Positions 1 to 45,879 of a stretch of 45,879 nucleotides of DNA are shown here, piece by piece. The number at the start of each line of letters is the position of its first letter. Position 1 is the stretch's first letter. The translations under genes and the position numbers were made by a program. Origin of the DNA: a virus; IMG/VR virus record IMGVR_UViG_3300042477_000298, positions 1 to 45,879 of that record, one strand, 5' to 3'. The notes under the pieces are model-generated. The model worked only from the letters and a program-made list of their open reading frames with translations, ran no database searches and was not told the origin of the DNA.

Positions 1-125
1 CTGATTCATTAAAAGATACTGGTCCTAAAAAAGGAGAAGAAGAAGATATTAAAGTTAACTTACAAGATCAAATGAAACAAGAAGCATTAGTTAGAGCAAT
101 CAGCAAACTTCTCAAAAAACTCTAA
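1..125 (+). CDS. C-terminal end of an unknown gene (5' truncated)
   Basis: An open frame enters from the left edge (codons in phase with position 3) and stops at TAA 123-125. The visible ~40 residues are charged (runs of KKG and EEED) and end in a basic amphipathic stretch, ALVRAISKLLKKL. The reductase promoter begins two bases after the stop, so this gene ends the preceding unit. No family can be assigned from this tail. Confidence 0.6.
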   Translation, partial: DSLKDTGPKKGEEEDIKVNLQDQMKQEALVRAISKLLKKL

Positions 126-126
126 C

Positions 127-155
127 TTGACAATCAATTACAATTAAATTATACT
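127..155 (+). promoter_or_regulatory. Sigma70-type promoter of the reductase gene
   Basis: Perfect -35 TTGACA (127-132), 17-nt spacer, -10 TATACT (150-155). The expected start is near 162 and the gene starts at 183. The leader ends in GAGGTCTTA before ATG, nearly the same SD context as thyX at 10265-10271. I see no dyad around the -10 here. Confidence 0.85.
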
Positions 156-182
156 AACTGACACTACACAACAGAGGTCTTA

Positions 183-2039
183 ATGGATGTTTCACAAAAA
201 ATTTTAAGCGATATCACTCATCACATGAAGTATGCTCGCTTTATGAAAGATGAGTTTAGAAGAGAGCAATACGAAGATACAGTTAAAAGAAATATGGAGA
301 TGCATATTAAGAAGCATCCACAACTAGAGCAAGAAATTAGACAAGCATACGAATTTGTATTTGATCGCAAAGTTCTTCCCTCAATGAGATCAATGCAATT
401 TGGCGGAAGACCAATTGAAGTTAATCCAACAAGAATTTTCAATTGTGCTTTCGTTGCGATTGATGATGTAAGAGCATTTAATGAAGTCATGTTCCTTCTT
501 CTTGGTGGAACTGGTGTTGGATATTCAGTTCAAAAACACCATGTTGAGAAACTACCAGAACTTCATAAACCAAATCCAAAGAGAACTCGTCGTTTTTTGA
601 TTGGCGATAGCATTGAAGGTTGGGCAGATTCAATCAAGGCTTTAATGAGATCATATTTCGAAGGAGGATCAAAGGTCGTATTTGACTTCAGTGATATTCG
701 TCCAAAAGGAGCAAGACTAGTTACTGCTGGCGGTAAAGCACCTGGTCCTCAACCACTTAGAGAATGCCTACTTAAAGTAGAAGGTATTTTGGAGAGTAAA
801 CAAGATGGAGATAAACTTGAACCAATTGAAGTACACGATATTGTCTGCCACATCGCAGATGCAGTATTGGCAGGAGGAATCCGTCGTTCTGCTCTTATCT
901 GTTTATTTAGCGCAGATGATGACGAAATGATTTCATCCAAGTCTGGTCACTGGTGGGAAACTGCTCCACAAAGAGGTAGAGCAAATAACTCAGCAGTTAT
1001 TCTAAGACACAGAGTAACCAAAGATTACTTTATGGATCTATGGGCAAGAATTAAAGCATCTGGAGCGGGTGAACCAGGAATATTCTTTACAAACGATAAA
1101 GAATGGGGAACTAATCCATGCGCCGAGATCGCTCTTCGTAGTAATCAGTTCTGTAATCTATGCGAGGTAAATGTTAGCGATCTTGAATCCCAAGAAGATT
1201 ACGAGGCAAGAGTCAAAGCTGCCGCATTTATTGGAACACTTCAGGCAACTTATACTGATTTTCACTATCTGCGCGATGTTTGGCGTCGTACAACAGAAAA
1301 AGAAGCTCTACTTGGCATTGGCATGACTGGTATTGCATCTAATAAAGTTCAAAAGCTTGACATGAAAAAGGCTGCAAAGGTTGCCGTAGAAGAAAACAAG
1401 CGTGTTGCTGGCATACTAGGTATTAATCCCGCTGCTCGCGTAACTACAGTAAAGCCTAGTGGTACTACTTCTTTGATCTTGGGTACTAGTAGTGGTGTCC
1501 ATGCTTGGCACAACGACTATTACATTCGTCGTATCCGTGTCGGTAAGAATGAAGCTATCTACTCCTACCTACTACAAAATCATCCAGAGTTGGTAGAAGA
1601 TGAATACTTCCGCCCACATGATACAGCAGTAATTTCTGTTCCACAAAAGGCTCCAGAAGGTGCTACTATGCGAACGGAAACCGCCCTAGAAATGCTTGAA
1701 AGAGTTAAGGACATTCATAGTCGCTGGGTAAAACCAGGACACATTAAAGGTCAAAATACTCACAATGTTTCTGCAACAGTTTCAGTTCGTCAAGAAGAGT
1801 GGCAAGAAGTTGGAGATTGGATGTGGGAGAATAGAGATTCTTATACAGGTCTAAGCGTCCTTCCTTACGATGGTGGTACTTATAAGCAAGCTCCGTTTGA
1901 GGATTGTGATAAAGAAACTTTTGATAGATTGTTTGAATCACTCAAAAACGTTGATCTATCGCAGATTTTTGAGACAGATGACGAAACAAACTTACAAGCA
2001 GAATTAGCTTGTGCTGGTGGCGCTTGCGAAATTAAATAA
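183..2039 (+). CDS. nrdJ: Adenosylcobalamin-dependent (class II) ribonucleotide reductase
   Basis: 618 residues. Reduces ribonucleotides to deoxyribonucleotides for phage DNA synthesis. The layout matches the monomeric class II family (Lactobacillus RTPR type). N87-C88 is the first redox cysteine. The motif NPCAEI places the thiyl cysteine at C313 and the catalytic glutamate at E315, with the second redox cysteine at C324, keeping the family spacing of 11 from C313. The tail ELACAGGACEIK carries the C-terminal shuttle cysteines C610 and C615. It lacks an ATP cone, and no small NrdB subunit follows, as expected for class II, so the enzyme should depend on host or scavenged B12. Start at 183 follows SD GAGG. 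A strong sigma70-type promoter is immediately upstream. Works with ThyX, dUTPase and the deaminase in this window. Confidence 0.92.
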   Translation: MDVSQKILSDITHHMKYARFMKDEFRREQYEDTVKRNMEMHIKKHPQLEQEIRQAYEFVFDRKVLPSMRSMQFGGRPIEVNPTRIFNCAFVAIDDVRAFNEVMFLLLGGTGVGYSVQKHHVEKLPELHKPNPKRTRRFLIGDSIEGWADSIKALMRSYFEGGSKVVFDFSDIRPKGARLVTAGGKAPGPQPLRECLLKVEGILESKQDGDKLEPIEVHDIVCHIADAVLAGGIRRSALICLFSADDDEMISSKSGHWWETAPQRGRANNSAVILRHRVTKDYFMDLWARIKASGAGEPGIFFTNDKEWGTNPCAEIALRSNQFCNLCEVNVSDLESQEDYEARVKAAAFIGTLQATYTDFHYLRDVWRRTTEKEALLGIGMTGIASNKVQKLDMKKAAKVAVEENKRVAGILGINPAARVTTVKPSGTTSLILGTSSGVHAWHNDYYIRRIRVGKNEAIYSYLLQNHPELVEDEYFRPHDTAVISVPQKAPEGATMRTETALEMLERVKDIHSRWVKPGHIKGQNTHNVSATVSVRQEEWQEVGDWMWENRDSYTGLSVLPYDGGTYKQAPFEDCDKETFDRLFESLKNVDLSQIFETDDETNLQAELACAGGACEIK

Positions 2040-2046
2040 CTATTTA
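2039..2046 (+). promoter_or_regulatory. ACTATTTA box (candidate late promoter)
   Basis: ACTATTTACTA context, 31 nt before the ATG at 2070. One of seven such boxes at 29-40 nt before start codons in this window. There is no TTGACA at the usual distance upstream. Confidence 0.5.
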
Positions 2047-2069
2047 CTACAAGTAAGTGGAGAAATGCG

Positions 2070-2270
2070 ATGGAAATGAGAGACCTTTTTATGCTTGGTT
2101 CCTTTATTCTAACAATATTGGGAACTTCCTGGAAACTTCATACGGAAATATCTACAATCAAAATAACACTAGAAAGGTTGGCAACAAGATTTGAAGATGT
2201 TGCTAAGTTAGAAAAAAGAATTGACCGCCTTGAAAAGAAAGTATTTCATTTAGACAACGAAGACAATTAA
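2070..2270 (+). CDS. Small membrane protein with coiled coil
   Basis: 66 residues. One hydrophobic segment lies at about residues 6-20 (LFMLGSFILTILGTS). It is followed by a charged amphipathic helix with heptad-like spacing (residues 28-60, including KLEKRIDRLEKKV). This architecture recalls small phage holin-associated or spanin-like proteins but is not specific. Preceded by an ACTATTTA box, so probably expressed with virion/lysis genes. SD GTGGAG lies 12 nt upstream. No enzyme motif. Confidence 0.7.
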   Translation: MEMRDLFMLGSFILTILGTSWKLHTEISTIKITLERLATRFEDVAKLEKRIDRLEKKVFHLDNEDN

Positions 2271-2274
2271 CCAC

Positions 2275-2321
2275 TTGACAGCAATACCTCCCCGAGCTAC
2301 AATGACTCTACATTGTGGCTC
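2275..2321 (+). promoter_or_regulatory. Sigma70-type promoter with terminator-like dyad over the -10
   Basis: -35 TTGACA 2275-2280, 17-nt spacer, -10 TACAAT 2298-2303. Arms 2294-2304 and 2311-2321 pair over 11 bp (one G-U) with a 6-nt loop and are followed by TTTT 2322-2325. The -10 lies inside the 5' arm and the expected start (about 2310) is in the loop. Read-through RNA can therefore form a terminator hairpin that promoter-born RNA cannot. Confidence 0.8.
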
Positions 2322-2339
2322 TTTTCATTTGGAGGAAGT

Positions 2340-2582
2340 ATGAGTGAGAAAACAAAAGAAGAAAGAATTGTTGATTATGTTATGTCTGTCGCCGCGTTAG
2401 ACGATGCTATGAAACCTTATAAAGAGCAGAAGGCAGAATTACGCAAGTCTTATCTAGAAAACAAGTGGTTGACCAAAGATGAAATCAAGACTGCTCTTAA
2501 AGCATATCGTCTTCGCAAAGACAAAACTGATATTGATGAATTAAATCAAATGTTTGACATGATGCCAGACGAGGAGGATTAA
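2340..2582 (+). CDS. Small charged protein of unknown function
   Basis: 80 residues from ATG 2340, chosen because GGAGGAAG (2331-2338) sits just upstream. A longer frame from 2313 would begin inside the promoter dyad. Composition is Lys/Glu rich and predicted helical (SEKTKEER..., ALKAYRLRKDKTD). Its stop overlaps the next start (TAATG), so the two are translationally coupled. No family recognised. Confidence 0.75.
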   Translation: MSEKTKEERIVDYVMSVAALDDAMKPYKEQKAELRKSYLENKWLTKDEIKTALKAYRLRKDKTDIDELNQMFDMMPDEED

Positions 2583-2845
2583 TGGAGTTCACGCCAGCAG
2601 AAGGATACATTTATATTAAAGAATCACAAGAGGAAGAAGAGGTAAACGGCAACTTTGCTTGGGGAAGACCAAGCGGAGATTTGACTGCTGTAAAAGTTCT
2701 CGCAAGCGATCCAAAGACAAGGACATATATAAATGGTGATACTGTAATCGTTATTACAACAATGATTCAAGAGTTTGAATACAAGAAGAACAAATTTAAA
2801 ATCTGTCCATCAACGGCAGTAATCGGCAAAATCCACGAGGAATAA
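2582..2845 (+). CDS. Possible GroES-like co-chaperonin
   Basis: 87 residues, about the size of a Cpn10 subunit. The pattern is beta-rich: an N-terminal YIYIKES strand, a charged mobile-loop-like stretch (EEEEVNGNFAWGRPSG, residues 17-32), VKVLASD, then NGDTVIVI and a C-terminal CPSTAVIGKI. In GroES the corresponding elements are a lysine-bearing first strand, mobile loop, GxVxAVG, GDxVLF and a final DILAVI. The fit is by pattern only and no canonical IVL mobile-loop motif is visible. A GroEL homologue is encoded at 21912, which makes a partner plausible. Coupled to both neighbours by stop/start overlaps. Confidence 0.4.
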   Translation: MEFTPAEGYIYIKESQEEEEVNGNFAWGRPSGDLTAVKVLASDPKTRTYINGDTVIVITTMIQEFEYKKNKFKICPSTAVIGKIHEE

Positions 2846-3357
2846 TGAATATCTTTGCAATTGAAGGTGATGAAAAAACCGGACACATTGATTGGTATAT
2901 GTCCGGTAGAACACAGGATAATCTGCGAACAGTTAAAATGCTTCTTGAAAGCACACAACTACTTTCTTCTGCCATGCACCTAAATGGTATGGAAGGATGC
3001 TACAAACTTAATCATGCCAAGCATCCTTCCACACTATGGACAGCAGAGAGTTCGGACAACTGGGTGAATCTCTACATTCATGCTATGGCGCTCAATCAAG
3101 AATACGAGGAGCGATTTGGTAAAGAACATAAATGCAAACCTCGTCTGCTGGAGATGCAGAGTAAGGTAGACCTAAAGAAGTTCCCAACTTCTTCGCCAAC
3201 TCCTCTTAAACTTGCTATGCCGGAAGAATTTAAATCACTCAATCCAGTTAAATCTTATCGAGATTTTTATTCTACCAAAGATAAAATGAGGTATCCAAAA
3301 GATAAAATTCCAGATTGGTTTACGGCAAGACGAAAAATTCCCTTTGTAATTGTATGA
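2845..3357 (+). CDS. Conserved phage protein (MNIF.../CAMPDEY-like family)
   Basis: 170 residues. It resembles a protein common in T4-like marine phages and giant viruses: MNIF start, VKMLLES-QLLSSAMH helix (residues 31-46), KHPSTLW, an EYEERFGKEHK segment, AMPEEFK, and a C-terminal SYRDFYSTK...PDWF. The CDKH motif usual before the VKM helix is absent here. Some relatives carry DNA-repair-glycosylase labels, but I see no catalytic motif supporting that. Last gene of the 2340-3357 unit. Confidence 0.7.
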   Translation: MNIFAIEGDEKTGHIDWYMSGRTQDNLRTVKMLLESTQLLSSAMHLNGMEGCYKLNHAKHPSTLWTAESSDNWVNLYIHAMALNQEYEERFGKEHKCKPRLLEMQSKVDLKKFPTSSPTPLKLAMPEEFKSLNPVKSYRDFYSTKDKMRYPKDKIPDWFTARRKIPFVIV

Positions 3358-3415
3358 TTAATCTACTTTTTGATAAAATACAAACTATATATTTTAGTCA
3401 GAAAGGAGACAAAAA

Positions 3416-3691
3416 ATGACAGACAATCAACTCAAAAAAATAATTTTAAATGAAATAAAAAATTTGTTAAATGAGCAAAGCGAATCGGATGTAAATGCTA
3501 ATCTACAAACCCTTGTACAAGGTGCTAAATATCTAAGAGATAGACTTAAATCAGATCCGAGAGCAAGTGGTGTATTGTCTGCAATCGACAGTCTTATTAG
3601 GAAAGCATATCCACAATATGAACAAATGTTAAATAAACAATCTGCAGGACAAGCTGGGTATAATCCAGAAACTGGTAAAAAAATTCCTTAA
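3416..3691 (+). CDS. Small virion-type protein with capsid-targeting-like N terminus
   Basis: 91 residues, predicted helical. The N terminus (QLKKIILNEIKNLLNEQ) is an amphipathic helix ending in a Leu-x-Glu motif. The same layout recurs in at least six other proteins here and resembles T4 internal-protein targeting sequences that are cleaved after Glu by the prohead protease. A possible mature protein begins at Q21. Tight SD AAAGGAG upstream. A strong terminator follows at 3712. Confidence 0.7.
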   Translation: MTDNQLKKIILNEIKNLLNEQSESDVNANLQTLVQGAKYLRDRLKSDPRASGVLSAIDSLIRKAYPQYEQMLNKQSAGQAGYNPETGKKIP

Positions 3692-3711
3692 TATATACTT
3701 TTGATAATACT

Positions 3712-3751
3712 AAAACCCTATACACAAAATGTGTATAGGGTTTTTGTTTTT
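3712..3751 (+). terminator. Strong intrinsic terminator
   Basis: Perfect 15-bp stem (3712-3726 with 3730-3744), AAA loop, then TTGTTTTTTT. The A-rich 5' flank could make it bidirectional. It closes the unit ending at 3691. Confidence 0.95.
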
Positions 3752-3758
3752 TTATAAA

Positions 3759-3766
3759 ACTATTTA
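3759..3766 (+). promoter_or_regulatory. ACTATTTA box (candidate late promoter)
   Basis: AAAACTATTTAGT context immediately after the terminator and 40 nt before ATG 3799. Its position between a terminator and a new gene run supports a promoter role. Confidence 0.6.
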
Positions 3767-3798
3767 GTTTGGTGGCTTTTTGCTTTGGAGGATCCTAA

Positions 3799-4149
3799 AT
3801 GAAACTACCTATTGTTATTGAAGATTCTTGGGTCCCTGGTTTTCTATCCAAATTTGCCAATGCAAATTTTATTGCTAACTCTTTCGCAATCTTTATTTTC
3901 TTTCGTGGAAAGATAATTGAAAAAACTTGGCGACATGAAATGATTCATTACAGACAACAAAAAGAGTTATTCTTTGTTGGTCAATGGATTTTGTATGCTT
4001 ATTATTATCTCGTTTGTCTTTACAAGCACAAAGATAGATATAAAGCTTATAGAGAGAACCCATTTGAAAAAGAGGCTTATGCCAATGACACTGATCCAAC
4101 CTATTTAATTAAGAGAAAAAAGTACGCTTGGAAAAATTACAGAGGATAA
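3799..4149 (+). CDS. Small membrane-associated metallopeptidase-like protein
   Basis: 116 residues. RHEMIHYRQQ (about residues 45-54) is an HExxH-type zinc site. EKEAYAN (about residues 91-97) could supply the third ligand. Two hydrophobic stretches flank the site (ANSFAIFIFF at about 25-34 and FFVGQWILYAYYYLVCL at about 58-74), so it is probably membrane-attached. Similar short HEMxH proteins occur in many large phages with unknown substrate. Good SD GGAGG. The gene joins the 923-residue gene after only 3 nt. Confidence 0.65.
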   Translation: MKLPIVIEDSWVPGFLSKFANANFIANSFAIFIFFRGKIIEKTWRHEMIHYRQQKELFFVGQWILYAYYYLVCLYKHKDRYKAYRENPFEKEAYANDTDPTYLIKRKKYAWKNYRG

Positions 4150-4152
4150 ATA

Positions 4153-6924
4153 ATGGATAACCAACAAGTCCCAAAAGCGGACAGCAAATTCCAGAAAATA
4201 GCAAGAAAAAATCATAGAAAATGGAAGATTCGCTTACTATCAAAAGGCGGTCAAAAAGCCGATAGTGGTGGTGGACCATATAGTAAAAAACCAGATTATA
4301 ATAGAGCAAAGTCTGCCCCTCCTGGATTTGGTGGTTCATTAGAAGAAGCAGAACAACTTGATGAAGTTATCAGAAAGAAAGATGGAAAGTATTGTTTGTT
4401 TTCTAAAAAAACAAACAGAAATTTAGGTTGTTATCCAACAAGGGCAGGAGCAATGAAAAGAGAGAAACAGGTTCAATATTTTAAACATCTCAAAGAAAAT
4501 CAACATAATGAAATTATTAACGAAGAATTATATCAAACTCTTTTAGAAGAAGGATTCTTAGATATGGTTGTTGATGCCATAGGATCAGGATCTACTTGGG
4601 TAAAAGACAAATTGTTTTCTCTTCTTGGAGTTAGCGATGAAAAAGAAAAGAAAGGAATTTTAGGTTTTCTTACTTCTAAACTAGATACGAAGGAAGAAGT
4701 TGAGACTGCAGAAAAAAATGAAAAGCAAATAGAACAAGAATTAAAAGATTATATACAAAAAGAAAAAAATAAAAACAAAGGCAAAAAAGCATTAATATAT
4801 GGTCATAGTCAAGCCGGAGGAGTTGGTCTTGGTCTTAAGTCTGCACTCAAATCCGTTGGTTATGATGTAAATCTTGTTATTAAAAATAGTGCAAATGACA
4901 GTCGATTATTGAGAGAGATAGGTGACGCTGGAGATCCAAAACAATATGATAAAGTATATTTGTTTGTGGGTGGAAATTCTCCATATATTCCAAAAGTAGA
5001 TTTGATTTCTTCTATGATTAATTTGTTTGGTCCAGAAAAAACGTCAATTGTGCTTCCTCCTACGAATATAGACAAATATAAAGTTGCCGACATAGGATCT
5101 AGAAACAAAGCAAACAAAGAAGGAATCCTCCAGAGATTCGGAGGAGTAGTAAAAGTTTATATTCCGTATGGTCACTCAAATGATTTTTCGGACGGAATAC
5201 ACATGAATCATAATGCTCTTGGAACAAAAAGATTCATACAGGATATTTTTGCTGAAAAACCAAGCATACCGCCAGAAAAGCAAGGTATTAAAACCACAAG
5301 CGCAGTTGTAAAAAATTCTTTAAGCAGAAGGCAAAGAGAGATGGCAGGTTTAATTGAAAAGAGATTTATTGAAGCAGGATTGTCAAAAAATTTAGCACTA
5401 GCTGCTATTGTAAATTCTTATTATGAGTCTAGTTTAAACCCAAGTGTAACTGGGGATCGCGCCGAGAAAGTTGATGGGCGTTGTGCTAGACAAGTTGAAG
5501 AAAAAGAAGGTCCAAAATCTCCATGTGGAGGAGGATTGTTTGGCATTCATTCTTGCGGAGGTATGGGAGGCTGTAGAGCTACTGGAAATGGTATGTCAAT
5601 AGAAGATATAAAAGACCCAGAAAAAAGTATTTCAACAATGATAAATTATATAAAAAGAAAAGGATTTGATAAGAAAAACTTAGAAAATTCTGTTGAAGAT
5701 ATAACTTATAATTTTTGTTACAGTTTAGAAGTTCCTAAAAATAGATTGATTAAATGCAGAAACAGAGCCAATTCTGTTTCACAAGTTCTTGAAATGTCTA
5801 ATTTAACTGAATCTAAAAAAATTACAATCAAGTTTGGTCAACAATTAACAGAGGGCAAGACAAAAGGTAAAGAAGATCGTTGTACTCGTATAGCAAAGAG
5901 CAAATATGATGCTTGGCCTTCTGCTTATGCTTCTGGTGCTGTTGTTAAATGTCGTCAAGGCAAGATCTGGAAGAACATAAAAGAAGAGGAAGAATTAGAC
6001 GAGACAAAGAAAAAAGCAAAACACGTCGCGAAGAAAGCGTTAGCATTGTGGCTTGCTGGTTCAACTGCGACAACCCCTCCGCCAGATGCAACAAAACCAG
6101 TAAAAAAAGCTTCTACATCTAAAGATGAAATAAAAGAAGAGTGGTCTGATTCTGAGAGAAAGAAGAGAAAAGCAAACTGTTCCAATCCAAAAGGCTTCAC
6201 AATGAAGCAGTTCTGCAAGAATCAAAGAACAAAATCGAAAGAAGGTCAAAAGAAAAATGAAGAAATTCAGCTAAATGAAAAATGCTGGGAAGGTTATACT
6301 CAAAAAGGCATGAAAACAATGTTTGGAAAAAAATATCCAAACTGTGTAAAGAAAACAAACGAAGCAAAAGATCCAAAAGTTGGAACAGGTAAAAAACCAG
6401 AAGGTTCTGATCGTCGCTTATACACTGACGAAAATCCAAAAGATACTGTAAGTGTAAAATTTTCTACAGCAGAAGATATAAGAGATACTTTATCAAAAGA
6501 GTCTTTTAAATCAAAACCACATGCTCGTCAATCACAAATTATTAATCTTATTCACCAAAGAGTTCGTGCTGCTTACGAGAACGCTAAAGATCCAGAGGTT
6601 AAGTCCAGATTGAAAATTGCTCTTGATTATGCTGAAAAAAGAAAAGAGGCATCCAAGAAAAAGACAGAAGCAATGAAAGAGCTTGATGAGCGTAAACTTG
6701 GCAAACCTTCCAGCGAAACCAATTTAGGCGATTGGTTTAAAAGAAAAGGTGCCCCCGGAAAAGGCGGTGGCTGGGTAGATTGTAACACTTGTCGTGATGG
6801 AAAATGTAAGCCATGTGGCAGACAAGAAGGTGAAAAAAGAAGCAAATACCCTCGTTGCCGTCCAACACCTTCACAGTGCAAGGGCTATAAGAGAAGAGGC
6901 GATAATCTTCAAAAAGAGGAATGA
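4153..6924 (+). CDS. 923-residue multidomain virion polyprotein: SGNH-like hydrolase, muramidase-like domain, Cys-rich modules
   Basis: Residues 70-112 form a short module (KKDGKYCLFSKK...GCYPTRAGA). Residues 210-368 look like an SGNH/GDSL hydrolase: YGHS with nucleophile S219, GGN 273-275, DGIH with D347 and H350. Residues 390-545 resemble phage tail-lysozyme or transglycosylase domains (AAIVNSYYESSLNP with E425, later GLFGIHS). Three further modules follow: 575-608 (DRCTRIAKSKYDAWPSAYAS, KCRQGKIWK), 676-735 (Cys-spaced), and 875-915 (CNTCRDGKCKPCG...). Such modules are common in packaged proteins of marine myoviruses. Lys/Glu-rich linkers with LxE motifs (for example QLTE 564-567) could be prohead-protease sites. 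It is likely a virion-carried envelope- or wall-acting protein. Its stop overlaps the dismutase start. Confidence 0.75.
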   Translation: MDNQQVPKADSKFQKIARKNHRKWKIRLLSKGGQKADSGGGPYSKKPDYNRAKSAPPGFGGSLEEAEQLDEVIRKKDGKYCLFSKKTNRNLGCYPTRAGAMKREKQVQYFKHLKENQHNEIINEELYQTLLEEGFLDMVVDAIGSGSTWVKDKLFSLLGVSDEKEKKGILGFLTSKLDTKEEVETAEKNEKQIEQELKDYIQKEKNKNKGKKALIYGHSQAGGVGLGLKSALKSVGYDVNLVIKNSANDSRLLREIGDAGDPKQYDKVYLFVGGNSPYIPKVDLISSMINLFGPEKTSIVLPPTNIDKYKVADIGSRNKANKEGILQRFGGVVKVYIPYGHSNDFSDGIHMNHNALGTKRFIQDIFAEKPSIPPEKQGIKTTSAVVKNSLSRRQREMAGLIEKRFIEAGLSKNLALAAIVNSYYESSLNPSVTGDRAEKVDGRCARQVEEKEGPKSPCGGGLFGIHSCGGMGGCRATGNGMSIEDIKDPEKSISTMINYIKRKGFDKKNLENSVEDITYNFCYSLEVPKNRLIKCRNRANSVSQVLEMSNLTESKKITIKFGQQLTEGKTKGKEDRCTRIAKSKYDAWPSAYASGAVVKCRQGKIWKNIKEEEELDETKKKAKHVAKKALALWLAGSTATTPPPDATKPVKKASTSKDEIKEEWSDSERKKRKANCSNPKGFTMKQFCKNQRTKSKEGQKKNEEIQLNEKCWEGYTQKGMKTMFGKKYPNCVKKTNEAKDPKVGTGKKPEGSDRRLYTDENPKDTVSVKFSTAEDIRDTLSKESFKSKPHARQSQIINLIHQRVRAAYENAKDPEVKSRLKIALDYAEKRKEASKKKTEAMKELDERKLGKPSSETNLGDWFKRKGAPGKGGGWVDCNTCRDGKCKPCGRQEGEKRSKYPRCRPTPSQCKGYKRRGDNLQKEE

Positions 6925-7457
6925 TGATAAAAATAATACTTGAATCAAAAAAGAAATATGTCCAAGTTCCTCTACCTGTAAAAAAGACAGATCTTGAGCC
7001 TGTTATGTCTTCTGACACAATTGATTACCACTATGGTTCGCTTTACAAAGGTTATGTCGATAAAGCTAACAAAGGTGTAGGTGGTGAGTTTCAAAAAGCA
7101 GGAGCTTTTCTTCACAACATTTGGTTCTCTCAGTTCAAGAAACCATCAAATCAAAAACCAGACGGTTTATTTCTTGAGCTTGTAAATAGAAAATATGGTT
7201 CTTATGCTTCTTTTCAAAAAGAACTCAAAGAAGTCGCAATGAAAATTCAAGGTTCTGGTTGGGTTTACACGGATAAGAACGGCAATATAAAGACCATTGC
7301 AAACCACGAAATAAAACCAGACATTATCTTATTAATTGATTGGTGGGAACACGCTTGGGCATTAGATTATCAGGCAGATAAAGAAGAGTATTTAGACAAC
7401 ATTTACAAAGTTATTGATTGGAATGTTATAAATGCTCGTTTAGCGACGGAGAAATAA
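6921..7457 (+). CDS. Fe/Mn superoxide dismutase family protein
   Basis: 178 residues. Converts superoxide to oxygen and peroxide. The metal ligands of the family can be placed: H37 (DYHYG), H65 (FLHNIWF), D140 and H144 (DWWEHAWALDYQ). The C-terminal block GSGWVYT ... IDWWEHAWALDYQADKEEYL ... VIDWNVIN is highly characteristic. The N-terminal half deviates from cellular enzymes: the usual HHxxYV is LYKGYV here. ATGATG start overlaps the upstream stop, so it is translated with the virion polyprotein, and structural use in the particle is possible. It could protect incoming DNA or the infected cell from oxidative damage. Inferred from motifs, no activity evidence. Confidence 0.88.
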   Translation: MMIKIILESKKKYVQVPLPVKKTDLEPVMSSDTIDYHYGSLYKGYVDKANKGVGGEFQKAGAFLHNIWFSQFKKPSNQKPDGLFLELVNRKYGSYASFQKELKEVAMKIQGSGWVYTDKNGNIKTIANHEIKPDIILLIDWWEHAWALDYQADKEEYLDNIYKVIDWNVINARLATEK

Positions 7458-8095
7458 TGTCTTCTTCAAACATAAATTTACCTCAAACAAAAGTTTGGAT
7501 TCGTGGCGATGCGTGGGGAAACTCAAAGGAAGAGTTTGATGAAGCTTGGCTTGTTTCGGTTAGAGCATTGAGAGGTGGACCTTTATGCTTCCAAGTGTTT
7601 GTTCCAAGATACTCTGCTTGCTATGATAAAATACCTATTCAGTGTTTATACTGGAAACTACCAGAACTTGGAGTTAGACATTATAGAATGAGTGAACTAC
7701 AAATGTGGGAATCTATTTCTGGTGAAATAGAGTTTTGGAGAAAAGAGCTTTTAAAAGAATGTGAAGTTGCAATCAGAATAGAAAATAAAACATTCACCAA
7801 GGGACATTACTGGTTTACCATAGATTTTATTCCAGAAAAAAGAGGATCAGGCTATTATGATGTTGGTTGTTCCTCTGTGTTGGAAGAACATAAAGAAGGA
7901 AATGTAATAAGATTACACAATGGTCAAATAGCTGTTTATCCAAATAATAGAATTAAATGGCTAGAAGCGAGCTTGTCCACAGAAGATTCTTTATATTCAA
8001 TCCCGCCTTGGAGCGTCGCAGAAGACATCAAGTGGTTAGAAGAATGGAAACAGATAGATAATAATTTATATGGTGATGAGGATTGGTATTATTAA
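7457..8095 (+). CDS. Phage protein of unknown function
   Basis: 212 residues from ATG 7457, which overlaps the dismutase stop (TAATG). Soluble, aromatic-rich (WIRGDAWGNSKEEFDEAW, CLYWKLPELGVRHYR, YYDVGCSS) with a mixed alpha/beta look and an acidic, Tyr-rich C terminus. No known motif. Position in the late block suggests a structural or assembly role. Confidence 0.75.
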   Translation: MSSSNINLPQTKVWIRGDAWGNSKEEFDEAWLVSVRALRGGPLCFQVFVPRYSACYDKIPIQCLYWKLPELGVRHYRMSELQMWESISGEIEFWRKELLKECEVAIRIENKTFTKGHYWFTIDFIPEKRGSGYYDVGCSSVLEEHKEGNVIRLHNGQIAVYPNNRIKWLEASLSTEDSLYSIPPWSVAEDIKWLEEWKQIDNNLYGDEDWYY

Positions 8096-8098
8096 TAA

Positions 8099-8106
8099 AC
8101 TATTTA
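8099..8106 (+). promoter_or_regulatory. ACTATTTA box (candidate late promoter)
   Basis: AAACTATTTAGTATAAT, 30 nt before ATG 8129, in the short gap after 8095. Confidence 0.55.
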
Positions 8107-8128
8107 GTATAATTGTAGGAGAGTAACA

Positions 8129-9022
8129 ATGAGAGTTGAGAAATGGGATATTTTGATGCACCGCCTTCTAACAGAAAAGAAGGAAAAAGAAGAAAAAGCA
8201 AGCAAATCGAAAGGTTCAAAGCCAGATTTTCTTGATTTAGATAAAGACGGTGATACTTCTGAACCAATGAAGAAGGCATCAAAAGAGTCGGGTGGTAAAA
8301 AAGAAACAAAATCCAAGAAAGGAAAAGGCAAGATCCCTCCTCAACTAAAAATGCACATCAAGAAAAAGAAAAACAAACTTGATGAAGCAATTGAGAGACT
8401 AGAAAAAATTCTTTTTGAACAACACGATCTTCAAGAATATGGAGAAGATAAACACCCTGATATTGAAGACGACGATGATGATTTTGATGCTGATGATCTG
8501 CCATCCTATGGTGAAGAAGACTTTGGTGATTATGGCGAAGAAAGTATGAGAAAATTTGCTCAAAAATCAAAAAATTTTGCAGATAAATACACCGAAGAAG
8601 ATGACTATGAAGAAGAGGAAGAAGAAGATTACGAAGACGAAGATGATTTTGAAGATGATGATGATATGGAGGACGAAGAAGTTGAAGATGATGATGATAT
8701 GGATTTAGATGATGAAAATGATATGGAAGAATATCTAACCGAAGCAGAGGTTAAGAAAAAACAACCACGACTTGGTAAAGTAACTCGTAATCCATCCGGC
8801 TCAAAAAAAAAGTTTCACGTCTACGTTAAATGTGGCGGAAGAGTAAAGAAGATCTCATTCGGTGATCCAGGATTATCAATTAAAAGAGATTCTGCTGCCC
8901 GTAGAAAGAACTTTAGAGCAAGACATAAGTGTGATCAACCAGCAGGAAAAGATCGTTGTACAGCGAGATATTGGTCTTGCTATCAATGGAGAGCAGGAAA
9001 GAAGGTTGAAGGCGAGGAGTAA
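8129..9022 (+). CDS. Acidic core/internal-head-like protein
   Basis: 297 residues in three parts. The N terminus is a targeting-like helix ending LLTE (residues 13-16) followed by a Lys-rich segment. The middle (about 105-205) is extremely acidic with long Asp/Glu runs. The C-terminal domain (about 210-297) is basic and Cys-containing: KVTRNPSGSKKKFHVYVKC, ISFGDPGLSIKRDS, ARRKNFRARHKCDQP, ARYWSCYQW. That last domain is widespread in large-phage virion proteins and may bind DNA or metal. Expected in the capsid as core, scaffold or packaged protein. The next gene starts at the stop (TAATG). Confidence 0.75.
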   Translation: MRVEKWDILMHRLLTEKKEKEEKASKSKGSKPDFLDLDKDGDTSEPMKKASKESGGKKETKSKKGKGKIPPQLKMHIKKKKNKLDEAIERLEKILFEQHDLQEYGEDKHPDIEDDDDDFDADDLPSYGEEDFGDYGEESMRKFAQKSKNFADKYTEEDDYEEEEEEDYEDEDDFEDDDDMEDEEVEDDDDMDLDDENDMEEYLTEAEVKKKQPRLGKVTRNPSGSKKKFHVYVKCGGRVKKISFGDPGLSIKRDSAARRKNFRARHKCDQPAGKDRCTARYWSCYQWRAGKKVEGEE

Positions 9023-9876
9023 TGAAACAACTTCTTGAAAATTGGAATAGATTTATCTTAAAAGAAGCTTCGTACCGCCAAGTTATGGAAAGATTTGGTA
9101 GTTCAAAGTTTCTTAAATCTTCCGAATTTAATCAAGTTGACCCAGAAGAGGCAAAGCAAAAGATATTAGAAACTGTACCAGAGAACTTTGATGTTCAAGA
9201 AAAAGCAAATTATCTGGATTGGAGAATCTCAACCTTTATCAAGACTGGTAAATATGAAGGTCCATCTGCTGAAATCGTCAAAAGATATTATGAGATTAAG
9301 TCTGACGAAGGCAAGAAGAAACTCCTTAACAAAATTAACATCTCAGATATAAACTCTGTTGAAGAATTTGAAGAGATCGTCTATAATGCTGAAGGATCTC
9401 TTGGAGAAAAAGAGAAGAGTAGAAAAGAAGAAAGTACATCTGGTGAAGGTCAAAATCTTGTTTATGAAGATGATAATTGGAAAGTATATCTTCCAGAAAC
9501 CAAAGGAGCATCTGTTGCCCTATGTCGTGGACCAAACCCAGACGGAATCAAGGGTAAATCAACCAGAGCAAAATGGTGTACTGGTGTGTTGACAAGAAAG
9601 TATTATGAGGTTTATCATAAACCAGATAATCCTCTGATTATTTTTATTTCTAAATCTGATCCCGCTGAGAAATATCAACTTAGTTATTTTGGAATTTCAA
9701 GCGAATCTCCGTTCTGGAATCCAAATGATCCTGAAAAACCAGAATTTAAAAACAACAGAGACAAAGACATTACAGGAACGGATGTATTTTCGGAACTAAA
9801 TAATATAGTAGCAAGTCTTGAAGATAAACTTCCAGAGAGAGTTGTTAATAAAGCAAAAAAATTTGCAGGAATGTAA
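9022..9876 (+). CDS. Virion-type protein with capsid-targeting N terminus and KWCTG domain
   Basis: 284 residues. The N terminus MKQLLENWNRFILKEA resembles T4 internal-protein targeting sequences (helix, Trp, then cleavage after Glu). The domain around residues 145-240 (LVYEDDNWKVYLPETKGA ... RAKWCTGV ... PLIIFISKSDPAEKYQLSYFG) is a module I recognise from other phages, where it usually reads xKWCTA. Its biochemical role is unknown. Translated directly from the preceding acidic gene's stop. Confidence 0.7.
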   Translation: MKQLLENWNRFILKEASYRQVMERFGSSKFLKSSEFNQVDPEEAKQKILETVPENFDVQEKANYLDWRISTFIKTGKYEGPSAEIVKRYYEIKSDEGKKKLLNKINISDINSVEEFEEIVYNAEGSLGEKEKSRKEESTSGEGQNLVYEDDNWKVYLPETKGASVALCRGPNPDGIKGKSTRAKWCTGVLTRKYYEVYHKPDNPLIIFISKSDPAEKYQLSYFGISSESPFWNPNDPEKPEFKNNRDKDITGTDVFSELNNIVASLEDKLPERVVNKAKKFAGM

Positions 9877-9878
9877 AA

Positions 9879-10223
9879 ATGAACTTTAAAGATATAAACG
9901 ACAAATGGAAATCCTTCTTGACTGAAAATGCTTTCAAAGAAGATAAACTTGTCAAAAAAGATAAGAAAGAAAAAGTTAAAGATAAAAAAGGCAAAAAGAA
10001 AGAATTAATTGTTTCCGAAGAAGATGATGTAAATGAATGGGAAGAATTTGAAGAAGCCGTAATTAATGAACCATCTGGCGCTGGTGTAAATAAAGCAATA
10101 AACTCCGTAGAAGAAAATGAACCACTAGAAGAAATGTCTGCCATGTCCGGCGGAGCAGTTCAGGGTTTTGCTGGTAATGCTTTTGGAACTCCTGTTAGAA
10201 GAAGAAAAAAGAGAAGACATTGA
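9879..10223 (+). CDS. Small virion-type protein with capsid-targeting-like N terminus
   Basis: 114 residues. N terminus NDKWKSFLTEN matches the Trp ... (L/F)xE targeting pattern. The rest is Lys-rich, then acidic, with a Gly-rich segment (MSGGAVQGFAGNAFG, about 87-101) and a very basic end (RRRKKRRH). Low complexity suggests a packaged DNA-binding or condensing protein. Last gene of the 8129-10223 run. Confidence 0.7.
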   Translation: MNFKDINDKWKSFLTENAFKEDKLVKKDKKEKVKDKKGKKKELIVSEEDDVNEWEEFEEAVINEPSGAGVNKAINSVEENEPLEEMSAMSGGAVQGFAGNAFGTPVRRRKKRRH

Positions 10224-10270
10224 CAACAACAATAACTTGTCGTATCATAGACCCAAACTTAGAGAGGTCT
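10220..10270 (+). promoter_or_regulatory. Sigma70-type promoter of thyX
   Basis: -35 TTGACA 10220-10225, 17-nt spacer, -10 TATCAT 10243-10248. Short arms AGACC (10249-10253) and GGTCT (10266-10270) could pair and cover the SD AGAGG. The expected start (about 10255) lies just after the 5' arm. With only 5 bp this is the weakest example of the dyad pattern. Confidence 0.75.
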
Positions 10271-10271
10271 T

Positions 10272-10967
10272 ATGAAAGTTAGTTTAGTTTCCTATACAAA
10301 ACCAGCAGGTATATTAGAAGATACAGATATAACCACCCCTACTGATCTGGTGGCATATTGTGCTCGCGTATCAAACCCAACAAATCAAATGAACTCCGCA
10401 ACTTCCGAGAAGTTGATTAAGTATCTAATCAAGAATAAACACTGGTCTCCGTTGGAAATGGTTGATGCTACAATAGAGATTGAAACAACAAGAGATATTG
10501 CTCGTCAGATTCTTCGCCACCGATCATTCTCTTTCCAAGAGTTCTCACAGAGATACTCCGATGTATCTCATTTGGGAGATAGCAAAGAATTTGATTCCTT
10601 CTTTGATTATTCAGAGTTAAGACTTCAAGATACAAAGAACAGACAGAATAGTGTTGAGACAGACGATCAAGCATTAAAGAATACTTGGATTATGTATCAG
10701 AAAGAAGTTATGAGAGTATCTCAAGAGGCTTATGTTTGGGCAATTAAACATGGAGTAGCAAAAGAAGTTGCTCGTAAAGTTCTACCAGAAGGTTTAACCA
10801 AATCTCGTATGTATATGAAGGGTTCATTAAGATCCTGGATTCACTACCTAGAGGTTCGTGGGGAAGGTTCAGGAACACAAAAAGAGCATATGTTGGTAGC
10901 AAACGAAATAGCGAAGATTATTGCAGAAATATTCCCGGTATCAGAGGAATTAAAAAATGAAATATAA
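10272..10967 (+). CDS. thyX: Flavin-dependent thymidylate synthase ThyX
   Basis: 231 residues. Methylates dUMP to dTMP using methylene-tetrahydrofolate, FAD and NADPH. The family signature RHRx7S is present as RHRSFSFQEFS (R82-S92), followed by QRYS. Other family features are the N-terminal CARVS(N) (residues 30-35), HWSPLE (57-62) and the C-terminal VAKEVARKVLPEGLTKS with SLRSWIHYLEVR. Full length for the family. SD GAGGTCTT lies directly before ATG. The dUTPase at 17456 supplies its substrate. Confidence 0.95.
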   Translation: MKVSLVSYTKPAGILEDTDITTPTDLVAYCARVSNPTNQMNSATSEKLIKYLIKNKHWSPLEMVDATIEIETTRDIARQILRHRSFSFQEFSQRYSDVSHLGDSKEFDSFFDYSELRLQDTKNRQNSVETDDQALKNTWIMYQKEVMRVSQEAYVWAIKHGVAKEVARKVLPEGLTKSRMYMKGSLRSWIHYLEVRGEGSGTQKEHMLVANEIAKIIAEIFPVSEELKNEI

Positions 10968-11151
10968 AAAGATCTATGAAGGTAATGTAATTCTAACAAC
11001 CACAAGTCTAACAGAACTTTTAAAAAATGTTCCGTCCGATGTTAAAATGGAAGAATTAAAAATCATTCCAGTATTTAATGTATTAGGAAGCGGAGGAACA
11101 GAGTTGGTTGGTTTTCGACTCGTAGCATACAGACAAGATGGAGAGTCTTAA
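10957..11151 (+). CDS. Small hypothetical protein
   Basis: 64 residues, starting inside the end of thyX (11-nt overlap) and running into the next start. Predicted alpha/beta: a KIYEGNVILT strand, a TELLKNVPSD helix, then strands ending in VGFRLVAYRQDG. No recognised family. Co-transcribed with thyX. Confidence 0.65.
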   Translation: MKYKKIYEGNVILTTTSLTELLKNVPSDVKMEELKIIPVFNVLGSGGTELVGFRLVAYRQDGES

Positions 11152-12007
11152 GAATCATATTTATCAGTTTGACGAGGTGGTGGTTGGTTTAACAACCACT
11201 TCTCTTTTGTATTCTTACATCTTTAATCTTCCTATTGTCTATAAACATAAAACCACCCCAAGATTCTTTGAGTTTATCGACAACTCTGTTAATCTTACCA
11301 AAACTGGTTTGCTGAAAGAGAACAAACAACTTAACTTTCCAAAAGGAAAACTTGTTAAGTCCTACTCGAAGAAGAGAGTTATGGATCATTTATATATGAT
11401 TCAGTCTCTATGCGGAAACATACCGATCAAAGATGTAGCAGATTTAAGAGTCGATGAAGAAGAAAAGATCTTAAAGATTACCACAAAGAATCAACGACTA
11501 TTCCGTTACAAATTTAATAAACTAAGAGTGTTCGATACAAGAGGGTTGGAGTTCTTACAACCAATCGGGGAATCAATAGAGAAGCATTATGTATTAGACG
11601 AGTTCAAGATTAAAATGAAGAACGATAAGTTTTATCATGTAATCCAAAGAGGCGGGGACTTTCCGAGAAACATTTATATTTCTTCCGATAAGAAACGATT
11701 AATGTCTCACTCTTTATTAACTCCCGGAGAAATGGCTTTACCAGACTTCTCTTCTTTCTTTATTCAGAAATCAACAGAGAGAGAATTAGAGAATCATGGA
11801 ATCAAAGCAAAGTTGGAATGGGTTAAGAGACACTACGAGGATAAAGATAAAGACACCTACGAAGAGAAAGATTGGTTGATCATAGACCAGAGGGACGAAG
11901 AAGAAGTATGGAAGGATCGCAAAATAAATACATATCACACATGGTTGGGATCGTTCCGATCCAGAATGGTCCAACGAATGATGGACTCCCTTGGCCAAAA
12001 TGTTTAA
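11138..12007 (+). CDS. Hypothetical phage protein, Rossmann-like start
   Basis: 289 residues. The N terminus (YQFDEVVVGLTTTSLLYSYI, residues 9-28) looks like a hydrophobic strand-turn-helix as in nucleotide-binding folds, but lacks GxGxxG. The remainder is basic and aromatic with a GGDFPRNIYIS segment. No function can be assigned. Its last ~100 nt overlap the next gene in another frame. Confidence 0.65.
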   Translation: MESLKNHIYQFDEVVVGLTTTSLLYSYIFNLPIVYKHKTTPRFFEFIDNSVNLTKTGLLKENKQLNFPKGKLVKSYSKKRVMDHLYMIQSLCGNIPIKDVADLRVDEEEKILKITTKNQRLFRYKFNKLRVFDTRGLEFLQPIGESIEKHYVLDEFKIKMKNDKFYHVIQRGGDFPRNIYISSDKKRLMSHSLLTPGEMALPDFSSFFIQKSTERELENHGIKAKLEWVKRHYEDKDKDTYEEKDWLIIDQRDEEEVWKDRKINTYHTWLGSFRSRMVQRMMDSLGQNV

Positions 12008-12828
12008 CACCATTATACAACAACTATACTGCCCTTCATCGTAGTGTTCTTGAGTGCGCAATGGCGGGTTGTTCTTCTATCTGGGTAATAACTGAAAAAA
12101 GATATATACCACTTATGAAAGCAGTTGTTGGTTGTTATGTTGAAGATCCAATTCTTGCTCAATTACCTGTAGAGTTCAAAGATAATTTCTCAATGAGGAT
12201 TCCAATATGGTATACTTCGTTACCAGTCAGAGATTTAAAGCGAAGAGAATGTTATGGAAGAACAATCTTAGCGGGAGCAGAGTATGCAACAAGAGTGGCA
12301 AATGGTTTAAGTGAAAACCTAAAACCAGGAAAGTTTTATGTTTCTTTCCCCGAGTCTGTCTATTCTCCCTGGGTTCTACAAAAAGATAGAAAGAAGATTA
12401 AGAGTTCAGATAAAAATTTCTTTATCACCCATGAAGGTAAATCAATAAAAGATGGATTGCCTCTTGGATTCACAATGTTTAAAGAAGATTTTGACAGATA
12501 CAAACTCGATTTTAAATCGAGAGATCAAGGATCGTGGATGGGAGAGACACTCAAAGATCTTAGACGAAGACCAATAGAAGAGAGGAATTTGGCCTCTAAA
12601 CTCACCCTTGACGAAATATTCAGGTCTGCTACACTAGAGGGGTCAGTCCTTAGAGAACTCATAGTTTATTCCAATATCTCAACTTGGGATGGATATGTTA
12701 AGTATCTTACAAAAGGACACTTCTACAAAATGCCAAAGAAAGTCAAGTATTTCAGGTATAATAAAATGAAAAACCTAGAAGAAAGACCAATACAAACAGG
12801 GGATTATGAACACGATGACCAGAACTAA
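11908..12828 (+). CDS. Conserved phage nucleotidyltransferase-like protein
   Basis: 306 residues if started at ATG 11908; ATG 11941 is also possible. The core matches a family I recognise from marine and jumbo phages: MVGIVPI ... LPWPKCLTPLYNNYTALHRSVLECAMAGCSSIWVI, then a GRTILAGAEYATRV block, KPGKFYVSFPESVY and KDGLPLGFTMF. The N-terminal pattern (pyrophosphorylase-like turn, NYTA, AGCxxIWVI) resembles sugar-nucleotide or base-modification nucleotidyltransferases. The substrate is not known. Overlaps the preceding gene by about 100 nt. Confidence 0.75.
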   Translation: MEGSQNKYISHMVGIVPIQNGPTNDGLPWPKCLTPLYNNYTALHRSVLECAMAGCSSIWVITEKRYIPLMKAVVGCYVEDPILAQLPVEFKDNFSMRIPIWYTSLPVRDLKRRECYGRTILAGAEYATRVANGLSENLKPGKFYVSFPESVYSPWVLQKDRKKIKSSDKNFFITHEGKSIKDGLPLGFTMFKEDFDRYKLDFKSRDQGSWMGETLKDLRRRPIEERNLASKLTLDEIFRSATLEGSVLRELIVYSNISTWDGYVKYLTKGHFYKMPKKVKYFRYNKMKNLEERPIQTGDYEHDDQN

Positions 12829-13108
12829 AGATGAAATGTATGCAATAGCGAAAGAAACTTATAGTCATTTATCGTCAGGAGATCTACAAGAACTAGACCT
12901 ACCTGATGTATTTGATTTGCTCTCCACTCGCCAGAAAGAGTTGTTTATGAACTTCTTCTCTTTGGCGGAGCAGAGTTTCAGAGAAGAACTAGATCCGAAA
13001 CTAGAGTCTGAATTTATCAACGAAGTAGAAAGAGAATTAGGATTTACCGGCGGAGAAACGGTAGAAGATATTATTCACCGTATGAATGTAAAGATTTGTA
13101 AGTTTTAA
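12806..13108 (+). CDS. Small acidic helical protein
   Basis: 100 residues, predicted all-helical (AIAKETYSHL, FDLLSTRQKELFMNFFSLAEQSF, SEFINEVERELG). Overlaps the previous gene by 23 nt. It directly precedes the polymerase gene with an 8-nt gap, so an accessory role in replication is possible but unproven. Confidence 0.65.
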   Translation: MNTMTRTKDEMYAIAKETYSHLSSGDLQELDLPDVFDLLSTRQKELFMNFFSLAEQSFREELDPKLESEFINEVERELGFTGGETVEDIIHRMNVKICKF

Positions 13109-13116
13109 GGAGTTTT

Positions 13117-16100
13117 ATGGGAATCAAGTTTGTAAATTTACACGGCCATAGTTGTTTCAGTGTGTTCGATGGACTTGGTTTCCCGAATGAACACATTGAT
13201 TTTGCTTATGGTAATGGAGCAGATGCTCTTGCGTTGACCGATCACGGCAACATGAATGGTTTGTCTTATCAAGTTCTTCACACGAAGAAGATGAAGGCAG
13301 AAGGAAAGAACTTTAAACCAATCTTTGGTGTCGAGTCATACTTCATTCCATCCATTCCAGAATGGAAAGAGGCATACGATAAATACAAAGAAGAAAAGAA
13401 GTCAAAGAAAAACGACGATGAAGAATCCGGAATTGTCGTAGAAGATGAAGAAGAATCAAAGAAGGATGAAAAGAGTTTCATTAACTTTCGTGCTCACTTG
13501 GTTCTTCTTGCTCAAAACCAGAAAGGTCTATCAAATATTTTTCAGTTGGTTTCCAAGTCTTACAATCCAGGAAACTTTTATCGGTTTCCTCGTCTAGATT
13601 ATGAAATGCTTAAGCAACACAGCGAGGGTGTTATTGCCCTGACTGCTTGCATGGGCGGTCCTTTGTCTAAATGCTTCTGGCAACACAAAGACGAAGGCGA
13701 AGAAAAGGTTCTGGAAGAAATGACCAAAGTTGTCAAGAACTTCAAGGCAATTCTTGGTGATCGTTTCTATTGTGAACTACAGTGGAATGCTTATCATGAG
13801 CAACATGAGATTAACAAATTGGTAATCAAGGTTGCCAAAGAAAACGGTGTTAAACTTGTTTCCACTTGCGACTCTCACTATCCTCGTCCTGATCTGTGGA
13901 AAGAGCGAGAAATCTACAAGATGCTTGGATGGTTGGGTTCAAAGAATATGTCTTTGGATTCTCTTCCATCAAAGCGTGAAGAACTGATGTCTGAACTCTA
14001 TCCTAAGAATGGACAGCAGATGTGGGACGCTTATAAAAAGTATTCCACTCAGACATTTAACGAGTATGATGACGATCTTGTTCGCGAGTCGTTCGAGAAT
14101 ACTTGGAAGATTGCTCACGAACAGATTGAGGAGTTTCTACCGGATACAACGGTTCGTCTACCTTCTTTCGTTGTTCCAGAGGGTAAGACAGACGTTCAGG
14201 CTTTGATTGAATTATGTTCCTCCTCTATGAGAAAGAAAGGCTTGGACAAAAACCGCGAATACATCGAAAGACTTAAAGAAGAACTCACTGTTATTAAAGA
14301 CCGTGGTTTCTGTAAGTATTTCTTGACGATGAAAGCGATCGCTGATAAAGCCGTTGAGAATCAACTTGTTGGTGCTGGTCGTGGTTCGGCGGCGGGTTCT
14401 CTTGTATCTTATCTTCTGAATATTACTCAGATTGACCCAATCAAGTATGGTCTTCTGTTTAGTCGCTTCCTGCAAAAGAATGCCAAGGATTACCCAGATA
14501 TTGACTATGACACAAGCGATCCAATGACGCTGAAACAAATGTTGATTGAAGAGTGGGGTCAAGATTCGGTTGTTCCAATCTCAAATTGGAATACTCTACA
14601 ACTTCGTTCTCTAATTAAAGATGTTGGCAAGCTTTATGGTATTCCATTCACGGAGGTAAATGATACAACTTCTGTCATGGTTAAGGAAGCAACTGCTCCT
14701 GCCAAAGAAAGACATGGTATTACTGCTGGTGTTTACACTCCAACATTTGAAGAGTGTTTGGAGTTCTCAACAACCTTACAGAAATTTCTTGCCAAATATC
14801 CAGAGGTCGGCAAGCATATTAAAGCATTACAAGGTCAAGTAAGATCCGCATCAAGACATGCGGGTGGAGTTATTGTATCGGAGAACATTTCACACTTCAT
14901 GCCACTAATTAATAGTGGTGGAGTAACTCAAACACCTTGGAGCGAGGGACAGAATGTTAGACACTTGGAACCTCTTGGGTTTATTAAGTTTGATATTCTT
15001 GGCCTCGCAACTCTTCGTATTATTGAGAATACGATCCGTAGAGTCCTCATTAAACAAGGTAATGCAAACCCCACCTTCAAAGACATCAAAACCTTCTACG
15101 AACAGAATCTCCACCCGTCAACAATAAACTTTGACGATCAAAAGGTCTATGAACATGTATTCCATGAAGGACGATGGGCGGCGATCTTTCAGTTCGCTGA
15201 GAAGGGCGCTCAAGAGTTTTGTAAACGTGCAAAGCCTCGTAGTATTATTGATCTTTCTGCTATTACTTCTATTTATCGCCCAGGTCCATTGTCGGCAAAA
15301 GTGGACGAAAATTATGTCACGGCTAAGGAAGATCCGAGTTCAATCAAATATCTACATCCAATCGTTAAGGAAATCACAGAAGAAACCGCAGGGTTCCTAA
15401 TATTCCAAGAACAAATTGCTTTGATTGCTCACAAGTTGGGCAAAGATCTAACTTTGGATGAAGGTAACTTACTGCGTAAAGTCCTAACCAAGAAAGGCAC
15501 AGGTAAAGGACACGAGGTTAAAGATGAGATTCACACAAAGTTTATTGAAGGCTGTCTCGAAAAAGGTATTCAACAAGAAGATGCTCAAAACCTTTGGCAG
15601 ACATTTGAGTTCTTTTCCGGTTACGGTTTTAATAAGTCTCACGCCGTTTGCTATAGCATTCTTTCTTATCAGTGTGCATGGCTTCTTACTTATTATTCAA
15701 ATGAGTGGATTGCTTCATACCTAGACGACGAAAAGGATGATGGTAAATCAAAAGCAATCTCAATCGTTAAGTCGCTTGGATATGAAGTTGAACCACCAAA
15801 TGTAAATAACTCTGGCGATCAATGGGAATGCTCAAGCAATGGCAAAACTTTCTATCAACCTTTGAGTTCAATCAAAGGTCTTGGTGAGAAAGCGATTGAA
15901 CAGGTAATTAATAATCGCCCATTTAAAACAATTGATGACTTACTTTTTAACGATAAAATTGCTTACACCAAACTCAACAAAAAAGGTTTGGATGCTCTTG
16001 CTAGATGTGGAGCGCTAGATGATCTAATGGATAATCGCTTCACTGGTCGTAAACATTTCTGGATGTCTTTCTGCGATGAACGACCAAAAACAAAGAAGAA

Positions 16101-16521
16101 GTTTGATGCTTATATTGAGCAGTTCAAAGGAGAGGGTGACTTCTCAAGAAATGAAGTGATCAACAATTGTGTTGAACTTCTCGGATTCTTTCCAGTGACG
16201 ATGGTTATGAGTCCTCAGTTATACAAAAGATTAGAGGACAGCAATGTTCCATCTATCTCAAAGTATGATTCAGAACTACAAGTATGCTGGTTTGTTCCAA
16301 TCTCGTTTGAAACAAAAAGATCTAAGAATGATAAAAACTATTATGTTGTAGATGTTGTTGATGACACCGGAAAGACAACTGAGGTTAAGTGCTGGTCTGT
16401 TGATACAGAGAAAGATGTGATTTATCTCAATCGTCCTTATGTTGCAAAACTTAATTACGATGAAAACTTTGGTGGATTTTCTTGCATAGGAATTTCTAAG
16501 AGTTGGAAGATGGTTGGATAG
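13117..16521 (+). CDS. dnaE: DNA polymerase III alpha subunit (DnaE-type replicative polymerase)
   Basis: 1134 residues, close to cellular DnaE (about 1160). The N-terminal PHP domain shows HGHSCFS (H9, H11), ALTDHGN and STCDSHY. The C-family catalytic core carries AGRGSAAGSLVSYLL, LLFSRFLQ and the acidic PDIDYD motif (about residues 460-465). Then come RSASRHAGGV and IKFDILGL (third catalytic Asp) and the IYRPGPL / KSHAVCYSILSYQCAW thumb-finger blocks. A PHP insertion (about 90-125) is a run of Lys/Glu/Asp not seen in typical DnaE. The C terminus (about 1040-1134) fits an OB-like region. It serves as the phage replicase. SD AAGGAG is 7 nt upstream. Confidence 0.95.
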   Translation: MGIKFVNLHGHSCFSVFDGLGFPNEHIDFAYGNGADALALTDHGNMNGLSYQVLHTKKMKAEGKNFKPIFGVESYFIPSIPEWKEAYDKYKEEKKSKKNDDEESGIVVEDEEESKKDEKSFINFRAHLVLLAQNQKGLSNIFQLVSKSYNPGNFYRFPRLDYEMLKQHSEGVIALTACMGGPLSKCFWQHKDEGEEKVLEEMTKVVKNFKAILGDRFYCELQWNAYHEQHEINKLVIKVAKENGVKLVSTCDSHYPRPDLWKEREIYKMLGWLGSKNMSLDSLPSKREELMSELYPKNGQQMWDAYKKYSTQTFNEYDDDLVRESFENTWKIAHEQIEEFLPDTTVRLPSFVVPEGKTDVQALIELCSSSMRKKGLDKNREYIERLKEELTVIKDRGFCKYFLTMKAIADKAVENQLVGAGRGSAAGSLVSYLLNITQIDPIKYGLLFSRFLQKNAKDYPDIDYDTSDPMTLKQMLIEEWGQDSVVPISNWNTLQLRSLIKDVGKLYGIPFTEVNDTTSVMVKEATAPAKERHGITAGVYTPTFEECLEFSTTLQKFLAKYPEVGKHIKALQGQVRSASRHAGGVIVSENISHFMPLINSGGVTQTPWSEGQNVRHLEPLGFIKFDILGLATLRIIENTIRRVLIKQGNANPTFKDIKTFYEQNLHPSTINFDDQKVYEHVFHEGRWAAIFQFAEKGAQEFCKRAKPRSIIDLSAITSIYRPGPLSAKVDENYVTAKEDPSSIKYLHPIVKEITEETAGFLIFQEQIALIAHKLGKDLTLDEGNLLRKVLTKKGTGKGHEVKDEIHTKFIEGCLEKGIQQEDAQNLWQTFEFFSGYGFNKSHAVCYSILSYQCAWLLTYYSNEWIASYLDDEKDDGKSKAISIVKSLGYEVEPPNVNNSGDQWECSSNGKTFYQPLSSIKGLGEKAIEQVINNRPFKTIDDLLFNDKIAYTKLNKKGLDALARCGALDDLMDNRFTGRKHFWMSFCDERPKTKKKFDAYIEQFKGEGDFSRNEVINNCVELLGFFPVTMVMSPQLYKRLEDSNVPSISKYDSELQVCWFVPISFETKRSKNDKNYYVVDVVDDTGKTTEVKCWSVDTEKDVIYLNRPYVAKLNYDENFGGFSCIGISKSWKMVG

Positions 16522-16539
16522 TATTTAAGAAATCTACAT

Positions 16540-16547
16540 ACTATTTA
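16540..16547 (+). promoter_or_regulatory. ACTATTTA box (candidate late promoter)
   Basis: ATACTATTTATTAG, 38 nt before ATG 16578. It lies in the 56-nt gap between the polymerase gene and a virion-type gene. Confidence 0.6.
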
Positions 16548-16577
16548 TTAGTGAATCTTTTCGAGGAGAACTAATAC

Positions 16578-17393
16578 ATGGCAAGTGGACACAGAAAAAG
16601 AAAAGCAGCCGCATTAAGACTTGATGTTTTAAATCCAGCAGGATTAACAAATGTATCCGAAGCAGATCGTGGAAACACAACTAATCAAAATAATCTCATT
16701 AACATAGCAACTTACTCAAGGGATGGAGTTACCCCTACTTTTACAGCTGGTTCTACTACATTATTAAATAATGTTGTAGCAAATGCAGATGGTGCTTGGA
16801 CAAAAGCAGGATTAACTGGCGAATCAACAAATACTGGGGTTTTCCTCGGAACATCGTTGAGTGGAGCGGTTGGTATAACAGCTACAACTAAACATTATTA
16901 TTTTCCAGCTGTTGGAGGATTACAAACAAACTTATCTGGCGCAAACGGTGTATCGGCTCCAGTTATTGTTTATTCTAATGATGGTCCGCAAGCAGGTTAT
17001 GTTCCTTATTATTTAGGTGGTAGTACTGCAACTAGTTCAATTAAATTCGGTTCTCAAATCACCGGCGCTGGTTCTGCAACTCACGTTATTGTTTATGTTG
17101 GCGGAGAGTTAGAAGCGTCTGATAGAATTAGAATTATGAAGGCGTCTGATGGTTCGTTGTACGGAACAGTGCCATATATGATAGGTACAAACATTACAAC
17201 TGGCTCAACTAGTCCAACGATTGTATCTGGTTCAGAATTAAGCGGTTATTCATATAGAAAAGCCTTTTTCCTTACAAAAGCCTCAATAAATACCGCACAA
17301 GGATTTATACTAGAATTCTCGTCCTCTGCCAGAACATCAACTACACCAGTTGCTGGCGTATTTGTGGCAATCTCTTCTGGCACTTATGCGTAA
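16578..17393 (+). CDS. Virion surface/decoration-like protein
   Basis: 271 residues, very rich in Gly, Ser, Thr and Ala with short beta-forming segments throughout and a basic N terminus (GHRKRKAAALRLDVLN). No cysteine and no enzyme motif. Composition and single-gene late-box context are typical of capsid decoration, neck or fibre proteins. SD CGAGGAG is well placed. The exact structural role cannot be deduced. Confidence 0.65.
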   Translation: MASGHRKRKAAALRLDVLNPAGLTNVSEADRGNTTNQNNLINIATYSRDGVTPTFTAGSTTLLNNVVANADGAWTKAGLTGESTNTGVFLGTSLSGAVGITATTKHYYFPAVGGLQTNLSGANGVSAPVIVYSNDGPQAGYVPYYLGGSTATSSIKFGSQITGAGSATHVIVYVGGELEASDRIRIMKASDGSLYGTVPYMIGTNITTGSTSPTIVSGSELSGYSYRKAFFLTKASINTAQGFILEFSSSARTSTTPVAGVFVAISSGTYA

Positions 17394-17397
17394 TTAG

Positions 17398-17448
17398 TTG
17401 ACAAATTAGTTCTCTTATGATAACCTCCATAGACAACTATGGAGGTTA
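17398..17448 (+). promoter_or_regulatory. Promoter plus 12-bp RBS-sequestering dyad of the dUTPase gene
   Basis: -35 TTGACA 17398-17403; a 17-nt spacer puts the -10 at TAACCT 17421-17426 (TATGAT at 17416 is too close). A perfect 12-bp inverted repeat, 17421-17432 with 17437-17448, has loop ACAA. The 3' arm carries the SD GGAGG. With a start near 17433 the transcript would lack the 5' arm, so only read-through RNA hides the RBS. Confidence 0.8.
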
Positions 17449-17455
17449 TTCATTT

Positions 17456-17914
17456 ATGGACAAGATTTATGTTAAGAAACTAAAACCAGAAGCAATCTTA
17501 CCAACAAGAGCAAACCCTTCTGATGCTGGAGCAGATGTTTATTTTTGCAGTCACGAACCGCTGACGATCGCTCCTGGAGAGTCTGTATTGCTTGGGACTG
17601 GTCTACAAGTCGCAACACCAATTGGTTATGTATGTGAAGTTAAAAACAGGTCTGGTATGGCATACAAGAAAAGTTTGGTTGTTGGTTCGTGCGTAATTGA
17701 CTCTGGATATTCTGGAGAAGTTAAAATCAATCTTCACAATATCGGAAGAGAAGTAAGAACAATTGATCCTTTTGAGAAAATTGCCCAACTTATTTTTTAT
17801 CAAGTCAATCTACCAACATTTGAATGTTTACCAAGCGAAGTAGATCTTTATCTTCATACCCCAACTGTATCCAGTAGAGGTGAATGTGGGTTTGGATCAA
17901 CAGGAAATAAATAA
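17456..17914 (+). CDS. dut: dUTP diphosphatase (trimeric dUTPase)
   Basis: 152 residues from ATG 17456, chosen because GGAGG of the dyad lies 11 nt upstream. Hydrolyses dUTP to dUMP and PPi, keeping uracil out of DNA and feeding ThyX. All five motifs are present: I DAGADVY (23-29), II NRSGMA (64-69), III VIDSGYSGEVKINLHN (80-95, Y85 stacking on uracil), IV KIAQLIF (108-114) and V RGECGFGSTG (141-150). Standard length. TAATG overlap with the next gene. Confidence 0.96.
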   Translation: MDKIYVKKLKPEAILPTRANPSDAGADVYFCSHEPLTIAPGESVLLGTGLQVATPIGYVCEVKNRSGMAYKKSLVVGSCVIDSGYSGEVKINLHNIGREVRTIDPFEKIAQLIFYQVNLPTFECLPSEVDLYLHTPTVSSRGECGFGSTGNK

Positions 17915-18183
17915 TGAGCAACGCAACAAGGAAAATACAAAGACAAAAAGCAGTTGAAGCAAAGAAAGAGGTGGAAAAAGAACTTACCAGCAAGATTGGT
18001 ATGTTTGGAAGACTGCCTGATGAATGTTCTGCCTGCCAAAAACCTTTTGATAAAAAGTCAAAAGAGATGGCGCAGACTTGGGTGGTGGTAGTTCGCAGTG
18101 AACAGAAACTAGTTAGGTTGTTCTGTCCTGAATGTATAGACAAAGTAAAGGAGTTTTTACCAGATGAAAACGAAGAAACTTGA
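17914..18183 (+). CDS. Zinc-ribbon protein, conserved in phages
   Basis: 89 residues. A helical Lys/Glu-rich N terminus (1-25) is followed by GMFGRLPDECSACQKPFDKK, TWVVVVRSEQKLVRLFCPECIDK. Two CxxC pairs (about C39/C42 and C72/C75) should bind one zinc. I recognise this pattern from marine phages, where function is unknown. Overlaps the thioredoxin start by 20 nt. Confidence 0.7.
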   Translation: MSNATRKIQRQKAVEAKKEVEKELTSKIGMFGRLPDECSACQKPFDKKSKEMAQTWVVVVRSEQKLVRLFCPECIDKVKEFLPDENEET

Positions 18184-18493
18184 TCTGCTTAGATTTAAAA
18201 GCAAAGTTGATAAAAACATTCCATTTATTGTAAAGTTCAAGAGCGATGGTTGTCCAATCTGTGTTGATCTTGAACCAGATTTCCAAGCAGTTGCTCAATC
18301 ATTCCCACAGTTAGGCTTCTACGACGTAGATATAAACGAAGAGGAAGACCTAGCAGATCTTTTTATTGAAGACGGAGTTCCGACACTTTATTACATTAAA
18401 GGAAAACACTTCAAAGAATTACCATATCCTCAAAATGGATTTGACAAAGATTCTCTAACCTCAGTTATCAAAGATATTTTAAATGGAAAATAA
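18164..18493 (+). CDS. Thioredoxin-like protein
   Basis: 109 residues, full length for a thioredoxin domain. Active-site-like CPIC (C30, C33) after the central strand PFIVKFKSDG, then YDVDINEE and the cis-proline turn GVPTLYYIKG (P at about 73). Likely reduces disulfides. The class II reductase at 183, whose C-terminal cysteines need a dithiol donor, is a natural partner, though that link is inferred. Confidence 0.85.
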   Translation: MKTKKLDLLRFKSKVDKNIPFIVKFKSDGCPICVDLEPDFQAVAQSFPQLGFYDVDINEEEDLADLFIEDGVPTLYYIKGKHFKELPYPQNGFDKDSLTSVIKDILNGK

Positions 18494-18821
18494 AAAACTA
18501 TCAGAAAATTACCAGAAAAGAATTGTTGTTAATCTCTCTGAATATGAATACGGAGAGTTTATGGCAAATCTTAAATATGAAAACGTTAATCATCCCGCTA
18601 AATTAGTTCGCTTCTTCATAGAACTTTATTTAGCGGGAGACAAAGACGTTAGAAGTATTGTAGAAAGTTATAAACAAAAAAATAAAATTGCTGGTAGAGC
18701 AAAAAAAGATTATATTATTAAACAAGAGACGCTTGCCAAGAATACCGAAAAGTTATATAATCTAAGTGAAGATGACATAGATGATATTTATGATCTGCTT
18801 GACGAAGACTTTCCAGACTGA
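18483..18821 (+). CDS. Possible ribbon-helix-helix protein
   Basis: 112 residues. The N-terminal part, KRIVVNLSEYEYGEFMANL ... HPAKLVRFFIELYL (residues 12-50), has a strand-helix-helix layout like RHH DNA-binding domains. A basic segment (KQKNKIAGRAKKDY) and an acidic tail (EDDIDDIYDLLDEDF) follow. Overlaps the thioredoxin stop by 11 nt and sits beside the sigma-like gene, so a regulatory role is possible. Confidence 0.55.
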   Translation: MENKKLSENYQKRIVVNLSEYEYGEFMANLKYENVNHPAKLVRFFIELYLAGDKDVRSIVESYKQKNKIAGRAKKDYIIKQETLAKNTEKLYNLSEDDIDDIYDLLDEDFPD

Positions 18822-18827
18822 GGTATA

Positions 18828-19070
18828 ATGAATTGCGACGAAATCTGTGAGAAAACAAATACTCCCTGTGATATATCTGATTGTAGAAACTATATAGATT
18901 ATAAAGATGATCTAAATTGTGTATTGGTTTGTACAAGAAAAAACGGACCTTTAACTCTTGAAGAAGTTTCTAAACGACTCGGAGTATCTTATGTTCGCAT
19001 AAAGCAGATTGAAGAAAAGGCAATGTCAAAGATAAAATCAAATGTGCGAAATTGTGATGAGGTCATTTAG
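18828..19070 (+). CDS. Miniprotein with Cys cluster and sigma70 region-4-like HTH
   Basis: 80 residues. The N terminus has clustered cysteines (C3, C7, C14, C19, C31, C35), probably metal binding. The C-terminal half PLTLEEVSKRLGVSYVRIKQIEEKAMSKI (residues 41-69) closely follows sigma70 region 4.2, whose consensus is LEEIG..lGVTRERVRQIE.kAL.KL. Region 4 contacts the -35 element and the RNA polymerase beta flap. Without region 2 it cannot melt DNA alone, so a role as co-sigma or anti-sigma-like adaptor is more likely. It lies 44 nt before an ACTATTTA box. Related miniproteins occur in other marine phages. Confidence 0.75.
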   Translation: MNCDEICEKTNTPCDISDCRNYIDYKDDLNCVLVCTRKNGPLTLEEVSKRLGVSYVRIKQIEEKAMSKIKSNVRNCDEVI

Positions 19071-19080
19071 TTTTTTCGAT

Positions 19081-19088
19081 ACTATTTA
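19081..19088 (+). promoter_or_regulatory. ACTATTTA box (candidate late promoter)
   Basis: ATACTATTTATTATG, 34 nt before ATG 19115, in the short gap after the sigma-like gene. Confidence 0.6.
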
Positions 19089-19114
19089 TTATGATTTCTT
19101 AAGGAGAAACTATA

Positions 19115-20053
19115 ATGGCGAAACGTAAAGATTTACTTTTAACAGAATCAACAACAATGAGAATGATGGGACTTGCTGGTATTGGTTCCCTAGCAAATCC
19201 GTTTTTGAGAGAAGGCGCGAATGTAGATACAGCAGAGGATCCAAATAGTGTTGACTTTGATATGGACGACATGGGTGACATGGATGACATGGGCGATGTT
19301 GACATGATGGAAGAAGGTGAAGAGCTAGATGAAATGTATGGCGAAGAAGACTCAATGATGGAAGAATCATACGAAGAAGAGATGGAAGAAAATCTCTATG
19401 AAGGCGAAGAAGACCTAGAAGAAGCAAAGAAAAAACCACATGGCGATGGTGATGATAGTGATGATTATGAAGAAGACGAAGATCTAGAAGAAGCAAAGAA
19501 AAAAGAAAAATGCCCACACTGCCATAAAATCCACGAAGGAGATTGTGGGGCGATGAAGGAAAGTATTCGTAGAAGCATGAGTAGATTAAAGAGACTTCTA
19601 GAACAAGCAGAAACCGATGCGCCACCACCACCAGCAGCAGAACCACCACCAGCAATGGAAGGTGGAGATCAAATGGAAGCAAAGATTAAAGAGTTCGTAA
19701 AGAAACTTGGTGAATTAGTACAAGAAACACTAGGCGTGGAAGTTAAGGTTGAGGAAGAAGGTGAAGAAGAAATGGAGCCAGCAGAAGGCGGAGAGGGCGA
19801 AGAACCAGCAGGCGCATCACCTCCACCACCAGCCGCTCTACAAGAGGCAATTGACCGCCTAGTTAATAAAGTTGCTCTCAGAGTTAAGGCTCGTTTAATG
19901 GAAGCAAAGAAAGATCCAAAAGCTGCAGCAAAAGCTAAGAAAATGATGAAAGAAAAGCAAATGGCTGCAAAGAAAAAAGAGAAAGAAGAAGCTGCCAAGA
20001 AAAAAGAAATGATGATGAAGAAAAAGAAAGCAGCAATGGCTAAGAAGAAATAA
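19115..20053 (+). CDS. Acidic/basic prohead-core-like protein
   Basis: 312 residues. The N terminus RKDLLLTES has the targeting-like LxE. Residues 50-135 are strongly acidic (Asp/Glu/Met), interrupted by repeated LEEAKKK segments (about 108-114 and 126-132). A small zinc-like knot CPHCHKIHEGDC follows (residues 132-143), then a helix RRSMSRLKRLLEQAE and a Pro-rich linker. The C-terminal ~60 residues are nearly all Lys, Ala and Met. Charge-segregated helical proteins like this act as scaffold/core or are packaged with DNA. A terminator follows. Confidence 0.7.
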   Translation: MAKRKDLLLTESTTMRMMGLAGIGSLANPFLREGANVDTAEDPNSVDFDMDDMGDMDDMGDVDMMEEGEELDEMYGEEDSMMEESYEEEMEENLYEGEEDLEEAKKKPHGDGDDSDDYEEDEDLEEAKKKEKCPHCHKIHEGDCGAMKESIRRSMSRLKRLLEQAETDAPPPPAAEPPPAMEGGDQMEAKIKEFVKKLGELVQETLGVEVKVEEEGEEEMEPAEGGEGEEPAGASPPPPAALQEAIDRLVNKVALRVKARLMEAKKDPKAAAKAKKMMKEKQMAAKKKEKEEAAKKKEMMMKKKKAAMAKKK

Positions 20054-20081
20054 GCAGGTAAGCAATCTCCAAGAAATCAAG

Positions 20082-20117
20082 TGAAGCCCAGCCTAAAAAC
20101 TGGGCTTCATCTTTATT
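20082..20117 (+). terminator. Intrinsic terminator
   Basis: Perfect 10-bp stem TGAAGCCCAG/CTGGGCTTCA (20082-20091 and 20100-20109), 8-nt loop, then TCTTTATT. Ends the unit of the acidic core-like gene. Confidence 0.9.
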
Positions 20118-20146
20118 AAGAACCTAATTACTCCAGAGGTAAAACA

Positions 20147-21448
20147 ATGAATCTTGAGAAGTTAATTGAAAAACATTTCGCTCCAAAAAAAGGAAACGAA
20201 TTGTTAATTGAAATGATTGAATCAAAATTGAATGAGCAAGCATTTGGTCCAATTTATTCAAAATCAAGAATAAATCTATTATCAGGAGATCCAGATACAG
20301 AAGCATATAGAGAATTGCAATCATTATTCTCCGGATTGTTTAAAGGTCAAGGTGAGTTATTATCTGATCGTTTATCAACCGTTAATAGTTTCTTAACCGC
20401 TGACAAAGCACAGGTAAAGAGTTTTCCAATTAATGTTGCGTTTTCATCGATATTGTTAATTCAAGAACTTAAAGAAGCGCTTGAAAAACTAGAGGCAAGT
20501 TCTGCCGGTTTCCAAATGGAAACAATTATTGCACAAATCATTCAAGGTTCAAAATTAGCAAATAACTCAATTGTTGACGTTATTAAAGTTCAAAAGTCTT
20601 CCGGCGGAGAAGAATTTGTGAGAGATTATTCAATAAAAACTTTATCAGCAACCAGTTTAAAAATCAAAGGTAGTTTTTTAAATCTCTGTAAGAAATTTGC
20701 TAATCTTGATAGAAACGAAGAATATGAGTATTTAATTATCACAAAAGATGTTAAAAATGGTATTTATAGATTTTATGAATGGGTCTTACCATATGAAAAC
20801 TTTTTTACGCAAATAACTTATCCAAAAGGTTTTCTTGAGGCTGGTGGAAACAATGGTAATTTTATTTTTAAAGATGGCGTAGATTTAAATGCAATTAACA
20901 AATTAATACAGAAAGAAGGACTAAGTCTAAAGATTTCTTCGAATCAAAATGTTTATTATTTACACTTCCCGGTTTTAACAGAAAGAGAATCTGATGCTAT
21001 TTTGAGCAGAATACAATCAGGATATGAGAACAACACTTACAGAAATGCCGGAGAGGCAATGGTCGATAGGTTTAGGAATCTACAATTTATAGAAGACAAC
21101 AAAGACTTATTTACAAATGCTGATTCTTTTTCACTAGAAACTCAATTTAGTATATCAAAAGGTGTTATCGATGCAAACATAAAAGGATCCGAAGCTTTAA
21201 TAGGAGAATTTAATTTATCAGACGAAAGATTGCAACAAATTTCAAATGAGTATCAAAAAACTCTTGTTGGTAAAATGAATCAAATTCTTAAGGACAACCA
21301 AGAAGTGCTATCAAGCATGAACTCATATTTTTCAACAATGAATAAAGAAAGCGCAGAAAATACATTTCAAGCGATGACAAAGGTTAGAAAAGGATTTAGA
21401 CAATTCACAACCAAAGCAACACCTGGAGTATCTGACTCGGAAGGATAA
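20147..21448 (+). CDS. Virion-type protein with nuclease-like core
   Basis: 433 residues. A targeting-like amphipathic N terminus ends LLIEMIESKLNEQ (to about residue 31). The stretch QMETIIAQIIQGSK ... EEFVRDYSIKTLSATSLKIKGSFLNL (about 123-182) has the order E ... D-x(n)-(S)IK seen in PD-(D/E)xK nucleases. I recall phage relatives with GxxFE ... D ... SLKLL ... GS.xNL. This assignment is tentative. The C-terminal ~130 residues are helical and charged. If packaged, it could act on host DNA early. SD AGAGG precedes the start. Confidence 0.6.
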   Translation: MNLEKLIEKHFAPKKGNELLIEMIESKLNEQAFGPIYSKSRINLLSGDPDTEAYRELQSLFSGLFKGQGELLSDRLSTVNSFLTADKAQVKSFPINVAFSSILLIQELKEALEKLEASSAGFQMETIIAQIIQGSKLANNSIVDVIKVQKSSGGEEFVRDYSIKTLSATSLKIKGSFLNLCKKFANLDRNEEYEYLIITKDVKNGIYRFYEWVLPYENFFTQITYPKGFLEAGGNNGNFIFKDGVDLNAINKLIQKEGLSLKISSNQNVYYLHFPVLTERESDAILSRIQSGYENNTYRNAGEAMVDRFRNLQFIEDNKDLFTNADSFSLETQFSISKGVIDANIKGSEALIGEFNLSDERLQQISNEYQKTLVGKMNQILKDNQEVLSSMNSYFSTMNKESAENTFQAMTKVRKGFRQFTTKATPGVSDSEG

Positions 21449-21451
21449 ATA

Positions 21452-21982
21452 ATGAAAAAAAAGATCTTGACAAAACCATTTGGTCATGTTAGCATAGGTT
21501 CGAAGCATTATGTTGTGGAAGTTGCTATGGATGATCAATCTCGTCACAAAGGACTTTCCAAGAGACATAATCTTGACGAAGGACTCGGCATGTTATTTGA
21601 TATGCCAAAGGAAGATGTTCATTCTTTCCAAATGAAAGAAACATACATACCGCTTGATATGGTATTTATTGGAAAATACGGACAGATTGTTGATTACATA
21701 CCAAATGTTCAACCACTCACCGCTGGACCATATTCCCCAAAAGAGAAGTGTAAGTTTGTTTTGGAAGTTAGAGGGAACGATTTAAAGGACGAAATAAAAG
21801 AAAAAGCTCTTGCAAAAATGAGATTCTTTGATACAATGGAGAAGGCTCAAGCATACAGAGATAAAAGAATGCTTCAAGAGCAGTTAATACATTACTTAAA
21901 TGAGGCGATTAATGGCGAAGGCATACGAAGGAAACAAGATTCTTCAAGAAAAAGTTCTAAACGGAGTGGAAAAACTCTCTAA
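21452..21982 (+). CDS. DUF192 family protein
   Basis: 176 residues. Core features of DUF192 are clear: GLSKRHNLDEGLGMLFDMP (34-52), SFQMKETYIPLDMVFIGKYGQIV (58-80), and a later KFVLEVRGNDL. DUF192 proteins are small beta-rich domains, usually exported, of unclear function; this one has no signal peptide. The last ~70 nt (basic, low-complexity) overlap the start of groEL, so the functional protein may end near residue 150. Confidence 0.85.
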   Translation: MKKKILTKPFGHVSIGSKHYVVEVAMDDQSRHKGLSKRHNLDEGLGMLFDMPKEDVHSFQMKETYIPLDMVFIGKYGQIVDYIPNVQPLTAGPYSPKEKCKFVLEVRGNDLKDEIKEKALAKMRFFDTMEKAQAYRDKRMLQEQLIHYLNEAINGEGIRRKQDSSRKSSKRSGKTL

Positions 21983-23480
21983 CATTGTAAGTTCTACCCT
22001 TGGACCTGGTGGTAGAAATGTAATCCTACAACAAAAAGATAAAAGACCAATCATTACAAAGGACGGAGTAACCGTTGCTCGTTTTGTTGATTTTGAAGAT
22101 CCATTTGAAAATGTTGGAGCACAGATTCTCAAGCAAGTCTCGGCTCTTACTGCTCACGAAGCAGGTGACGGAACAACTACTAGTACCCTCCTAGCACATA
22201 GAATGCTTAAAGAATCTCAAAGATTTATTTCTGCTGGAGTTTCTCCAACTGAAATGAGAAGAGGAATGGAAAGAGCATCAAAGGATGTTATTGAGTTTGT
22301 TCAGTCAAAAGCAAAAACTATTCAGTCAATCGAAGATATTGAGAACATTGCGACAGTTTCGGCCAATAACGATCCAGTTATTGGTAAGTTGATTGCCAAG
22401 GCAGTTGATCTGGCGGGAAAGAACGGAGCAATAACAATTGAAGATTCAAGATCTTACGAGACAGAACTTGATCTGACAGAAGGGTTTATCTTTGAATCCG
22501 GTTATCTATCTCCTCAATTCATTACTGACGAGATGAGGAAGGTTGCAAAGCATAATGATTGTCTTGTCTTTATTACAGACTGGAAACTGGAACATGTTGA
22601 ACCAATCCTCCCAGTGTTAGAGTTGGCATCAAGAGAAAAGAAACCATTAGTAATTGTTGCTGATGATATTGAAGGTCAATTGCTTGCTGCACTTATTGTT
22701 AATGCTGTTCGTAATTCAATGAAAGTTGTTGCTGTAAAAGCCCCTTACTATGGAGAAGAGAGAAGAAATGTTCTGGCTGATCTTGCTGTTGCTACTGGTG
22801 GTAAGTTCTTTACTCGCGAGTCTGGTTTGGATTTCAGTTCCTTTACTCTCGCGGATTTTGGACGTTGTAAAGGAGTCGAGATTGGAAAGTCTCAGACAGC
22901 AATCATCGGCGGAAAAGGATCCGCTGAAGCAATTGATAATCGTTCAGAAGAACTAAAACAACTAATCAAAGAAACAAATGATCTTGAGGAATGTAAGAGA
23001 ATTCAAGATCGTGTTACTAGACTAGCAAGTGGAGTCGTTTCAATTAGAGTCGGTGGTTCAAGCGAAGTAGAGGTGATTGAGAAGAAACATCGCATTGAAG
23101 ACGCCTTAGAGGCGGTTAGATCCGCCCAACTAGCGGGAACCCACCCAGGGGGAGGTGTAACGCTTCTACGAGCTTCTAGAACCCTTAAGGCCCCAAAGTT
23201 ACCACAAGATCAAGTTGACGGATATAACATTGTTATTAGATCCTTATCTGCTCCGTTTGAAAAGATCTGCGAGAATCTTGACCTTGTTCCACAAACTTTG
23301 GCAGAACGAGTCACCAAGTCAAAGGATGGATATGGACTTGACGTAAAGACCCTGAGGGTGGTAGACTTGTATGAGGCAGGCGTGATAGATCCTGTTCGTG
23401 TGACAACTTCTGCGGTCAAGAATTCTGTATCAGTTGTTTCTACTTTGATTACAACAAACAACGCAATCGTGGAGGTTTAA
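21912..23480 (+). CDS. groL: GroEL-type chaperonin (Hsp60)
   Basis: 522 residues from ATG 21912. Folds proteins in an ATP-driven ring. Family blocks are present: STLGPGGRNVIL (28-39), TKDGVTVA (49-56), GDGTTTSTLLAH (85-96) with the catalytic Asp, the equatorial return AGTHPGGGVTLLRAS and YEAGVIDPVRVTTSAVKNSVSVVSTLITT. It lacks the C-terminal GGM tail and shows reduced apical-domain similarity, as in other phage chaperonins, which can work with altered or no GroES. A GroES-like candidate is at 2582 and Hsp20 at 25361. It overlaps the DUF192 gene by 71 nt. Confidence 0.95.
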   Translation: MAKAYEGNKILQEKVLNGVEKLSNIVSSTLGPGGRNVILQQKDKRPIITKDGVTVARFVDFEDPFENVGAQILKQVSALTAHEAGDGTTTSTLLAHRMLKESQRFISAGVSPTEMRRGMERASKDVIEFVQSKAKTIQSIEDIENIATVSANNDPVIGKLIAKAVDLAGKNGAITIEDSRSYETELDLTEGFIFESGYLSPQFITDEMRKVAKHNDCLVFITDWKLEHVEPILPVLELASREKKPLVIVADDIEGQLLAALIVNAVRNSMKVVAVKAPYYGEERRNVLADLAVATGGKFFTRESGLDFSSFTLADFGRCKGVEIGKSQTAIIGGKGSAEAIDNRSEELKQLIKETNDLEECKRIQDRVTRLASGVVSIRVGGSSEVEVIEKKHRIEDALEAVRSAQLAGTHPGGGVTLLRASRTLKAPKLPQDQVDGYNIVIRSLSAPFEKICENLDLVPQTLAERVTKSKDGYGLDVKTLRVVDLYEAGVIDPVRVTTSAVKNSVSVVSTLITTNNAIVEV

Positions 23481-23481
23481 A

Positions 23482-23889
23482 ATGTTGGCATATTATACGA
23501 GCTTGGTAAAGAAAGAGGATTTAGTAAGAAGATTATCAAATGATGGCAAAGAACTATCCAGTATGTCTAATGATCTTGTTTGCCTTGTAAAGGAATTTGT
23601 AAATTCTTGTGATACTAGAGATTTAGAAAATGCTCAAAAATTAATTTTAGAAGCAGAAGAATTATCAAAAGTAGTATCTACGATGACTTCAAATTTAAAA
23701 TCTAACTACGAATCTTACTTGTTTTCTTTGTTGCCACAAAGGACAGTGGAAGAGGAAAAAGAAACAGAAGAAAAGCAAGAAAATGTTTCAAGTCAAACAC
23801 CCGATACAAAACAACTTACAACTCTATTAGAAGCTATGAAATCTCTTAAAGAAATGAAGGACTCTCTTGGTGAAAACAAAAAAGTATAA
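23482..23889 (+). CDS. Helical/coiled-coil hypothetical protein
   Basis: 135 residues, one base after the groEL stop. Mostly helix (SNDGKELSSMSNDLVCLVKEF, AQKLILEAEELSKVV), a Glu-rich linker (VEEEKETEEKQE) and a final helix. Directly coupled to groEL, so a chaperonin-linked role is conceivable but there is no motif evidence. Confidence 0.65.
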   Translation: MLAYYTSLVKKEDLVRRLSNDGKELSSMSNDLVCLVKEFVNSCDTRDLENAQKLILEAEELSKVVSTMTSNLKSNYESYLFSLLPQRTVEEEKETEEKQENVSSQTPDTKQLTTLLEAMKSLKEMKDSLGENKKV

Positions 23890-24196
23890 ATTAGATAAAG
23901 ATATATTACAAGAAGTTTATGCTGTACTTAAAAATTGTTCAATAAAAGCAAAGTTTGTCAAGGCTCATATTGTTATGGAGTCTCCATTCGAATCATATTA
24001 TTATGATCTATTGAGTCTTTACTATAATTCTATCTTTAACTACATGCATGAGATAGAAAAACTAATTCTTCAAGAGGGAAAATACTATTTAATTTCTCAA
24101 GAGTTGATGGATAAACTGAATAACTATAAAAAGATTATCACAAGCATCGAGGAGGAGATAAATAGTTCTCCAAAGTATAGTTTAAGGATTCATTAA
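23870..24196 (+). CDS. Helical hypothetical protein (GTG start)
   Basis: 108 residues if begun at GTG 23870; TTG 23867 is the alternative, and there is no ATG. SD-like CTCTTGGTG is weak, so translation probably depends on coupling to the previous gene, which it overlaps by 20 nt. Helical, with Tyr-rich SPFESYYYDLLSLYYNSIF in the middle. Unknown function. Confidence 0.6.
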   Translation: MKTKKYKLDKDILQEVYAVLKNCSIKAKFVKAHIVMESPFESYYYDLLSLYYNSIFNYMHEIEKLILQEGKYYLISQELMDKLNNYKKIITSIEEEINSSPKYSLRIH

Positions 24197-24546
24197 TGAA
24201 CTATAACTTAATTCTATTTGGTCTATTGCTTGGTACAATAGGCCATTCGATCTCTTGGTTTGCTATGAACTCCCAGTTTTTGTGGGAGTTCTGGAGCACA
24301 AGACCATTCTTAACAGCAGTTTTATTTGGTATACCGTCTAATGTTGTGTTTTGGTTTGCTTCAAAGTCCATTCGAGAAGGAATGGCGGACCCTTGGCAGG
24401 TTAGATGGTTATTGTTTGCCATGAGTTTCCCGCCAATGTTTGTTTTAACAACCACGATGTTTGGAGATTCATTTCTTAATATAAAGAATCTCCTAACTCT
24501 ATTTTTTGCTATCTGTATTATATTAACTCAATTCTATCACAGGTGA
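24196..24546 (+). CDS. Integral membrane protein, probably four helices
   Basis: 116 residues. Hydrophobic segments at about 3-22, 36-55, 68-86 and 94-112 with short charged loops (KSIREGMADPWQVR). TAATG overlap with the previous gene. No holin signature, but the small multi-spanning layout would suit a membrane protein of the infected cell. Function unknown. Confidence 0.7.
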   Translation: MNYNLILFGLLLGTIGHSISWFAMNSQFLWEFWSTRPFLTAVLFGIPSNVVFWFASKSIREGMADPWQVRWLLFAMSFPPMFVLTTTMFGDSFLNIKNLLTLFFAICIILTQFYHR

Positions 24547-24549
24547 AAA

Positions 24550-25290
24550 ATGTTTAGATTTTTATTTGCTCTTAGTCTTTTGATTCCAAATTTTGGATAT
24601 GCTTATGAATGTAATGAGGAAATAGATAGGTTAGCAAGAGAATATGAAATTAAAATAATTTGCAAAGAACAATCTATTGCAGATTATAATACGGAAATTA
24701 CATTTAAAGAAGCAAATGATGAGATGATAAATAAATCAAGTAATCCAGTTAAATTATTTCTTTTAAGATATGACAAATCCTTTATCAAAGAAAAAATAAA
24801 GTCTTTAAATTTATTTAATAAAATAACTTTTCGAGGTTCTCGGGCAGGCGGTCTTCATCATGCAGGACACGTATGGTTAACAATTGGAAATTATCCTGAA
24901 GAAAAAATACCAATTATATATCAAGAGATTCTTCATCATGAATTTTCCAGCGTTATATATAAACAACCAAGTCTTTTTGATAAAACATTAATTTGGAAAA
25001 AAATTAGTCCAGGTTACGAGTATTCACTACAATTTTTAAAAAAATGTTTAGATAATATAAACTTTGGTAATGCAAGTAATGATGAAATATTATATAAAGG
25101 TTATCTTTTAAACTATTCAACGACCGATGATGAAAATGATTTTAATGTTTATGCGGAACACTTATTCATGCATCCAGATTTACTTAAAATATATTATCAA
25201 AAATACCCATTGGTTGCAAAAAAAGCAAGATTATTTAAACAAATGTATCGAGACGCAGGGTTTAAAGGAAAATTTCCAGACGAGACTTGA
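24550..25290 (+). CDS. Exported metallopeptidase-like protein
   Basis: 246 residues. A Sec signal peptide (FRFLFALSLLIPNFGYA, cleavage near A18/Y19) predicts export. The central IYQEILHHEFSSVI (about 123-136) and the later DDENDFNVYAEHLFMHPDLL resemble a bacterial family of putative zinc peptidases that carry HHEFSS and xxDFxxYAExLF. The strict HExxH is not present, so activity is uncertain. It could act in the periplasm on envelope or competing-phage receptors. The base composition is more AT-rich than neighbours. Confidence 0.65.
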   Translation: MFRFLFALSLLIPNFGYAYECNEEIDRLAREYEIKIICKEQSIADYNTEITFKEANDEMINKSSNPVKLFLLRYDKSFIKEKIKSLNLFNKITFRGSRAGGLHHAGHVWLTIGNYPEEKIPIIYQEILHHEFSSVIYKQPSLFDKTLIWKKISPGYEYSLQFLKKCLDNINFGNASNDEILYKGYLLNYSTTDDENDFNVYAEHLFMHPDLLKIYYQKYPLVAKKARLFKQMYRDAGFKGKFPDET

Positions 25291-25315
25291 CAGAGTACTA
25301 CCACCATCCTACTAT
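25287..25315 (+). promoter_or_regulatory. Sigma70-type promoter of the Hsp20 gene
   Basis: -35 TTGACA 25287-25292, 17-nt spacer, -10 TACTAT 25310-25315. The -35 overlaps the stop codon of the exported protein. No dyad found around this -10. Confidence 0.8.
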
Positions 25316-25360
25316 ACCACCACTACCCCCTAGAGGGATATAACAAATGGAGGAAAAAGA

Positions 25361-25714
25361 ATGTATTACACTTACGATATTGTAGATAAAGCACTTGATC
25401 AACTCTTTGATCAGAGTCTGCCAGTCCAAAACAAGATTGCATTTGTTGATCAAAAGGACCACTACTCCCTTACTACACCCCTGCCGGGTGCTAAGAGAGA
25501 GGATGTGAAAGTTATTGTAACTGGAAATCAACTAGAAATTTCCTACAACCCAAGTCAGAAGAACATTTATGCTCCGTCATTTTCTAAGTATTGGAAACTA
25601 AATGAAGTTGATTTTGATTCCATTACAGCAGATCTAAAAGACGGATTGCTAACTGTTGTTGTTCCAAAGCAAAAATCTCAAAAGCAGGGAACTAGAACTA
25701 TCGCAGTGAATTAA
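25361..25714 (+). CDS. Small heat-shock protein (Hsp20/alpha-crystallin)
   Basis: 117 residues. Holds unfolding proteins in an ATP-independent way. The alpha-crystallin core is visible: HYSLTTPLPGAKREDVKVIVTGNQLEISY (34-62), FSKYWKLNEVDFDSITADLKDGLLTVVVPK (73-102), with the signature A-x-x-x-(D/N)GxLxxxxPK. Short N-terminal arm and short tail. Hsp20 genes are common in T4-like marine phages. SD GGAGG is before ATG, with its own promoter. Confidence 0.93.
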   Translation: MYYTYDIVDKALDQLFDQSLPVQNKIAFVDQKDHYSLTTPLPGAKREDVKVIVTGNQLEISYNPSQKNIYAPSFSKYWKLNEVDFDSITADLKDGLLTVVVPKQKSQKQGTRTIAVN

Positions 25715-25771
25715 CAAAAACAACACTATACTTATAGTAGAGGAGGGAAGGGAAGTTAACAACTTCCCTTC
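25711..25771 (+). promoter_or_regulatory. Promoter dyad and hairpin placed between SD and start codon
   Basis: TTAACA 25711-25716, 16-nt spacer, TATAGT 25733-25738. A 6-bp dyad (25725-25730/25733-25738) covers the -10. SD AGGAGG 25741-25746 abuts a perfect 11-bp hairpin (25747-25757/25761-25771, loop AAC), and ATG 25775 follows 3 nt later. Linear SD-start spacing is 28 nt; folding reduces it to about 3-4 nt. The hairpin therefore seems required for translation. Confidence 0.7.
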
Positions 25772-25774
25772 TGT

Positions 25775-26143
25775 ATGAAAATGAAAGGTTCAATTTGGGC
25801 GTATGTAAGAGATAAAGACAGTGTAGAGTATAGATTCCAGATTGACGGAATTAAAAGAGGAGTTTATACTAAGGTAATTGATCCAGTCTTTAAAGATTGG
25901 AAAGAAGTTGGTTCTGGTGTAAACTACAAAAAAGCTACAGAGACTTTAATCTTTTCAAGATATTTTTCATCTGAGGATGAAGTAATCAAATGGGTGAAAT
26001 CAACTATTGAGTTCCCAACCGTGTTCAATAGTTGCAGAGCAAGATGCACAGTTAAAGTCCTCGTAGCTGATAAAAACGAGGTCAAGAATGAAAAATCAAC
26101 AACCAAAAGTAGGGCAGTTCGTAAGAGTAAAACTAGTTCGTAG
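25775..26143 (+). CDS. Hypothetical protein
   Basis: 122 residues. Mixed alpha/beta N-terminal part (SIWAYVRDKDSVEYRFQID, VYTKVIDPVFKDWKEVG), then a Lys/Ser-rich basic tail (KSTTKSRAVRKSKTSS) suggesting nucleic-acid contact. No family. The last 56 nt overlap the next gene. Translation probably uses the SD-bridging hairpin described at 25711-25771. Confidence 0.65.
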   Translation: MKMKGSIWAYVRDKDSVEYRFQIDGIKRGVYTKVIDPVFKDWKEVGSGVNYKKATETLIFSRYFSSEDEVIKWVKSTIEFPTVFNSCRARCTVKVLVADKNEVKNEKSTTKSRAVRKSKTSS

Positions 26144-26297
26144 TATTCGCCCTCTTGAATTCAGGACTTTTACTTGTGAAGGTTTGGTCACTTCAATCCT
26201 GTTTGACGAGAACTTTGAGGTGTCGTACATTGAAGATGAGAAGCCGATCTCTCACTGGTTTCATGTGAACGACATTTCTGAATTAGAGGTATTATGA
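26088..26297 (+). CDS. Small SH3-like hypothetical protein
   Basis: 69 residues, beta-rich: VGQFVRVKLVRSIRPLEFRTFTCEGLVTSILFDENFEVSYI. Pattern suggests a small beta-barrel. SD GAGGTCAAG before ATG 26088 supports this start although it overlaps the previous frame. Stop overlaps next start (ATGA). Confidence 0.6.
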   Translation: MKNQQPKVGQFVRVKLVRSIRPLEFRTFTCEGLVTSILFDENFEVSYIEDEKPISHWFHVNDISELEVL

Positions 26298-26515
26298 TTA
26301 AGTGTGAAAATTGTATATATTTCAAAAGCGTAGTTCCTAATTCTGCACAATGGGCTGGTAATTGCATTCGATATGCTCCAAGAGCAGGTGATATACAAAG
26401 TGGTGGATTTTGGCCATTTGTTTACTTTGACCAATCCTGTGGAGAATTTGTTTCTAAAGTTAATTCAAACGATTACATTTCCAATTATGAGTATGAAGAT
26501 GAATGTTCAGAGTAA
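26294..26515 (+). CDS. Cys-rich small protein
   Basis: 73 residues. C4, C7, C24 and C49 are spaced as in a small metal-binding domain: CENCIYF, GNCIRYAP, FDQSCGEF. Similar CxxCxYF...C...SCGE proteins are seen in bacteria and phages, possibly binding iron-sulfur or zinc. Function unknown. Overlaps the methyltransferase start. Confidence 0.6.
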   Translation: MIKCENCIYFKSVVPNSAQWAGNCIRYAPRAGDIQSGGFWPFVYFDQSCGEFVSKVNSNDYISNYEYEDECSE

Positions 26516-27017
26516 GTATGCAGAGTGGTCAGTTGATTTAATCAAAGAAGATGTACAAAGAAACACCCTCCCGTATGCGTGTTTAATGTCGCATGTCGAG
26601 GGTGATTTCAATATGTCCACGGCGGTAAGAAATGCTAATGCATTTGGTTGCAAAGAACTATTTTACTTTGGACAAAAGCGATGGGACAAGAGGGGGTCGG
26701 TGGGTACACACCACTACTCCCTCGTATCTCATTTGAAGGATATTGATGCGATTAAAGCATTAAAGTCCAAGTATAAATTTGTTGCGATTGAATGCAACAT
26801 CGAAAGAAATTGTGTTTCTCTCTTTGATTATAAAATTGAACCGAATACCATGTTTATCTTTGGCGAAGAGTCAAAGGGATTGAGCGACGAGATACTCGAT
26901 CTCTGCGAAGATTATGTTTATATCCCAATGATTGGTTCAGTTAGAAGTCTCAATGTTGGTACAGCAAGCGGAATTTTGATGGCAGAAGCGATGAAATCGA
27001 TTTCGCATACTATTTAG
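26493..27017 (+). CDS. SPOUT/TrmH-family RNA 2'-O-methyltransferase
   Basis: 174 residues; start at 26493 (26487 and 26499 also possible in frame). Transfers methyl from SAM to a ribose 2'-OH, usually in tRNA or rRNA. All three SPOUT motifs are visible: MSTAVRNANAFG, FIFGEESKGLS and IPMIGSVRSLNVGTASGILMAEA, the last forming the trefoil-knot SAM site. With eight phage tRNAs and a tmRNA in the window, phage RNA is a plausible substrate. Short N-terminal extension only. Confidence 0.88.
   Translation: MKMNVQSKYAEWSVDLIKEDVQRNTLPYACLMSHVEGDFNMSTAVRNANAFGCKELFYFGQKRWDKRGSVGTHHYSLVSHLKDIDAIKALKSKYKFVAIECNIERNCVSLFDYKIEPNTMFIFGEESKGLSDEILDLCEDYVYIPMIGSVRSLNVGTASGILMAEAMKSISHTI
27009..27016 (+). promoter_or_regulatory. 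ACTATTTA box (candidate late promoter)
   Basis: ATACTATTTAGTAAT overlaps the last codons of the methyltransferase, 29 nt before ATG 27038. Confidence 0.55.
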
Positions 27018-27037
27018 TAATAGCAAGGAGATCGATA

Positions 27038-28111
27038 ATGTATCAAAAGTTATTTGAGAATTGGAGAAACTACAAAAAAGTAATTAAAGAAGACGTAATG
27101 CGTTATTCTGAATATGGTTCCTCGTTTCAAGAAATGAGAGAACTTATCAAAGATGCATCAGATAAGACATGGATATTCTTTGATACAGAAACAACAGGTC
27201 TTTCTGCTGAAAAGGACTTCCACCAAGTTACTCAAATAGCAGCAATCGCTGTCGATGTTAAAAACTTTGATGAAGAACCAGAGATTCTAGAGAAATTTAA
27301 TGTTAAGATCCAGTTGGGAGATAGAACCCGTGGTTTTATGGATTGGGATCGTAGTAAGAAAGCAGAGAAACGAGCCGCCGCCCGTGCTGCTGGGGTAGAG
27401 GTAGCCCCCGGCATTAAGCGTATAAGACAAGAACCAGAGAAGTTCAAAGGCATTTCTGATATTTTCTCTATGACACAATATGGTGTATCAAGAGATCCAG
27501 AAAAGGCAAGAAGAAAAGCGTTCTTACAGGCAAGAGAAATGCCTGGAAAAGAAGATATCTCAATGGAAGATGTACCAGAGTCCGCTACATTTATGAGACT
27601 TGTTCCAGCACTAGAGCAATTCAACGAATTTCTAGATAGATATCCAGATAGAATTCTAGTTGCTCAAAATGCTCCATTCGATAATGGATTCTTAAATAAC
27701 ATGTATCAAAGAATTGGAGAAGTTCCGCCTGATGACATTGTTGTTGACACAGTTATGATTTTCAGAAAGTTCTTAACCCCTGCACTAAAAATGTTTAAGG
27801 CGACCAGAGAAGCAGGAGAAGAACTAAGTCCAGAAGATTCAAAGATTCTCGATGCTCTAACCTCAGATAAGGGTAAACTAACTGTATCCTTAGGAAAGAT
27901 TATTAAGGCATTTGACGTAGAAAACAAGGGCTGGCATGATGCTCTTGCCGATGTGACAATGCTTTTGGATGTTCTAAAAGCAGTTATTAACTTCTTGGAT
28001 GTTCGCACTGACCTATCTTCATTAGAACCAGAGCCAGAACCAAAACCAAGAGAGAAGAAAGTTAGTAGTCAATTAAACTTACCAGAACCAAAACCATCTG
28101 ATATTGGTTAG
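27038..28111 (+). CDS. DnaQ-like 3'-5' exonuclease with capsid-targeting N terminus
   Basis: 357 residues. DEDDh exonuclease motifs: ExoI FFDTETTGL (D49, E51), ExoII AQNAPFDNGFL (D215) and ExoIII HDALADVTML (H300, D305). A ~90-residue basic insertion (95-185) separates ExoI from ExoII. The N terminus YQKLFENWRNYKKVIKED is the Trp-containing targeting helix shared with virion-type proteins here, and an ACTATTTA box precedes the gene. This suggests packaging and injection rather than, or besides, proofreading for DnaE. Pro/Glu-rich C-terminal tail. Confidence 0.85.
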   Translation: MYQKLFENWRNYKKVIKEDVMRYSEYGSSFQEMRELIKDASDKTWIFFDTETTGLSAEKDFHQVTQIAAIAVDVKNFDEEPEILEKFNVKIQLGDRTRGFMDWDRSKKAEKRAAARAAGVEVAPGIKRIRQEPEKFKGISDIFSMTQYGVSRDPEKARRKAFLQAREMPGKEDISMEDVPESATFMRLVPALEQFNEFLDRYPDRILVAQNAPFDNGFLNNMYQRIGEVPPDDIVVDTVMIFRKFLTPALKMFKATREAGEELSPEDSKILDALTSDKGKLTVSLGKIIKAFDVENKGWHDALADVTMLLDVLKAVINFLDVRTDLSSLEPEPEPKPREKKVSSQLNLPEPKPSDIG

Positions 28112-28124
28112 TTTTTAATACGAC

Positions 28125-28183
28125 TTGACAGAAATCTTCCACTCCTGTAGACTGTAGGGACATTGACAGCGGGAGTGGAAGAT
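28125..28183 (+). promoter_or_regulatory. Promoter with 12-bp dyad covering SD and start codon
   Basis: -35 TTGACA 28125-28130, 17-nt spacer, -10 TAGACT 28148-28153. Perfect 12-bp arms 28134-28145 and 28172-28183, extendable inward by about 3 pairs. The 5' arm lies in the spacer and the 3' arm contains SD GGAG and the first two bases of ATG 28182. Promoter-born RNA (start about 28160) lacks the 5' arm. Confidence 0.85.
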
Positions 28184-28499
28184 GAATAATTTTCGTGAGT
28201 TTTTTGAGACAAGAAAACTAGAATTTCACAGAAAAGTTAAGAAAGAAATGCTAGACCAACTAAACGAGTTGAGTGGAAACCTCACCCGATTTGGTTGGCA
28301 GTATGAAGACGGTTATTTTTATTGTAACGCCAAAGAGAAAGATATTCTTTTTATCTTAAAGAGCGACTTCGAACCATACTTATTTGACTCACTTGCAGTT
28401 TTACCAGCGGTGGGGCATCCTATGGAGTATGAAGTGGGTGATGTTCAGCAAGTTGTTGAATCACTACAAGACTTAATTGATCAGGAAGTAGAGGGATAG
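28182..28499 (+). CDS. Hypothetical protein
   Basis: 105 residues. Basic helical N terminus (NNFREFFETRKLEFHRKVKKEM), a small beta segment (WQYEDGYFYCNAKEKDILFIL) and an acidic helical C terminus. No recognised motif. First gene of the zinc-knuckle unit, one base before the next start. Confidence 0.65.
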   Translation: MNNFREFFETRKLEFHRKVKKEMLDQLNELSGNLTRFGWQYEDGYFYCNAKEKDILFILKSDFEPYLFDSLAVLPAVGHPMEYEVGDVQQVVESLQDLIDQEVEG

Positions 28500-28500
28500 T

Positions 28501-29259
28501 ATGAGCAAGCGTCAAGTTCGTTGTAGTTATTGTTGGCAGTCTGGTCACAATCGCACTTCTTGTCCTAAGGTAAAGGCAGAGGCTGCGAATGGTGATTCTT
28601 ATGCGAAGAGATTGCTTGAAAGTTCAAGTGTCAAGCAGTGTTCTTATTGCCGTGGAACCGATCACAACAAGGCAGGTTGTGATAAGTTGTTTAGTGATCA
28701 AAGAAACGAAGGTCTGGTCAAGTGGGCACATTTGAATGCCATGATCAATGTGATCAAAACCAAGAAGATTGCGAACGGAGCATTTATCTATGGTCCAATC
28801 ATTCATCGTTGGAATGATGTTCCATACAACACTTACGATGGTGAACCAAGAAACTATGATTTGGGTAACTATTGTGTAAAGCATATTGCTTACAATGATA
28901 GCACTCCTTATTCTCCATGCTACGGATTTGAAACACTTGTTGAACCAAGTGGTGATGCTAGATATTTCCGTACCAGTTTGCCGTTGCCCGGTATTCACAA
29001 CGAGGTCCAAAACCTTTCTTCCACAATGAAGGAGGCAGTTGATACTTGGAATGCTCACCAAGATCGTGTTTCCGGTCTTGCTGATTCAAGAATTAACCGC
29101 GTTTACGAAGAAAACTATAATGTGCTTGTCGAAGCATCCGACGAGGAAGTCAATAAGGCGGTTGAGTCTCTGCTCATGGAAAAGCCGGTAATCGTTGATT
29201 TCACTGAACGAAAGCCGTATCAGTCGGAAATGAGAAAGAGAAAGAAAGAAGCACAATAA
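28501..29259 (+). CDS. Zinc-knuckle protein A
   Basis: 252 residues with two CCHC knuckles, CX2CX4HX4C: CSYCWQSGHNRTSC (C8-C21) and CSYCRGTDHNKAGC (about C47-C60). This is the retroviral-nucleocapsid-type fold that binds single-stranded nucleic acid. The remainder (80-252) is soluble alpha/beta with no enzyme motif. It is adjacent and related in design to the next gene. No SD of usual strength beyond GAGGG 9 nt upstream. Confidence 0.75.
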   Translation: MSKRQVRCSYCWQSGHNRTSCPKVKAEAANGDSYAKRLLESSSVKQCSYCRGTDHNKAGCDKLFSDQRNEGLVKWAHLNAMINVIKTKKIANGAFIYGPIIHRWNDVPYNTYDGEPRNYDLGNYCVKHIAYNDSTPYSPCYGFETLVEPSGDARYFRTSLPLPGIHNEVQNLSSTMKEAVDTWNAHQDRVSGLADSRINRVYEENYNVLVEASDEEVNKAVESLLMEKPVIVDFTERKPYQSEMRKRKKEAQ

Positions 29260-29272
29260 ACACGGAGGACGA

Positions 29273-29986
29273 ATGAGATCAGTTACAGGGCAAAATAAAT
29301 ATGGTGGTTGTGGTTGGTGCTATAGCAGATCACATAAGGCTCAAGATTGTCCAAATCTTAAACATTCGGTCGGTCAAAATAGTGTCGCTGCCATCAAATA
29401 CGACAAAAGATTGAGTGGTTCTACTGGTCGCCTATGTGGGTACTGTGGTGATGAGAATCATACTTCCGGTATTTGTCCAAAAAGATTTGAGGATTCTCGT
29501 AGAACCGTTGTCTCTGAGAGACAAATTGCAGAGAAAGCATTTGAATGGTTGAAGGAAATTGGGTTTGGACCAGGAGCAATGCTTTCTGGTATGGGCAGAA
29601 CTTCATCTTGGAGTTCAAGAGAGAAGGGAGATAGAATTGTTGTAATTGAAGAATTTAATAAGATTACTGGAGAAAGGTTTGTGTCTGAGTTGCTCTACGG
29701 CAAAGAAAGAAACTGGTTTCCAGTTTGTGCTGTAGACACAACCAATGAAACAATCCGAAACATTTATCTTCCGTTCCATCCAGTCTTTTCTCCGAAACCA
29801 ACTTCCATGAAGGTTCAGATTATTCATCGTTCAAACGATGAAGACATTGAAAAGATTAAGAACTTTCTTCCTTCATTATCAAGTCCGCTAAATGATTATA
29901 CAGACTCAGATGATTTCTTTTCATCGGGATACAGATTTGAGACTGGCAAGAGCAAAAATCCCAAGATCATTAAGATCCACAATTGA
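29273..29986 (+). CDS. Zinc-knuckle protein B
   Basis: 237 residues, again with two CCHC knuckles: CGWCYSRSHKAQDC (C13-C26) and CGYCGDENHTSGIC (about C55-C68), same spacing between them as in protein A. The C-terminal part differs (WLKEIGFGPGAML, a beta-rich middle, Ser/Asp-rich end). Probably a diverged duplication of the upstream gene. Likely RNA or ssDNA binding. SD CGGAGGAC before ATG. Confidence 0.75.
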   Translation: MRSVTGQNKYGGCGWCYSRSHKAQDCPNLKHSVGQNSVAAIKYDKRLSGSTGRLCGYCGDENHTSGICPKRFEDSRRTVVSERQIAEKAFEWLKEIGFGPGAMLSGMGRTSSWSSREKGDRIVVIEEFNKITGERFVSELLYGKERNWFPVCAVDTTNETIRNIYLPFHPVFSPKPTSMKVQIIHRSNDEDIEKIKNFLPSLSSPLNDYTDSDDFFSSGYRFETGKSKNPKIIKIHN

Positions 29987-30011
29987 CAGCAAACTCTGGG
30001 CAGGCTATGCT
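29983..30011 (+). promoter_or_regulatory. Sigma70-type promoter (leader RNA upstream of moxR)
   Basis: -35 TTGACA 29983-29988, 17-nt spacer, -10 TATGCT 30006-30011. A weak 5-bp dyad ACTCT/AGAGT (29993-29997/30015-30019) surrounds it. No ORF follows for 160 nt; the transcript would run into the hairpin plus T5 at 30111-30138, defining a possible ~120-nt RNA. Confidence 0.65.
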
Positions 30012-30077
30012 TAGAGAGTAGAAAGGACAGAGAGCAGTTCGATATGGTTTCGTTCTGCCTCTGGTTCTTAACCGTGC

Positions 30078-30106
30078 TTGACAGGATCGTTAAGGTGCGG
30101 TATGAT
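30078..30106 (+). promoter_or_regulatory. Second promoter before moxR
   Basis: -35 TTGACA 30078-30083, 17-nt spacer, -10 TATGAT 30101-30106. The expected start (about 30113) falls inside the 5' arm of the hairpin at 30111. Confidence 0.8.
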
Positions 30107-30110
30107 GTGG

Positions 30111-30138
30111 GTGTCTTGAACGGTTCAAGGCACTTTTT
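30111..30138 (+). terminator. Leader terminator/attenuator before moxR
   Basis: 10-bp stem (30111-30120/30124-30133, one G-U), loop CGG, then TTTTT. It ends RNA from the 29983 promoter. RNA from the 30078 promoter begins within the stem and may escape. Confidence 0.7.
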
Positions 30139-30170
30139 ACTTGGTTCCTATTTACTTTGAGGTTTCTACA

Positions 30171-31238
30171 ATGGCTACTATTTCGTTCGGTACTTTCAAT
30201 GCAATCGTTGACAGCGTGATTGACGCTGGTTTCCCCGTCCTTATCCGTGGTCGTCACGGTATTGGTAAGTCGCAACTTGTCTATCAGTTCGCTGGTCGTC
30301 GCACTCTGGACGTTATCGAGCGTCGTGCTTCGCAGATGACCGAAGGCGATCTGATCGGTCTGCCTACTCTTGAGCAACGCGTTAATGCGACTGTGACCAA
30401 GTGGGCTGCGTCGGATTGGTTTCAAGATGCCTGTGAGCGTCCTGTGGTTCTGTTCTTCGACGAGGTTGACCGTGGTGCGACCGAGGTTCGTCAGGGTCTG
30501 TTCGAGTTGATGGACTCCCGCAAGTTGGCGGGTAAGCACATTCACCCCGGTACTTTGATGTTCGCCGCAGTCAACGGTGGTATCCACGGTTCCAACTATC
30601 AGGTTTCGGACATGGATCCCGCTGAGTTGGATCGTTACACCACTTTCGATGTCGAGCCGACCGTTGAGGATTGGCTGACGTGGGCTAAGGATAACGTCGC
30701 TGGCGAAGTGTGGGACTTTATCAACAACAACCGTGGTCACTTGGAGCACACCGATACCTTTGAGCCGAACAAGAAGTATCCTTCTCGTCGTTCTTGGGCG
30801 CGTGCTTCGACTGCAATCAGCAAGAGCAAGTTGATTGAGAAGGGTGCAACTCCTGAACTTCAGGCAATCGTTCAGGGTTTCGTTGGTTTCGAGGCTTCGA
30901 CTGCCTTCACCGACTTCGTTCGTAACTATGACCGTCAGGTTAAGGTTGAGGACGTTCTGAACGGCAAGGCTCTCAAGATGACCAAGAAGTTCTCGCTGAA
31001 CGAACACCTCGCTCTGATCGAGAAGTTGGGTGCAAGCAAGGTATTTGATTCGCAACTCGATGCCGATCAGGCAAAGCATGTCGCGGAGTACTATGTCAAT
31101 CTGCCTTCCGAGGCGGCAACCAAGATCGCAGGTGTGTTCGGTAAGTTGAACAACCCGCTGATCATGAAGCAGACCACCAGCAAGGGTCTTGCTTCGCTGT
31201 ATGCGGTTCAGATCCTGACTGGTAAGAAGGTCGGTTAG
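30171..31238 (+). CDS. MoxR-type AAA+ ATPase
   Basis: 355 residues from ATG 30171. Walker A GRHGIGKS (27-34), Walker B VVLFFDEVD (92-100) with D97/E98, then AAVNGG as sensor-1-like and a MoxR-style LDRYTTFDVEPTVEDWL block. MoxR ATPases act as chaperones or remodelers for a VWA-domain partner, which is encoded next. Codon use is strikingly rich in CGT, GGT, CTG and AAG, unlike most of the window, and leaves long open frames on the other strand. That suggests strong expression or recent acquisition. Confidence 0.88.
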   Translation: MATISFGTFNAIVDSVIDAGFPVLIRGRHGIGKSQLVYQFAGRRTLDVIERRASQMTEGDLIGLPTLEQRVNATVTKWAASDWFQDACERPVVLFFDEVDRGATEVRQGLFELMDSRKLAGKHIHPGTLMFAAVNGGIHGSNYQVSDMDPAELDRYTTFDVEPTVEDWLTWAKDNVAGEVWDFINNNRGHLEHTDTFEPNKKYPSRRSWARASTAISKSKLIEKGATPELQAIVQGFVGFEASTAFTDFVRNYDRQVKVEDVLNGKALKMTKKFSLNEHLALIEKLGASKVFDSQLDADQAKHVAEYYVNLPSEAATKIAGVFGKLNNPLIMKQTTSKGLASLYAVQILTGKKVG

Positions 31239-31255
31239 AATCAATTAACAACTTA

Positions 31256-31294
31256 GTATGCCACCTTGACAGGAAACTGTCAGGGTGGTATGCT
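31256..31294 (+). promoter_or_regulatory. Promoter embedded in a 16-bp hairpin
   Basis: -35 TTGACA 31266-31271, 17-nt spacer, -10 TATGCT 31289-31294. Arms 31256-31271 and 31278-31293 pair over 16 bp (three G-U), loop GGAAAC. As RNA this may stop or process moxR transcripts; as DNA it contains the whole promoter. A small hairpin CACCT/AGGTG (31314-31318/31322-31326) further overlaps the next SD. Confidence 0.8.
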
Positions 31295-31331
31295 TCTATC
31301 ATGTTCAACCCTCCACCTCACAGGTGATGTT

Positions 31332-32561
31332 ATGTCTTACGATCTCAATATTGATATTGCTCGTCTGCTCAAGGATGAGCCTTTCTTTGCTGCTCTTTCT
31401 CGTCGCATCGAGAAGATTTCCACCAATTCTATTCCTACTGCTGCTGTTGGTCTTAACCGTGAAGCTATGCAGTATGAGTTCCTTTACAATCCAGAGTTCT
31501 TTGAGAAGCTTACCGAAGGTCAGCGTCGTGGTGTAATCGTCCACGAGTTCTATCACTTGGTTTTCCGCCATGTTGCTAATCGTCGTCCTGCTCAGGTTAT
31601 TCGTGAACCAGAGCGATTCTTCAAGTTCTGGAACATCGCTACTGACTTGTCGATCAACTGCTTGATTGGAGCAGAGAACCTGCCCGAGAATTGCTGTATT
31701 CCCGGCGGTAAGTCCTTTGAGAATTTCCCCTCGATGGAGTCTGCTGAGTTCTATTTCCGCAAGATTCTTGAGAAGGTGGAAATGGATCCGAATGGTGGCG
31801 GTGGCGATGGTGTTGACGGTTCTGGTCAGTTTGACGATCACGGCAATTGGGCAGAAGGTTCCGGTGACGGAATGGAAGCCGAGACCGCCAACGAGCGAGT
31901 CAAGGAATACCTGAAGGAAGCAGCCGAAAAGGCTGATGCTAAGGGTTGGGGTTCCATGACCAGCAAGACCCGCGAGGAAATCAAGAAGTTCCTTGAGTCG
32001 TATGTTGACTGGCGTAAGGTTCTGCGTATGTTTATTGGTCGCGCCCAGCGTGCGGACAAGTCCAATACTCGTCGCAAGATTGATAAGCGTACTCACAGTT
32101 ATGCTCAGGGTATTGATGTTGTCTCAATCAATCCAGGTCGTAAGATCAACAAGATTGCCAATATCGCTGTGTCGATTGATCAGTCTGGTTCTGTTGACGA
32201 TGATTTGCTTGGTGCGTTCTATGCCGAGTTGAATAGTCTTTCCAAGTTGGCAACTTTCACTGTGATTCCGTTTGACGATCAGGTTTTCGAGCAGAAGGTC
32301 TATGTCTGGAAGAAGGGCGATAAGCGTCAGCGTGAGCGAGTTCTTCACGGTGGTACGAACTTCAGTGCTCCGACCAAGTATGTGAATGAGCGTAACTTTG
32401 ACGGACACATCATTCTAACCGATATGTGTGCAGAGAAGCCTGTTGCCTCCAAGAAGCAGAGAATGTGGATGACCTCCGCTCGTCACGCAAAGCGTCCTTA
32501 CTTCGATCCTCGTCCGAATGAGATGATGATTGTTATTGAAGAGCGACAGAAGCAAAAGTAG
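31332..32561 (+). CDS. DUF2201-type protein: metallopeptidase-like domain plus VWA-like domain
   Basis: 409 residues from ATG 31332. The N-terminal part has a zinc-peptidase-like site, IVHEFYHLVFRH (H71, E72, H75, H80). A Gly/Asp-rich linker spans about 155-185. The C-terminal part has a VWA-like MIDAS, AVSIDQSGSVDD, followed by GGTNFSAP and HIILTDM. This is the classical partner type of MoxR ATPases, so the pair is likely a remodelling machine. Role in infection unknown. It shares the CGT/GGT-rich codon style of moxR. Confidence 0.82.
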   Translation: MSYDLNIDIARLLKDEPFFAALSRRIEKISTNSIPTAAVGLNREAMQYEFLYNPEFFEKLTEGQRRGVIVHEFYHLVFRHVANRRPAQVIREPERFFKFWNIATDLSINCLIGAENLPENCCIPGGKSFENFPSMESAEFYFRKILEKVEMDPNGGGGDGVDGSGQFDDHGNWAEGSGDGMEAETANERVKEYLKEAAEKADAKGWGSMTSKTREEIKKFLESYVDWRKVLRMFIGRAQRADKSNTRRKIDKRTHSYAQGIDVVSINPGRKINKIANIAVSIDQSGSVDDDLLGAFYAELNSLSKLATFTVIPFDDQVFEQKVYVWKKGDKRQRERVLHGGTNFSAPTKYVNERNFDGHIILTDMCAEKPVASKKQRMWMTSARHAKRPYFDPRPNEMMIVIEERQKQK

Positions 32562-32573
32562 TTTCCCTCCCGC

Positions 32574-32623
32574 TTGACACTCAACCTCACGTTGGCTATG
32601 CTATGTGTGTTGGCTGGGTGTCA
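32574..32623 (+). promoter_or_regulatory. Promoter enclosed by a 12-nt dyad
   Basis: -35 TTGACA 32574-32579, 17-nt spacer, -10 TATGCT 32597-32602. Arms 32575-32586 and 32612-32623 pair at 11 of 12 positions (one G-U). The 5' arm includes most of the -35 hexamer. Confidence 0.75.
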
Positions 32624-32640
32624 GCCTTTCTGGTGTTCCA

Positions 32641-33273
32641 ATGCTGTATGAACTGAATACGATTGATAAGCTTGAGAAAATTTTGGTTTCCCCTCGTCTG
32701 CGTGAATCGAGCAAGTCCTTTGTGGAATCTCTGCTCGCACAAGCAAAGAATCGTGATCTGTCCGAAAAGCAGATTACGTATGTTGATAAGTTTTGGGAGG
32801 AGTGTTATCCTCCGCAGGAAGTGGTGGATGCGGAGGAGTCTTGGAAAAACTCATTTACTCCCGAAATGAAAGAGAACTTGAAGATTACTGGTATGTATTA
32901 CGAGTATCACTATCCAAATTCTCGTATCGCAAAGTTTTACAAAGATCCTAACTGGATTCCCAGCAAGGATATTTATGAGAAGTCTTGCGAATCTCAATGG
33001 GCAAAAACTACTATCAAGAATTACAAGACACCATTTCGTTTTTCAGTTGGAGATCTCGTTGTTCTGCGAGATACACAGAAGAATCGTTCTGGTTTTGCTA
33101 AGGAATACAGGGAAAATCCCATTCTGATTCTTGAGCAGATGAAGCCAGTTTCAACCAACTTTGTAAATTACTACAAGGTTATTTGTACCGCTCTGATGGA
33201 AGATCAAAGGATTGTTGAAGTCAAAGAAGCGGATCTTAATGTTATTAAGAACAAGAAGGGTCAAAATGGCTAA
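32641..33273 (+). CDS. Hypothetical protein
   Basis: 210 residues from ATG 32641. An in-frame ATG at 32605 lies at or before the expected transcript start. Helical N-terminal half (TIDKLEKILVSPRLRESSKSF, KQITYVDKFWEE) and a C-terminal SH3-like segment FRFSVGDLVVLRDTQKNRSG also seen in the gene at 33468. No enzyme motif. Confidence 0.65.
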   Translation: MLYELNTIDKLEKILVSPRLRESSKSFVESLLAQAKNRDLSEKQITYVDKFWEECYPPQEVVDAEESWKNSFTPEMKENLKITGMYYEYHYPNSRIAKFYKDPNWIPSKDIYEKSCESQWAKTTIKNYKTPFRFSVGDLVVLRDTQKNRSGFAKEYRENPILILEQMKPVSTNFVNYYKVICTALMEDQRIVEVKEADLNVIKNKKGQNG

Positions 33274-33463
33274 GAAGCGATATGTAAAAGCAGAACAAGG
33301 CAGATATAATGTTTCCCTTTCAAGGGCAGAGGCAAGTTATGAAGCAAGCAGAACCGGAGAGTCATGTATGTATTGCGGAGAATACTATCCCAATGTCCGA
33401 AAGTCTCTTTCCGGAAGGTCTTTCACTTGCGACCCTTGTCTCACACGGGCATTCTGTCGTTAA
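33266..33463 (+). CDS. Small zinc-ribbon protein
   Basis: 65 residues. ESCMYCGEYY (C34, C37) and FTCDPCLTRAF (about C55, C58) form a CxxC...CxxC ribbon; the N terminus is basic. Starts within the end of the previous gene. The downstream frame overlaps most of it, so the neighbour must start late (33468). Confidence 0.65.
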   Translation: MAKKRYVKAEQGRYNVSLSRAEASYEASRTGESCMYCGEYYPNVRKSLSGRSFTCDPCLTRAFCR

Positions 33464-33467
33464 TAAG

Positions 33468-33716
33468 GTGAAGACTAGACTTATCAAACCAAAGTTTAAT
33501 GTTGGTGATATTGTTTATCTTTCCGCTTTTGTGACTGATATTAACTGGAAGATGGCAACTTATATTGGGAGACCCTTTGTAATTGTTCAGCTTCCAGTTG
33601 ACACACAAAAGTTCAAGACCTATACTCTAAGACTGCTGGATGACCCCTCCAATGAGGAATGTTGGTATGATCTAGCATTTCACGAAGACTTTCTTGTTAG
33701 AAGAGCAGAGGATTAA
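33468..33716 (+). CDS. SH3-like hypothetical protein (GTG start)
   Basis: 82 residues if begun at GTG 33468, four nt after the previous stop. A longer frame upstream has no gene-like composition and overlaps the zinc-ribbon gene. PKFNVGDIVYLSAF...IGRPFVIVQL resembles the C-terminal SH3-like segment at 33040-33080. Unknown function. Confidence 0.6.
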   Translation: MKTRLIKPKFNVGDIVYLSAFVTDINWKMATYIGRPFVIVQLPVDTQKFKTYTLRLLDDPSNEECWYDLAFHEDFLVRRAED

Positions 33717-33717
33717 A

Positions 33718-34473
33718 ATGCCTAATTGGTGTAATAACAAAGCAACATTCATTCCTGTAACTGATGAAGCAAAGGAACTGCTAAAGCAGTTTAAGGAGTA
33801 TCTGGATTCAGCACCAGAAGAACCAAAGTTCTTTGGTTGGTTTTATCCTATGCCAGAAGATCAAGCAGAAAACTGGTATAGATGGAACATTGATAATTGG
33901 GGAACCAAGTGGGATGTAAGTCTTAGCAAAGACAATGTCCATCCAGAAGAAGGTGTTATTGACTTCTACGAGGAGACTGCTTGGTCACCTCCGGTTGGGT
34001 TCTATAACTTTATGACCGAAAAAGGATTCTCCGTAGAGGCTTCTTATTATGAACCAGGAGCAGGTTTCGTTGGAACTTATTCCGATGGAGTTGATGATTG
34101 TGAAGATATTCCAAATGGCGATAAGGCATTCAATCTTCTAAGAAATCTAACTTATGATTCGGTCGATGTGTATTTGGAAAATGATCTTGATTTTTCTAGT
34201 CTGAAGAATGGTGATGTTATTGGAACAAACCGAGAAGGTAATAGCATTATTTATCTCAGTCATGAGTTTGTTCCTTGGAGTGAACTTAGAAAGAACAATC
34301 TAGGGATCTTTAACTCCGATGCCCGAGATTGGGATAGTGAACTTGATGAAGTTTGTAATACCGATGAGGATTTCTATTTGCTAGAGATTATCGAGGATAA
34401 TAGCAAGTGCGGATCTACGAGCGCAATTGTATATTCAAACCGTTTGAATACGATTAGTTATTATCCGGATTGA
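33718..34473 (+). CDS. Api92/YubB-like ferredoxin-fold protein
   Basis: 251 residues from ATG 33718. MPNWCNNKATF at the start, WYRWNIDNWGTKWDV, TAWSPPVGFYNFM and YEPGAGFVGTY are diagnostic of the Api92-like ferredoxin-like family found in phages and plasmids (YubB). The C-terminal ~100 residues (acidic) are extra to the core domain. Biochemical role unknown. Confidence 0.8.
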   Translation: MPNWCNNKATFIPVTDEAKELLKQFKEYLDSAPEEPKFFGWFYPMPEDQAENWYRWNIDNWGTKWDVSLSKDNVHPEEGVIDFYEETAWSPPVGFYNFMTEKGFSVEASYYEPGAGFVGTYSDGVDDCEDIPNGDKAFNLLRNLTYDSVDVYLENDLDFSSLKNGDVIGTNREGNSIIYLSHEFVPWSELRKNNLGIFNSDARDWDSELDEVCNTDEDFYLLEIIEDNSKCGSTSAIVYSNRLNTISYYPD

Positions 34474-34498
34474 CAGGAAATCTCAGGGGTGGTAGACT
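34470..34498 (+). promoter_or_regulatory. Sigma70-type promoter
   Basis: -35 TTGACA 34470-34475, 17-nt spacer GGAAATCTCAGGGGTGG, -10 TAGACT 34493-34498. The spacer is similar to that at 31272-31288. No convincing dyad. Confidence 0.75.
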
Positions 34499-34527
34499 TG
34501 TTCTATCAATGACCCAACGAGGACACA

Positions 34528-34794
34528 ATGAAGAAGCAAGCAGAACCACAATTTCAAATGGGCGATGTTGTTAGAGTTGTCATGCCAACAATGGCAGTTA
34601 ATCTAAAAGAGCCAGCGGAAGGCGAAAAGAAGCTTCAAATTGATGAGGTTCTGCTTGTTGGCGACGAAGGTATGGTTGTTGTTAATGTTGAATATGTTAA
34701 GAGATCAAATGAGTATTTGTACCAGGTGTTGACAGAGAACTCGCTAGAGACTAAGATGTTCAGCATCCCAGAGGATCAACTCACTCTATTTTAG
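34528..34794 (+). CDS. Small beta-rich hypothetical protein
   Basis: 88 residues. PQFQMGDVVRVVMP, LQIDEVLLVGDEGMVVVNVEYV, YLYQVLTEN suggest an SH3/KOW-like barrel. SD CGAGGAC before ATG. Unknown function; one of several such barrels in this region. Confidence 0.65.
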   Translation: MKKQAEPQFQMGDVVRVVMPTMAVNLKEPAEGEKKLQIDEVLLVGDEGMVVVNVEYVKRSNEYLYQVLTENSLETKMFSIPEDQLTLF

Positions 34795-34802
34795 GAGACA
34801 CA

Positions 34803-35006
34803 ATGAAGCGGTTTGTCGTAAATGTTATTGAACAGAAGATCACTCCATTTGTCGTTGAGGCAAATGATGAGTGGGAAGCAATGGTTAAGGCAAAAGACGG
34901 GGAAGGTTATGTTAGTGAAACCGGTTCCATTGATTTGCCAATTGATCCCATGTCGTGGGAAGTAACTGAATTTGATCACACTGAACTCTTTGCTGATTGG
35001 TTTTAA
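34803..35006 (+). CDS. Small hypothetical protein
   Basis: 67 residues, acidic: KRFVVNVIEQKITPFVVEAND, EWEAMVKAKDG, then Asp/Glu and Trp-rich end. SD AGGAGACA before ATG 34803. No family. Confidence 0.65.
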   Translation: MKRFVVNVIEQKITPFVVEANDEWEAMVKAKDGEGYVSETGSIDLPIDPMSWEVTEFDHTELFADWF

Positions 35007-35007
35007 T

Positions 35008-35226
35008 ATGAATACTGCTATTTGTCGTTTTTGTGGTGATGATTATTCGATCAAGCGATTTGAGCTTGGTTATATCTCTTGTCTTGATTGCGGTGGCAGA
35101 CAGGCAGAAGCAGAGAAAGCATTCAAGGCAAGATGTACCGCTCCCGCATATAACAAGGGAGCATACACTTATGTCGCCAGCACTGAACAAGTAAAAGGTA
35201 TTTTTAAGTGCGGTGATTATAAATAG
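35008..35226 (+). CDS. Small zinc-ribbon protein
   Basis: 72 residues from ATG 35008. CRFCGDDY (C6, C9) and CLDCGGRQAEAEKAF (about C26, C29) form a ribbon like a truncated DksA/TraR-type finger, but without the coiled coil of DksA. TAATATG junction with the previous gene. Confidence 0.65.
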   Translation: MNTAICRFCGDDYSIKRFELGYISCLDCGGRQAEAEKAFKARCTAPAYNKGAYTYVASTEQVKGIFKCGDYK

Positions 35227-35228
35227 GC

Positions 35229-35266
35229 TTGACACGCAAGCTCACTTCGCCTACAATGGTGGAGTG
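35229..35266 (+). promoter_or_regulatory. Promoter of tRNA-Ser with the -10 as hairpin loop
   Basis: -35 TTGACA 35229-35234, 17-nt spacer, -10 TACAAT 35252-35257. Flanking arms 35243-35251 and 35258-35266 pair over 9 bp (two G-U) and the loop is exactly the -10 hexamer. Confidence 0.8.
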
Positions 35267-35270
35267 TCGA

Positions 35271-35361
35271 GGGGAGATGGTCGAGTGGTTTATGGCAATC
35301 GCTTGGAAAGCGATCGAACGTGAATAGCGTTCCGGGGGTTCGAATCCCCCTCTTCCCGCCA
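35271..35361 (+). tRNA. tRNA-Ser (GGA)
   Basis: Acceptor GGGGAGA/TCTTCCC, anticodon arm ATCGC-TTGGAAA-GCGAT, long variable arm (AACGTGAATAGCGTT), T arm GGGGG-TTCGAAT-CCCCC, encoded CCA. The class II shape fits serine; it reads UCC/UCU. Confidence 0.95.
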
Positions 35362-35385
35362 ACTACTTTGTTATTGAGGATTATT

Positions 35386-35676
35386 ATGGAACCGAGAGAC
35401 ATTGTATACAAAATTCTTGTTGAAGAGGAAACTGGTAATAAGACTTATTTCCTCAACGACGAACCATGGACTTTCGTTGATCCCGCCCATGTTAAGATCG
35501 GAGATATTATTTATTTCGATCCAAATGGTTTGAATCGTTGGGGGATTGTCTCAAGCATTCGTGAAGCAGACTTTATTTATTATGATGTAGTTTTTCCAAA
35601 TACCTTCCGCAAGGAAGAGATTGCTATGTTCCAAGTCTACAAAGTGGGGGATTCAGATGATGGTTCTAATTCTTAA
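35386..35676 (+). CDS. Small hypothetical protein
   Basis: 96 residues from ATG 35386, 24 nt after the tRNA. A longer frame runs back through the tRNA and is rejected. Beta-rich with VKIGDIIYFDPNGLNRWGIVSSI, another SH3-like barrel. Overlaps the next gene. Confidence 0.65.
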   Translation: MEPRDIVYKILVEEETGNKTYFLNDEPWTFVDPAHVKIGDIIYFDPNGLNRWGIVSSIREADFIYYDVVFPNTFRKEEIAMFQVYKVGDSDDGSNS

Positions 35677-35911
35677 GAAACTTAATCCAAGGCAGATCGT
35701 TGTTCGGCAAGATGATAAGTTCTATCTTGTTTCTGAATCCAGCGAGCATATTCAACCAGTCGAGACTATGATCTTTGAATGCGATGAAGCAGGAAGAGTT
35801 GAAAATTGGAATGAAGTTGGTGGAGCAGTTGGTTATTCTTTGGAATCACTTATGCCAATGATAATGGAACACGGCGTCCACTACAAAGATTGGGACGATT
35901 TCCCGTGGTAA
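35657..35911 (+). CDS. Small hypothetical protein
   Basis: 84 residues from ATG 35657. ILKKLNPRQIVVRQDDKFYLVSES, ETMIFECDEAGRVENWNEVGG: beta-sheet-rich with a conserved-looking Trp-rich end (HYKDWDDFPW). Overlaps its neighbour by 20 nt. Unknown. Confidence 0.6.
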   Translation: MMVLILKKLNPRQIVVRQDDKFYLVSESSEHIQPVETMIFECDEAGRVENWNEVGGAVGYSLESLMPMIMEHGVHYKDWDDFPW

Positions 35912-35913
35912 AA

Positions 35914-36069
35914 ATGCGAATCGTTATTTTGTGGAGCGACGATAAAGAAGATGCCGATGTTGTCGTAAGCCTTTCAAATACGAAAGTAAGTGGAAGTGCT
36001 TTGCTTCCAAAGAAATTGGTTGGTAGTTGGATTGTTCACCTAATCAAAAAGTATCGGAGGATCAAATGA
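35914..36069 (+). CDS. Micro-ORF, 51 residues
   Basis: ATG 35914 to TGA 36067-36069, coupled on both sides (2-nt gap upstream, ATGA overlap downstream). Sequence RIVILWSDDKEDADVVVSLSN then SGSALLPKKLVGSWIVHLIKKYRR: short strands and a basic end. Kept because it exactly fills the space and overlaps the next start. Confidence 0.55.
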   Translation: MRIVILWSDDKEDADVVVSLSNTKVSGSALLPKKLVGSWIVHLIKKYRRIK

Positions 36070-36527
36070 AGAAGATGAAAAACATGGTTTTTCGAATGAA
36101 TCTGATTCGTAAGATCAAGAGACTTACCATTTACAATCCACTTTTTATGTTCCTCAAAAACATTTGGCTCTTCCGTAAAGAGTTGTGGAACTTCCGAACT
36201 TTTGATTACAAGTATAACATGGATCTTTTCTGCCGTTCTCTGGAGCATACCAGAGACTTTATGGCAAGTTCCGATGCTGTTTGTGAATCTTCAAACCAAA
36301 CGGCAGAAGAGATTGATGATTTCCTGAATGCGATTGATAATTTCAACAACCATGTTGGAGTTGGAATTGATGAACTTGGTTATGATTTCTCTCCGCTGTG
36401 GTCTGAATCCGAAGAGGGCAGAATAAAAGATAAAATCCTGCTTGACAGAGTTCAGCAGATCGAGGAAGATAGTTGGGAGAGAGCGATGGATCTGTTGAAG
36501 AATCGCATGAGACACTGGTGGGATTAA
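36066..36527 (+). CDS. Hypothetical helical protein
   Basis: 153 residues from ATG 36066 with SD CGGAGG upstream. A basic N-terminal region (KKMKNMVFRMNLIRKIKRL) is followed by an amphipathic, mildly hydrophobic segment, then acidic helices. No motif. Last gene before the tRNA group. Confidence 0.65.
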   Translation: MKKMKNMVFRMNLIRKIKRLTIYNPLFMFLKNIWLFRKELWNFRTFDYKYNMDLFCRSLEHTRDFMASSDAVCESSNQTAEEIDDFLNAIDNFNNHVGVGIDELGYDFSPLWSESEEGRIKDKILLDRVQQIEEDSWERAMDLLKNRMRHWWD

Positions 36528-36558
36528 CTTAAAATATGATCCTACTTATGGTAGGATC
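36524..36558 (+). promoter_or_regulatory. Probable promoter of tRNA-Gly-Pro-Ala with 8-bp dyad
   Basis: TTAACT 36524-36529, 17-nt spacer, TATGGT 36547-36552; the -10 is weak. Perfect 8-bp arms GATCCTAC/GTAGGATC (36538-36545/36551-36558) bracket it. The first tRNA starts at 36566. Confidence 0.55.
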
Positions 36559-36565
36559 GTTGTAT

Positions 36566-36637
36566 GCGGGTATAACTCAGGGGTAGAGTGTCAGCCTTCC
36601 AAGCTGTTCGTCATGGGTTCGAATCCCATTACCCGCT
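36566..36637 (+). tRNA. tRNA-Gly (TCC)
   Basis: Acceptor GCGGGTA/TACCCGC, anticodon loop CTTCCAA on a TCAGC/GCTGT stem, T arm ATGGG-TTCGAAT-CCCAT. CCA is not encoded (CTG follows). Reads GGA. Confidence 0.92.
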
Positions 36638-36647
36638 CTGAGACAAT

Positions 36648-36724
36648 CGGTGTTTAGCGCAGTCTGGTAGCGCATCTGCTTTGGGAGCAGAGGGTCGTGG
36701 GTTCAAATCCCCCAACACCGACCA
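36648..36724 (+). tRNA. tRNA-Pro (TGG)
   Basis: Acceptor CGGTGTT/AACACCG with the C1-G72 pair typical of bacterial tRNA-Pro, anticodon arm TCTGC-TTTGGGA-GCAGA, encoded CCA. Reads CCA. Confidence 0.95.
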
Positions 36725-36732
36725 ATCATTAC

Positions 36733-36806
36733 GGGCGGTTAGTTAAACGGGATAACATCGGCTTTGCAAGCCGAGATCGAGGGTTCGATTCCCTCACTGT
36801 CCACCA
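36733..36806 (+). tRNA. tRNA-Ala (TGC)
   Basis: Acceptor GGGCGGT/ACTGTCC includes G3-U70, the alanine identity pair. Anticodon arm TCGGC-TTTGCAA-GCCGA, T arm GAGGG-TTCGATT-CCCTC, encoded CCA. Reads GCA. Confidence 0.94.
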
Positions 36807-36830
36807 ACAATAAACAACCAAGAGTTCGTT

Positions 36831-37187
36831 ATGATTTTAGATATTAGTGAAATCTATGTCATTCTACAGGGATTTGATCCAATCATAGATCCCGTGAGCA
36901 ATACACAAGACCTCTATTTTGATTATGATGAAGCAATCTTTGAATGCGAAAGAAAAAACTTTCTTGAGAAAGAAAAATCAGGCGATAGTATTTCCAAAAG
37001 TTATTTGTATTATGTTCGCTCTTTAAAAGAAGCAATCGAATCTACGATTGAGAAAGCAAAAGAGGATGAACAAGAAGATTGTTACAATAGAGGTTGGAAA
37101 GACGGAAGAGATAGCGGATACGAAGAAGGATATGATGCCGGATACGATGAAGGAATCGAACAAGGACGAAGTGAAGGAGAAAGATGA
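36831..37187 (+). CDS. Hypothetical acidic protein with Gly/Tyr-rich repeat end
   Basis: 118 residues. The C-terminal 35 residues repeat a GxxxG-like unit: GWKDGRDSGYEEGYDAGYDEGIEQGRSEGE, with Gly every 4 residues and Asp/Glu/Tyr between. Such repeats may form an acidic extended or coiled structure. N-terminal part alpha/beta, unknown. Ends with ATGA overlap to the next gene. Confidence 0.65.
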   Translation: MILDISEIYVILQGFDPIIDPVSNTQDLYFDYDEAIFECERKNFLEKEKSGDSISKSYLYYVRSLKEAIESTIEKAKEDEQEDCYNRGWKDGRDSGYEEGYDAGYDEGIEQGRSEGER

Positions 37188-37567
37188 GCATTTTAATTGA
37201 AAACATCAAGTTTATTTCGCCATACACTCGGGATGTATTAAAGTCTCATTATCCAGAGTTCTGTAAGGCAGATCTATTTGAAGAGTTGGAAAAGATTTGT
37301 AGAGAAGCGGTTATGTCGAGATACAATCGTGTTAATTTTGCTCAACAAGAGGCAAAGGAAAGAATGCCTTCTGCTGAAAATGTAATCTTCCGCATTGAGC
37401 ATTATTACGAATACTCCTTGATCAAGGGTTCCAAGATGCGATTTACCAAGAAGGAACTTGATCAGGCGATGGAAACCCTGAATCCAGAAGAACAAGAAAA
37501 GGTTCTTAAGTGGATGAATGATAATGGCGGGTTTGACAAGTATATTCATGTAGGGTACAATGCCTAA
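37184..37567 (+). CDS. Hypothetical protein
   Basis: 127 residues, helical (DLFEELEKICREAVMSRYNRVNFAQQEAKERM; KKELDQAMETLNPEEQEKVLKWMNDNGG). No recognised domain. Overlaps both neighbours by a few bases. Confidence 0.65.
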   Translation: MSILIENIKFISPYTRDVLKSHYPEFCKADLFEELEKICREAVMSRYNRVNFAQQEAKERMPSAENVIFRIEHYYEYSLIKGSKMRFTKKELDQAMETLNPEEQEKVLKWMNDNGGFDKYIHVGYNA

Positions 37568-37910
37568 GCTGATGGACACAGAGCAGTTGGAGAAGATTAG
37601 AAAAGAGTTTGAAGATGCCCGTATTGCTTACGACAATGCCTCAGAAACTCTTTGGAACTCTTTACCCTACGACGATCAGTTGAAAGTGTTTCACGCGGTT
37701 GTAAAGCGAATTTGTAAGGCTGAAATCGAAGAACGAGGCTCATACCGATATGCTTTATACGATGTGTTCGGTTTCGAATCAGATGCTTATGTAATTGGAA
37801 TGGACTGCGGTTATTTGGATCTTCATAATGCTCTTTATGACGCAGGGGTTTACGCCAAACTGAAAAAGGAAGGAAAGCTTCCAGAGGATAAGAAAGATGT
37901 TGGACTTTAA
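37560..37910 (+). CDS. Hypothetical protein
   Basis: 116 residues, helical and charged: QLEKIRKEFEDARIAYDNASETLWNSL, then DQLKVFHAVVKRICKAEIEERG and a Gly/Asp/Tyr-rich middle. Unknown. Overlaps the previous stop and the next start. Confidence 0.65.
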   Translation: MPKLMDTEQLEKIRKEFEDARIAYDNASETLWNSLPYDDQLKVFHAVVKRICKAEIEERGSYRYALYDVFGFESDAYVIGMDCGYLDLHNALYDAGVYAKLKKEGKLPEDKKDVGL

Positions 37911-38181
37911 GGTAAGAGAACTGGTTTCAAGACTCGAAGCAGAAACTGATGGTATTCTTGTAACTTGTGTTGAAAATCGTAAGTGGGATCGTAAAGCAAA
38001 AAAGTATAATCAGGAAACTGATTGGCGAGTAACCGCTGAGTTTATTGATGATTCGAATTATTCCAGCATTGATCTTTGTGTTGCCTCAGAAGAAGAAGCA
38101 AGAGCGGTTGCTTCAAATGCTGTTGCTTTCCTAAAAACAATGCGACCAGTTCTATTAATTGAGAAAGAAGATAAAGAATAG
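37897..38181 (+). CDS. Small hypothetical protein
   Basis: 94 residues. A likely alpha/beta fold: ELVSRLEAETDGILVTCVENRKWD, WRVTAEFIDDSNYSSIDLCV, then a helix with EEARAVASNAVAFL. No family assignment. Last gene before the tRNA-Ile promoter. Confidence 0.65.
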   Translation: MLDFKVRELVSRLEAETDGILVTCVENRKWDRKAKKYNQETDWRVTAEFIDDSNYSSIDLCVASEEEARAVASNAVAFLKTMRPVLLIEKEDKE

Positions 38182-38184
38182 TGT

Positions 38185-38219
38185 TTGACAAGCGAACGGA
38201 GACACGCTATACTGTCTCC
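38185..38219 (+). promoter_or_regulatory. Promoter of the tRNA-Ile / structured RNA / tRNA-Ser unit
   Basis: -35 TTGACA 38185-38190, 17-nt spacer, -10 TATACT 38208-38213. Perfect 7-bp arms GGAGACA/TGTCTCC (38198-38204/38213-38219) surround the -10. Expected start about 38220, six nt before the tRNA. Confidence 0.85.
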
Positions 38220-38225
38220 AACAAC

Positions 38226-38303
38226 GCGCCTGTGGCACGACTGGTTAATGGCATTCGTCTTATAAGGGATGGTATGTTGGTTCAAATCCAACCGGGCGCA
38301 CCA
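38226..38303 (+). tRNA. tRNA-Ile (TAT), irregular anticodon stem
   Basis: Acceptor GCGCCTG/CGGGCGC, T arm GTTGG-TTCAAAT-CCAAC and encoded CCA are canonical. The anticodon loop CTTATAA gives TAT, reading AUA without lysidine modification. The assigned anticodon stem TTCGT/GGGAT has two mismatches, so it may be partly degenerate or fold differently. Confidence 0.75.
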
Positions 38304-38503
38304 GATCTATAATAAGTAATTCTTCTAGTGTAAGAAAGGATAAAATAATTAACCAGGTCGTGTAGTACTTAAATAACCCTGTCAAAGGGGACAGATGCTA
38401 CAACCTTTAGGGGGAAGTGGTCCCGAAGCAAAAAGAACAGGCACATTAGTTCCGTAGAATACGAAATATGGTCAATTCGTGTGCTGAACTCTTATTATAG
38501 ATC
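38304..38503 (+). ncRNA. Unassigned structured RNA between tRNA-Ile and tRNA-Ser
   Basis: No ORF. A perfect 13-bp closing stem (38304-38316/38491-38503) begins at the base after the tRNA-Ile CCA and ends 5 nt before tRNA-Ser. Inside, AGGT-CG-TGTAG (38355-38365) pairs with CTACAACCT (38398-38406), 9 bp with a 2-nt bulge. Within that, CTGTC/GACAG (38379-38383/38390-38394) competes with CCCT/AGGG. GCACA (about 38441-38445) can pair with TGTGC near 38480. Processing of the two tRNAs would release a ~205-nt RNA. It does not match RNase P, 6S or group I motifs that I can recall. Confidence 0.6.
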
Positions 38504-38508
38504 AATCT

Positions 38509-38599
38509 GGAAACATACCCAAGAGGCTGAAGGGGGCGGTTTGCTAAACCGCTAGGGGGCGAAAGTCCCGCACAGGTTCAAATCCTGTTGTTTCCGCCA
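38509..38599 (+). tRNA. tRNA-Ser (GCT)
   Basis: Acceptor GGAAACA/TGTTTCC, anticodon arm GCGGT-TTGCTAA-ACCGC, long variable arm GGGGGCGAAAGTCCC, T arm ACAGG-TTCAAAT-CCTGT, encoded CCA. Reads AGC/AGU. Confidence 0.95.
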
Positions 38600-38610
38600 A
38601 GGAGAAGGAA

Positions 38611-39444
38611 ATGAGAAAAATATTTACATCTTTAATATTATCGCTGGGCTTGGTTGCTTCGAGAGCAGATGCTCTTTCAATCGAAGATAAGATTTATAAG
38701 CCGACAGCGGAAGATGTAAAGAAGGCAGACAAGAGTTTTGCTCTGCCGATTTGGACAAAGGTTGCAATCATCAAAGGTAATGACGAATTAGATCCCCGTC
38801 ACGCGAATAAAGTGAGAGCAACCTTTCTCGCTCATCATGAGAACAAAGATGCCAAAAAGCATTATGTTGTCATTTGGAATCATGGAATGAATGGTTTCAG
38901 AAACTTCTCCTCCAATACTTATCCATTCCTAAAATGGTTATATGAAAACAAAAAGAGTTTCACTTGGATTGCTCCAGAACTTCCTTGGAGCAAGAATGTA
39001 AACGGAATTGATGGAAGAACATCTTGGAGCAAAAAAGATAGTTTCAAGATATTTGTTAAATCAGCGATGGATGCAACTCCACTTATGACAACTGGTATTC
39101 AGCCGAATAAAGAACTTGTCTTTGTCGTTGCTGGACATTCTCGTGGAGGCAAGTCAATTCGTGATGCTGCTAAACATGGTGGACTCTGTGATATTTTACC
39201 AAACTGGGTTCTCTGGTCTGATTCTAGTTATAGCAAATGGTTAGATACAGCTTGGGATGCTTGCTTGGGGAATAGCCCTGTTCGTATGGAAGTATTCTAC
39301 ATGAGGGGAACTGAAACTCAGGCATCAGCAAAAAGAATGCAAGCAAAAGGAAATCCACTTGTTGAATTTTACCCCTTGACTTCCCCTTGGTATCATGGTA
39401 AGATTGGATCATCAGTGATAATGATGTCAGAGGCTTTTAGATGA
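38611..39444 (+). CDS. Exported alpha/beta hydrolase
   Basis: 277 residues. Signal peptide RKIFTSLILSLGLVASRADA (cleavage near A21). Alpha/beta-hydrolase features: oxyanion HGMNG (91-95), nucleophile elbow GHSRGG (175-180, S177), and candidate acid D204 (LWSDSS) and base H262 (WYHGKI). Exported serine hydrolases are unusual in phage genomes; possible roles are cutting envelope lipid or ester bonds for lysis, or altering the cell surface. The start follows SD AAGGAGAAGG, 12 nt after tRNA-Ser, so it shares that transcript. Confidence 0.82.
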   Translation: MRKIFTSLILSLGLVASRADALSIEDKIYKPTAEDVKKADKSFALPIWTKVAIIKGNDELDPRHANKVRATFLAHHENKDAKKHYVVIWNHGMNGFRNFSSNTYPFLKWLYENKKSFTWIAPELPWSKNVNGIDGRTSWSKKDSFKIFVKSAMDATPLMTTGIQPNKELVFVVAGHSRGGKSIRDAAKHGGLCDILPNWVLWSDSSYSKWLDTAWDACLGNSPVRMEVFYMRGTETQASAKRMQAKGNPLVEFYPLTSPWYHGKIGSSVIMMSEAFR

Positions 39445-39656
39445 AGAATCCATTTACACAACATCCACAATCAGTAGGCGAAACATATATTGAACACTTG
39501 CTGATTGCTTGGAAAGGAACTTACAGGCTTGGTGTTTCAGCAATAATCTTCTTCTTTCACGCAGTCTTTCCATTCCTTCCAATCCCAAAACCTTTCGACT
39601 TGACTTCTACATCGGATTGGCTAAACTCTATTAGGAACAACAGGGAGAAGAAATGA
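39441..39656 (+). CDS. DUF6356 family small membrane protein
   Basis: 71 residues. KNPFTQHPQSVGETYIEHLLIAW at the start and SAIIFFFHAVFPFLP (one membrane segment, about 35-50) match a short bacterial family (DUF6356 as I recall it) of unknown function. ATGA overlap with the hydrolase gene: probably its membrane partner or a co-acquired host gene. Confidence 0.75.
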   Translation: MKNPFTQHPQSVGETYIEHLLIAWKGTYRLGVSAIIFFFHAVFPFLPIPKPFDLTSTSDWLNSIRNNREKK

Positions 39657-39796
39657 TTACCTTTTTTTATGGTTTCGGTTTTGCCTTTCTTCTTTTCGCG
39701 ATCCTAGCGGGTCTTACAAAAGACAAAGAGGCTTTGGCAGATCGTAAACCAATTTATCTTTCTAACAAAAAGAAGAATGTAAACAGGAGAGTATAG
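39653..39796 (+). CDS. Single-span micro membrane protein
   Basis: 47 residues, ATG 39653 overlapping the previous stop (ATGA) and ending at TAG 39794-39796. One hydrophobic segment FFYGFGFAFLLFAILAGL (residues 4-21), then a basic tail (KKKNVNRRV). Forms a membrane-linked trio with the two genes before it. Confidence 0.65.
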   Translation: MITFFYGFGFAFLLFAILAGLTKDKEALADRKPIYLSNKKKNVNRRV

Positions 39797-39797
39797 A

Positions 39798-40754
39798 ATG
39801 AATTTAAAGATGATTGATCTATTTGCTGGAACTGGAGCCTTTTCTTTGGCATTTGAGTCAACAAAAAAAGTTGACGTTGTTTTTGCAAATGACATGGAAA
39901 AAACTTCAAAGCAAATTTATGATCTTAACTTTAATCACAAACTAACTCTTGCAGATATTGATAAGTTTGATGTTAATCTAATCCCTTCTCATGACATTCT
40001 GACAGGTGGCTTTCCGTGCCAACCTTTCAGTATCGCTGGCAAACAACAAGGATTTTCTGATAAAAGATCAAACGTTTTCTGGAAAATCCTTGAGATTATC
40101 GACAAGCACTCTCCATCTTGTATTGTTCTAGAGAACGTTAAAAATCTAACTTCTCATGATGGTGGTAATACTTTCTCCGTTATCAAATCAAATCTTGTAA
40201 ACAGAGGTTATCATCTTCATTACAAAGTGTTGAATACCTCAGAAATTACACAAGTTCCACAGAATAGAGAGAGAATTTACATTGTTGGGTTTAAGCAAAA
40301 AGAAATGGCTGACAAGTTCAATCTTGATTTTCCATCTCAAACAAACCTGAAAATTGGTTCTCTATTGGAAACAAGCGTTCTAGGTAAGTATTATTATGGA
40401 AACAATGTTAAAATCTATGGGAAACTAGTCTCAGATGTTGTTAAAAAAGATGTGATCTATCAATACCGTAGATATTATGTCAGAGAAAACAAGAGTAATG
40501 TATGTCCAACATTAACTTATAACATGGGTAGTGGCGGACATAATGTTCCAATCTTGCTTGATTCAAACGGGATTAGAAAACTCACTCCAAAAGAGTGTTT
40601 TAATTTCCAAGGCTTTCCACAAACATATATTGTTCCATCAAATATTTCTGACAGTGGACTTTACAAACTAGCTGGAAATGCTGTATCATACCCAGTAGTA
40701 GAACTAATCGCAAACAGAATCGTTGGTCTTTATGAAGAAACAAATGACGCATAG
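39798..40754 (+). CDS. DNA (cytosine-5) methyltransferase
   Basis: 318 residues, normal for a single-domain enzyme. Motif I DLFAGTGAFSLAFE (7-20), IV GGFPCQPFSIAG with catalytic C74, VI LENVKNL (E112), VIII QVPQNRERIYIVGF, IX-like VCPTLTYNMGSGG, X LAGNAVSYPVV. The target-recognition region (about 190-250) is short. No cognate restriction endonuclease is seen nearby, so it is likely an orphan that protects phage DNA from host restriction. Confidence 0.95.
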   Translation: MNLKMIDLFAGTGAFSLAFESTKKVDVVFANDMEKTSKQIYDLNFNHKLTLADIDKFDVNLIPSHDILTGGFPCQPFSIAGKQQGFSDKRSNVFWKILEIIDKHSPSCIVLENVKNLTSHDGGNTFSVIKSNLVNRGYHLHYKVLNTSEITQVPQNRERIYIVGFKQKEMADKFNLDFPSQTNLKIGSLLETSVLGKYYYGNNVKIYGKLVSDVVKKDVIYQYRRYYVRENKSNVCPTLTYNMGSGGHNVPILLDSNGIRKLTPKECFNFQGFPQTYIVPSNISDSGLYKLAGNAVSYPVVELIANRIVGLYEETNDA

Positions 40755-40762
40755 AGGATAAA

Positions 40763-41125
40763 ATGGCAACTAGATCTTATATCGGAAAAGTTAATCAAGA
40801 TCAAACTATCAGCGCTATTTATTGTCATTGGGATGGTTATCCTTCTCACAATGGAAAAATCCTTCTTCAGAATTATGAAACAGATGATAAAGTTGATTCG
40901 TTGCTTTCGAAAGGAGATCTCTCTGTTTTAGGAGAAACAATAGATACTTGCTCATTCTATCAAGATGGATCTATCGGAGAATACAGCAATATTGATTTGT
41001 TTTTTGATAGAGGCAAGAATTGTTGGATAGAATATTATTACCTATACGACAATGGATATTGGAAATGTTTTGATTATGATTGTGAACCAATCTCTATCGT
41101 AGAGGCAATTAAAGAGGCAGGTTGA
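40763..41125 (+). CDS. Conserved phage protein (MATRSxIG...YCHWDGYP family)
   Basis: 120 residues. MATRSYIGKVNQDQTISAIYCHWDGYPSHNG is the hallmark of a family very common in phages and plasmids, of unknown function. The remainder (LLQNYETDDKVDSLLSKGDLS, IEYYYLYDNGYW) also fits. SD AGAGGAT before ATG. Confidence 0.8.
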   Translation: MATRSYIGKVNQDQTISAIYCHWDGYPSHNGKILLQNYETDDKVDSLLSKGDLSVLGETIDTCSFYQDGSIGEYSNIDLFFDRGKNCWIEYYYLYDNGYWKCFDYDCEPISIVEAIKEAG

Positions 41126-41153
41126 CAGGAACCTCCAGCTAGTGTAGACTAGC
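41122..41153 (+). promoter_or_regulatory. Promoter of tRNA-Leu with 6-bp dyad
   Basis: -35 TTGACA 41122-41127, 17-nt spacer, -10 TAGACT 41145-41150. Arms GCTAGT/ACTAGC (41138-41143/41148-41153) overlap the -10. Expected start about 41157. Confidence 0.8.
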
Positions 41154-41158
41154 ATCAT

Positions 41159-41242
41159 GCTCTTGTGGCGGAACAGGTAGACGCAGCAGACTTAAAATCT
41201 GCCAACTATTTAGTTATGTGAGTTCGAGTCTCACCGGGAGCA
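41159..41242 (+). tRNA. tRNA-Leu (TAA)
   Basis: Acceptor GCTCTTG/CGGGAGC, anticodon arm GCAGA-CTTAAAA-TCTGC, variable arm AACTATTTAGTT, T arm GTGAG-TTCGAGT-CTCAC. CTA rather than CCA follows. Reads UUA. Confidence 0.93.
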
Positions 41243-41259
41243 CTAAAAAGAGGTGAGTT

Positions 41260-41460
41260 ATGAAAGCAGTAGAATTCGTTTTTGACGGCAAAGACTACTA
41301 CATTCTATCTCACCGAGAACTCGGAATGAGCATTTTCGAAGGTAATGCTAGATTTCTTTGGTTTAAACAAGCAATGAATATCAAAGAAGTTCGTATGGTT
41401 TCAAAAAGTTTGTTTGAGATCTTAAAAAATAAACACGGATCTCGTATAGTAAAAGAATGA
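41260..41460 (+). CDS. Small hypothetical protein
   Basis: 66 residues. KAVEFVFDGKDYYILSHRELG then two short helices with a basic end. SD GAGGTGAG. Stop overlaps the next start. Unknown. Confidence 0.6.
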   Translation: MKAVEFVFDGKDYYILSHRELGMSIFEGNARFLWFKQAMNIKEVRMVSKSLFEILKNKHGSRIVKE

Positions 41461-41597
41461 AAGTAATTAAACTAAAAATTGATTATTTTCCAGAACCAAG
41501 AGATTGGATAAGAAAAACTTGGATATATTCTAATGGTAATAAGAGAAAAACTTGTAAGGTAAAATTTAGAGAAGTAGATTTAGATATGCCGTCGTAG
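41457..41597 (+). CDS. Micro-ORF, 46 residues, running into tRNA-Thr
   Basis: ATG 41457 overlaps the preceding stop; TAG 41595-41597 lies 10 nt inside tRNA-Thr. Basic: KVIKLKIDYFPEPRDWIRKTW, NKRKTCKVKFRE. It resembles the micro-ORFs at 44842, 45387 and 45505 in size, start (MKVxxLK) and Trp placement. If real, tRNA processing would truncate the message, which limits confidence. Confidence 0.45.
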   Translation: MKVIKLKIDYFPEPRDWIRKTWIYSNGNKRKTCKVKFREVDLDMPS

Positions 41598-41663
41598 CTC
41601 AGTTGGTAGAGCATCTGATTTGTAATCAGGCGGTCAGGGGTTCGACTCCCTTCGACGGCACCA
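41588..41663 (+). tRNA. tRNA-Thr (TGT)
   Basis: Acceptor GCCGTCG/CGACGGC, anticodon arm TCTGA-TTTGTAA-TCAGG, T arm AGGGG-TTCGACT-CCCTT, encoded CCA. Reads ACA. Confidence 0.95.
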
Positions 41664-41976
41664 ATCCAGAAGTAGCCGAAAGATTGGTTAAAATCACTTT
41701 GAATGATTGGATTGAATAGGATCCTGACCGTTAGGTAGGTTAAAGAAGGCTCAACCAGTGAGATTAGTTTTTAACAACATCAATATATGGTCCCTGTAAC
41801 AAAATAACTCTTAACCGCAATCCTGGATAACCAACAAACACTGGAAGTAGAAAGCTTGCATTAGTTTAAAGTGGTAAATTCCCGGATTGCCGGGCGATGT
41901 AGGTTCAAATCCTACATGTTAAAAAGATTCAGGGTATCATGGAACTTGATAATTCCGAAATCCCAGTGTTTGTTCC
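41664..41976 (+). ncRNA. Two-domain unassigned structured RNA with tRNA-like segment
   Basis: No ORF. Domain 1 starts at the base after the tRNA-Thr CCA: ATCCAG/CTGGAT (41664-41669/41823-41828), GGATTG/CAATCC (41709-41714/41818-41823, sharing one base) and GGTTAAAGA/TCTTAACC (41738-41746/41809-41816). Domain 2 is closed by a perfect 12-bp stem (41833-41844/41963-41974). It holds a T-arm ATGTAGG-TTCAAAT-CCTACAT (41897-41917), a GTTT...GTGGTAAAT D-like arm and a tight CCCGG-ATTG-CCGGG hairpin (41881-41894) in place of an anticodon arm. TTTTTAACA/TGTTAAAAA (41768-41776/41917-41925) could form a pseudoknot. Confidence 0.5.
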
Positions 41977-41986
41977 CTTCTGTTAT

Positions 41987-41994
41987 ACTATTTA
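41987..41994 (+). promoter_or_regulatory. ACTATTTA box (candidate late promoter)
   Basis: TTATACTATTTATTATATAA, 32 nt before ATG 42019. It lies just after the structured RNA. Confidence 0.6.
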
Positions 41995-42018
41995 TTATAT
42001 AATGGGAGGGATCTATGA

Positions 42019-42492
42019 ATGTTAAACCTATTAGCACAAGTTGACTTAGCAAATCATGTTTCTAGCGCCGTATCAAACGGCGAAATCGACATAAACCAAT
42101 TGGCGCACCTAAGTGGAGGCAATCCTATGATGATTGTTGCACTAGGTGCTATTGCCGTTTTGGGCGGTAAAAAAGTTTGGGATTGGCTCAAACAACGACA
42201 AGAACAACAACACGAACAAAAGATGGCTGAAATTGAAGCATCAAAGGTTTCTGTTGGAACGGGACACGAACAATGTGTCGCCAAACAACAAGAACTAGAA
42301 TCACAAGTTTCAGGGTTAAAAGGAAAAATCTCTGATATTGAATCAAAAGCAACAACGGCAGAAAAGAAAGCAGAAGAAATCAAAGTCTCCAATCAAGAAA
42401 CACTTGAATCAATTGAAGATGCCGTAAAGAAAGTAAAGAAGAAAGTTAAAAAACTTGAGGAGCAGGTAGAATCAACCAAGAAGGGGAAATAA
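42019..42492 (+). CDS. Membrane-anchored coiled-coil protein
   Basis: 157 residues. One membrane segment GNPMMIVALGAIAVLGG (about 34-50), then WDWLKQRQEQQHEQKMAE and a long Lys/Glu coiled coil (about 60-155). A second ATG at 42015 gives only 9 codons. SD GGGAGGG 8 nt upstream and a late box suggest a virion or lysis-stage protein; the topology would also suit a spanin-like or tail-associated membrane protein. Function unknown. Confidence 0.7.
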   Translation: MLNLLAQVDLANHVSSAVSNGEIDINQLAHLSGGNPMMIVALGAIAVLGGKKVWDWLKQRQEQQHEQKMAEIEASKVSVGTGHEQCVAKQQELESQVSGLKGKISDIESKATTAEKKAEEIKVSNQETLESIEDAVKKVKKKVKKLEEQVESTKKGK

Positions 42493-42495
42493 GAA

Positions 42496-43260
42496 TTGGA
42501 TGAAACTCTCTTGCCAAAAGAAGCAACCTCTGCTACACTTACCAAAGATAAACAAGGAACCGCTTGTGTTGTCAAATCTGGTGAGAAAGTTGAGATATTA
42601 TCATCGGGCAAATACAGAATGCCTGATGGTTCAATCATAAGCGACATATCGGATTGCGATTTACAAAGTGGATCTCAGTTGGTTTATAGAGAAGAAGAAC
42701 CAAAGGAGGAAAAATTGATCGCTATTAAAAGAGAGAAACCAAAACCAAAGATTCATAAAACTGAAACTGCTGTCGTATTACCCACCGACACCACACCACC
42801 CATACACGACCCCACCATACCTACAATACCTGTGGTGGAATCTACCCTTATTCCTCCAACAACAGGTAGAGATATAAACCCAGTTAACTCTGGTGTAATT
42901 GATCCAATCGTTGCTGGAGCAATCGCAACCGCTGCTATTGCCTCTGTTGTTTCTTCCGTAGCATCTTCATCGACAAAAGCAAGAAGAGCAAAGAAAATGG
43001 AAAATTCACAAAGATCGCAAGACTCACAGAAGCGGGAGCAGAAGGAAAAGGAAGAGCAGACCAAATGCAATTCCAAATCTGATGGTGTTAAGTCCTCAAT
43101 CGCTATGACAGAAGAGATTGTAAATACCAGTCCAGCAAATAGAATTGAGATCAAGGAAGATAGAGAGTTTAATAAGAGAGTTAAAGTTCTTAATGCTGAG
43201 ATTATGAAACTTAATAAAGATATTAGATCAATAGAAGAAAGTCTTTCAAAGAAGAAATGA
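42496..43260 (+). CDS. Proline-rich membrane protein (TTG start)
   Basis: 254 residues if started at TTG 42496, with SD AAGGGGAA about 8 nt upstream; no in-frame ATG is near. Residues 1-75 are a beta-rich domain (ACVVKSGEKVEILSSGKYRM). Residues 85-130 are Pro/Thr-rich. A hydrophobic Ala/Val/Ile segment (VDPI-like start, AGAIATAAIASVVSSVAS) lies at about 138-156, followed by a charged coiled-coil tail. Forms a late pair with the previous gene; both have a membrane segment plus coiled coil. Confidence 0.65.
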   Translation: MDETLLPKEATSATLTKDKQGTACVVKSGEKVEILSSGKYRMPDGSIISDISDCDLQSGSQLVYREEEPKEEKLIAIKREKPKPKIHKTETAVVLPTDTTPPIHDPTIPTIPVVESTLIPPTTGRDINPVNSGVIDPIVAGAIATAAIASVVSSVASSSTKARRAKKMENSQRSQDSQKREQKEKEEQTKCNSKSDGVKSSIAMTEEIVNTSPANRIEIKEDREFNKRVKVLNAEIMKLNKDIRSIEESLSKKK

Positions 43261-43289
43261 AAACAAACTAAAGAAGATTATTCGCCCAC

Positions 43290-43342
43290 TTGACACAAAA
43301 ACCCTCCTCTGCTATAGTTAGGTATATAGAGAGGAGGGTTTT
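43290..43342 (+). promoter_or_regulatory. Promoter with 13-bp RBS-sequestering dyad
   Basis: -35 TTGACA 43290-43295, 17-nt spacer, -10 TATAGT 43313-43318. Perfect 13-bp arms 43298-43310 and 43330-43342. The 5' arm is in the spacer; the 3' arm holds SD AGGAGG just before ATG 43346. Expected start about 43325 leaves only the 3' arm in promoter-born RNA. Confidence 0.88.
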
Positions 43343-43345
43343 GCT

Positions 43346-43549
43346 ATGCTTGTCGTATGTAAAAAGTGTAAAGTCGAACACGATTCGAGAGACATTAACT
43401 CCAACGGATTTTGTGTTTGGTGTGAACAGAGAGAATCTGTTGAGATGGTTAGGTTTCAGCAGGATCAAAAGTATTTCTATAACTACTTTCATAAACAATT
43501 TGACTGGAAATCTCTGCCTTGCTATGCTAAGGGTATGAGAACGAGGTAG
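43346..43549 (+). CDS. Small zinc-ribbon protein
   Basis: 67 residues from ATG 43346. VVCKKCKVEHDSRDINSNGFCVWCEQRE: CxxC...CxxC (C5, C8, C27, C30). Basic/aromatic C terminus. An alternative overlapping frame from 43290 starts inside the promoter and is rejected. Unknown function. Confidence 0.7.
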   Translation: MLVVCKKCKVEHDSRDINSNGFCVWCEQRESVEMVRFQQDQKYFYNYFHKQFDWKSLPCYAKGMRTR

Positions 43550-43551
43550 AT

Positions 43552-43806
43552 ATGAGCAAATATTACTGGTCTACAAAGTCATCGGTAAAGCACAATCTTG
43601 GCACCAACATTTCTAATTTGGAATCGTTGTTCTGCCAAGAATCTGAAAGAATGTTGTCAACTGATTTGATTGAGGTGGAAGGTCCGAATATGATTTCGTG
43701 TCCTCCACATTTTATCAAGCTCATTCATGCCCTTAAGTTGTTAAGGGAAGTTGAGAATTCAATTGACAATGGCGAGTTCTTTTCTCTGGAAGAGAAGTCT
43801 GATTAA
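43552..43806 (+). CDS. Small hypothetical protein
   Basis: 84 residues, two nt after the previous stop. Mixed helix (NISNLESLFCQESERMLS; HFIKLIHALKLLREVENSID). No motif. Ends 9 nt before the tmRNA. Confidence 0.65.
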   Translation: MSKYYWSTKSSVKHNLGTNISNLESLFCQESERMLSTDLIEVEGPNMISCPPHFIKLIHALKLLREVENSIDNGEFFSLEEKSD

Positions 43807-43815
43807 ACAATTAAC

Positions 43816-44174
43816 GGGTCTGAAATGGTATCGATCGGGTAGAGTTTTATGATTATGCAGGACGATGGGGAGCGAGGCATCGTAAAAACGCTTAAATGTT
43901 TAATTGCCAACGACAACGTTGCTTTTGATTACGCCGTAGCGGCTTAAATCACGGAGTCTCCAAACACTCTGTAAAATAAGTTTGGATAGGTTGGAATCTT
44001 ATCGAAAACAAGATTCATCGGCTTTTCTAACTGGTTTTGCCCTGAATAAATCAGTATGAAGTCCCTGTAACCCAGGTGTTTTGTCAAGGGTAGGTTGGGT
44101 GCTTGACTATTCCTGTGAATGAGTAATCATAAAAACTATGTGAGACGCGGGTTCGACTCCCGCCAGATCCACCA
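43816..44174 (+). ncRNA. ssrA: Transfer-messenger RNA (tmRNA)
   Basis: About 359 nt. The tRNA-like ends pair as GGGTCTG (43816-43822) with CAGATCC (44164-44170), including a G3-U70 alanine identity pair. T arm CGGG-TTCGACT-CCCG and encoded CCA (44172-44174) follow. The tag frame is GCC at 43906 through TAA 43945-43947 and encodes ANDNVAFDYAVAA. The start ANDN and hydrophobic Ala-Ala end are typical degradation tags, although AVAA replaces the usual ALAA. The body between tag and T arm has room for pseudoknots. Rescues stalled ribosomes and tags products for ClpXP-type proteases. Confidence 0.95.
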
Positions 44175-44187
44175 AGCGGAGAATAAA

Positions 44188-44589
44188 ATGCCTTATATCA
44201 GATTGACAACTTATACTGCGAAAGAGTTGAGAGAAAAGTTGTTGGAAGTTGTTCATGAGATTAGTCTTGCGAATGAAGATGAAATCTATTCTGGTTCTCT
44301 TGACTTCTCATCGACAGATGAAGTTAGAGGCAGTATCGCTTATGATATGGAGATGCATTATGATTTCTCTGTTAGTGAAAAAGAACTACGAGAGAACTTG
44401 GAATTTGTTCCTCCCCATGTGATTCATACATACAATACTTATCCAGAAGATTGTGCTAGAGATAATGATCGTTATTGGGAAATTGTAAATGATATGAAAC
44501 AGGATATATTTTCTGATGATATTTCACCTTTCTTCCCAAAGAAGGATGAACCAAGCGAGGAAAAAGATGAACCAAAGGAAGGCGATTAG
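44188..44589 (+). CDS. Hypothetical acidic protein
   Basis: 133 residues from ATG 44188 (SD GCGGAG); a longer frame from 44119 would lie inside the tmRNA. Helical N terminus (YTAKELREKLLEVVHEIS), Asp/Glu/Tyr-rich middle, and a Lys/Glu/Pro tail (EEKDEPKEGD). No family. Confidence 0.65.
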   Translation: MPYIRLTTYTAKELREKLLEVVHEISLANEDEIYSGSLDFSSTDEVRGSIAYDMEMHYDFSVSEKELRENLEFVPPHVIHTYNTYPEDCARDNDRYWEIVNDMKQDIFSDDISPFFPKKDEPSEEKDEPKEGD

Positions 44590-44839
44590 AATTGTTAATT
44601 CCAAGAACTTTATTTGGATGGAAGGTATGCTCGCCTACATTCCTGTTGAGGATGAATGGCATCCCATTCGTCTAACTCCTCCACTTGTGGATAATTGGAA
44701 TTCTAAACAAATTAAAAACTGCTTGCCAGATATTGACGACCCTGCTACTATTGGGTGTCTGCTTGTGCTGGCAGGAGAAGAAATTGATCTTGATAAGATC
44801 GAAGAAATGTTGGAACCAGAATCGGATATGATTGCTTAA
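44567..44839 (+). CDS. Small hypothetical protein
   Basis: 90 residues from ATG 44567, chosen for the SD GCGAGG six nt upstream; overlaps the previous gene by 23 nt. FIWMEGMLAYIPVEDEWHPIRLTPPLVDNW then an acidic helical end. Unknown. Confidence 0.6.
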   Translation: MNQRKAIRIVNSKNFIWMEGMLAYIPVEDEWHPIRLTPPLVDNWNSKQIKNCLPDIDDPATIGCLLVLAGEEIDLDKIEEMLEPESDMIA

Positions 44840-44841
44840 CA

Positions 44842-44979
44842 ATGAAAGTTTATCATCTTAAAGTTGAAATAGACAATACATATATTCCCTCTCGTTCTTC
44901 TTGTAAGTATATGCTTTATTACAACTGGCTGACTGACGGGAAAATCTGGAAAACTAAAGCAGTCGCAGTTATTGGATGA
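44842..44979 (+). CDS. Micro-ORF, 45 residues
   Basis: ATG 44842 to TGA 44977-44979, filling the gap exactly between 44839 and 44983. KVYHLKVEIDNTYIPS ... YYNWLTDGKIWKTKAVAVI: two strands with Trp and Lys near the end. Related in layout to 41457, 45387 and 45505. Confidence 0.55.
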   Translation: MKVYHLKVEIDNTYIPSRSSCKYMLYYNWLTDGKIWKTKAVAVIG

Positions 44980-44982
44980 AAA

Positions 44983-45390
44983 ATGGCAAACAGAATAGAA
45001 CTTACCAGAAGAAACGAGCGACTCTTTGGATTCGCAAAGAGAATGGCGGAACTTTCCAGTTACGGGAAGTTTCGTCATGGTGCTGTTTTGGTTCACCATG
45101 GTGTTGTCCTTAATGCTTCCCACAACAAGGATAAGCCTTGTTCGTTTGGAAGCAGATTCCGTTGTAGATCAAAGGGTCAGGCAACTCTCCATGCTGAACT
45201 TGGGGCAATCCTCAATATGCCCCGTGAGTCAACCGAAGGTTCTGATATTTATGTGGTGAGAGTGAATTACGAGAATCAATACAGAAACTCCAAGCCCTGT
45301 CCAATGTGTCAAGAGGCAATGAGATTCTGTGGAGTCAAGAGAGTATTTTACTCAACTGAATACGGGCACTTTGAAGTGATGAAGCTATGA
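44983..45390 (+). CDS. Cytidine/dCMP deaminase-fold protein
   Basis: 135 residues. The CDA-fold zinc site is clear: HAE (H70, A71, E72) and KPCPMC (C106, C109). GKFRHGAVLVHHGVVLNASHN forms the N-terminal strands. dCMP deaminases supply dUMP for ThyX, which fits this phage. The sequence lacks the extra zinc-binding and allosteric regions of T4-type dCMP deaminase, so free cytidine or nucleic-acid deamination remains open. Coupled to the next micro-ORF by ATGA. Confidence 0.85.
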   Translation: MANRIELTRRNERLFGFAKRMAELSSYGKFRHGAVLVHHGVVLNASHNKDKPCSFGSRFRCRSKGQATLHAELGAILNMPRESTEGSDIYVVRVNYENQYRNSKPCPMCQEAMRFCGVKRVFYSTEYGHFEVMKL

Positions 45391-45521
45391 GAACAATTGA
45401 ATTGCAAGTTGAAATTTTTTATTATAACAAAATCAGAAACCTTCGTTATGAATGGTTTGGCTTAAAGAATCAGGCAAAAAGGGTTAGGGTTTGGGTAGAG
45501 TTGGATGAAGAAATCTTATAA
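45387..45521 (+). CDS. Micro-ORF, 44 residues
   Basis: ATG 45387 overlaps the deaminase stop; TAA 45519-45521. RTIELQVEIFYYNKIRNLRYEWF ... AKRVRVWVELDEEIL. Pattern of two strands flanking a basic turn, as in the other micro-ORFs of this region. Confidence 0.5.
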   Translation: MRTIELQVEIFYYNKIRNLRYEWFGLKNQAKRVRVWVELDEEIL

Positions 45522-45642
45522 GAATAAAATTGAGTTATATATTCGATATGGTTCAGATAATTCAATATCTAAGGTGTGGAATATCACAAAAGCAGAAGGT
45601 TTATTTCCATACAAAAAGAATGAATGCTTCTATCTAGAATAG
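45505..45642 (+). CDS. Micro-ORF, 45 residues
   Basis: ATG 45505 overlaps the previous micro-ORF by 17 nt; TAG 45640-45642. KNKIELYIRYGSDNSISKVWNI then a Lys-rich turn and FYLE end. Similar design to the preceding micro-ORF. Confidence 0.5.
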   Translation: MKKSYKNKIELYIRYGSDNSISKVWNITKAEGLFPYKKNECFYLE

Positions 45643-45650
45643 GAAACACC

Positions 45651-45879
45651 ATGAAAACCATTCCCTGCTCTTACAAAGATTGCGACCAAAGACGAGTTCA
45701 CTTTTCTATTCCAGATGAAACCCGCTCTCACCGAATGGTTGAGGTCAAAGATGATCATGAAGGCGATGCTTATTGCTCCTTGACTTGTGCTATTGTGGAT
45801 GGTAAGATGAGTGTCAAGAACGAACAACCGAAACATTCTCCAACTTGTGGTTGGCATAAAGATTGGCATGATTGTAGTT
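45651..45879 (+). CDS. Cys-rich zinc-binding protein (3' truncated by window edge)
   Basis: At least 76 residues; the frame continues past the window end. Cys/His clusters: IPCSYKDCDQRRVHF (C6, C11), YCSLTCAI (about C47, C51) and PTCGWHKDWHDC. Likely a small zinc-binding domain. SD AGGAAACACC is weak. Unknown function. Confidence 0.6.
   Translation, partial: MKTIPCSYKDCDQRRVHFSIPDETRSHRMVEVKDDHEGDAYCSLTCAIVDGKMSVKNEQPKHSPTCGWHKDWHDCS

What the first reader, a model, noticed from the sequence alone, without database searches (positions are those of the whole stretch)
17398..17458. dUTPase RBS locked in a perfect 12-bp hairpin whose 5' arm is the -10 box
The 5' arm contains the hexamer at the 17-nt position and the 3' arm contains GGAGG. 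One DNA segment thus encodes promoter, anti-SD and SD.
Basis: partly seen in the sequence, partly recalled or inferred. Interest (0 to 1): 0.7.

Follow-up and report, generated by a model that had tools for sequence, protein, structure and literature searches.

The report
Promoter-straddling hairpin silencing phage read-through RNA
In a group of uncultivated bacteriophages, the promoter of the dUTPase gene and of several other genes sits astride an RNA hairpin that can form only in messages running in from the gene before, so such messages should be cut short or left untranslated while messages started at the promoter work normally; the trick is known from phage T4, but here it recurs at many genes.

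Summary
Window 17398-17458 holds TTGACA-N17-TAACCT and a perfect 13-bp (not 12) hairpin, 17420-17432/17437-17449. Its 5' arm contains the -10 hexamer and its 3' arm contains GGAGG ahead of the dut ATG. In five relatives the same promoter and a hairpin across the start site are kept. Base pairs change on both sides in four of them, and the fifth (L056) has an unrelated 13-bp hairpin in the same position. The design recurs: in 132 intergenic promoters of the group, all 17 perfect stems of 9 bp or more straddle the predicted start site. None lies wholly inside the local transcript. In the window, all four such hairpins directly follow a unit headed by a second, late-like motif (ACTATTTA). Folding gives a 12-22 kcal/mol cost to open the SD in read-through RNA, against 2-4 in promoter-initiated RNA. 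At dut all six versions also have a U-rich tail (5-8 of 8), so termination is likely as well. Best reading: a read-through silencer that the local transcript escapes. It is a new variant of a known kind (T4 gene e and I-TevI; B. subtilis sigG). No RNA data exist.

The parts
17398..17403 (+). -35 box TTGACA of the dut promoter
   Evidence: sequence; invariant in 6 relatives
17418..17426 (+). extended -10, TG-A-TAACCT (17 nt from the -35); the hexamer doubles as part of the anti-SD arm
   Evidence: TGATAACCT, TGTTAACCT or TGATAGACT in relatives
17420..17432 (+). 5' arm ATAACCTCCATAG (anti-SD), upstream of the predicted start site
   Evidence: outermost pair A-U in three relatives and U-A in two
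17433..17436 (+). loop ACAA; predicted transcription start about 17432-17434
   Evidence: inference: 6-8 nt after the -10 hexamer; not measured
17437..17449 (+). 3' arm CTATGGAGGTTAT with the SD GGAGG at 17441-17445
17450..17457 (+). U-rich tail TCATTTAT (5/8; 5-8/8 in relatives), terminator-like, runs into the start codon
17456..17914 (+). dut, dUTPase, 152 aa
   Evidence: PF00692 6.5e-20; phrog_135 4.2e-44
16578..17393 (+). upstream 271-aa gene of unknown function, conserved in synteny; stop codon 26 nt before the hairpin
   Evidence: no PHROG or Pfam hit
16540..16547 (+). ACTATTTA motif (ATACTATTTATTA), putative late-type promoter of the upstream gene
2275..2321 (+). sister element, terminator flavour: TTGACA-N17-TACAAT, arms GAGCTACAATG (2294-2304) and CATTGTGGCTC (2311-2321), then TTTTCATT; SD free
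   Evidence: relative has GGGCTACAA/TTGTAGCCC
28125..28184 (+). sister element, SD/start lock: arms ATCTTCCACTCC (28134-28145) and GGAGTGGAAGAT (28172-28183), ATG 28182-28184
   Evidence: relative has TAACCTCTCCTGT/ACAGGAGAGGTTA
43290..43348 (+). sister element, SD lock: arms AAAACCCTCCTCT (43298-43310) and AGAGGAGGGTTTT (43330-43342), ATG 43346-43348
   Evidence: relative has TCCTCCTCTGCTATA/TATAGCAGAGGAGGA

Best explanation
The segment is a composite insulator: an early-type, sigma70-like promoter for dut wrapped around a hairpin whose 5' arm lies upstream of its own start site. RNA polymerase arriving from the upstream 271-aa gene transcribes both arms; the hairpin forms, probably terminates part of this RNA at the U-rich tail, and hides the dut Shine-Dalgarno sequence in whatever reads on. 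RNA begun at the dut promoter starts in the loop, so it can neither terminate there nor hide its SD, and dut is translated. In effect dut is expressed only from its own promoter. The same device, sometimes terminator-like and sometimes an SD or start-codon lock, separates several other units of this phage group. Shown by sequence: arms, promoter, SD, conservation, covariation, recurrence, position across the predicted start site. Inferred: start site, termination, translation block, timing.
For: Promoter and straddling hairpin kept at dut in six versions down to 55% protein identity. Covariation at dut: 4 of 13 pairs with two-sided changes, score 0.254 against 0.079 in shuffles (1/500) and at most 0.085 when slid. 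L056 has an unrelated 13-bp hairpin in the same place, its 3' arm on the ATG, followed by T8. Pooled over 132 intergenic promoters: stems of 9 bp or more, 16 observed against 0.64 expected by swapping; of 11 bp or more, 10 against 0.03; intragenic pattern matches show no excess. All 17 perfect stems of 9 bp or more in the -35 to +60 region straddle the start site (null 44%, p about 1e-6). SD opening cost for the dut family and the two SD-lock families is 12-22 kcal/mol in read-through RNA and 1.6-3.8 in local RNA, except L056 (5.6 against 2.3), where the start codon is covered instead. U-rich tail at dut in 6/6. In the window all four elements follow ACTATTTA-headed units: 4/6 against 0/16.
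Against: No transcript, start site or termination data. The -10 hexamer matches consensus at only 3/6. Orthologues are not independent, so pooled p-values overstate; about seven gene families carry such stems. The tail in the window itself is only 5/8 T and the simple terminator scan did not list this site. Several promoters preceded by the ACTATTTA motif have no hairpin. The late status of that motif is inferred from position and neighbours only.
Confidence: 0.72

Rival explanations
1. Pure intrinsic terminator of the upstream gene that happens to overlap the next promoter and RBS because intergenic space is short; no translational role.
For: U-rich tail in all six dut versions; T7-T8 in G003 and L056; sister elements 2275, G003 59526 and G003 57022 are terminator-like with a free SD.
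Against: The 28182 and 43346 families keep complementarity to the SD or start region with different arm sequences, and five of their six members have at most 4/8 T after the stem. At dut the SD or the start codon is covered in 6/6.
Confidence: 0.3
2. Palindromic DNA operator for a repressor of the dut promoter.
For: A 13-bp palindrome with a 4-bp spacer over the -10 looks operator-like; one unrelated phage group found by pattern has a 14-bp palindrome over a promoter with no ATG nearby.
Against: Arm sequences differ between elements of one genome; spacer length varies from 4 to 13 nt at dut and to about 26 nt elsewhere; G003 keeps a G-U pair; L056 replaces the palindrome wholly.
Confidence: 0.05
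3. RNase processing site or 3'-end stabiliser: read-through RNA is cut at or protected by the hairpin to mature upstream and downstream messages.
For: The hairpin forms only in read-through RNA, between two genes.
Against: A 13-bp stem is short for RNase III; the arms target the SD or start codon specifically; the U-rich tail is explained better by termination.
Confidence: 0.08
4. Chance or side effect: a -10 region ending in CCTCC next to GGAGG.
For: The swap control shows that pyrimidine-rich promoters and SDs can pair by chance up to about 8 bp.
Against: Stem-length excess, straddle bias, covariation and replacement.
Confidence: 0.02

Closest known systems
T4 gene e, soc, 49 and I-TevI inhibitory hairpins (PMC3014915, PMC2988022)
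   Same: SD or start codon is hidden in long upstream-initiated RNA; a promoter in the 5' strand of the structure yields RNA without that strand, which is translated.
   Different: In T4 early RNA is silenced and T4 late promoters lie in the arm. Here the promoter is TTGACA/TANNNT, the gene is dut, the upstream unit looks late, a U-rich tail follows, and the phages are not shown to be related to T4.
Bacillus subtilis sigG read-through hairpin (PMC5942855)
   Same: A large hairpin is proposed to block translation of read-through RNA from PspoIIG and cannot form in RNA from PsigG.
   Different: Single cellular gene, sporulation sigma promoter, no reported terminator-like variant.
PeSLs, composite promoter-terminator motifs of T4-like phages (Comeau et al. 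2014, known here only through its citation in PMC4503421; the paper is not held)
   Same: Early promoter combined with a stem-loop between phage genes, many per genome.
   Different: Described as mobile cassettes that mediate gene shuffling; overlap of the 5' arm with the promoter and SD sequestration could not be checked here. Elements here differ in sequence from each other.
ESAS of cluster K mycobacteriophages (PMC3203893)
   Same: Inverted repeats near translation starts at several genes.
   Different: ESAS repeats share a 17-bp consensus and sit upstream of a conserved 13-bp SAS; here arm sequences are gene-specific and include the SD.

Membership tests
T4 gene e-type read-through lock | SD and/or start codon paired in upstream-initiated RNA | tested here: met
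T4 gene e-type read-through lock | promoter located so that its RNA lacks the 5' strand | tested here: met
   by predicted start site only
T4 gene e-type read-through lock | local promoter is of a later class than the read-through RNA | tested here: inconclusive
   local promoter is sigma70-like and the upstream motif is late-like, i.e. apparently the reverse; timing not measured
T4 gene e-type read-through lock | translation of the long RNA is strongly reduced | not testable with these tools
   needs reporter or infection data
intrinsic terminator | G+C-containing hairpin directly followed by a U tract | tested here: inconclusive
   5/8 T in the window, 7/8 in G003, 8/8 in L056; not listed by the scan
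PeSL cassette | early promoter plus stem-loop terminator as a repeated mobile cassette | not tested
   definition not available in the library; arm sequences differ between loci
ESAS | 17-bp consensus inverted repeat next to GGGATAGGAGCCC | tested here: not met
   no such consensus in the elements compared

The most novel reading that the evidence does not exclude
The phage group uses a genome-wide set of hairpins that straddle start sites, re-invented with new sequences at the same genes, to keep early (sigma70-type) genes from being expressed out of late read-through RNA: the reverse of the T4 lysozyme logic, with termination and SD locking as interchangeable outputs of one geometry.
Probability: 0.4. 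Interest if true: 0.65.

Novelty: new variant of a known kind. Interest (0 to 1): 0.5.

Why it matters
It shows that a regulatory trick proven for a few T4 genes can be a recurrent, fast-evolving layout in another phage group, with promoter, terminator and ribosome-binding site written in one 50-base stretch. It gives a simple annotation rule (complementarity across a predicted start site) for spotting true transcription starts and unit boundaries in uncultivated phages, and a compact read-through insulator design.

Tried and rejected
Close cultured phages: none; the PolIII alpha subunit is about 29% identical to Streptomyces phages, so no annotated record covers the region. My first reading that L004/L056 lacks a hairpin was wrong: it has a different 13-bp hairpin whose 3' arm is the start codon. 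A looser hairpin definition with G-U pairs weakened the link to the ACTATTTA motif (Fisher p = 0.006), as against 7e-6 with strict stems of 9 bp or more. Decoy promoters with an 11-13 nt spacer also showed some stems (5/62 of 9 bp or more), so I moved to swap and intragenic controls. Structure prediction of the upstream 271-aa protein was low confidence (mean pLDDT 52) and was not used. No sigma70 region-2 protein reached the family cut-off in the relatives, so the factor for ACTATTTA is unknown. The original PeSL papers are not in the library. The pattern search found L106/L108, an unrelated phage with the same layout before an excisionase-like gene; it matched nothing in the phage or E. coli collections.

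Full report
WHAT IS THERE. The window is a 45,879-base virus record, searched as such, with DNA-metabolism genes on the + strand: ribonucleotide reductase, PolIII alpha, dUTPase and an exonuclease. Between a 271-aa gene (16578-17393) and dut (17456-17914) lie TTGACA (17398-17403), a 17-nt spacer, an extended -10 TG-A-TAACCT (17418-17426), a perfect 13-bp stem (17420-17432/17437-17449, loop ACAA), GGAGG inside the 3' arm (17441-17445), a U-rich stretch and ATG 17456. The stem is far outside chance.

CONSERVATION AT DUT. Six distinct versions were compared: the window, G003 (L003/L053), G005 (L054), G006 (L057), G007 (L058) and L056 (L004). All keep TTGACA-N17-TG-N-TANNNT. Five keep an anti-SD arm over the -10 and the SD in the 3' arm, with inner-stem sequences that differ but still largely pair, and an outermost pair that is A-U in three and U-A in two. 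Counting gives 4 of 13 pairs with two-sided changes, and controls are far lower. The sixth, L056, has a different 13-bp hairpin: its 5' arm CCTTATCTAACAT lies in the promoter spacer, its 3' arm ATGTTAGATAAGG is the start of dut itself, and eight T follow. The geometry is thus kept while the sequence is replaced.

RECURRENCE. The group has many TTGACA-type promoters, almost all in the direction of the genes. The same geometry is found at other genes. At 28125 the window has ATCTTCCACTCC/GGAGTGGAAGAT and G003 has TAACCTCTCCTGT/ACAGGAGAGGTTA before the orthologous gene; at 43290 and 2275 orthologues in G003 or G005 likewise keep or change both arms, while some orthologues in G005, G006 and G007 lack the element. 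Over 132 intergenic promoters of five genome records and L056, 16 stems of 9 bp or more straddle the start site against 0.64 expected from swapped partners, and 10 of 11 bp or more against 0.03; 75 intragenic matches of the same promoter pattern show no excess. A search that did not presuppose straddling found 17 stems of 9 bp or more in the -35 to +60 stretch, and all 17 straddle the predicted start; shuffled sequences give 44%. Orthologues are not independent; I count about seven gene families that carry strict stems, and seven of seven at 44% is about 0.003.

TWO OUTPUTS. Folding read-through RNA and promoter-initiated RNA separately shows two classes. In the dut, 28182 and 43346 families the SD costs 12-22 kcal/mol to open in read-through RNA and about 2-4 in local RNA (L056: 5.6 and 2.3, with the start codon in the stem instead). 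In the 2340 and 57080 families the SD is equally free in both; in the 59590 family the difference is small. These last three are terminator-like, with 6 or 7 of 8 T after the stem in five of six cases. The dut family shows both traits: the U-rich tail has 5, 7, 8, 5, 6 and 6 T of 8 in the six versions, against a background mean of 2.3.

CONTEXT. A second motif, ACTATTTA(TTA), is strand-biased and lies shortly upstream of SD and start codons. In G003 the segment with terminase and portal has copies of this motif but no intergenic TTGACA promoter. I call it late-like; this is not proven, since copies also occur in the DNA-metabolism half and no sigma factor was recognised. In the window each of the four straddling hairpins directly follows a unit headed by this motif: 2039 to 2275, 16540 to 17398, 27009 to 28125, 41987 to 43290. 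Counts are 4/6 against 0/16 for promoters that follow another TTGACA promoter, and 13/37 against 2/74 pooled with strict stems. This fits the idea that the hairpins stop late read-through RNA from feeding the next, early-type unit.

MECHANISM. Read-through RNA contains both arms and folds; it is partly terminated and otherwise has its SD or start codon covered. RNA started at the local promoter begins in the loop or later, lacks the 5' arm, and is translated. Shown: sequence, conservation, covariation, recurrence, folding energies. Inferred: start sites, termination, translation block, timing.

KNOWN RELATIVES. T4 genes e, soc, 49 and I-TevI are silenced in long RNA by the same geometry, with late promoters in the DNA of the 5' strand for e and I-TevI (PMC3014915, PMC2988022). 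In B. subtilis a large hairpin is proposed to block sigG translation from read-through RNA and cannot form in RNA from PsigG (PMC5942855). PeSLs of T4-like phages combine early promoters and terminators; I know them here only by citation. The present case is therefore a new variant of a known kind: different promoter class, apparently reversed timing, mixed terminator and SD-lock outputs, many genes, and replacement of arms at the same gene.

Noticed in passing
window 2039, 8099, 16540, 19081, 27009, 41987; many in G003: ACTATTTA(TTA) motif, strand-biased, 5-28 nt (mostly 8-15) upstream of an SD: a likely second promoter class of this phage group, factor unknown.
   Followed up: partly
L056:4579-4650: dut hairpin replaced by a 13-bp stem whose 3' arm is the first 13 bases of the coding sequence, followed by T8 inside the gene: a terminator-like site made of codons.
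   Followed up: partly
window 32574; G003 96092; G005 46965: Promoter whose -35 box itself pairs downstream (TGACACTC/GGGTGTCA, TTGACTCC/GGAGTCAA, GACGCCTAA/TTAGGTGTC) with a free SD and no U tract; purpose unclear.
   Followed up: partly
G006 101385-101733 (my reversed orientation), G005 66761-67198, G002 31458-31883: Tandem TTGACA promoters about 115-120 nt apart, each followed by a similar short segment (GGGGCAGTCAGCAGAAC..AAGCGGTTCTGCAA in G006): look like arrays of small RNA genes with their own promoters.
   Followed up: no
window 30078-30135; G003 93584; G005 44443; G006 75039: Conserved short hairpin CTTGAACGGTTCAAG-like directly after a strong promoter: possible small RNA.
   Followed up: no
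L106:2993-3045, L108:2051-2103: Unrelated phage contigs with TTGACA-N17-TAACCT overlapping an anti-SD arm, AGGAGG and ATG before a 59-aa excisionase-like gene next to an integrase-like gene: independent case of the same layout.
   Followed up: partly
window 38226-38303 and 41855-41923: Odd tRNA-like genes: one with an apparent 4-base anticodon (ataa), one seen only by Rfam.
   Followed up: no
window 43816-44174: Complete phage tmRNA gene with tag ANDNVAFDYAVAA.
   Followed up: no
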